A stretch of DNA of 35,518 nucleotides from Psychrobacillus soli. GTDB lineage: Bacteria > Bacillota > Bacilli > Bacillales_A > Planococcaceae. The notes beneath the pieces were generated by a model that was not told the DNA's origin, ran no database searches, and saw only the letters and a list, made by a program, of their open reading frames with translations. Positions within the stretch are counted from its first letter, which is position 1, and each line of letters opens with the position of its first letter. This document shows, one piece after another, positions 1-35,518 of the stretch. The stretch is from assembly GCF_006861775.1 (NCBI RefSeq), contig NZ_VDGG01000008.1, forward strand, positions 1-35,518, in the 5' to 3' direction. The position numbers were made by a program, and so were the translations under genes.

Positions 1-30
1 ATTTACTGGATTTACACATTCGAAAAAACT
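1..30 (+). repeat. Tail of a GRTTGCT-array repeat, cut by the window edge
   Basis: The first 12 bases are identical to 14265-14276, the end of the array described at 14114-14292. The similarity continues, more weakly, through the following C-G-poly(A) stretch. The last array unit (GGATT) starts at base 8 here and at 14272 in the internal copy. The rest of the array must lie to the left of the window. Together with the palindrome at 79-219 this makes a second copy of the composite repeat. Nothing in 1-332 looks coding. Confidence 0.7.
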
Positions 31-78
31 GTAAAAAATTTCGTTTTTTACGAGCCGAAGCTGATAAGTAAGCAATTT

Positions 79-219
79 CCGTTGATTTTCGCTGTAGGAG
101 ACGACTCCTGCCGGATGAGTGAGCAAATGAGACATCCCTACGACGCCTAAGCGGCGGGGATGGCTCATCGCTCACCCGGCGGAAAGCGTTCGACTGCAGC
201 GGAAATCCCAGCGAACACT
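79..219 (+). repeat. Large imperfect palindromic intergenic element, copy 1
   Basis: The left arm (about 79-135) and right arm (about 153-213) are imperfect reverse complements, for example GATTTTCGCTG at 84-94 against CAGCGGAAATC at 197-207. The inner arms pair GATGAGTGAGC (114-124) with GCTCATCGCTCACC (163-176). A second copy lies at 14332-14543; a 41-bp block, 149-189, is identical to 14473-14513. It has no plausible ORF. It lies downstream of the codY terminator, so it is outside the codY transcript. Palindromic, locally GC-rich elements of this sort are scattered in Bacillales intergenic regions; family membership here is inferred. Confidence 0.8.
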
Positions 220-332
220 TTATTCAACTTACTACCACGCATTATACCTATAATGCGACTTGTAGAATCTACAGGATTTCATGAACACTAGATTATTAGC
301 TTGCCAAATCTACATATTATCTGGATCACAAA

Positions 333-364
333 AAACCTCTCCTACAATTAAGTAGGAGAGGTTT
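333..364 (-). terminator. Rho-independent terminator of the xerC-hslVU-codY operon
   Basis: A perfect 13-bp inverted repeat (arms 333-345 and 352-364, loop of 6) lies 13 bases past the codY stop. On the minus strand it is followed by a run of T (plus-strand A at 331-335). This is a textbook intrinsic terminator and closes the operon. Confidence 0.93.
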
Positions 365-377
365 GCTTGTTTACTTA

Positions 378-1157
378 TTATTTCATTTTAAGTTGTGCTA
401 ATTCAGCTAGGAATTTGTCATTCAGAACTTTAATATAAGTCCCTTTCATTCCTAATGATCTTGATTCAATTACGCCAGCACTTTCAAGTTTACGAAGTGC
501 ATTTACGATTACAGAACGCGTAATACCTACACGGTCTGCAATTTTAGAAGCAACAAGTAATCCTTCATTGCCATCTAGTTCTTCAAAAATATGCTCAATT
601 GCTTCTAATTCACTATATGATAATGAATTGATCGCCATTTGAACGACTGCTTTGCTACGTGCTTCCTCTTCAATTTCTTCCGATTTTTCACGTAGTATTT
701 CCATACCAACTACAGTTGCACCATATTCACCTAGGATTAAATCGTCATCATGAAATTCTTGTTGTAAGCGCCCTAAAATCAAAGTACCTAAACGCTCGCC
801 TCCTCCAATAATTGGAACGATTGTTGTTAAGCCTTCTTTAAATAGTTCACGGTTTTCCTCAGGGAATACAGAATGTTTACTGTACACGTCTAAGTTAGAA
901 GATGTTTCATTTACTGCAAACAAATTTTTTGTATAATCTTCTGGGAATTGGCGCGCTTCCATCATTTTAATCATACGGTCGTTTTCGATTTGTTGGTGTA
1001 CTTCAAAGCCAAGTAATTTTCCTTTTCTACTTACGATGAACGCGTTACATTCGATTACTTCACTTAATGTAGCTGCCATCTCTTTAAAGTTAACTGGTTT
1101 CCCAGCAGACGCTTGGAGCATCGAGTTAATCTTTCTTGTTTTATCTAATAAATTCAT
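378..1157 (-). CDS. codY: GTP- and branched-chain amino acid-sensing global repressor CodY
   Basis: This is a 259-residue CodY. The N-terminal GAF domain keeps residues known from B. subtilis CodY to line the isoleucine pocket (F40, R61, F71-P72, F98-P99). The C-terminal winged helix-turn-helix is at about 200-235, with the near-invariant stretch [20 protein letters not shown]. Bound to branched-chain amino acids and GTP, the family represses nitrogen, amino-acid and stationary-phase genes. An ATG five codons upstream (1172) overlaps the ribosome site GGAGG, so the start at 1157, spaced about 8 nt from it and matching the family N-terminus, is preferred. It is the last gene after xerC, hslV and hslU, as in the B. 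subtilis cod operon. A 90-bp gap separates it from hslU, without a clear promoter. Confidence 0.98.
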
Positions 1158-1247
1158 TGTTGTATCCTCCATTATAATTCACTTATTTATTTATTTATAT
1201 TTTCTAAAGTTTTTCAATTGTTTCCTTGAAACACCCAGTATTCCATT

Positions 1248-2642
1248 CTACAGTATAAACTGCGATAAATCTTTATTGTTCACAATATTGTCAAGTTTTT
1301 GATCGATATAAGCAGGAGTAATTTGAATATGGGCTGGTGAAATGTCGGAAGCTTCATAAGAAAGTTCTTCTAAAATTTTCTCCAAAATCGTATGAAGTCT
1401 TCTTGCTCCTATATTATCGGTCTCTTGGTTTACTTCATAAGCGATTTCGCCAATACGTTCAATTGATTCATCCGTAAATGTAATCGTTACTCCTTCCGTT
1501 TGAAGTAATGCTTCGTATTGCTTCACTAAAGAATGCTGCGGCTCTCTTAAAATTCGAACGAAATCATCTTTCGTTAGCTTTTCCAATTCTACGCGAATCG
1601 GGAAACGGCCTTGCAATTCCGGAATAAGATCCGATGGTTTCGACATATGGAAAGCTCCAGCAGCGATGAACAAAATATAATCTGTTTTAACAGCACCGTA
1701 TTTCGTCGTAACAGTAGAACCTTCAACAATAGGTAAAATATCTCGTTGAACACCCTCTCTTGAAACATCTGCAGAAGAATTACTTCCACTTCTACTCGCA
1801 ATCTTATCCATTTCATCGATAAAGATAATTCCGGATTGTTCCGTTTTCTCGATTGCAATTTGGGCAATTTCATCATTATCTATTAACTTACCCGCTTCTT
1901 CATGAATTAAAACTTTACGCGCATCTTTCACTTTCATTTTTCTTTTTTTCTTTTTCTTTGGCATTAAACTAGAAAACGCGTCCTGCATATTCATTCCCAT
2001 GCTTTCCATTCCGCCGCCTTGCAATGCGTCAAAAATGGATGGTGTAGCTTCCGTTACTTCAACCGTTACAATTTCTTCTTCGAGTTTTCCATCTCTTAAA
2101 TCTTCGGCAATTTTCGAGCGTTTTAAACGTACATCTGTATCTTCTATATCAGAAGTTTCATCTTCGGCTTTTCCACCAAAAAGAGCTTCAAATGGATTTT
2201 GATTCGCATTCTTTTTCTTTAATGAAGGAACTAGTAATTTCACAATTGCATCATTCGCCAATCGAACTGCCTGATCTTTTACTTCTTCCATTTTTTCTTC
2301 TTTTACAATTCGAATGGCAGCTTCTACTAAATCTCTTACCATCGATTCTACATCTCTACCGACATAGCCGACTTCTGTAAATTTAGTTGCTTCAACTTTT
2401 ACGAAAGGAGCTTTTGTCAGTTTTGCAATTCGTCTAGCAATTTCTGTTTTCCCTACACCAGTAGGTCCAATCATTAAAATATTTTTCGGTATTACTTCAT
2501 TTCTCATCTCTTCATCAAGCAATTGTCTTCTATAACGATTTCGAAGTGCAACTGCTACTGCTTTTTTTGCTGTTTCCTGGCCAACAATATACTTATTTAA
2601 ATGCTCTGTAATTTGTTTTGGGGTTAAGTTTGTTTCTTTCAT
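1248..2642 (-). CDS. hslU: ATPase/unfoldase subunit HslU (ClpY, CodX)
   Basis: This 464-residue AAA+ unfoldase feeds substrates into the HslV peptidase. Walker A is GPTGVGKT at 59-66 and Walker B is IIFIDEMDK near 272-280. Between them lies the HslU-specific intermediate domain (about 110-240), which is charged and contains a Lys-rich run. The C-terminal tail ends in LSQFIL; HslU C-termini insert into HslV to activate it. The start ATG overlaps the hslV stop (ATGA, 4 bp), implying translational coupling and equal synthesis. Length and domain order are normal for the family. Confidence 0.98.
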
Positions 2643-3187
2643 TCACCTAATACCTCCACAATAATTTGATGATTCGTAAATACGCAAATATCAGCGGCAG
2701 TAGTTAAAGACGCGACTGCGATTTCTTTTGCAGTCATGTTATCCCCAGCATACTGTTTTAATGCTCTTCCAGCAGCAAGTGCATAATTCCCACCAGAACC
2801 GATTGCAAGAATTCCATCGTCTGGTTCGATTACTTCACCAGTACCAGATACTAATAATAGATTTTTACTATCCATTACTAACAGCATTGCCTCTAGTTGT
2901 CGTAGCATTTTGTCTCCTCGCCATTGTTTAGCAAGCTCGACCGCTGCACGTTGAAGATTTCCGTTATATTCTAATAACTTCCCTTCGAACATTTCAAATA
3001 GTGTAAATGCATCTGCTACGGAACCAGCAAATCCAGCTACAACTTGACCGTTAAATAATCTTCTTACTTTTTTAGCCGTATGTTTCATCACTACTTGATT
3101 GCCTAATGTAACTTGACCGTCTCCTGCCATTGCATGAGAACCTTTATGACTAACCGCAAAAATCGTTGTTGCATGAATACTAGACAT
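2639..3187 (-). CDS. hslV: Peptidase subunit HslV (ClpQ, CodW) with an N-terminal MSS start
   Basis: This is the 182-residue proteasome-beta-like peptidase of the HslVU protease. Instead of the usual Met-Thr-Thr start it begins [12 protein letters not shown], like B. subtilis CodW. In CodW the serine exposed after Met removal is reported to be the nucleophile, in place of the N-terminal threonine. The remaining core ([37 protein letters not shown]) is typical. It follows xerC by 49 bp, with GGAGG upstream of the ATG, and overlaps hslU by 4 bp. The serine mechanism is inferred from CodW similarity. Confidence 0.97.
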
Positions 3188-3236
3188 TTTACCATTACCT
3201 CCAATAGATCAAATTCACCTTATTGTTGCCTGCATG

Positions 3237-4130
3237 CTATGCTCGAGGATGAGCATTCATATACGTTTTTCGTAAATGTTCTTTCGTTACATGGGTGTAT
3301 ACTTGAGTAGAAGATAGATGCGAGTGACCTAATAACTCTTGAACGCTCCTTAAATCTGCCCCATTGTTTAATAAATGCGTGGCAAAAGTATGGCGCAGCA
3401 TATGAGGATAAATCGTTGAATGCATGGATGCTTTTTCCATCATTCCATTTAAAATATACCGTACTCCTTCTGTCGTTAAATGTTCTCCCCTATTATTTAC
3501 GAATAGGTAGGGATGAGATGTTTTCTTCATCAATTTCGTTCTACTATTTAGCACATAGTCTTCCACTGCAGATAGCGCAAAGTCTCCTACAGGTACATAC
3601 CGCTCTTTCCTACCTTTTCCCATAACACGGACGACCCCGTAATTACTATCAATATGACGTAATTCGATCGATGTAAGTTCACTTACTCGTATTCCGGTTG
3701 CATATAACAATTCAAGTATTGCCATATTACGAATGGACAACGGATCAGACGCCTTATTTCCTTCAAATAATTTCTCCATTTCTTCTTCATAAAAGAAATG
3801 CGGCAACTTCGTTTCTTTCTTTGGATGGTATAACGATTGGAAAGCATCATCTCGAATATTGTATTCTCTATGCAAAAATTTATAGAAAGATCGTATAGAA
3901 GATATTTTCCGAGAAATAGAAGTTCTTGCGAGTTGCTCATCATATAAGTTAGTAACATACAATCTTGCATGAACATACTCTACATCATTTAAATTATTTA
4001 CTCCTTCTACTTCTAAAAAGTGTATAAATTGCTTTATATCTTTTTCATATTCTCGAATGGTTAGGTTTGAGTAATTTTTTTCTAATTGAATATACGCTAT
4101 AAAAGAATGTAATTTATCTAATGCAATCAT
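3237..4130 (-). CDS. xerC: Tyrosine recombinase XerC (CodV)
   Basis: A 297-residue site-specific recombinase that, with XerD, resolves chromosome dimers at dif. The N-terminal SAM-like core-binding domain covers about 1-90. The catalytic domain keeps all six active-site residues: R148 (TGIRVSE), K172 (GKGRKER), H243 and R246 (HMLRH), H269 (LGHS) and nucleophile Y278 (VYTH). The frame is open 17 codons further upstream, but that extension runs through the trmFO terminator hairpin. The ATG at 4130 has a GGAG nine bases before it and matches the family N-terminus, so it was chosen. It is the first gene of the xerC-hslVU-codY group. Confidence 0.96.
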   Translation of the reverse strand: MIALDKLHSFIAYIQLEKNYSNLTIREYEKDIKQFIHFLEVEGVNNLNDVEYVHARLYVTNLYDEQLARTSISRKISSIRSFYKFLHREYNIRDDAFQSLYHPKKETKLPHFFYEEEMEKLFEGNKASDPLSIRNMAILELLYATGIRVSELTSIELRHIDSNYGVVRVMGKGRKERYVPVGDFALSAVEDYVLNSRTKLMKKTSHPYLFVNNRGEHLTTEGVRYILNGMMEKASMHSTIYPHMLRHTFATHLLNNGADLRSVQELLGHSHLSSTQVYTHVTKEHLRKTYMNAHPRA

Positions 4131-4162
4131 GCTATGCAACTCCGTTATATTTCCATAGTAAA

Positions 4163-4194
4163 AGCCTCTAAAAGTATACAACTTTTAAGAGGCT
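4163..4194 (-). terminator. Terminator-like hairpin after trmFO
   Basis: Arms 4163-4175 and 4181-4194 pair over 13 bp with one bulged base and a 5-nt loop. The T-tract on the minus strand is short (TTTTACT). It starts 9 bases past the trmFO stop and separates topA-trmFO from xerC. The weak T-tract suggests that some transcripts read through. Confidence 0.75.
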
Positions 4195-4202
4195 GAAAGC
4201 AA

Positions 4203-5513
4203 TTATATTGCTGTATTTTTCATAAAATTTTGAATCGTTGTAAGCGCTCTATTCCCTAATTGTTCTGTTCTTGCTTTTTTGTCCCTTACTTTCGGCTGTA
4301 ATTCTGGGAATAAACCAAAGTTTATATTCATCGGTTGGAAGTTTTTTGGGTCCGCTTCTGTTATATATCGCGCCATACTACCGAGTGCTGTTTCACTTGG
4401 GAATATGACTAACTCTTCCCCTTTTGCCAGTTTCGCTGCATTAATACCCGCGAGTAGTCCACTTCCAGCTGATTCTACATATCCTTCTACCCCTGTCATT
4501 TGACCGGCAAAGAAGATATGTGGATTTGCTTTTAACTGATATGTCGGTTGTAAAACATATGGCGAATTGATGAACGTATTACGATGCATTACACCATATC
4601 GAACGATTTCCACATTTTCAAGACCAGGTATTAACTTTAATACTTCTTTTTGTGGACCCCATTTTAAATGCGTTTGGAATCCAACGATATTATAAAGTGT
4701 GCCAGCTGCATCATCTTGTCTTAGTTGGACAACCGCATATGGACGTTTCCCTGTTTTTGGATCTTCTAGACCAACCGGTTTCATCGGTCCGAACAATAAT
4801 GTTTTACGTCCTCGTTCTGCCATGATTTCTACCGGCATACAGCCTTCAAAATAAATTTCTTTTTCAAATTCTTTTAAAGGCACTACTTCTGCTGCTACTA
4901 AAGCATCGTAAAAGCGATTAAACTCTTCTTCTGTCATCGGACAGTTTAAATACGCAGCTTCGCCTTTATCATAACGAGATTTCAAATATACTTTGTCCAT
5001 ATCGATGCTGTCTTTTTCCACGATTGGAGCTGCAGCGTCATAGAAGTATAAGTATTCTTGACCTGTCATTTCTTTTACTTTTTCGGCTAGTGCCGGAGAA
5101 GTTAAAGGTCCAGTTGCAATAACAGTAATACCTTCAGGGATTTCTGTTACTTCTTCATTTACTACTTCGATCAATGGATGATTTCGAATTGCTTCTGTTA
5201 CTCTTCCAGCAAAATCATGTCGATCTACTGCAAGTGCACCACCTGCTGGCACGCTACTATTATCTGCTGACTCAATAATAAGCGAATCTAACATACGCAT
5301 TTCTTCTTTAATAACGCCTACAGCATTAGTTAAATTATTTGCTCTAAGGGAATTAGAGCATACTAACTCAGCAAATTTATCCGTATGATGGGCTGGTGTT
5401 TGCTTCACTGGGCGCATTTCATAAAGACGTACTTTTACGCCTCTTTTTGCAATTTGCCAAGCAGCCTCGCTCCCAGCAAGTCCTCCACCAATAACGTTTA
5501 CAATTTCAGTCAT
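4203..5513 (-). CDS. trmFO: Folate/FAD-dependent tRNA (uracil-54-C5) methyltransferase TrmFO (Gid)
   Basis: This 436-residue flavoprotein makes ribothymidine at position 54 of the tRNA T-loop, using methylenetetrahydrofolate as carbon donor. The dinucleotide-binding motif [10 protein letters not shown] is at 9-18. The two cysteines known to be catalytic in B. subtilis TrmFO are present: C52 in LVCSNSLRA and C225 in FEGCMPVE. A second FAD-contact segment ([15 protein letters not shown]) lies in the C-terminal half. It starts 18 bp after topA with an AAGGA ribosome site and is probably co-transcribed with it. Full length, with no anomaly. Confidence 0.98.
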
Positions 5514-5531
5514 GTCGTATCCTTCTTTCTT

Positions 5532-7607
5532 TTAACTCTGTGGATCTTCCTTATAATCGCAAGAAACACATTGTATTTGTATACCTTTTTTCAATTTCTT
5601 CTCTACTAGCATAGCATTACATTTAGGACATGGTCGATTGATCGGCTTATCCCATGAAACAAATTCACATGTTGGATATTGATCGCAACCGTAAAACAAT
5701 CGTTTTGTTTTACTTTTTCGTTCGACGATTTGCCCTTTTTCACAAGATGGACATGGTACACCAATTTCCTTTATAATCGCTTTTGTATTTCTACAATCCG
5801 GGAAATTGCTACAAGCCATAAATTTACCGTAGCGCCCTAATTTATATACCATTGGAGAACCACAATTTTCACAATCTTCTCCAGTAGGTTCATCTTTAAT
5901 GACGATTTTCTCCATTTCAGCATCTGCATGCTCTACGTGTTTCGCGAAGTCTTTGTAGAAACCATCAATTACTTCTACCCATTTCACTTGCCCTTCTTCG
6001 ACACTATCTAAATCTTGTTCCATTTGAACGGTAAATTCAATATCCAAGATATTTGGGAAAAATTCTAAGACGAGTTGATGGACAATCGTTCCAAGTTCGG
6101 TAGGAACGAAACGTTTTGTTTCTAATGCAACGTATCCTCTTTTTTGAATCGTATCAAGCGTCGGTGCGTAAGTTGACGGTCTACCTATACCTAGCTCTTC
6201 AAGTGTTTTAACGAGTCTAGCTTCCGAATATCTTGGAGGCGGTTGAGTAAAATGTTGCTTAGGTTCAATGGCAAGTGCACTCACTTTATCCCCTACTGCT
6301 AAAACAGGTAAAAGTTTGTCTTTATCATCTGTTTGATCATCCGAACCTTCTACATACACTTTCATAAAACCAGGGAATTTTATTTGAGAACCATTTGCAC
6401 GAAATACAGCTTCCCCACTTTTCAAATCTACTGCAACTGTATCTAAAATTGCAGGAGCCATTTGACTAGCGATAAATCGTTCCCATATTAACTTATACAA
6501 ACGAAATAAGTCACGAGACAAAATTGCCTTCAACTCATTTGGGGTTCTTAAAACACTTGTAGGACGTACTGCCTCATGGGCATCTTGGGCTTTTTTCGAT
6601 TGTTTTTCTGCTTTTTTCGTTGCAATGAATTCTGAACCATATTCCTGCGTAATGAATTCTTGTGCATCCGCTTTTGCAGTGTCCGATATACGAGTAGAGT
6701 CTGTTCGCATGTAAGTAATTAGACCAACAGTACCCTCTTTTTTGCCAAGATCAATACCTTCGTATAATTGTTGCGCAAGCATCATCGTTTTTCTAGCTCT
6801 AAAATTTAGCTTGCGAGCGGCTTCTTGTTGAAGTGACGAAGTAGTAAAAGAAGGTGCTGGATTTCTTTTGCGTTCTTTTTTCACTACATTCGTTACTTCA
6901 AATTTTTTGCCTTTCATTACATTTAATACTGCTTTTACGTCACTTTCATTTGATAGTTTTACTTTTTCTTTTTCATTTCCAAAGTAAAGTGCATCAAACG
7001 CTTTTTTATCTTTTTCGAATTGCCCTTCGATCGACCAGTATTCTTCTGGGATAAAACTATTAATTTCATTTTCACGGTCAATGATCAAACGAAGTGCAAC
7101 TGATTGAACACGGCCAGCCGAAAGACCTTTTTTCACTTTCTTCCATAGTATAGGACTAATATTATAACCTACAAGGCGATCCAAGATTCTTCTCGCTTGC
7201 TGCGCATCCACCAAATCCATATTAATCGGTCTAGGGTGCTTAAATGATTCTAAAATGGCATCTTTTGTAATTTCATTAAAAACAACGCGACAATCTGATT
7301 GAATATCAACATTTAAAGAGTTAGCTAAATGCCATGCAATCGCTTCCCCTTCTCTGTCGGGGTCAGCCGCGAGATAAACTTTTTTCGCTTTTTTGGCCGC
7401 TTTTTTTAAGTCTTGTAATACAGGACCTTTTCCCCGTATCGTAATATATTTTGGCTCGTAGTCATGTTCAACGTCGACACCCATTTGACTTCTAGGTAAA
7501 TCGCGTACATGCCCGACCGATGCTTTTACTTTATATTTCTTACCAAGGTATCGCTCAATCGTTTTTGCTTTTGCTGGCGATTCTACTATAACTAAATAAT
7601 CCGACAT
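5532..7607 (-). CDS. topA: DNA topoisomerase I (type IA)
   Basis: A 691-residue enzyme that relaxes negative supercoils. The TOPRIM domain holds E9 (VES) and the acidic motif DPDRE at 82-86. The catalytic tyrosine is Y299 in [22 protein letters not shown] (161-173) is the conserved strand-binding motif. The C-terminus carries three tetracysteine zinc-finger modules (starting near CENCG, CPSCE and CPKCN), of which the second and third are basic. The strong ribosome site AAGGAGG precedes the ATG by 7 nt. The 122-bp gap after dprA is AT-rich, and I could not pick out one convincing promoter in it. Confidence 0.98.
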
Positions 7608-7729
7608 AAATGTGCCTCCTTATAGAAGGTAACTCGCTTTATTCTTCAAAACAAATACCTGTTGCAAAATGTATAACAGTTTCATAATAAAAGCAAGACT
7701 TTTCATTTTTAAATTATTTTATTCATTTG

Positions 7730-8611
7730 TTATTTTAGTAATTCTTCCAGTATTTGATGACCATCCCAAACAGGCTTGGCCCCTTCTTGTATAAGGAGAT
7801 GTGGACCTGCAGAAAGGGGAGAAAAGATAGATCCTGGAATCGCAAATATTTCTTTTCCATTTTCCAGTGCATGTTCCATGGTCGAAACTGTACCACTTTT
7901 TGCTTTTGCTTCTGTAATAACGATACCTTGTGACAAGCCACTAATAATTCGGTTACGCATAGGAAAATTCCACTTTTTAGGTGTTATATATGGGGGATAT
8001 TCCGTTATTAACAACTGTGTTTTCGACATTTTATACGCCAAATCGATATTTAGTTTTGGATATATATGAAAAAATCCAGTGCCTAATACAGCAATTGTTT
8101 TTCCTCCATATTCCATCGTAATTTCATGTGCTAATGTATCGGCACCTTTCGCTAGTCCGCTTACGATGACAAAGTTTTCTCGTATTAATGGAGGTAAAAT
8201 TTTTTCAATACTACTTTTAGAGTATTCGGATGCTTCTCTAGAACCTATTACTGCAAGTTTTTTATCATTAAGCAGTAAATTTATGTCACCTTTTGCATAT
8301 AACACTGCTGGTGGATCATACAAGTTTAATAGATTAGAAGGATAATTGGGATTAGTGTAAATAATAGGGGTTATCGTATGTTTTTCATACATTTGTAGAA
8401 GTGGGATTTCTACAAATTTTCGATACATTTGTTGCAAATTGATCGCACGATCCTGCGTTATTTTACATATACTCGCAAGTAAAGAAGGCTCCATCTTTTC
8501 TATTTGAGCTAATTGGGGGTCGTACTCAAGTAGAGGTTTTATCTTGTTTAAAGGAACTGGAAAAACATAATGCAAAGCTAAAAATCGTTTTAGGAATAGT
8601 TCATCACTCAT
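7730..8611 (-). CDS. dprA: DNA-processing protein DprA (Smf)
   Basis: A 293-residue Rossmann-fold protein that loads RecA onto single-stranded DNA during natural transformation. Key motifs are GSRE (123), SGLAKGAD (151-158), LGTG (176), FPMRNRIISGLS (216-227) and SGT (239-241). The family's extended Rossmann domain ends close to the C-terminus, so no separate winged-helix domain is visible. An open stretch upstream reaches 8656 but overlaps the sucD terminator. AGGAGG sits 7 nt before the ATG at 8611, which fixes the start. It may be transcribed by read-through from sucCD or from its own unseen promoter. Confidence 0.96.
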   Translation of the reverse strand: MSDELFLKRFLALHYVFPVPLNKIKPLLEYDPQLAQIEKMEPSLLASICKITQDRAINLQQMYRKFVEIPLLQMYEKHTITPIIYTNPNYPSNLLNLYDPPAVLYAKGDINLLLNDKKLAVIGSREASEYSKSSIEKILPPLIRENFVIVSGLAKGADTLAHEITMEYGGKTIAVLGTGFFHIYPKLNIDLAYKMSKTQLLITEYPPYITPKKWNFPMRNRIISGLSQGIVITEAKAKSGTVSTMEHALENGKEIFAIPGSIFSPLSAGPHLLIQEGAKPVWDGHQILEELLK

Positions 8612-8631
8612 TTCTGCCCTCCTATAAAAAT

Positions 8632-8662
8632 AGTACGGTAGCATCATTCGATGCACCGTACT
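8632..8662 (-). terminator. Terminator of the sucCD operon
   Basis: An outer stem of 8 bp (8632-8639 with 8655-8662) and an inner stem of 5 bp (8641-8645 with 8650-8654) are separated by one bulged A. On the minus strand the hairpin is followed by TATTTTTATA. It starts 8 bases past the sucD stop. The hairpin ends only about 20 bases before the dprA start codon, with the dprA ribosome site just beyond the T-tract. Confidence 0.9.
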
Positions 8663-8669
8663 ACTAATA

Positions 8670-9572
8670 TTAATGTGTTTTACAAGCGTCGTAAAGACCT
8701 GCTTCTTTAATTGCTTCGATTAAAGTTTCACCAATAACAGATGGAGTTGCAGCAACTTTCATTCCTGCATCTTTCATTGCTTGGATTTTTCCTTCTGCCG
8801 TACCTTGACCGCCGGAAATAATTGCTCCAGCATGTCCCATACGTTTACCTTCAGGAGCAGTTTGACCACCAATAAATCCTACAACTGGTTTTGTCATATT
8901 AGCTTTAATCCATGCTGCTGCTTCTTCTTCCGCAGTACCACCGATCTCACCAATCATAACAACCGCATATGTTTCTTCATCTGCATTGAATGCAGTTAAA
9001 GCATCGATAAAGTTAGTTCCATTTACAGGGTCTCCACCAATACCAACAGCTGTCGTTTGACCGATACCAGCTTGTGTTAACTGATGAACTGCTTCATACG
9101 TTAATGTACCAGAACGTGAGACAACGCCTACGTGACCTTTTGTATGAATATATCCTGGCATAATACCGATTTTACATTCATCTGCTGTAATAACACCAGG
9201 GCAGTTTGGTCCTACTAAACGAGTTTTCTTTCCTTCCATGTAACGTTTAACGTTTACCATGTCAAGTACTGGAATATGTTCTGTAATACAGATTGTCATA
9301 TCTAACTCAGCATCTACTGCTTCCATAATCGCATCAGCAGCAAATGGAGCTGGTACATAAATTACGGAAACGTTCGCACCAGTAGCTTTTACAGCGTCTT
9401 CTACTGTATTGAAAACTGGAACGCCTTCTACTTCTGTACCACCTTTACCAGGAGTAACCCCAGCAACGATTTTTGTACCGTATTCAAGCATTTGTTTTGT
9501 ATGGAAAAGAGCAGTTGAGCCCGTAATTCCTTGAACGATTACTTTCGTATCTTTATTAATATATACGCCCAC
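8670..9572 (-). CDS. sucD: Succinyl-CoA synthetase alpha subunit
   Basis: The 300-residue alpha subunit of the TCA-cycle enzyme that converts succinyl-CoA, ADP (or GDP) and phosphate to succinate, CoA and NTP. The CoA-binding Rossmann domain is N-terminal ([15 protein letters not shown] at 13-27). The phosphorylated histidine is H247 in [12 protein letters not shown]. Translation starts at GTG (9572); this start matches the family N-terminus (M-x-V-x-INKDT). It lies 18 bp after sucC in the same operon and ends at a strong terminator. Confidence 0.98.
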
Positions 9573-9590
9573 TATATGTCCCTGCCTTTC

Positions 9591-10751
9591 TTATCCTACA
9601 AGATTAACGATTTTTTGAGCACCGTCTGCCATTGAGTCAGCAGCGATAATATTTAAGCCGGATTCATTTAATAATTTTTTACCTAAATCGACATTTGTTC
9701 CTTCTAAACGAACTACTAATGGCACAGAAAGTCCTACTTCTTTCGCAGCGATAATAACACCTTCTGCGATTACGTCACATTTCATGATACCACCGAAGAT
9801 ATTAACGAAAATACCTTTTACGTTTGCATCAGAAAGGATGATTTTGAATGCTTCTGTAACTTTTTCTGCAGTAGCACCGCCCCCAACGTCCAGGAAGTTT
9901 GCGGGTGAACCGCCGTAATAGCTAATCGTATCCATAGTAGCCATTGCAAGTCCTGCTCCATTAACCATACAACCAATATTTCCATCTAATGAAATATAGC
10001 TTAAGTCATATTTAGAAGCTTCGATTTCTTTTGCATCTTCTTCATCAAAATCGCGCATTTCTAAAATATCGCTATGGCGATATAAAGCGTTTGCGTCGAA
10101 GTTAAATTTTGCATCAAGTGCTAAAACGTTGTCATCCGCAGTTACTACTAACGGGTTGATCTCAACGATAGATGCATCTTTTTCTTTATATACTTGGTAT
10201 AAGCCAAGCATAAATTTAGCTGCTTTATTAACAAGTTTTGCTGGAATATTCATATTAAAAGCCATGCGGCGAGCTTGGAAGCCCGTTAAGCCTACAACAG
10301 GATCAATCTCTTCATAGAAAAGCTTTTCTGGTGTATTTGCAGCTACTTCCTCGATATCCATACCGCCCTCTTCAGAGCCCATTAATGTTACACGAGAAGT
10401 TGCACGGTCTAGTACTAAACCTACATAATACTCCTTCTTAATATCGCTACCTTCTTCGATCAGTAAACGCTTAATTTCTTTACCTTCTGGACCTGTTTGG
10501 TGTGTTACTAACACTTTACCTAATAGTTCCTTCGCGTATTCACGTACCTCATCTAAACTTTTTGCGATTTTTACCCCACCAGCTTTACCACGACCACCCG
10601 CGTGAATTTGAGCTTTAACAACATAAACGCTTGAGTTTAACTCTTTTGCTGCTTTAACTGCCTCTTCAGGTGAAAAAGCAACAATTCCGTTTGAAACTGC
10701 TACGCCATATTGTCTGAGGAGTTGTTTCCCTTGATATTCATGGATATTCAT
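9591..10751 (-). CDS. sucC: Succinyl-CoA synthetase beta subunit (ADP-forming)
   Basis: The 386-residue beta subunit, which supplies the ATP-grasp nucleotide site and joins SucD in the heterodimer or heterotetramer. The N-terminal signature [12 protein letters not shown] is intact. The ATP-grasp domain covers about 1-235 ([17 protein letters not shown] near 47-63), and the C-terminal ligase domain includes [11 protein letters not shown] and [11 protein letters not shown] longer frame starts at 10769, but GGAGG lies between that codon and the ATG at 10751, so 10751 is the start. A good sigma-A promoter lies about 50 bp upstream. Confidence 0.98.
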
Positions 10752-10799
10752 CTTGCATCCTCCAATCAAACTTGTGTCAAGTAATTTACTACCTTACTC

Positions 10800-10828
10800 A
10801 TTGTATTAAAACTGTCACAACTTGTCCA
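10800..10828 (-). promoter_or_regulatory. Sigma-A-type promoter of sucCD
   Basis: On the minus strand the -35 TGGACA (10823-10828) and -10 TACAAT (10800-10805) each match consensus at 5 of 6 positions, with a 17-bp spacer. It lies in the 132-bp gap between ylqH and sucC, about 49 bp ahead of the sucC ATG. Confidence 0.7.
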
Positions 10829-10883
10829 CAAAAGTCTAGTATTTAAATAATTTAGCGAATATTCGGATTTCTGAATGATAGAA

Positions 10884-11177
10884 TTAGAATCGTAGATGGC
10901 TTTTACTCTTTTCCTGATCCACTTTATAAATAAATGCAAACACCTCTGCCACTGCTTGATATAGCTCTTCCGGGATGGATTGGTTAATATCAAGCTGACC
11001 AAGAAGTCCTACTAAACTTGCATCTTGTTGGATTGGTACATCATGTTCTTTTGCTTTCGCTAAAATATTTTCTGCAATTTTTCCTTTTCCTTTTGCCACT
11101 ACGGTCGGCGCATCCACGCTACCTGCTTTATACGTTAAAGCAATCGCTTCTTTTCGAACTTGTTTCTCTTCTGTCAT
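10884..11177 (-). CDS. ylqH: Stand-alone FlhB C-terminal-like protein (YlqH family)
   Basis: A 97-residue soluble protein that resembles only the cytoplasmic domain of FlhB/YscU, the switch protein of flagellar and type III export. The alignable part runs through APTVVAKGKGKIAENILAKA to IPEELYQAVAEVFAFIY. No membrane segment is present. The self-cleavage motif NPTH of true FlhB would fall at residues 7-10, which here read VRKE, so autocleavage is not expected. The start overlaps the stop of the FliK-like gene ylqG by 4 bp, so the two are translationally coupled. B. subtilis has the same pair (YlqG-YlqH) outside the flagellar locus. The cellular role is unknown. Confidence 0.88.
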   Translation of the reverse strand: MTEEKQVRKEAIALTYKAGSVDAPTVVAKGKGKIAENILAKAKEHDVPIQQDASLVGLLGQLDINQSIPEELYQAVAEVFAFIYKVDQEKSKSHLRF

Positions 11178-13021
11178 ATGCGAATATCTACTCCTTGCGT
11201 TTCTTTTGAAGCTATACTTGGCAGGATCTTTGATGCAAGTGGTTGTTCTTCAAAAGTTTTCGTAAATACGCCGGATAAAGTATATCCAACTGATAATAAG
11301 CCATCTTTTAGAGCATTTTTAAATGTATTAGCGACCTGCTGCAAATGCGGATCATTATTGAATACGGTAACTGTGACGATTCTATTTTGTACTTGCATAT
11401 CCACAACCGTTTCATCTAATGTTTCTAATTGTAAATAAAACATAATTCTCGCAAAATCTGCGTCTATTTTACCATTTTCTTTCATCCGACCATTCCACTC
11501 TAGCGTCGCATCCATTTTCTTCCCAAGAAATTCTAATGGCACTTGCATAAGCAGTTGATGTTGCGGCCCGTTCTCCCCCGACAAGATTTGCAAACCATTC
11601 ATTCGATTTAATATGGTTTCTGCTCCATCTCTAACGGATGCAGATATTGCTTGATTTTGTAATAATTCCACTAGTTGTGGTTTTAACTGTGAAGCTATTT
11701 GTCTTAGTTCTTCACTGTTACTACCTAGTTTGGCTTCATAATTAAACCCAAGTGTTTTCAATACTTCTTTCATCGCATGTTCAAAAGCTTTTCCATCCAA
11801 TTGGTTTAATACAGCTTGCTCCGACTGAGTGATCAACTGGGAGTTAAAACTATTGGAATTACTTTTAATCATTGTATTTACTTGTTGTAACATTTGGTTA
11901 ACTGTTTCCAAAGTTTGTCCTTTTCCAAGTAGCGTAACTAAATGCTCTTTAGCAGTTAAACCATTTGTATCTTTCTGGAAAATAGCCTGCCCGCTTTGTC
12001 CCGCAAATACTTTAACAAGCGCGTTATGGATTGGTTGAGCTTGGCTTTTTTCTTTCATTAGGGACAACAGTTGTTCTTTTTGTCCTGCATTCAATAAAGG
12101 CTGCATATTTATCCAGTTACGGAGTTGTTCTACAATTGCCCCTTTTTCAGTTGGAGCGGCTTCTACTAATTGCGCCATCCATTGACCCGCTGAGTTAGGT
12201 AAAGAAGGTTGACTAGGCAGAGGGGTAGGGTTCGATAAAGAAGCCGCTAGAGGTAAAACTCCCACTTCCTTTAAGGCTTGTAAAATAGGTAACCTCGCAG
12301 AAATACTTGCTTCATGATTTTGGAGCGCCTCTATTTGCTTTCCAATAATCGCTCCTGCAGTCGGTAAACGAAAAGGCTCTGCAATTTTTTGTAAGCTTTG
12401 CAATACATCATTTTTTAAAGCTTGCGAAATAGTCGAATCTTGTTGTAAAGCCGATTTGAAGCTTTCGATAGATGACTGCAAACCACTCGTGGATTTCCCA
12501 CTTAAGACTGCTTCCAAAAGGCTTGTTGTAAGCGGTAGCTTTAATTCTGTCATTTTTTGTATACCTTCTAGGGCAGCTTTTATCGATACCCCTGGTGGCA
12601 GTTGTTTTAATAATTGCTCTGCTTGTACTAATAAATCTTTCGAAATTGGTATTTGTTCTTTTAAAAAAAATTGGGTTACCGCTTGCATTTCTCTCGTTTT
12701 CGTTAAACTCATCGCCTGTAATAACTGGGTGGCTTGTTGTGGGATCGTATTGCCTCCAGTTAATGGGCCGGTCACTACTTTTAGTTGTACTTCCGGAGAT
12801 GAGTTCGTTACTTGAAAAAAGTGTGCGTCTCCCGCTTTTAAAGGTGTTTCTAGTTTTGCAATGACTTTTTGATTGCCAATTTGCACTTCTGCAATTTGAT
12901 TGGGATAGAGTTTTTTTATCACTCCATGTACAACTTGCCCCTCTTTCATTGGCATTTGTTTACTAGCTGTAATGGTTTGGGATGATTGTGCCCCAATGGA
13001 TGAAAAAGATGGAAAAGTCAT
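11174..13021 (-). CDS. ylqG: Large protein with FliK-like C-terminal domain (YlqG family)
   Basis: A 615-residue, Gln- and Ser-rich protein of unknown role. Residues about 25-90 look like a small beta-domain (GQVVHGVIKKLYPNQIAEVQIG). The middle (about 95-470) is mostly helical, low in aromatics and probably repetitive in fold. The C-terminal region (about 490-590: MQVPLEFLGKKMDATLEWNG, ARIMFYLQLETLDETVVDMQV) resembles the hook-length-control domain of FliK. It has no signal peptide or membrane segment. It lies 9 bp after rnhB and overlaps ylqH by 4 bp. In flagella FliK-C acts on the FlhB cytoplasmic domain, so pairing with an FlhB-C-like protein suggests a paralogous interaction (inference). 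Confidence 0.82.
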   Translation of the reverse strand: MTFPSFSSIGAQSSQTITASKQMPMKEGQVVHGVIKKLYPNQIAEVQIGNQKVIAKLETPLKAGDAHFFQVTNSSPEVQLKVVTGPLTGGNTIPQQATQLLQAMSLTKTREMQAVTQFFLKEQIPISKDLLVQAEQLLKQLPPGVSIKAALEGIQKMTELKLPLTTSLLEAVLSGKSTSGLQSSIESFKSALQQDSTISQALKNDVLQSLQKIAEPFRLPTAGAIIGKQIEALQNHEASISARLPILQALKEVGVLPLAASLSNPTPLPSQPSLPNSAGQWMAQLVEAAPTEKGAIVEQLRNWINMQPLLNAGQKEQLLSLMKEKSQAQPIHNALVKVFAGQSGQAIFQKDTNGLTAKEHLVTLLGKGQTLETVNQMLQQVNTMIKSNSNSFNSQLITQSEQAVLNQLDGKAFEHAMKEVLKTLGFNYEAKLGSNSEELRQIASQLKPQLVELLQNQAISASVRDGAETILNRMNGLQILSGENGPQHQLLMQVPLEFLGKKMDATLEWNGRMKENGKIDADFARIMFYLQLETLDETVVDMQVQNRIVTVTVFNNDPHLQQVANTFKNALKDGLLSVGYTLSGVFTKTFEEQPLASKILPSIASKETQGVDIRI

Positions 13022-13030
13022 ATACTCACC

Positions 13031-13804
13031 TCATTTTATTAAAATGGACTTAATCGGTTCAAACGTTTTTCGATGATGTTCAGTTGGTCCGTATTTTCTT
13101 ATCATCTCCACATGTTCTTTCGTTCCATATCCTGCATGTTTGTTGAATAAATACTGAGGATACGCTTCATGTAATTGATCCATATACTCATCACGAGCTG
13201 TTTTAGCAAGTATAGATGCCGCTGCAATTGCTAAACTTTGTGCATCTCCTTTGATAATGGAGTGTGTTTTTATATTAATCGGCAGCCTCATAGCATCTAC
13301 AAGTACTACAGAAGGTTGTTTATGTAAATTGACGACAGATTCTGTCATGGATTGCTTTGTTGCTTCATAAATATTTAGCTCGTCTATTTTTTCGACTGAT
13401 TGAAAATGAATGAAATAACTAATCGCATTGTTTTTTATAATGTTAGCTAGTTCATTTCGTTTCGCTTTGGTAAGTTGCTTAGAATCGTTTAACCCAATTA
13501 GTTCTTCTGCATGAGTATTTAATACGACTGCTGCTGTCACTACAGGTCCTGCCAATGGTCCTCTACCTGCTTCATCGACCCCTGCTACTAAATCATGTTC
13601 GTTATTACAAAAACTACGATCAAATGATATTTTTTCTTCATGTGCTTGTTTTTCTAGTAGTAACTTTTGCTGCTTTCTTTTCCAACTGTTTAGTAGTTTC
13701 TGAGCACCTACTCTAGTATCATTTTCTAGCTCTTTAAACCAAGTTTCTGAACCGGTTGCATGCTCTAACTTTTCTTTTATTTCTTTCAAACTTAACATAT
13801 TCAC
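13031..13804 (-). CDS. rnhB: Ribonuclease HII
   Basis: A 257-residue RNase HII, which cleaves the RNA strand of RNA-DNA hybrids and removes misincorporated ribonucleotides. The catalytic acidic residues are D77 and E78 (GVDEAGRGPLAGP), D170 (LVDAM) and D205 (KTARDEY). An approximately 65-residue helical N-terminal extension is typical of Bacillus RnhB. The start is GTG at 13804; an in-frame ATG two codons later (13798) is almost equally possible, since the ribosome site (GAGAAAG) is weak. It heads a tight group rnhB-ylqG-ylqH. An 840-bp repeat-filled gap separates it from rbgA. Confidence 0.96.
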   Translation of the reverse strand: MNMLSLKEIKEKLEHATGSETWFKELENDTRVGAQKLLNSWKRKQQKLLLEKQAHEEKISFDRSFCNNEHDLVAGVDEAGRGPLAGPVVTAAVVLNTHAEELIGLNDSKQLTKAKRNELANIIKNNAISYFIHFQSVEKIDELNIYEATKQSMTESVVNLHKQPSVVLVDAMRLPINIKTHSIIKGDAQSLAIAAASILAKTARDEYMDQLHEAYPQYLFNKHAGYGTKEHVEMIRKYGPTEHHRKTFEPIKSILIK

Positions 13805-13822
13805 ATCTACTTTCTCTTGCTT

Positions 13823-13828
13823 ATTATA
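13823..13828 (-). promoter_or_regulatory. Possible -10 box for rnhB-ylqG-ylqH
   Basis: A perfect TATAAT on the minus strand lies about 19 bases ahead of the rnhB start. No good -35 is found at 16-18 bp; the upstream stretch is A-rich. It is offered because the upstream rbgA unit ends in a terminator, so rnhB needs a promoter in this gap. Confidence 0.4.
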
Positions 13829-13948
13829 ATGTATCGGTCGTTTTTTCGTTTAATTAAAAATGCTTGCATAGTTTTTTCTAACGATTTGAATCTATATTTC
13901 AGATTGTAGTGATATTGCGTTTTAAAGTAACCACTAGCCTTCGCGCTT

Positions 13949-14002
13949 GCCGCAGTCATGAGCCAACTCGTGTTGCACACGAGTGGGTCTCATGACTGCG
14001 GC
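13949..14002. repeat. Strong GC-rich inverted repeat between rnhB and rbgA
   Basis: The outer arms of 14 bp pair perfectly (13949-13962 with 13989-14002). After one bulged T at 13988, inner arms of 10 bp (13963-13972 with 13978-13987) pair with a single G-T-type mismatch around a 5-nt loop. No T-run follows on either strand, so it is not a standard terminator. It differs in sequence from the palindromes at 79-219 and 14332-14543. The base composition is much richer in GC than its surroundings. Confidence 0.8.
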
Positions 14003-14113
14003 TCATGCGGCCCGGCGCGCTACGACAAGTATAACCGCTCTATTTATTTAAAGAAGATTATCCAATAAAAAAATGCGCAACGTTACAGGCGTTACTCGCA
14101 ACGTTTATAAATA

Positions 14114-14292
14114 ATGCGTCCAATTCCTGGTCGTCTTCCCCCAAGTCAACTTGTTATTTTAAGAATTGATTGCTTTCACCAGCAATTTGGTTGCTCTCAT
14201 GTTAATTTGATTGCTTTTGGAATAGAATTGGTTGCTATCAATGACCGAATGGTTGCCATAAGCCATTTACTGGATTCTCTTAGTCGAAAAAC
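14114..14292 (+). repeat. Leader plus phased GRTTGCT array, complete internal copy
   Basis: Bases 14114-14232 align without gaps to 35400-35518, with 98 of 119 identities by hand count. The leader (first 57 bases) is about 72% identical and the array part about 92%. The array holds degenerate GRTTGCT units starting at 14168, 14189, 14209, 14230, 14251 and 14272, so the spacings are 21, 20, 21, 21 and 21 bp. The last two units decay (GGTTGCC, GGATTCT). Its end matches bases 1-12 of the window. No gene is evident here. Confidence 0.85.
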
Positions 14293-14331
14293 CTATATAT
14301 TTTTTTAACAAGACGATGCTAAATAAGTAAA

Positions 14332-14543
14332 CAAATTCCATTGATTTTCGCTGCAGGCGTCGACTCCAGCCGAGGCCTGCAGGATGTTGGTCACGAAGGC
14401 GTTGCCACACGATGTGGCGCTCTTAGCCTTAGTTCCTCCGTTGGGCTAATGAGACATCTCAGGCGTACGCGCAAGCGGCGGGGATGGCTCATCGCTCACC
14501 CGGCGGAAAGCGTACGACTGCAGCGAAAATCATAGTGGTCACT
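14332..14543 (+). repeat. Large palindromic intergenic element, copy 2 with extra internal segment
   Basis: The outer arms are a perfect 14-bp inverted repeat (14343-14356 with 14518-14531). The right half is nearly identical to copy 1: 14473-14513 equals 149-189 over 41 bp. Between CCG (14370-14372) and AATGAGACATC (14448) this copy carries 75 nt where copy 1 has 12, including a small GCCAC/GTGGC hairpin. Open frames across it (for example 14341-14535) have no start signal or homology and are not called. It follows the array at 14114-14292 at nearly the same distance as in the left-edge copy. Confidence 0.82.
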
Positions 14544-14605
14544 AAGACACACTATCCCTAAACTGTCCCATTCCATAAACTTTTTTATGTCTGAACCACG
14601 AGAAA

Positions 14606-14633
14606 ACCCTCTTTACCATATGGCAAAAAGGGT
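14606..14633 (-). terminator. Terminator of lepB-rbgA
   Basis: A 12-bp stem with two wobble pairs encloses the loop ATAT, beginning 12 bases past the rbgA stop. On the minus strand it is followed by TTTTC. It lies between rbgA and the palindromic element, so the repeats are outside the rbgA transcript. Confidence 0.82.
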
Positions 14634-14644
14634 GTATTTTTACA

Positions 14645-15496
14645 TTAATATTCTTCTACAAAATCGAACGTCAATTTACCAAGATGTAGATTACGAACGT
14701 CTCGAACGATTAACTCAGCGACTTGATCGTAATCAATTTCGCCGCCACCCGCATAACATCTCCGTAGCTTGCCAATATGGTCGAATGTTTCTACTAGGTC
14801 TTCACTAACTTCTGTTAGCTGATAACGCTCTTCCATGCGCTTCGGATAATGTTCTTGTAGAAAACGAAGCCCATAAACAGCTAGATCTTCCATATTGATC
14901 ACTGCGTCTTTTATCGCACCAGTGAGCGCCAACTTATATCCAACTTGCTGATCTTCAAACTTTGGCCAAAGAATACCAGGTGTATCGAGTAATTCAATTT
15001 CCCTTTCCACTTTGATCCATTGTTGTCTTTTGGTTACACCAGGTGTATTACCGGTTCTCGCAATGTTTTTCTTTGCAAATCGGTTAATGAGTGTAGATTT
15101 TCCTACGTTCGGAATGCCAACAATCATTGCTCGGATTGCACGCGGTTTAATACCTCGGTCTTTCATACGGTCCCATTTCGGCTTTAAAAGCTCTTTAGCG
15201 GCTTTGAAAACAGTTTGTAATCCTTTTCCTTCTAAAGAGTTTATCGCGACAGCAGGATGCCCTTTTGACTCAAAATAAGCTATCCATTTTTTCGTCTGCG
15301 CTTCATCCGCCATATCCATTTTGTTTAAGATGAGTAATCTCGTTTTTTGATGAACAACTTCATCAATCATCGGATTTCGAGAAGACAACGGCAAACGTGC
15401 ATCTATTAACTCAAATATGATGTCAACTAGTTTTAAGTTTTCCGTTACTTCTCTTCTTGCTTTGGCCATATGACCAGGAAACCATTGAATCGTCAT
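14645..15496 (-). CDS. rbgA: 50S ribosome-assembly GTPase RbgA (YlqF)
   Basis: A 283-residue circularly permuted GTPase needed for late 50S subunit maturation. The G motifs come in permuted order: G4 NKMD (58-61), G1 GIPNVGKST (127-135), G2 TPGVT (151-155) and G3 DTPG (171-174). The N-terminal WFPGHMAKA motif is the hallmark of RbgA. A C-terminal helical RNA-binding domain covers about 190-283. It begins 15 bp after lepB with AAGGTGG upstream and is co-transcribed with it. Neighbouring rplS, rimM and rpsP are also ribosome genes. Confidence 0.98.
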
Positions 15497-15511
15497 TTTG
15501 TTCCACCTTCT

Positions 15512-16072
15512 TTACTTTACAAAACCAATATCATCCATTGGCCAGAATACGAAGTTCGTACTTCCAATTACTTCATCGATCGCAACAAGACCAATATGTC
15601 TACTATCTTTACTATATCTACGGTTATCTCCCATTACGAATATGTATCCTTCCGGGATTTCATGCTTTTGCGTAATATCTTCTAACGTGAAGTCATCTGT
15701 CAGAGTTCCTTCATTGATCTCGCTTTTATATTGCTCTAAATATGGTTCTGGTAGTTTTTTTCCGTTGATAAATAATTGATCATTATTAAATTCTACATGA
15801 TCACCAGGTAAACCAATAACTCGTTTAATATAATTTTTTTGTTCTGGTGCATGAAATACTACTATATCGTAACGATCTGGTTTGCCAACCATATATCCAA
15901 TTTTGTTAACGACCATACGGTCCCCATTTTGTAAAGTAGGCATCATGGATTCTCCGTCTACTACGATTGGTGTAAATAAAAAGAACCGAATTATTGCTGC
16001 TAGTCCAAAAGCGATCAAAAGAGCTTTCGACCATTCCCATAATTCATTCTTTTCCTTTTTTACTTGTTCCAT
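15512..16072 (-). CDS. lepB: Type I signal peptidase
   Basis: A 186-residue S26 signal peptidase of the small Gram-positive type. One N-terminal membrane anchor covers about 14-34. The catalytic serine is S42 in DGESMMPT and the general-base lysine K83 in YIKRVIGLPGD. MGDNRRYSKDSR is the conserved box E. It removes signal peptides from exported proteins on the outer membrane face. An ATG at 16093 is in frame, but a promoter -10 at 16101-16106 would put the transcript start almost on it. The ATG at 16072, eight bases after GGGGG, is therefore preferred. B. subtilis lacks a signal peptidase gene at this locus; its presence fits other Bacillales. Confidence 0.95.
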   Translation of the reverse strand: MEQVKKEKNELWEWSKALLIAFGLAAIIRFFLFTPIVVDGESMMPTLQNGDRMVVNKIGYMVGKPDRYDIVVFHAPEQKNYIKRVIGLPGDHVEFNNDQLFINGKKLPEPYLEQYKSEINEGTLTDDFTLEDITQKHEIPEGYIFVMGDNRRYSKDSRHIGLVAIDEVIGSTNFVFWPMDDIGFVK

Positions 16073-16100
16073 TAATTTGCCCCCTTCATTCACTCCTTAT

Positions 16101-16129
16101 ATTGTACAAGGAAAATTAGTTTCAAGCAA
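16101..16129 (-). promoter_or_regulatory. Sigma-A-type promoter of lepB-rbgA
   Basis: On the minus strand the -35 is TTGCTT (16124-16129), the spacer 17 bp and the -10 TACAAT (16101-16106). It lies just after the rplS terminator and before lepB. The -35 matches consensus at only three positions. Confidence 0.55.
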
Positions 16130-16162
16130 AAAGAATGACAGCATTTCTTTTGAAAAGAAAAA

Positions 16163-16200
16163 ATGTTGTAGCAAAAGTGGCATCACCTTCACTACAACAT
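16163..16200 (-). terminator. Terminator after rplS
   Basis: Arms ATGTTGTAG (16163-16171) and CTACAACAT (16192-16200) are perfect, with an inner GGTG/CCAC stem on the minus strand, and TTTTTT follows. It ends the rpsP-khpA-rimM-trmD-rplS operon 12 bases past rplS. Confidence 0.92.
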
Positions 16201-16212
16201 TTACTTTTACTA

Positions 16213-16557
16213 TTAGCGACGCTCTTTAATACGAGCTGCTTTACCACGTAGGTCACGTAAGTAGTACAATTTAGCACGACGAACTTTACCACGACGAACA
16301 ACTTCTAAGTTTGCAATTTTTGGTGTGTGTACAGGGAATGTACGTTCAACACCAACACCGGAAGAAATTTTACGAACTGTGAAAGTTTCGCTAATTCCGC
16401 CTCCACGACGTTTAATTACAACTCCTTCGTACATTTGGATACGTTCGCGAGTTCCCTCTACTACCTTAACGTGTACACGAACTGTGTCACCTGGACGGAA
16501 AGTAGGAAGATCTGAGCGTAATTGTTCTTTTGTGATTTCTGAAATAATGTTTTGCAT
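16213..16557 (-). CDS. rplS: Large subunit ribosomal protein L19
   Basis: The 114-residue bL19, at the 30S-50S interface. The family core [20 protein letters not shown] and the basic C-terminus ([28 protein letters not shown]) are complete. Two adjacent ATG codons could start it (16560 or 16557). The second lies at the better distance (8 nt) from AAGGAG and gives the usual MQN N-terminus. It is the last gene of the S16-L19 operon, 118 bp after trmD. That long leader is unusual inside an otherwise tight operon. Confidence 0.97.
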
Positions 16558-16563
16558 CATTTT

Positions 16564-16660
16564 CTCTCCTTCTCTAGAATGCTCTTACACACATTAGCTG
16601 TTGCAGCGGAACACCCAAAATCAGTACTTTACATAAAAGTACATAATAAAATATATCATA
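16564..16660 (-). promoter_or_regulatory. Possible L19 leader in the trmD-rplS gap
   Basis: The 118-bp gap is long for this operon. On the minus strand it holds a GTACTTT/AAAGTAC hairpin (about 16632-16651). Downstream is a GTTCCGCTGCAACAGC segment and then the ribosome site. Rfam describes an L19_leader structure upstream of rplS in Bacillus and relatives, thought to mediate autoregulation. I recognise the position, not the consensus fold, so this is tentative. Confidence 0.4.
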
Positions 16661-16678
16661 ACTATTTGTTACATGCAA

Positions 16679-17416
16679 TTATAAATTGCTTTTTAATTCA
16701 TTAATTAATTGTTTTTCTGTCTCACTTAGTTCAACCTTGTCTAACAAATCAGGTCTTCTTTCTACCGTTCGTTTCAACGACTGCTCTTTTCTCCATTTAG
16801 CAATGGCAGCATGATTTCCTGACATTAAAACATCTGGTACTTTATAGCCGCGAAATTCTACTGGACGAGTATAATGCGGATGTTCCAACAGTCCTGTCGA
16901 AAAAGAATCTTGTTCATGTGATTCAGCTTTTCCAAGTACATTTGGTAAAAGTCTAACAACACTATCAACAACAGTCATTGCAGCTAACTCACCACCGGTC
17001 AAAACAAAATCTCCAATGGAAATCTCATCCGTCACTAAATGTTCTCGGATACGTTCATCATAGCCTTCATAATGTCCACAAATGAAAATTAGTTCTTCTT
17101 CTTTCGCAAGTTCTTCTGCTTTTTGTTGCGTAAATCGCTCTCCCTGGGGACAAAGAAGAATAATACGACGTTTATGTTCCGAATGCGTCATAAGCGATTC
17201 TACTGCATTAAAAATGGGTTCTGGCTTCAACACCATACCAGCGCCGCCACCATATGGATAATCATCTACTTGATGATGTTTGTTGCCGGAAAAATCTCGA
17301 AAGTTGATCACATTAATCGCAACTTCTTCTTTTTCTTGCGCCTTTTTCAAAATAGAGGAATTAAAAACCCCTGTAAACATTTCTGGAAAAAGCGAAAGAA
17401 TATGAATGTTCATCAT
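16679..17416 (-). CDS. trmD: tRNA (guanine-37-N1)-methyltransferase TrmD
   Basis: A 245-residue SPOUT methyltransferase that makes m1G37 next to the anticodon and so prevents +1 frameshifts. The knotted SAM site is seen in [23 protein letters not shown] and the loop around [11 protein letters not shown]. The N-terminus [13 protein letters not shown] and the PYGGGAGM motif are typical. The frame opens with two consecutive ATGs; the first overlaps the rimM stop (ATGA). A helical C-terminal tRNA-binding domain covers about 170-245. Confidence 0.98.
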
Positions 17417-17928
17417 GATAACAAACCATCCAGCGCGTCAATCGTAATTTTTTTACTTTCAATATCAACCGTTTTAACGACATCTTCGATATACGGAATA
17501 TAATGTGTTTTTCCTTTTACGGGTTGAACGGCCCAAACGTCATTTGCACCCGTTTGAATGATTTCCGTAACAGTTCCAATTACTTCGCCTTCTAAGGATT
17601 CAACGGAACAGCCGATAATCTCGTGGTAATAAAATTCATTATCTTCTAAATCGGAAAGATACTTTTCGGATACTTTTAATACAGCATCCCGGAAAACTTC
17701 TACATCTTTTAATAATGCATATCCTTCAAACGTTAATAAATCAAAGTTTTTATGCTTACGATGACTAGCGACTTTGACGATAATCGGCTTAGATCCATCC
17801 GCTTTAAAAAGTCCAAGCTCACTACCAACTTCATATCGTTCATCTGCAAAGTCAGTAGTTGAAATAACACGAACTTCTCCCCAAATGCCATGCGTGTTCA
17901 CGATTTTCCCAACATTAAACCATTCCAT
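17413..17928 (-). CDS. rimM: 16S rRNA processing and 30S assembly factor RimM
   Basis: A 171-residue 30S maturation factor that acts on the 3' (head) domain and binds S19. The N-terminal RimM beta-barrel begins [18 protein letters not shown], and the C-terminal PRC-barrel (about 95-170) contains [22 protein letters not shown] stands 8 nt before the ATG. It overlaps trmD by 4 bp. B. subtilis has ylqD between khpA and rimM; here only 44 bp separate them, and that gap holds a terminator-like hairpin. Confidence 0.97.
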
Positions 17929-17949
17929 GTATATTACCTCCTATCAAAA

Positions 17950-17974
17950 AAGGAAGAACAAAGTGTTCTCCCTT
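17950..17974 (-). terminator. Terminator-like hairpin between khpA and rimM
   Basis: Ten-base arms (17950-17959 with 17965-17974), containing wobble pairs, surround a 5-nt loop and overlap the last two bases of the khpA stop codon. On the minus strand TTTTTTG follows directly. The rimM ribosome site comes only a few bases later, so it would act as a partial internal terminator or a 3'-end protector rather than the end of the operon. Confidence 0.7.
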
Positions 17975-18206
17975 AATCTTGAATGTCGACATATGTTTTT
18001 TTCTTTTGGTGACTGCCTGCTGCTGAGTAAACAATAGTACGAACTGCTTTCGCTACTCGCCCTTGTTTGCCAATTACTTTTCCCATATCTTCAGGATGAA
18101 CAGAAAGTTTATAAACTATACGGTTTACATTTTCCTCTTTTTCAATCTGAACTTGTTCAGGATAATCAACTAATGGTTTAACGATTGCTTCGATCAGCTG
18201 CTTCAC
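17973..18206 (-). CDS. khpA: KH-domain RNA-binding protein KhpA (YlqC)
   Basis: A 77-residue single KH domain. The RNA-contact GxxG loop is seen in GKVIGKQGRVAKAVRTI. The family binds many transcripts, usually as a heterodimer with KhpB/Jag, and affects cell division and envelope in streptococci. Start codon is GTG (18206), with GGAGGGG seven bases ahead; the ATG one base earlier is out of frame. It is 14 bp after rpsP. Confidence 0.95.
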   Translation of the reverse strand: MKQLIEAIVKPLVDYPEQVQIEKEENVNRIVYKLSVHPEDMGKVIGKQGRVAKAVRTIVYSAAGSHQKKKTYVDIQD

Positions 18207-18220
18207 ATTGTCCCCTCCGA

Positions 18221-18559
<339 letters not shown>

Positions 18560-18596
18560 GTGTTTTTTCTTAACACCTTATTTTTTTCTAGAAATT

Positions 18597-19952
18597 TTAC
18601 TTAAAAAGAGAGTCTAAGCCAGGCATTTTCATCTTTTTCTTCCCTTTTTGTTGCATGTTCGTCATTTGTTTCATCATTTTTTTCATGTCGTCAAATTGTT
18701 TTAATAATCTGTTCACATCTTGAATGGACGTTCCAGACCCTTTAGCAATTCGTTTTTTTCTTGGACCATTAATAATATCAGGAGTCGTTTTTTCTTGCGT
18801 AGTCATCGAGTAAATAATCGCTTCTACACGATCCATTTGCTTTTCATCGACTTTTGCATTTTCTAACCCTTTTATCTTACCAGCCCCTGGAAGCATTTTT
18901 AAAATTTCATCTAATGGTCCCATTTGTTTTACTTGACTTATTTGATCTAAAAAGTCATCAAAAGTAAAAGATTGCGTACGGAATTTTTCTTCTAATTCCT
19001 TCGCTTTTTCTTCATCTACATTTGCTTGGGCTTTTTCGATCAGTGACATCATATCTCCCATACCTAAAATACGGGAAGCCATGCGTTCTGGATGGAAAGC
19101 TTCTAATGCATCCATTTTTTCGCCCATCCCGACAAATTTAATCGGTTTTTGCGTGACAGAACGAATAGATAAAGCTGCACCACCACGAGTATCGCCGTCC
19201 AGTTTCGTTAAGACAACACCCGTAATACCTATTGTTTCGTTAAAATTATTTGCGACATTGACTGCATCTTGCCCTGTCATCGCATCGACAACTAAGAAGA
19301 TTTCATCTGGCTCTTTAATCCCACGAATATCTTTTAACTCTTGCATAAGTGTTTCGTCAATATGAAGTCGACCTGCTGTATCGACAATTACGACATCATG
19401 ATGCTCTTCTTTTGCATGCTCAAGCGCCTGTTTAACAATTTCAACTGGGGAAATATCGGTACCTAATGCAAAGACCGGTAAAGATAACTGCTTTCCTAGT
19501 GTTTCTAGCTGTTTTACGGCTGCTGGACGATAAATATCGGCAGCAACAAGTAAAGGCTTTTTGTTGTACTTTTTACGCAGTACACTCGCTAGTTTACCGG
19601 TAGTCGTTGTTTTACCTGCACCTTGAAGCCCAACCATCATTATGACAGTCGGTGGTCTCGTTGAAAAAGAAATTTGGCTTTGCTCTCCGCCCATTAACTC
19701 TGTCAATTCATCTTTAACGATTTTAATGACATGTTGACCAGGAGTTAGACTTTTCATCACTTCTTGACCAACTGCTCGTTCGGATACATTTTTGACGAAT
19801 TCTTTTACTACTTTTAAGTTAACATCCGCTTCGATTAACGCACGTCTTACATCTTTCATCATTTCTTTTACATCTGCTTCAGAAATTTTTCCTTTGCCTT
19901 TGATTTTCTGAAGCGTCCCTTGGAGTCGCTCAGCTAATCCTTCAAATGCCAT
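18597..19952 (-). CDS. ffh: Signal recognition particle protein Ffh (SRP54)
   Basis: A 451-residue GTPase that binds 4.5S RNA and signal sequences and docks with FtsY. The N domain covers about 1-85. The G domain has GLQGAGKTTTT (108-118), DTAGRLH (about 190) and TKLDGDTRGGAAL (about 248). The methionine-rich M domain ends with MKKMMKQMTNMQQKGKKKMK. The strong ribosome site GGAGG is 8 nt before the ATG, 12 bp after ylxM. The receptor gene ftsY is immediately upstream of ylxM. Confidence 0.98.
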   Translation of the reverse strand: MAFEGLAERLQGTLQKIKGKGKISEADVKEMMKDVRRALIEADVNLKVVKEFVKNVSERAVGQEVMKSLTPGQHVIKIVKDELTELMGGEQSQISFSTRPPTVIMMVGLQGAGKTTTTGKLASVLRKKYNKKPLLVAADIYRPAAVKQLETLGKQLSLPVFALGTDISPVEIVKQALEHAKEEHHDVVIVDTAGRLHIDETLMQELKDIRGIKEPDEIFLVVDAMTGQDAVNVANNFNETIGITGVVLTKLDGDTRGGAALSIRSVTQKPIKFVGMGEKMDALEAFHPERMASRILGMGDMMSLIEKAQANVDEEKAKELEEKFRTQSFTFDDFLDQISQVKQMGPLDEILKMLPGAGKIKGLENAKVDEKQMDRVEAIIYSMTTQEKTTPDIINGPRKKRIAKGSGTSIQDVNRLLKQFDDMKKMMKQMTNMQQKGKKKMKMPGLDSLFK

Positions 19953-19964
19953 ACATGCCGCCTC

Positions 19965-20294
19965 CTAATCCCATTCTTTTAATTGATTAATGAGTTGAAT
20001 CAGTGTTTGTTCAGATGATTGATCCTTTACTACTAGCAGTAGCTGGTCAATTGTTTCTTGCCGTTTTTCAAATTTCGTAAACAGATTCAGCTTTTCTTCA
20101 TACTCTTCTAGCATTGCCTCTGTTCTTCGAATATTATCATAAACTGCTTGTCTCGAAATATCATATTCTTCTGCTATTTCTCCAAGTGATAAATCATCTA
20201 AATAATAAAGCTGCATATAGCTTCTTTGTTTATCTGTTAATAAAGCCTGGTAAAAATCGAAGAGAAAATTCATACGAGTTGTTTTTTCAATCAT
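19965..20294 (-). CDS. ylxM: SRP-associated helix-turn-helix protein YlxM
   Basis: A 109-residue all-helical protein of the YlxM/p13 family. A sigma-70 region 4-like helix-turn-helix is visible at about 36-58 ([23 protein letters not shown]). In streptococci YlxM binds the SRP and modulates its GTPases. An ATG two codons earlier sits only 2 nt from GGAG; the ATG at 20294 has 8 nt spacing and is preferred. It is always next to ffh in Bacillales, as here. Confidence 0.95.
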
Positions 20295-20318
20295 TCCCAT
20301 CTCTCCTTACCAATTCAA

Positions 20319-20358
20319 TTGTCTCCTCTAGTTTAGTAATAGAGGAGGCAACTGTCAA
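20319..20358 (-). promoter_or_regulatory. ylxM-ffh promoter overlapped by a 12-bp inverted repeat
   Basis: On the minus strand a perfect -35 TTGACA (20353-20358) is followed after 17 bp by TAAACT (20330-20335, 4 of 6). An inverted repeat with 12-base arms and one mismatch (20319-20330 with 20340-20351, 9-nt loop) covers the spacer and -10. It has no T-run. It could be a repressor operator or a weak ftsY terminator. Confidence 0.6.
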
Positions 20359-20364
20359 GTATTT

Positions 20365-21387
20365 TTACTTGTCTTCTTCATTTTCACTTTCATGCTCTAA
20401 ACCTTCTGCGAAAAGTCCATATACATATTTCTCTGCATCAAATGGTTGCAGGTCATCCATTTGTTCCCCAAGTCCAACGAATTTTACAGGTATATGCAAT
20501 TTAGTACGAATAGCTAATACGATACCGCCTTTTGCAGTTCCGTCTAACTTCGTTAATACGATACCTGTAACATTTGTCGCTTCTTTAAACGTTTGCGCTT
20601 GCACCAATGCATTTTGACCTGTCGTAGCGTCTAATGCAAGTAATACTTCATGTGGAGCGTTCGGTATTTCCCGAGAAATAACGCGATGAATTTTTTCTAA
20701 TTCATTCATTAAATTTACTTTGTTTTGAAGTCGACCAGCAGTATCGCATATTAAGACATCTGCATTTCTCGTTTTCGCTGCTCTAATAGCGTCGTACATA
20801 ACTGCAGCAGGATCTGATCCTTCTGCTTGTTTAATCACTTCCACACCCACTCGGTCGCCCCAAACTTGCAGTTGGTCAATAGCTCCTGCACGGAATGTGT
20901 CTCCAGCAGCGAGCATCACTTTTTTACCTTCACCTTTTAGACGATGCGCAAGTTTTCCAATGGTAGTTGTTTTCCCCACGCCATTAACTCCAACGAATAA
21001 AACAACAGATAATCCTTCATTTTCCAATTGTAGTTCCGTTATATTTTCATCGCCCGCTTCATAAATTTCTACTAACTTTTCTGAAATAACAGACTGAATT
21101 CCCGCAGTGTCTTTTATATTTTTACGCTGTACTTCAAAGCGTAATGCTTCCATTAGCTCGTCCACTGTTTCGAAGCCAACGTCCGCTTGCAGCAAAATTT
21201 CTTCTAATTCTTCGAAAAAGTCTTCATCTACTTTGCGGTACTTCGCAACAAGATCATTTACTTTAGAAGTAAACTGGTTTCTCGTTTTAGCTAATCCTTC
21301 TTTGAACTTATTCGTTATCGTAACCGTTTCTTGGACTTCTTCCGTTGTACCAAGCATTTTCTCTTTTAACTTTTTAAAAAAACTCAT
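20365..21387 (-). CDS. ftsY: Signal recognition particle receptor FtsY
   Basis: A 340-residue SRP GTPase that docks ribosome-nascent-chain complexes on the membrane. It has the short N-terminal region usual in Bacillus rather than the long acidic domain of E. coli. The N domain is at about 25-110. The G domain shows [14 protein letters not shown] (133-146), [14 protein letters not shown] and [11 protein letters not shown]. It begins 14 bp after smc, with AAAGGAG upstream. A promoter for ylxM-ffh follows at once, so ftsY closes the rnc-smc-ftsY unit. Confidence 0.98.
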
Positions 21388-21401
21388 TCGTATAAACTCC
21401 T

Positions 21402-24400
21402 TTACGTCACTAATTGTTCTTCTAGTTTAACAGAAACTAATTTAGAAATTCCGGACTCTTGCATCGTTATACCATATAAAACATCCGCACCTTCCATTGT
21501 TCCCTTCCGGTGCGTAATAACGATAAACTGCGTATTATGACTAAACTTTTTCAAATAGTCGCTATACCGAGTGACATTTGCTTCATCTAGCGCCGCTTCT
21601 ACTTCATCCAATATACAAAACGGAACTGGTCTAGTATGAAGAATAGCAAATAGTAAAGCGATAGCTGTTAGTGCACGCTCCCCACCCGATAATAACGAAA
21701 GGTTTTGCAATTTCTTTCCTGGAGGTTGCGCAATAATATCAATACCTGTATCCAATAAAGAAGTAGGATCTGTCAAAATTAAATCTGCCTGACCACCACC
21801 GAATAATTCACGAAACACTACTTTAAAATGCTTCTGTATGTCACGGAAAGTCGTTTCAAAACGAATCGTCATTTCTTCGTCCATCTCTTTGATCACTTCA
21901 TGCAAAGTTTCTTGAGCAGATAGTAAATCTTCCCTTTGTTCGGTCAAAAACGTATGGCGCTCACTCACTTGCTCGAATTCTTGAATAGACCCTAAATTAA
22001 TCGGTCCAAGCTCCTCAATCGAAAGTTTCAGTAGCTTCACTTTTTTACGAGCCAAATCCTCTTCTAGCGTAAACGGGAAATCTCGCTCAGCTTCTTCTAA
22101 AGTCATTTCATATGTTTCTTCTAAATGATTTTGTAATGTATGCATCTCTACTTCTAACTTACTTAACTTGATTTCCAAATCTCGTTCTACATTCGTATGA
22201 AGATTTGCCTCATTTTGCACTAACTTTAAGGAATGTTCAAGCTTGCTTATTTGTTCCACAAGTGCCATCCTATTTGTTTTACCAGCTTGGATTTGTTCAA
22301 CTAAATGATCTTTTTTGTCTTTCAGTTGGCCAATAAGTATTACAAGCTCCTCAGCAGAAGTCCCACCTTGTTCATCATTTTCGTACCAAGCAATTTCTTT
22401 TTGTAATGTCCCCACTTTTTGGGTACTCGTTAAAATAGAGCTTTCTAGCTGAACTTTTTCTTTTTCTTGCTGGGAAACTTGTTCGTTTACTACTGCAATA
22501 TGAGATAGTAGCTCCCCAAGTTCATTTTGAAACTTGTCTTTTTCTTCAATGGATTGTTGTTTCAGCAGTTGTAGTTGATCAATTGTTTGCTGAATAGTGG
22601 CTAATGATTCCTTAATCTCAGCATTTCTAATCGCAGTTTGTTCTTTTTTACGGACTAGGTTCTCTTGTAAATGATTCTTTTCCGTTTTTTCCTCATCATA
22701 TTCTAGTAATTGATGGGTAAGTCGGGAAATGATTGCGGCACATTCTCTCGTTTCAGAAAGCAGTCTATGCTCTTCTCCTCGTAATGTTTCGCCCGCAAGT
22801 CGAGTTTCCTCCAATTTAATTTTTAACTGCTGAACTTCTTGTTTTCTAGAAGAAACGGCTTTTTCTGCTTGGTAAACAGACTTTTCTAGTTCAATTAGCT
22901 TGTCATTTAATTGATCCAGCTCCGCTTTCCGTGTAAATAGCGAAGATTGCTGTTTCACTGAACCACCAGTTAGGGAACCACCTGCGTTCACTACATCCCC
23001 ATCTAACGTGACAAATCGATATTTATACTGCAAACGAGACGCCATTTCATTTGCGCCTTTTAAATCTTTTGCAATAATAATACTCCCGAGCAAGTTTTCC
23101 ACAATAATTTGATAGCCATCACTATAATTAACAAGCTTATCCGCTGTATTAACAAATGATGGATGCCCGCTAATCGAAGCTAATGTATGCTCGTTCAATT
23201 TACGCGACTTCATTACTTGTAGCGGTAAAAATGTTGCCCTACCGACCTTTTTCTTTTTCAACCATTCAATCGCCATTCGCGCATCTTGACTCGTATCCGT
23301 AATAATATGTTGAGATTGTTGACCGATAGCCGTATCAATTGCATTCATATACGCATGAGGAATTTGAATTAGCTCTGCTACTGCCCCATGAATTCCTTGT
23401 AATTCTTTTTTATCCCTTGCTTTTAATACTTCTTTTACTCCTTGGAAAAACCCTGAAAACTCGGATTCCAACTCTTCAAGCGAATCTTTTCTTGCTTGCA
23501 TTTGATGCTTCATTTGATACGCTTTTTGGAGCATAGTTTGTTGGTCTTCAAATGTCGTATCCAGTTGTTCCGATGCTTCTCGCTTCTGCGCATAGTCGCG
23601 TAGTTTTTGTTCTAATTCTTTTTGACAAGTTGCAAGTAATTTGTCTAGTTCTTGTTTACGAGAAGTAAGTTTTTCTAACTCTTCTTTTATGTCCCGGTAG
23701 TCTTCAATCATTTTTTCGGAAGAAACATGTTCAAAATGTAATTGCTGTTCCATATGCTTCATTTCATTTTTCATCGTTGCTTCTTCGTTTAATAAATCGA
23801 TATATGTGCTTTTTAACTCTTCTATTTCGTCTTCTACTTCTGAGGCAGATTTACTTAATACAAGATCAATTTGATGCTTTTTAGCACGAAGCTCTTTTAA
23901 CAGAAGTTGTTTTTCTGATTTGGAAACATTATTTTCTTTTAATTGTCGCTCAAAAGAAATAAGTTTTTCTTGTTCTTCTTGTAGTGTATTTCTTAGTTGT
24001 GAAATTTGCTGACTTGCATTATGTTGCTTTTCTGCAAGTAAAAGCTTACGACCTTCTAAACGTTCTAATTCAGAACTTGTCTCTACTAATTCACTTTGTT
24101 CTGAATCTAACTTTTCGTCTATTTGAGACATTGCTTTTCGATCTTTTTGGATAGAATCTTCCATCGTACGAATTTGCTCTAAAAGTGCTTGTTTTGTTTC
24201 TTCCATTGCTTGTAATTTACTATGTAATGTAGCGTTTTCTTGAACATATAATCGTAAATCATGTGCAATTACAGCAATCTCAATACCTTTTAGTTCCTCG
24301 GACATTCGCAAATAGTCGGACGCAAGGGATGACTGAATTTGTAAAGGCTCCATACGACCGTCTAATTCATGTAATATATCTAATACACGATTCAAATTAT

Positions 24401-24956
24401 CGTCTGTTTCAATTAGTTTAAATTCTGCTTTCTTTTTACGTTGCTTATATTTTAGTACTCCAGCAGTTTCCTCAAAAATAGTTCTTCTATCTTCTGGACG
24501 ACTATTTAGAATTTCATCCACTCGACCTTGCGAAATGATCGAAAAAGCTTCTTTTCCAAGACCAGAATCCATAAACAAATCGGTAATATCCTTTAATCTA
24601 CACGTTTGTTTGTTCAATAAATATTCGCTATCGCCAGATCTAAAAACTCTTCTTGTGACGCTAATTTCTGTAAAATCAAGCGGCACCAAGTTATCCGTGT
24701 TATCTAGTATTAATGTAACTTCCGCAAAGTTTAATGCTTTTCTGGAATCACTTCCTGCAAAAATAACATCTTCCATTTTTGCTCCACGTAAAGATTTAGC
24801 AGATTGTTCTCCTAATACCCATCGTATCGCATCGGTTACATTACTTTTTCCACTACCATTAGGACCTACAACCGCTGTAACTCCCGGTACAAAATCTATT
24901 CCAATTCGGTCTGCAAATGATTTAAAACCTATAATTTCTAATCGTTTAAGGAACAA
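21402..24956 (-). CDS. smc: Chromosome segregation ATPase SMC (condensin)
   Basis: A 1184-residue SMC protein that extrudes DNA loops with ScpA and ScpB. The N-terminal head has Walker A GPNGSGKS (31-38). Long coiled coils (about 165-500 and 680-1000) flank a hinge at about 505-670 (GFFQGVKEVLKAR to GGSLTGGSVK). The C-terminal head has the signature LLSGGERALTA and Walker B CILDEVEAALDEAN. Translation starts at TTG (24956); the protein N-terminus MFLKRLEIIGFKSFA matches the family. Its ribosome site GGGGGAA lies in the end of rnc, from which it is separated by 3 bp. Confidence 0.98.
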   Translation of the reverse strand: MFLKRLEIIGFKSFADRIGIDFVPGVTAVVGPNGSGKSNVTDAIRWVLGEQSAKSLRGAKMEDVIFAGSDSRKALNFAEVTLILDNTDNLVPLDFTEISVTRRVFRSGDSEYLLNKQTCRLKDITDLFMDSGLGKEAFSIISQGRVDEILNSRPEDRRTIFEETAGVLKYKQRKKKAEFKLIETDDNLNRVLDILHELDGRMEPLQIQSSLASDYLRMSEELKGIEIAVIAHDLRLYVQENATLHSKLQAMEETKQALLEQIRTMEDSIQKDRKAMSQIDEKLDSEQSELVETSSELERLEGRKLLLAEKQHNASQQISQLRNTLQEEQEKLISFERQLKENNVSKSEKQLLLKELRAKKHQIDLVLSKSASEVEDEIEELKSTYIDLLNEEATMKNEMKHMEQQLHFEHVSSEKMIEDYRDIKEELEKLTSRKQELDKLLATCQKELEQKLRDYAQKREASEQLDTTFEDQQTMLQKAYQMKHQMQARKDSLEELESEFSGFFQGVKEVLKARDKKELQGIHGAVAELIQIPHAYMNAIDTAIGQQSQHIITDTSQDARMAIEWLKKKKVGRATFLPLQVMKSRKLNEHTLASISGHPSFVNTADKLVNYSDGYQIIVENLLGSIIIAKDLKGANEMASRLQYKYRFVTLDGDVVNAGGSLTGGSVKQQSSLFTRKAELDQLNDKLIELEKSVYQAEKAVSSRKQEVQQLKIKLEETRLAGETLRGEEHRLLSETRECAAIISRLTHQLLEYDEEKTEKNHLQENLVRKKEQTAIRNAEIKESLATIQQTIDQLQLLKQQSIEEKDKFQNELGELLSHIAVVNEQVSQQEKEKVQLESSILTSTQKVGTLQKEIAWYENDEQGGTSAEELVILIGQLKDKKDHLVEQIQAGKTNRMALVEQISKLEHSLKLVQNEANLHTNVERDLEIKLSKLEVEMHTLQNHLEETYEMTLEEAERDFPFTLEEDLARKKVKLLKLSIEELGPINLGSIQEFEQVSERHTFLTEQREDLLSAQETLHEVIKEMDEEMTIRFETTFRDIQKHFKVVFRELFGGGQADLILTDPTSLLDTGIDIIAQPPGKKLQNLSLLSGGERALTAIALLFAILHTRPVPFCILDEVEAALDEANVTRYSDYLKKFSHNTQFIVITHRKGTMEGADVLYGITMQESGISKLVSVKLEEQLVT

Positions 24957-24959
24957 TGA

Positions 24960-25718
24960 TTATTCCCCCTGTTCTTGATCCTTTATTGCAAGTATTGCAA
25001 GTCTTGCTGCTTGTTGCTCTGCTTCTTTTTTTGATCGACCTTTTCCAATTCCTAATTCTTTTGCGTTGAGTAGGACACGAGAAACAAATGTTCGATTATG
25101 CGCAGGTCCTTTTTCCTCTACAATTTCATAGCTAAGTGTTCCATTATTATGTTGTTGAATAACTTCTTGTAACTGACTTTTATAATCCATCACATGCGAA
25201 AAAGCACCGAGCTCTATTTTCGGAAAAACAATTTTTTCTAAAAAGGAGACAACTTCGTCTAACCCTTGATCCAAATATAATGCTCCTACAAACGCCTCAA
25301 AAACGTCTGCAAGTAACGCTGGTCTTTCTCGTCCGCCTGTTAGTTCTTCTCCTTTTCCTAACAATACATATTGACCAAAGTTTAACTCATTGGCAAATAA
25401 CACAAGTGAAGGCTCACAAACGATTGCTGCACGGAGCTTTGTTAACTCCCCTTCACTCATCATCGTATATTGTTGAAACAAATATTGGGAAACGGATAAT
25501 TCTAATACGGCGTCACCAAGAAATTCTAGGCGTTCATTATCGGCAAAAAATTTCCGTCGATGCTCATTCACATAGGATGAATGTGTAAAGGCTTGATACA
25601 ATAGTGCTGGATTATTAAATTGAATTTGAAAATGCTGTTGAAACTGTTCAAATTTCTCTTTCACATTTTCTGAAAAAATGGTCTTTCTTGTATGATTATT
25701 TTTGCGATTTACTTTCAT
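24960..25718 (-). CDS. rnc: Ribonuclease III
   Basis: A 252-residue double-strand-specific RNase that processes rRNA, scRNA and mRNAs. The catalytic domain (about 20-170) has the signature [10 protein letters not shown] (61-70) and the second metal-site segment [16 protein letters not shown] double-stranded-RNA-binding domain covers about 180-250 and ends in [12 protein letters not shown]. The frame is open to 25787, but the ATG at 25718, preceded by GAGGAAGG, fits the family length. It lies just after the acpP terminator and probably heads rnc-smc-ftsY. Confidence 0.96.
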
Positions 25719-25765
25719 GAATAATCTGCCTTCCTCACTTTTCTGCTTTATCATGTATGCTTTTA

Positions 25766-25794
25766 AGTTTACCTGTTTATAAAGCATTGTGCAA
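25766..25794 (-). promoter_or_regulatory. Weak candidate promoter of rnc-smc-ftsY
   Basis: On the minus strand TTGCAC (25789-25794), 17 bp and TAAACT (25766-25771) lie between the acpP terminator and rnc. They match consensus at 3 and 4 of 6 positions. Position supports it more than sequence does. Confidence 0.35.
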
Positions 25795-25802
25795 AAAGAA
25801 AT

Positions 25803-25847
25803 AGAGACGTCCTACCCTTATTCACTTGGAATAAGTAGAACGTCTCT
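25803..25847 (-). terminator. Terminator of the fap operon after acpP
   Basis: A long hairpin with outer arms AGAGACGT (25803-25810) and ACGTCTCT (25840-25847) continues inwards with CTAC/GTAG and TTATTC/GAATAA pairs. T-rich sequence follows on both strands, so it may be bidirectional. It begins 15 bases past acpP. Confidence 0.92.
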
Positions 25848-25862
25848 TTTCGCTATTTGTCA

Positions 25863-26099
25863 TTAGCTTTGTTTACTTTCAATATAGCTAACTGCACTAC
25901 CTACAGTTGAAATGTTTTCAGCGTCTTCATCTGAAATTTCCATATCGAACTCATCTTCCAGTTCCATTACTAATTCAACTACATCTAGGGAGTCAGCACC
26001 TAGATCATCACGGAAAGATGCTTCTAGTTTCACTTCGGTTTCGTCTACACCTAGACGATCCACGATTACTTTTGTTACGCGTTCTAATACTGTTGACAC
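25863..26099 (-). CDS. acpP: Acyl carrier protein
   Basis: A 78-residue acidic four-helix protein that carries growing acyl chains on 4'-phosphopantetheine at S37 ([15 protein letters not shown]). The frame is open three codons further (GTG 26108), but that codon overlaps the ribosome site GGAGGTG. GTG at 26099, six bases after it, gives the usual length and was chosen. It is the last gene of fapR-plsX-fabD-fabG-acpP, and possibly also has its own promoter (-10 at 26121-26126). Confidence 0.97.
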
Positions 26100-26120
26100 A
26101 TTAGTCACCTCCCCTCAATG

Positions 26121-26126
26121 ATTATA
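26121..26126 (-). promoter_or_regulatory. Possible -10 box of an acpP-proximal promoter
   Basis: A perfect TATAAT on the minus strand in the 57-bp fabG-acpP gap; no good -35 is seen at 16-18 bp. A separate promoter would fit the high demand for acyl carrier protein. Confidence 0.35.
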
Positions 26127-26156
26127 CAAAATTCTCTCGCTTAATGAAAGAGGAGA

Positions 26157-26903
26157 TTACATGAACATTCCACCGTTTACATGAAGTGTTTGTCCAGTTA
26201 TATAGTTTGCATCATCCGAAGCTAAAAACGCAACTGCTTTTGCAATATCTTCCGTGTTACCAAACTTAGCCAGTGGGATTTGGCTCAACATTTGCGTTTT
26301 CACTTCTTCCGGAAGCGCATCTGTCATATCTGTAGTGATAAACCCTGGTGCTACTGAGTTCACTGTAATATTACGACTTGCAAGCTCTAATGCCGATGTT
26401 TTCGTTAATCCAATAACTCCCGCTTTTGCCGCTACATAATTCGCTTGTCCTGGATTTCCAGATACACCAACGATTGACGTAATATTAATAATACGACCAG
26501 CACGTTGTTTCATCATTTGTCTTGTGACAGCTTTCGTACATAGGAATACGCCTTTTAAGTTCGTATTTAGCACATCGTCCCATTCTTGTTCTTTCATACG
26601 CATTAGTAGATTATCGCGTGTAATACCTGCATTATTTACTAAAATATCAATCGAACCGAATTGTTCTAGTGTAGCACTTACCAATTCTTTAATATCTTCT
26701 GATTGATCTACATTTGCTTGAATCGCGAATGCTTCGCCACCAAGTGCTTTAATCTCTTCTACTACTGCTTCTGCTTTTTCTTTACTTCCACTGTAGTTTA
26801 CTGCTACTTTTGCACCTTCTTTTGCAAGGTAAAGTGCGATATCTTTCCCAATCCCTCGGGATGCACCTGTAACAATTGCTGATTTTCCGTCTAATTTACC
26901 CAT
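26157..26903 (-). CDS. fabG: 3-oxoacyl-[acyl-carrier-protein] reductase
   Basis: A 248-residue short-chain dehydrogenase that carries out the NADPH-dependent first reduction of fatty acid elongation. The cofactor motif is GASRGIG (13-19). The catalytic tetrad is N115, S143, Y156 and K160 (YVAAK). NNAG at 90-93 is conserved. The start ATG overlaps the end of fabD by 8 bp, with AGGAG upstream in fabD, so the two are coupled. Confidence 0.98.
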
Positions 26904-27846
26904 TATTAATCTCTCCTAACAAGTCCATTACTTGTTGCAATGATTCCTCATCATATACGCAATATGTTGTAACGGAACGATCGATTTTTTTCACTAATCC
27001 ACTTAACACTTTACCTGGACCACATTCGATAAATGTAGTGACGCCAAGTTCGATCATTTTTTGTACAGACTCTTCCCATCGAACAGGAGAATAAAGTTGC
27101 TCCACTAATAATTCTTTTATAGATGCTGCTTCTGTTACTGGTAGTGCTGTGACATTCGAAATAACTGGTATATCGGCTTCTTTTAAGTCAAGCGAAGAGA
27201 TGGTAGCATCTAATTTATGTGCTGCTGGTCGCATTAATTCGGAATGGAATGGCCCGCTTACTACTAGTGGAATTGCTCTTTTCGCACCTGCTTCTTTCGC
27301 TTTTGCAGAAGCCTCTTCCACCCCAGCAGCAGTTCCAGAAATAACAATTTGACCCGGACAGTTTAAGTTAGCTACTTGCACTGTTTCACCGTTTCCAGAT
27401 ACATCTTTCGTTACTTCGATTAAGGAATCTTTATCTAGCCCTAAAATAGCAGCCATTGCCCCTTCTCCAGCAGGTACTGCTTCGTTCATAAACAAACCTC
27501 TTTTATGAACCAATAATACCGCATCTTCAAAGCTCAGTACCCCTGAAGCAACAAGCGCGGAATACTCCCCTAAACTATGGCCAGCTGTATAATCTGGGGA
27601 TATGCCCGCAGCAAGCAACTTTTGAGCCACCATTGTACTAGTCGTCAGTAGAGCAGGTTGTGCGTTGTATGTTTTTGTTAATTCCTCCGCAGGACCTTCT
27701 AACATAATGTTCGATAAAGAAAAACCTAATACTTCATCAGCTTGATCATAAAACTTTTTACTTTCTTCGTTACTTTCGATCAATTGCTGACCCATGCCTA
27801 CTGATTGGGAACCTTGTCCTGGAAAGATAAATGCAATTTTAGTCAT
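26896..27846 (-). CDS. fabD: Malonyl-CoA:ACP transacylase
   Basis: A 316-residue transacylase that moves malonyl from CoA to ACP and so supplies the elongation cycle. The N-terminal [10 protein letters not shown] is the oxyanion-loop motif. The nucleophile is S91 in [12 protein letters not shown] and the catalytic histidine H201 in GPFHSELM. It overlaps plsX upstream and fabG downstream by 8 bp each, giving a tightly coupled block. Confidence 0.98.
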
Positions 27847-28834
27847 TGGATAATTCCTTTCTTAACGTACTTTGAATAATTCCACATACATCGTACTCTA
27901 CCATCGTTCTTGCTTGTCGGATAGCATGAAAAATAGCATTTGCATTGGAAGAACCATGTGCTTTAATAACCGGCGCTTTTAAACCAAACAATCCCGCACC
28001 ACCATACTCGGAGTAATCTAACTTATTTTTCAAGCCACGAAGCTGGTCTTTTACTAATAACGCGGAAATTTTTGTTTTCGTAGAAGTATTAAAAGCTTCT
28101 TTCAGTAAAGTAAAAATGCCTGATGCCGTACCTTCAAGTGTTTTTAAAACCATATTCCCTGTAAAGCCGTCTGTTACGACTACATCCGCAACACCTGTTA
28201 GCAAATCTCTAGACTCCACATTTCCGATAAAATTAATCGGAGCATGCTTCAATAACTCGAAAGCCGCTTTTGTTAGTTCGTTTCCTTTAATTTCTTCCGT
28301 TCCTATATTTAACAGTCCAACACGAGGATTTGCAATGCCACGCACTTTTTCTGCATAGACACTACCCATAACTGCAAATTGCTCTAAATGCTCTGGTTTT
28401 GCATCCGAATTTGCACCTAAATCAAGCATCACAAAGCCTTTCCCATCAAGTGTAGGCAAAGTCGGAGCAAGTGCAGGGCGATCTACTTGGTCAATACGTC
28501 CAACAATAAATAATCCTGCAGCCATTAAAGCACCTGTATTACCAGCAGAAACACATGCGTCTGATTCCCCATTTTTTACAGCTTCCGCCATTTTCACCAA
28601 GGAGGAATTTTTCTTTCTTCGAATAGCACGGACTGGTTCATCCGTTCCTTCAATAATCTCATCTGTATGAATCACTTGTAATCGCTCATGTGCTGTAACA
28701 AGAGGAGCAAGCTTTTGTTCATCTCCGTACAACTGAATTTCTATATCATCAAACGCTTGTAGAGCTTCGTATACACCTTTAACAATTTCGTGTGGGGCAT
28801 TATCTCCACCCATTGCATCAATGGAAATTTTCAT
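27839..28834 (-). CDS. plsX: Phosphate acyltransferase PlsX
   Basis: A 331-residue enzyme that converts acyl-ACP and phosphate to acyl-phosphate, the acyl donor for PlsY in phosphatidic acid synthesis. The N-terminal [20 protein letters not shown] and internal [29 protein letters not shown] and [20 protein letters not shown] are family hallmarks. It is 16 bp after fapR and overlaps fabD by 8 bp. Confidence 0.98.
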
Positions 28835-28850
28835 CTGTCATCACCTTTTT

Positions 28851-29417
28851 TTAAGACTTTGTCACGCGGTACATACTAAATTGACCGATAAAAACGGTAT
28901 CATTTTCTACTTTGCTCGTCACTTCAATTAACGTGCTATTTTTTTCTGTATCTCTAGATAGAACGACTGCTTTTGCAATTATTCTATCCCCCGCTTTGAC
29001 GGGTTTCACAAACGTAATCGTAGATTTTCGAGTAAGTGCTAATTCATCATTTATGACAGCTACTGCTAAGGAATTTGCTTGGGCAAATAAGTGATGTCCT
29101 CTTGCAATGCCATTTCTTGCAAATACATGGTCTTGGGTAATATCCAATATAGAGATAGCTTGTTTATCCAAATCGATATCGATAATTTCACCAATTATCT
29201 CATTTAGCGGAAGTGATTTCACTTCTTCCACAAAATTATGTGCTGCTACTGATTTTATACGTTCACGTAATTCCGGTATAGATAACTCCATTCGATCAAG
29301 ACGAATCGTTTGAACGCTTACGTTGAATGTCGAAGCTAATTTTTCATCTGTGATAAATGGATTTTTCTCTAATGTTTCTAGAAGAAGTTGTTGTCTGTCT
29401 TTTTTTGTGTATTTCAT
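28851..29417 (-). CDS. fapR: Malonyl-CoA-responsive lipid repressor FapR
   Basis: A 188-residue DeoR-like helix-turn-helix (about 1-60; [19 protein letters not shown]) joined to a hot-dog fold (about 75-188) that in B. subtilis binds malonyl-CoA, releasing the repressor from DNA. The gene is preceded by a clear 17-bp operator, so it represses its own operon, which contains the lipid genes plsX, fabD, fabG and acpP. The ribosome site is GGTGGTGAT. Confidence 0.97.
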
Positions 29418-29432
29418 CCAATCACCACCATT

Positions 29433-29449
29433 TTAGCACTTGGTACTAA
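29433..29449 (-). promoter_or_regulatory. FapR operator
   Basis: On the minus strand TTAGTACCAAGTGCTAA is a 17-bp near-palindrome (TTAGTAC/GTGCTAA) of the kind described for FapR boxes. It lies 4 bp downstream of the -10, over the transcript start, which allows repression of fapR-plsX-fabD-fabG-acpP. Confidence 0.88.
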
Positions 29450-29453
29450 TATC

Positions 29454-29482
29454 AGTATATAAATATTAAAAAAAGAATGCAA
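29454..29482 (-). promoter_or_regulatory. Sigma-A-type promoter of the fapR operon
   Basis: On the minus strand the -35 is TTGCAT (29477-29482, 4 of 6), the spacer 17 bp and the -10 TATACT (29454-29459, 5 of 6). The -35 lies inside the 3' arm of the recG terminator. Confidence 0.7.
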
Positions 29483-29509
29483 GAATAGATTTGCATCCTT
29501 CTTGCATTC
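29475..29509 (-). terminator. Terminator of sdaAB-sdaAA-recG
   Basis: A perfect 11-bp inverted repeat (29475-29485 with 29499-29509, 13-nt loop) lies 3 bases past the recG stop. On the minus strand it is followed by seven T. Its 3' arm doubles as the -35 of the fapR promoter. Confidence 0.93.
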
Positions 29510-29512
29510 CTC

Positions 29513-31561
29513 TTAATCAATACGTTCTCCGTCCAATGCTTTTGAATTAATGAGAATTGTTCGAAGACCTTCCATTTCTCCCGATTTCCAAAATTCATCT
29601 GAGCTTAAAAGCCTTTCAGCATCTACCTTCGCTGTATTTAGTGCTCGATAATCATGCACAAGATCTGCCATTTTAAATTCCGGCAAACCACTTTGTTTTC
29701 GGCCGAAAAAGTCACCAGGTCCTCTTAGCTCTAAATCTTTTTCTGCAAGAACGAACCCATCATTCGTCTCGGTCATCGACATCATTCGCTCTTTTCCTTC
29801 TTCCGATTTTGGATCAGCAAGTAAAATACAATAGGACTGATGCTCTCCTCGTCCTACTCGTCCTCTTAACTGATGAAGTTGCGCTAGTCCAAAACGCTCC
29901 GCATCGAAAATAATCATAAATGTCGCATTTGGTACATTCACTCCAACTTCCACAACCGTTGTAGAAACAAGTACTTTCACTTCCCCGTCGGAAAAGTTTC
30001 TCATCACTTCTTCTTTCTCATCTGGGTGCAGACGACCATGCATTAAACCAACCGAATAGTCATTACCGAGTTCGAAAGCCATCATATTGTACACATCCAC
30101 CGCATTTTGAACATCTAGTTTTTCCGACTCCTCAATAAGCGGGCAAATAATATAGGCTTGTCTTCCATTTGCTAATTCTTTTTTTAGACGAACAATCAAC
30201 TTGTGCAGCTGTTCTTGCTTCATCCAATATGTATCTATTTTCTTACGCCCAGCAGGCATTTCGTCAATAATCGAAACGTCCATCTCTCCAAAAGCGGTAA
30301 TCGCTAGTGTCCGCGGTATCGGCGTTGCAGTCATAAATAGCACATCTGGATTTCCACCTTTTTCTTTTAAAACTCGTCGTTGTTCGACGCCGAACCGATG
30401 TTGTTCATCGGTAATAACTAGTCCAAGTTTTTTAAAGGACACGTCTGGCTGTATTAATGCATGTGTTCCGATTAATAAGTCAATGTTCCCAGCTTCCAAG
30501 TTTTCCAATACCGACCGACGTGCTTTTGCTTTTGTAGAACCAGTGAGTAGAGCTATCCTTACTCCAAGTGGAGAAAGCCATTCATCTAAGGAACTAGCAT
30601 GTTGCTCCGCTAAAATTTCGGTAGGCGCCATTAATGCCCCTTGATATCCCGAAGTAATAACTGCATACAAACAAATAGCCGCAACAATCGTTTTTCCTGA
30701 ACCTACATCACCTTGTAGTAAACGATTCATTCGATGCGGCTCTTTCAAATCACGGCAAATTTCATTGACCACTCTTTTTTGCGCATTTGTTAGTTCATAT
30801 GGTAATGTTTCTATCAATTTTTTTAGTTTTTCATTATCAAATGCGATACTATTTCCAACGTTTTGTTCTTTCCGGACCTTTTTGATTGCTTGCATTTTCA
30901 ATTGAAAAATAAGCAGCTCCTCGTATACAAAACGCCTGCGAGCATTTTTCGAATGATCTACATTTTGCGGGAAATGAATCCCTTCTAAAGCTTCCGATAT
31001 ATGTGGCAGTCGATAATTTTCCCGAATCGATTCGGGTAAAGGATCGAGTAAATGCCCATTCACTTCATCTAACGCTTGACGCATAAATTTACGGAAAACT
31101 TTCTGGCTAATAGAACCTTTTAAAGAATAAACCGGTTCAAAGTCTTGTTGATCCGTTTTGGGACCAGCTGAAAAAGTAGTCACATTAATAACCTGTCTAC
31201 CTCTGTCCCATTTGCCAGTCACTGTAACGATTGATCCAGGAATAATTTTATTTTTTAAATAGGCTTGGTTGAAGAATACTGCTTTTATTAGATGCTGACC
31301 TGCAAGTAAACGAACTTGCATTCGTGATTTTTTTGGCCCTAAAAAAAGAAGAGAAGGCTCGCTTTCAACCCTTCCTTCAACTGTTACGCGCTCATTATGT
31401 GGGGTTTCTGCGATATTTTTCAAACGAAAATCTTCATGTCGGTAAGGAAATGTCATCACTAAATCTTCTAGTGTGTCAATTCCTAAATCCGATAGGGCAG
31501 TAGCCGTCCCACTTCCCACTCCTTTTAAGGAAGTTACAAGCTCCTCTTTTTTAGTTTCCAC
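29513..31561 (-). CDS. recG: ATP-dependent DNA helicase RecG
   Basis: A 682-residue fork-regression helicase. The N-terminal wedge/OB domain covers about 55-150. The SF2 motor has Walker A GDVGSGKT (284-291), the DEQH box (385-388) and FMATPIPRTLA. The C-terminal motor half has VSTTVVEVGVNVPNA and QLRGRVGRG, then the RecG-specific ELRGPGDFFGRKQSG. Start codon is GTG (31561), inside the last codons of sdaAA (11-bp overlap), without a strong ribosome site nearby, which suggests coupling to sdaAA translation. Confidence 0.97.
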   Translation of the reverse strand: METKKEELVTSLKGVGSGTATALSDLGIDTLEDLVMTFPYRHEDFRLKNIAETPHNERVTVEGRVESEPSLLFLGPKKSRMQVRLLAGQHLIKAVFFNQAYLKNKIIPGSIVTVTGKWDRGRQVINVTTFSAGPKTDQQDFEPVYSLKGSISQKVFRKFMRQALDEVNGHLLDPLPESIRENYRLPHISEALEGIHFPQNVDHSKNARRRFVYEELLIFQLKMQAIKKVRKEQNVGNSIAFDNEKLKKLIETLPYELTNAQKRVVNEICRDLKEPHRMNRLLQGDVGSGKTIVAAICLYAVITSGYQGALMAPTEILAEQHASSLDEWLSPLGVRIALLTGSTKAKARRSVLENLEAGNIDLLIGTHALIQPDVSFKKLGLVITDEQHRFGVEQRRVLKEKGGNPDVLFMTATPIPRTLAITAFGEMDVSIIDEMPAGRKKIDTYWMKQEQLHKLIVRLKKELANGRQAYIICPLIEESEKLDVQNAVDVYNMMAFELGNDYSVGLMHGRLHPDEKEEVMRNFSDGEVKVLVSTTVVEVGVNVPNATFMIIFDAERFGLAQLHQLRGRVGRGEHQSYCILLADPKSEEGKERMMSMTETNDGFVLAEKDLELRGPGDFFGRKQSGLPEFKMADLVHDYRALNTAKVDAERLLSSDEFWKSGEMEGLRTILINSKALDGERID

Positions 31562-32450
31562 TACTCACAACTGCTCCGCCGAATATTTTCGCTTCTAACC
31601 ATTTTCCAGTAGGAGTTGCAGCAAGCCCACCTTGAGCTGTTTCTTTTAAAGCTGTCGGCATTGTTTGCCCAATTTTATACATCGCATCGATGACTTCATC
31701 ACAAGGAATTCGACTAGTAACACCAGCAAGTGCCATATCAGCAGCTACCAATGAATTCGAAGCACCCATAGCATTTCGCTTCACACAAGGAACTTCTACT
31801 AACCCCGCTACAGGGTCACAAACTAAACCAAGCATATTTTTCAGCGTAATCGCAAATGCAGTGGAGCTTTGTTCCGGTGATCCACCAGCCATTTCTACAA
31901 TTGCCGCTGCAGCCATACCAGCTGCCGAGCCAACTTCTGCTTGACATCCACCAGCAGCTCCAGAAATAGAAGCATTATTCGCAACTACAAATCCAAATGC
32001 ACCCGCATTAAACAAGTAACGAATCATTTGTTCTCGCGTTGGATTTAATTTATTTTTCACTGCAAACAACGTACCAGGTACGACACCCGCAGAACCGGCT
32101 GTTGGCGTAGCACAAATGGTCCCCATTGCCGCATTTACTTCGTTTGTAGCTACTGCTTTACTGACAGCATCTAGCATTAACTCACCAGACAATGTGTTTC
32201 CTTTTTTCATATAAGCTTGCAGCAGTACTGCATCTCCTCCAGTTAACCCAGAAGTGGAGCGTACTCCATTTAGACCTTTTTCAACCGCTTCTTCCATCAC
32301 AGTTAAATTACGATCCATTTGCGCCATAATTTCCGCGCGGGAACGACCCGTTATCAATATTTCTTGCTCAATCATGATTTCTGAAATTAATTTTTGTTCT
32401 TTATTTGCTCTATCTACTAACTCTCGAACATTATGAAATAACACTTCCAT
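31551..32450 (-). CDS. sdaAA: L-serine dehydratase, iron-sulfur alpha subunit
   Basis: A 299-residue catalytic subunit that deaminates L-serine to pyruvate and ammonia with a [4Fe-4S] cluster. The conserved cysteines available as ligands are C113, C169, C211, C222 and C250 (TICATPTAGS, GGCQAEVGSA, LVCDPVAGLVEVPC). NAMGASNSL and GLAATPTGKWLE are family motifs. It starts 12 bp after sdaAB with GGGGG upstream. The two genes together form the split Bacillus-type enzyme. Confidence 0.97.
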   Translation of the reverse strand: MEVLFHNVRELVDRANKEQKLISEIMIEQEILITGRSRAEIMAQMDRNLTVMEEAVEKGLNGVRSTSGLTGGDAVLLQAYMKKGNTLSGELMLDAVSKAVATNEVNAAMGTICATPTAGSAGVVPGTLFAVKNKLNPTREQMIRYLFNAGAFGFVVANNASISGAAGGCQAEVGSAAGMAAAAIVEMAGGSPEQSSTAFAITLKNMLGLVCDPVAGLVEVPCVKRNAMGASNSLVAADMALAGVTSRIPCDEVIDAMYKIGQTMPTALKETAQGGLAATPTGKWLEAKIFGGAVVSSGN

Positions 32451-32462
32451 ATGAAATCCCCC

Positions 32463-33125
32463 TTAATCTGCTATTCTCGTTACTTGCGTAATATTCGGTA
32501 GTTTTCCAATTTCCTCAAGTATATCCTCTTCTACTGTTTGATCCACTTCTATAACCATTAACGCCATATTTCCTTTTTCTTTTCGAGAAACTTCCATATG
32601 ACCTATATTAATATCGTACTTCGCCAAGCAATTAGCCACATTTGCAATACATCCAGATCGGTCTTCGTGCACTACTAAAATGGCTGCTAAATTACCGGAA
32701 AGTCGAAGTGGAAATCCGTTTAACTCTGTAATTTCCGTCTTCCCGCCGCCGATCGAAATGCCGACCATTGACATTTCTTGCTTATCATCACCAATAACAA
32801 TACGCGCGGTATTTGGATGTTCTGTATTAGCTGTCTCAGGAATAAATTCAAAGGAAAGTCCTGCTTTTTTCGCATCTTCAAATGCTGTTTTAATGCGTTC
32901 ATCAAATGTATCATAATCAAGCAATCCGCCAATTATTGCTACATCCGTACCATGTCCTTTATACGTTTCTGCAAAAGAACCATATAAATGTATTTTCGCC
33001 CATGTAGGTTGTTTTCCAAATAAATCTCTTGCTACTCGACCAATTCGTGCTGCTCCTGCCGTATGGGAAGAAGACGGTCCAATCATAACAGGTCCAATTA
33101 TGTCAAAAACAGATTTGAATTTCAA
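32463..33125 (-). CDS. sdaAB: L-serine dehydratase, iron-sulfur beta subunit
   Basis: A 220-residue partner subunit of SdaAA. The N-terminal domain has the signature GPSSSHTAGAARIGR (16-30). The C-terminal ACT domain (about 147-217) is a likely amino-acid sensor. The start codon is TTG (33125), eight bases after a strong GGAGG; the resulting N-terminus MKFKSVFDIIGPVMIGPSSSHT fits the family. A promoter and an upstream terminator mark it as the first gene of sdaAB-sdaAA-recG. Confidence 0.96.
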   Translation of the reverse strand: MKFKSVFDIIGPVMIGPSSSHTAGAARIGRVARDLFGKQPTWAKIHLYGSFAETYKGHGTDVAIIGGLLDYDTFDERIKTAFEDAKKAGLSFEFIPETANTEHPNTARIVIGDDKQEMSMVGISIGGGKTEITELNGFPLRLSGNLAAILVVHEDRSGCIANVANCLAKYDINIGHMEVSRKEKGNMALMVIEVDQTVEEDILEEIGKLPNITQVTRIAD

Positions 33126-33161
33126 TGCATAGACCTCCAGTTAACTATATATTTTCTTTCT

Positions 33162-33190
33162 ATTTTACACTTAATAGCTATATTAAACAA
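33162..33190 (-). promoter_or_regulatory. Candidate sigma-A promoter of sdaAB-sdaAA-recG
   Basis: On the minus strand TTGTTT (33185-33190), 17 bp and TAAAAT (33162-33167, 5 of 6) lie between the fakA terminator and sdaAB. The -35 is weak, at 3 of 6. Confidence 0.5.
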
Positions 33191-33227
33191 AAATATTATC
33201 ATGGAAAGTATTACAAGACTTAAAAAA

Positions 33228-33252
33228 CCACGGGAACTGTTTTTTCCCGTGG
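33228..33252 (-). terminator. Terminator of yloU-fakA
   Basis: A perfect 9-bp stem CCACGGGAA (33228-33236) with TTCCCGTGG (33244-33252), followed on the minus strand by TTTTTT. It begins 7 bases past the fakA stop. Confidence 0.93.
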
Positions 33253-33259
33253 CATTGTA

Positions 33260-34915
33260 TTATTCGACAGATAAAATATACGGATAAAGAGGTTGTTTAC
33301 CGTTGTAAACTTCCACTTCTACATCTTCAAATTGTGCTTCAATGAACGCAGCAAGATCATTCGCTTCTTCTTCTGACACATCTTCCCCATAAATAACGGT
33401 AACGATTTCTGCATCTTCATCAATCAATGCTTTTGCTAAGCTTGTCGCAGATTCTTCTTTAGAAGGATTGGATAAAATAATTTTTCCTTCTGCAATTGCC
33501 ATGAAATCATCTTTTTTAATTTCCACACCGTCAATAGATGTATCGCGAACAGCAAAAGTAACTTGTCCTGTTTTAACATGTGCAAATGCGTTCGTCATAT
33601 TTTTTTGATTTTCTTCGACAGTTGCTTGTGCATTAAATGCTAAAATCGCTGCCATTCCTTGTGGGATTGTTTTTGTCGGAACAACCGCAGCTTCGATTCC
33701 TAACACTTCAACAGCTTGCTCAGCAGCCATAATAATATTTTTGTTATTCGGTAATATTAATACGCGTTCTGCACCAACAGCTTCAATCGCTTTTACAATA
33801 TCTTCTGTAGATGGGTTCATCGTTTGACCACCTTCAATGACAGCAGATGCACCTAAACTTTTCAGTAGTTCTGATACGCCGCTTCCCATTGCAACTGTAA
33901 CTACTGCATATGGATGTACTTCTGCTTTTTTCGAAGGTACTTCTTTAGTGAAATTATCACCAACGATTTCCGAATGCTGTTCGCGCATATTCTCGATTTT
34001 AATTTTGATCAAATCACCATATTGTTGACCATAAGTTAATACTTCACCCGGTGTTTCGGAGTGAATATGGATTTTCGCTACTTCCTCATCCGAAATGACT
34101 AATAAAGAATCGCCGTAAGCACTTAAATCATTGCGGAATTGTGTTTCATCAAACGCTTTTTTTCCTTCTTCTAAACGAACCATGAACTCCGTACAGAAAC
34201 CAAATTCGATGTCTGCCGTATCCATAAATCCTTGTACACTTTTGTGATGTTCTGCACTTACCAAATCGTCCATCGAATTACTTACTGTTTTTTCAGGAAG
34301 CGCTTCCCCTTTTAAGCTAGCTAAAAAGCCTTCATAGACGAAAACAAGCCCTTGCCCACCACTATCTACTACCCCTACTTCTTTTAACACTGGCAATAAA
34401 TCCGGCGTTCGGTTTAATGATAGTTTCGCCTCTTCCACAATTGCTGCCATTAACGTTGGAATGTCTTCCTCTGTTTCACTCACTTCAACCGCTTTTTTCG
34501 CTGCATCTTTTGCCACAGTAAGAATGGTGCCCTCGACAGGTTTCATTACCGCTTTATACGCAGTTTCCACACCATAGTTCAATGCTTGTGCAAATTGGTT
34601 GGCAGTTAAAGTTTCATATTGCTCAACTGATTTTCCAAAACCTCTAAATAATTGGGATAAAATAACGCCTGAATTTCCACGTGCCCCCATAAGTAGTCCT
34701 TTAGATAGAGCTTGTGCTGTTTTCCCAATATGTTCTCCTGTATGTGCCGCAGTTTCTTTCGCACCCGAAGTCATGGAAAGATTCATATTTGTTCCCGTGT
34801 CACCATCTGGGACTGGAAATACGTTTAGTGCGTCTACATAATCTGCATTTTGAAAAAGATGATGTGCTCCCATCTTGACCATATCTGCAAATTGTATTCC
34901 ATTGATTAATTTCAT
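33260..34915 (-). CDS. fakA: Fatty acid kinase catalytic subunit FakA (YloV, DhaL-like)
   Basis: A 551-residue kinase that phosphorylates FakB-bound fatty acids to acyl-phosphates, which enter phospholipid synthesis at the PlsX/PlsY step. The N-terminal DhaL domain (about 1-200) has the Mg-ATP motif DGDTGTNMNLSM starting at 37. The middle domain contains HHKS and FGFCTEFMVRL. The C-terminal domain (about 310-551, GGQTMNPSTEDI) is DegV-like. The frame opens at GTG 34936, but ATG 34915 has GGGAG eight bases ahead. It is 17 bp after yloU. No FakB (DegV) gene is in this window. Confidence 0.93.
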   Translation of the reverse strand: MKLINGIQFADMVKMGAHHLFQNADYVDALNVFPVPDGDTGTNMNLSMTSGAKETAAHTGEHIGKTAQALSKGLLMGARGNSGVILSQLFRGFGKSVEQYETLTANQFAQALNYGVETAYKAVMKPVEGTILTVAKDAAKKAVEVSETEEDIPTLMAAIVEEAKLSLNRTPDLLPVLKEVGVVDSGGQGLVFVYEGFLASLKGEALPEKTVSNSMDDLVSAEHHKSVQGFMDTADIEFGFCTEFMVRLEEGKKAFDETQFRNDLSAYGDSLLVISDEEVAKIHIHSETPGEVLTYGQQYGDLIKIKIENMREQHSEIVGDNFTKEVPSKKAEVHPYAVVTVAMGSGVSELLKSLGASAVIEGGQTMNPSTEDIVKAIEAVGAERVLILPNNKNIIMAAEQAVEVLGIEAAVVPTKTIPQGMAAILAFNAQATVEENQKNMTNAFAHVKTGQVTFAVRDTSIDGVEIKKDDFMAIAEGKIILSNPSKEESATSLAKALIDEDAEIVTVIYGEDVSEEEANDLAAFIEAQFEDVEVEVYNGKQPLYPYILSVE

Positions 34916-34932
34916 TATGTTCTCTCCCTTAT

Positions 34933-35295
34933 TCACACGTTTGCCACGCGAACTCCTTGTACATAAACATTTACGGATTCCACGGACATTCCAAGAGATT
35001 TGTTCAGTGTGTATTTCACTTTCGATTGTATTTGATAAGCTATTTCCGAAATTTTCGTCCCGTAACTTACAATAATATACATATCAATATGTAAATGCTC
35101 TTTCTCTTGTCTAACTACTACACCTTTTGTGAAGTTTTCTTTTCTTAATATATCTGTTAGTCCGTCTCTAATTTGGTGCTTTGATGCCATACCAACAATT
35201 CCATAGCATTCTATTGCAGCACCGCCAGCTATTTGAGCAACTGCATCTTGTGATATATCAATTTGTCCGAATTCATTTTTCAATTCAATTGACAT
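34933..35295 (-). CDS. yloU: Asp23/Gls24 family envelope-stress protein YloU
   Basis: A 120-residue Asp23-family protein with the typical start FGQIDISQDAVAQIAGGAAIECYGIVGMA and C-terminal VESVNVYVQGVRV. Related proteins are abundant, sit near the membrane and help keep the envelope intact; the biochemical role is not settled. GGAGG is 7 nt before the ATG (35295), so an in-frame TTG at 35310 is rejected. It is the first gene of yloU-fakA. Confidence 0.94.
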   Translation of the reverse strand: MSIELKNEFGQIDISQDAVAQIAGGAAIECYGIVGMASKHQIRDGLTDILRKENFTKGVVVRQEKEHLHIDMYIIVSYGTKISEIAYQIQSKVKYTLNKSLGMSVESVNVYVQGVRVANV

Positions 35296-35349
35296 GTTGA
35301 AACCTCCCAAGTCTTTTTGACTACCCTTTATTCTACTACACCCTTAGAA

Positions 35350-35378
35350 ATTATAAAAGAAACGTTTCATTTCGTCTA
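35350..35378 (-). promoter_or_regulatory. Sigma-A-type promoter of yloU-fakA with a palindrome in its spacer
   Basis: On the minus strand TAGACG (35373-35378, 4 of 6), 17 bp and a perfect TATAAT (35350-35355). The spacer holds the perfect palindrome GAAACGTTTC (35359-35368), a likely protein site; it resembles but does not match a CcpA cre box. Confidence 0.6.
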
Positions 35379-35399
35379 GAGATTCCCTTTTTAGGGATA

Positions 35400-35518
35400 A
35401 TGAGTCGTAGTCATTGTCGTCTCAATCCAAGTAAACTTACTATTTTAAGCGTTGGTTGCTTTCACCAGGAATTTGGTTGCTCTCATGTTGATTTGATTGC
35501 TTTCGAAATAGAAATGGT
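35400..35518 (+). repeat. Leader plus phased GRTTGCT array, cut by the right window edge
   Basis: This aligns without gaps to 14114-14232. Array units start at 35454, 35475, 35495 and 35516 (the last cut), with spacings 21, 20 and 21, exactly those of the internal copy. It lies upstream of the yloU promoter and reads opposite to yloU. A palindrome should follow outside the window if the whole composite is present. Confidence 0.85.

Follow-up and report, generated by a model that had tools for sequence, protein, structure and literature searches.

Several described systems share part of their architecture with the repeats analysed here, and each is taken as it appears in the cited part of its source. 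BOX, a modular, interspersed MITE-like repeat of Streptococcus pneumoniae and S. suis, has end modules that enclose tandem internal modules in varying number, and the same internal module can lie between differing ends (PMC3049150). MITEs, including the Tn3-derived TIMEs, are short, non-coding and bounded by terminal inverted repeats (TIRs), occur in many copies and leave empty sites in relatives (PMC4133298). The DNA uptake sequence (DUS) of Neisseriaceae is a short motif found throughout the genome, whose core is conserved and whose other bases vary by species; it is terminator-associated and occurs as single sites or inverted pairs (PMC3630211). In Beggiatoaceae, the TAACTGA repeats constitute 169 sets of short intergenic direct repeats in a single genome, and most of them immediately precede a start codon (PMC4679880). 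TIGR arrays are built of repeats of 8-12 nt and spacers of 9 nt, with two alternating repeats, 36-nt guides and a position beside a Nop-domain gene, and the TasR repeats start with UG and end with CCA (PMC12045711). The row for the Bacillaceae-1 RNA (RF01690) in the table of a 2010 survey reads Y, n, n (PMC2864571), which likely denotes a probable RNA that is neither cis-regulatory nor a riboswitch.

The composite repeat of this Psychrobacillus genome is a modular MITE, comparable to pneumococcal BOX. The likeness lies in the modular layout, with end modules around a tandem interior; it concerns the layout as described for BOX, and no relationship is claimed. The arrays here differ from the internal modules of BOX in being 21-bp phased, in comprising several types and in being found outside the element and in other genera too. 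Taken as a whole, the composite appears somewhat probable as a non-autonomous modular mobile element of Psychrobacillus that has captured a separate component, the array, predicted to consist of protein-bound phased sites with a boundary role. Term searches of the open-access literature, at the level of the results listed, brought up no recognised description of these arrays or of the element.

The window, i.e., the whole stretch of 35,518 nucleotides that was analysed, is the start of contig C80 of a draft genome that comprises 101 contigs and 4,226,526 bases. A preliminary description had reported three copies of an array-palindrome repeat, all on the plus strand, with all genes on the minus strand; the three copies were all located at their reported positions and on the reported strand, and the ORFs taken as genes in the window do lie on the minus strand (gene names without Pfam support are our own assumption). 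The arrays of copies 2 and 3 are 81% similar over 129 bp, and the hairpins of copies 1 and 2 are 88% similar over 77 bp and 86% over 50 bp. The near-equal distance from array tail to palindrome (76 and 71 bp) also held, the D11 and D5 starts being 63 and 58 bp apart, a difference of 5 bp. The complete copy, previously placed at 14112-14543, is real, but its TIR-to-TIR extent is larger (Table 1) and takes in, left of 14112, a second palindrome and a pair of units that belong to a different array type; it contains no ORF of 80 aa or longer. Copy 1 is truncated because the contig starts at window base 1, within the repeat, while the array-to-hairpin match of copy 3 runs on to C80:35833, past the window end, in a similarity search of the genome that scored 40 of 264 candidate regions. 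The fifth unit of the type A array in the window is degenerate, and the array has the edge motif CCATTTACTGGATT, both as read from the sequence. In the sequences read, type A and type C arrays are bordered by the motif CCATTTAYTGGATT (reverse ATCCAATAAATGG; e.g., window 14263-14276), type B arrays are bordered by the similar RTCCAWTAAA, and the edge motifs resemble a shared leader.

Table 1. Features of the composite repeat in the window (positions are those of the window)
Feature	Position	Strand	Remarks
Whole TIR-bounded composite element, between rnhB and rbgA	13905..14562		TIR-to-TIR; short gap in 12/18 congeners
Left TIR, degenerate, TGTAGTGATATTGCGTTTTAAA	13905..13926	+	7 mismatches to 22-bp consensus; weak alone
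Second, distinct palindrome, GCCGCAGTCATGAG...CTCATGACTGCGGC	13949..14002		Read from sequence; present in copy L011 too
Array type B, two units CGCAACGTT, 21 bp apart	14075..14105	+	Sequence reading; motif scan flagged second unit only
Array type A, five units of approximately GARAGCAAYYAAWT (TTGGTTGCT on + strand), 20-21 bp apart	14164..14276	-	Motif scan: four units; unit consensus from the 98 own arrays
GC-rich hairpin (palindrome module)	14341..14532		Fold prediction of 14335-14540, minus strand
Bacillaceae-1 RNA (RF01690), inserted in hairpin tip	14376..14442	-	64.3 bits against gathering score 35
Right TIR, TTTAGGGATAGTGTGTCTTAGT	14541..14562	-	4 mismatches to consensus
Copy 1, cut at contig start: array edge 1-12, hairpin 82-207, right TIR 231-252	1..252		No Rfam match
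Copy 3: left TIR 35390-35411 and start of array A	35390..35518		Match extends outside window

The alignment of long genome copies suggested that the copies end in an inverted motif, TATAGGGATAATGCGTCGTAGT. This 22-bp TIR has 104 matches in the own genome at up to three mismatches, and a two-unit array pattern has 314 (162 forward and 152 reverse); the reversed-pattern control of either gave none, so that the copy number is far above chance. Of 40 relatives searched for the TIR, 7 of the 18 congeners gave a match and none of the 22 genomes from other genera did, a set distinct from the other-genus genomes in which arrays were read; the reversed control matched once, in G002. TIR-to-TIR elements of 224-822 bp were delimited in loci of the own genome (26, one pair being nested) and of relatives (20). 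In its fullest form, the element runs from a TIR through hairpin, middle and inverted hairpin to the other TIR, the same hairpin arm adjoining both TIRs; judged by marker motifs, the layout with two facing hairpins is complete in 16/20 elements of the relatives vs 4/26 own elements, the rest being partial. Some middles lack an array; in the others, arrays are of type A, B or C and may point either way. In size (below about 1 kb), lack of coding capacity, number of copies and terminal repeats, the elements thus match MITEs, from which they differ by the long GC-rich hairpins adjoining the TIRs. No parent transposase was found: none enclosed by a TIR pair was noticed in the fetched loci of the own genome and relatives, among the matches listed. 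Nor was a clean or consistent target duplication seen at the junctions, some of which are mirror-like. The flanks are palindromic (GCRCAW/WTGYGC), with CAT/ATG in some and CAG/CTG in others, which suggests that the target of the element may be palindromic.

A candidate autonomous transposon in contig C28 of the own genome, with two TIRs 4.5 kb apart, turned out to be two separate elements. A lone close TIR match in G001 (L109, contig C27, 3444-3465) has no convincing partner nearby, and is surrounded by ORFs that we take to be prophage-like. No similarity to the element was found in plasmid or phage records, and a scan of named genomes with the exact TIR gave no match, in a set that possibly lacks the own genome and in two members of which arrays were later found. 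Several draft contigs start or end inside elements (C34:2-294, C51:1-297, C9:1-171 and window base 1), so counts based on the assembly probably underestimate the number of copies. Riboswitches of the FMN and SAM classes are neighbors of some elements, at no more than about 2 kb (L017, 1189-1325; L008, 3295-3395).

The mobility proposed in the preliminary description is supported by the TIRs, the dispersed copies and the gaps of relatives, which are short at the same place. When the own genome (G000) was compared with 18 congeners, the rbgA-rnhB gap measured 106-221 bp in 12 of the 18 (10 of the 12 read as sequence), 713-846 bp in the own genome, G006, G011, G013 and G016, with a TIR-bounded or TIR-remnant insert, 329 bp in G009 and 1,254 bp in G010 (L142). 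By eye, the left end of the insert is at the same place in G000, G006, G013 and G016, and the interiors are different. G006 and G016 contain one interior at this site in opposite orientations (502 bp at 90%, BLAST), which would fit either in-place inversion or re-insertion, the data not separating the two; in G016, the same element is present at two sites (670 bp at 90%, BLAST). At a second orthologous site (C80 35310-36002, between divergent genes), the left junction is likewise at the same place and the interiors differ in G000, G006, G013 and G016; the site holds other inserts in G011 and G008 and measures just 265 bp in G010. Junctions and orientations were compared by eye at three sites, with BLAST backing for sites 1 and 2. 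As with MITEs, relatives therefore provide empty sites, namely the short rbgA-rnhB gaps and G010 at the second site, although the exact pre-insertion sequence is not fixed. The gap of G010 that follows window position 8656 is 1,313 bp long; it presumably reflects an insertion of an IS3-type transposase.

The preliminary description also regarded the association of array and palindrome as fixed, which is not supported across the genome. Loci fetched by type A similarity (not a census) gave 98 distinct type A arrays, of which the 89 with at least 400 bp on both sides were kept, the flanks of the other 9 being too short. A hairpin recognised by a single search motif, with other hairpin subtypes uncounted, was found near only 32 of the 89 (downstream of 26, upstream and inverted at 8, on both sides of 2), near none of the other 57, and never in shuffles. 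The TIR is present within 900 bp of 52/89 arrays (on both sides of 16), leaving 37/89 without it. Furthermore, G007, G008 and G009 have arrays and gave no TIR match; therefore, arrays exist without the element. In the own genome, they are located mainly away from divergent promoters and often between convergent gene ends: 85 arrays passed the flank filter, 5 of these overlapped an ORF of 110 aa or longer, and the 79 with two neighbors were in 30 convergent, 4 divergent and 45 codirectional gaps. This differs from the position of the TAACTGA repeats, since the Psychrobacillus arrays avoid divergent gaps and convergent ones are common.

The period of the arrays is narrow. Unit steps in the 98 own arrays, with 18-24 bp allowed, were of 21 bp (293), 20 bp (49), 22 bp (3) and 18 bp (1), i.e., 342 of 346 steps were of 20 or 21 bp. 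Peptide coding by 21-bp units was not considered further, as a 20-bp step would shift the reading frame. The two-unit GGTTGC pattern matches G000, G006, G010, G011, G013 and G016, and once G003, while the ACTTGC pattern has 38 matches in G004, 23 in G007, 25 in G008, 98 in G009 and 1-3 in four other congeners; its control pattern matched once each in G000 and G017. The types are not exclusive, as G000 contains A, B and C, in addition to 17 weak ACTTGC matches that are mostly AGTTGC among the matches listed. Nearly the same phase with other centers was found in three other genera (GAACGC-AAAT-AAAC; GAGAGC-GAAT-AAAC with GAACGC-GAGT-AAAY; and GAACGC-GCAT-AAAT), with 20-bp steps outnumbering 21-bp steps for the GAACGC-AAAT-AAAC and GAACGC-GCAT-AAAT centers. 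The class thus comprises 20-22-bp-phased repeats in at least four genera of the family. A family scan at up to one mismatch matched 65/250 genomes, many single matches looking like coding DNA; as its reversed control also matched some genomes (with up to 5 matches on one strand), the statements on other genera rest on arrays read directly. Giant arrays, about 800-1,300 bp long and containing higher-order repeats, are present in both G009 and G000. The one in G000 (L257, G000:C36:36001-50000, approximately 9100-10170), located between pyrG and a convergent DUF2529 gene, contains six higher-order repeats, each about 165 bp in length and made up of several type A units, and those in G009 (L252, L253 and L254) consist of GCAAGTAAAC units, one of them with a 226-bp higher-order repeat.

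The convergent ywjG-pyrG gap, where ywjG encodes DUF2529 (with Pfam support), was read in 18 Psychrobacillus genomes, i.e., the own genome and 17 congeners, G002 giving no match. A motif-free lag test was adopted because a strict TTT-N4-GC regular expression missed most arrays. In 13/18 genomes, 21 was the best of the lags 14-31 (p 0.003 in 12 genomes and p 0.017 in G007, the smallest possible value with 300 shuffles of two-base blocks being 0.003). No significant period was found in G001, G005, G008, G014 and G017, although G005 contains inverted ACTTGC-type units by eye. The 13 genomes are not independent, since several are close relatives and G012 and G018 are nearly identical at this site. 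The core is of the TTGGTTGC type in G000, G006, G010, G013 and G016, TTTTGTCGC in G011, TTTACTTGC in G004, G007 and G009, a mixture with TTGGTCTCG in G003 and G015, and TTTTACGACAAT in G012 and G018. By eye, the direction is the same for the TTGGTTGC, TTTTGTCGC and TTTACTTGC types, and is not comparable for TTTTACGACAAT; G004 and G009 have inverted units too. At this site, a phased array thus persists under a changing core, a pattern not accounted for by the simple transposition of a single element.

Conservation was assessed in 22 of 49 five-unit arrays, those of one family with the chosen spacing. It was 0.94 for the core vs 0.78 for the spacer, a difference partly built in because the arrays were found via the core; core positions unused in array finding still reached 0.90 vs 0.78 (p = 0.02). 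The TTGC is 95-100% conserved at each of the five unit positions and the flanks are 51% identical, figures that are partly ascertained. In the sole orthologous array pair, that of G004 and G009, the core changed at 1/54 and the spacer at 6/67 positions (p = 0.13). Spacers are common by descent among paralogous arrays.

These observations bear differently on the alternatives. One reading, which follows the preliminary description, takes the composite for one functional unit with a polarity fixed relative to replication or genes, and 3/3 window copies do share one orientation. Among the relatives with a chromosome-size contig, hand counts favor the lagging strand by 21:9 in G008 and, among the loci listed, by 26:10 in G004; positions were collapsed by hand, 3 of the 39 listed G004 loci were dropped for ambiguous skew, and one G008 locus (1.69 Mb) is near a sample of opposite skew. 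However, the hand count for G010 is 9:3 for the leading strand, so that the bias in the three relatives is modest and of opposite direction in different species. In the own genome, forward and reverse matches are nearly balanced, single contigs hold both orientations among the matches listed, arrays point either way inside TIR-bounded elements, and those in codirectional gaps have the same sense as the ORFs in 25 cases and the opposite one in 20, i.e., no strand bias. By the orientation counts against contig, genes and replichore, fixed polarity was rejected and that reading is very improbable; the refutation proposed in the preliminary description largely holds for polarity and partly for association. 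As a separate observation on core types, it is the TTTACTTGC arrays that lean to the lagging strand in G008 and G004, and the type A arrays in G010 that lean the other way. A non-coding RNA gene is an improbable account of the whole element: the Bacillaceae-1 hairpin would be functional, and the array would serve as a single-stranded binding platform. The hairpin at 14335-14540 folds on the minus strand with an MFE of -83.9 kcal/mol (z -4.24, 0/200 shuffles as stable), the match to the Bacillaceae-1 covariance model in its tip is full-length and exceeds the curated cut-off, and the RNA was found in 17/20 element loci chosen by hand (18 matches). Its absence from copy 1 in the window speaks against this account and implies that it is an optional insertion in the hairpin. 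The array RNA is unstructured (z -0.57), there is no strand bias relative to genes, and the promoter-like matches found around the window copy are no more numerous than in shuffles (2 vs 1.9 expected). Guide-RNA arrays of the TIGR type, with 12-nt repeats and 9-nt spacers, are the least probable of the alternatives. Type A on the reverse strand reads TGARAGCAAYYA plus 9 nt, with the lengths and the TG...CCA ends (UG...CCA in RNA) of that system, but other array types have no CCA end, one repeat recurs here at steps mostly of 20-22 bp instead of two alternating ones (type B alternates in its flanking bases), and the spacers of paralogous arrays share a common descent.

The main rival to a function of the arrays is neutral minisatellite evolution, in which slippage and unequal exchange would make and homogenise the repeats, mobile elements and gene conversion would spread them, and the pile-up in convergent gaps would arise only since insertions there are harmless. 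It is favored by the higher-order duplications in G000 (about 165 bp) and G009 (226 bp), by the rarity of arrays in divergent gaps (4/79) and by the balanced orientation relative to genes. Against it, steps are mostly 20-22 bp across four genera despite different cores, the 21-bp period at ywjG-pyrG is kept under a changing core, and the conservation of TTGC per unit position exceeds flank identity. Because ascertainment inflates core conservation and the G004/G009 pair is not significant, this rival stays alive, as a tentative possibility well short of an even chance.

TIRs, hairpins next to them, interchangeable interiors, many copies and, at one site, short gaps in most congeners characterize the element itself. 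For its movement, a transposase supplied in trans would recognise the TIRs and insertion would occur in intergenic DNA at palindromic targets of approximately GCRCAW/WTGYGC, after which recombination between copies might swap or invert the interior. The array is probably an older, separate component that was captured by the element. That a unit spans two helical turns in four genera, whatever its core, suggests that the DNA may be read from one face of the helix. Each unit would then be a site on that face, and a sequence-specific protein might bind the units cooperatively at gene ends, so that the array would act as a boundary between convergent genes.

A bolder extension is doubtful but worth stating: the arrays may form a family-wide system of helically phased 'dialects', in which a putative trans-acting factor reads 21-bp-spaced sites at the 3' ends of genes and its specificity drifts between species, more than 100 dispersed sites changing their core together while spacing and location persist; the composite in the window would be one vehicle that spreads a new dialect. 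The arrays might resemble the DUS dialects in logic only, and they differ from DUS, with its single sites or inverted pairs (in the part of PMC3630211 cited), by their 21-bp phasing.

For the Rfam family, the full-length match places an orphan Bacillaceae-1 RNA inside a mobile hairpin in Psychrobacillus, where it is an optional passenger, and this bears on how the family is to be read. If the dialect reading is true, the arrays would provide a tractable bacterial case in which scattered DNA sites and the factor that reads them turn over in concert, with a logic like that of uptake-sequence dialects or satellite evolution, and one orthologous site would supply natural replicates. Should the arrays prove neutral, a BOX-like MITE is still seen here capturing, inverting and exchanging modules at fixed sites.
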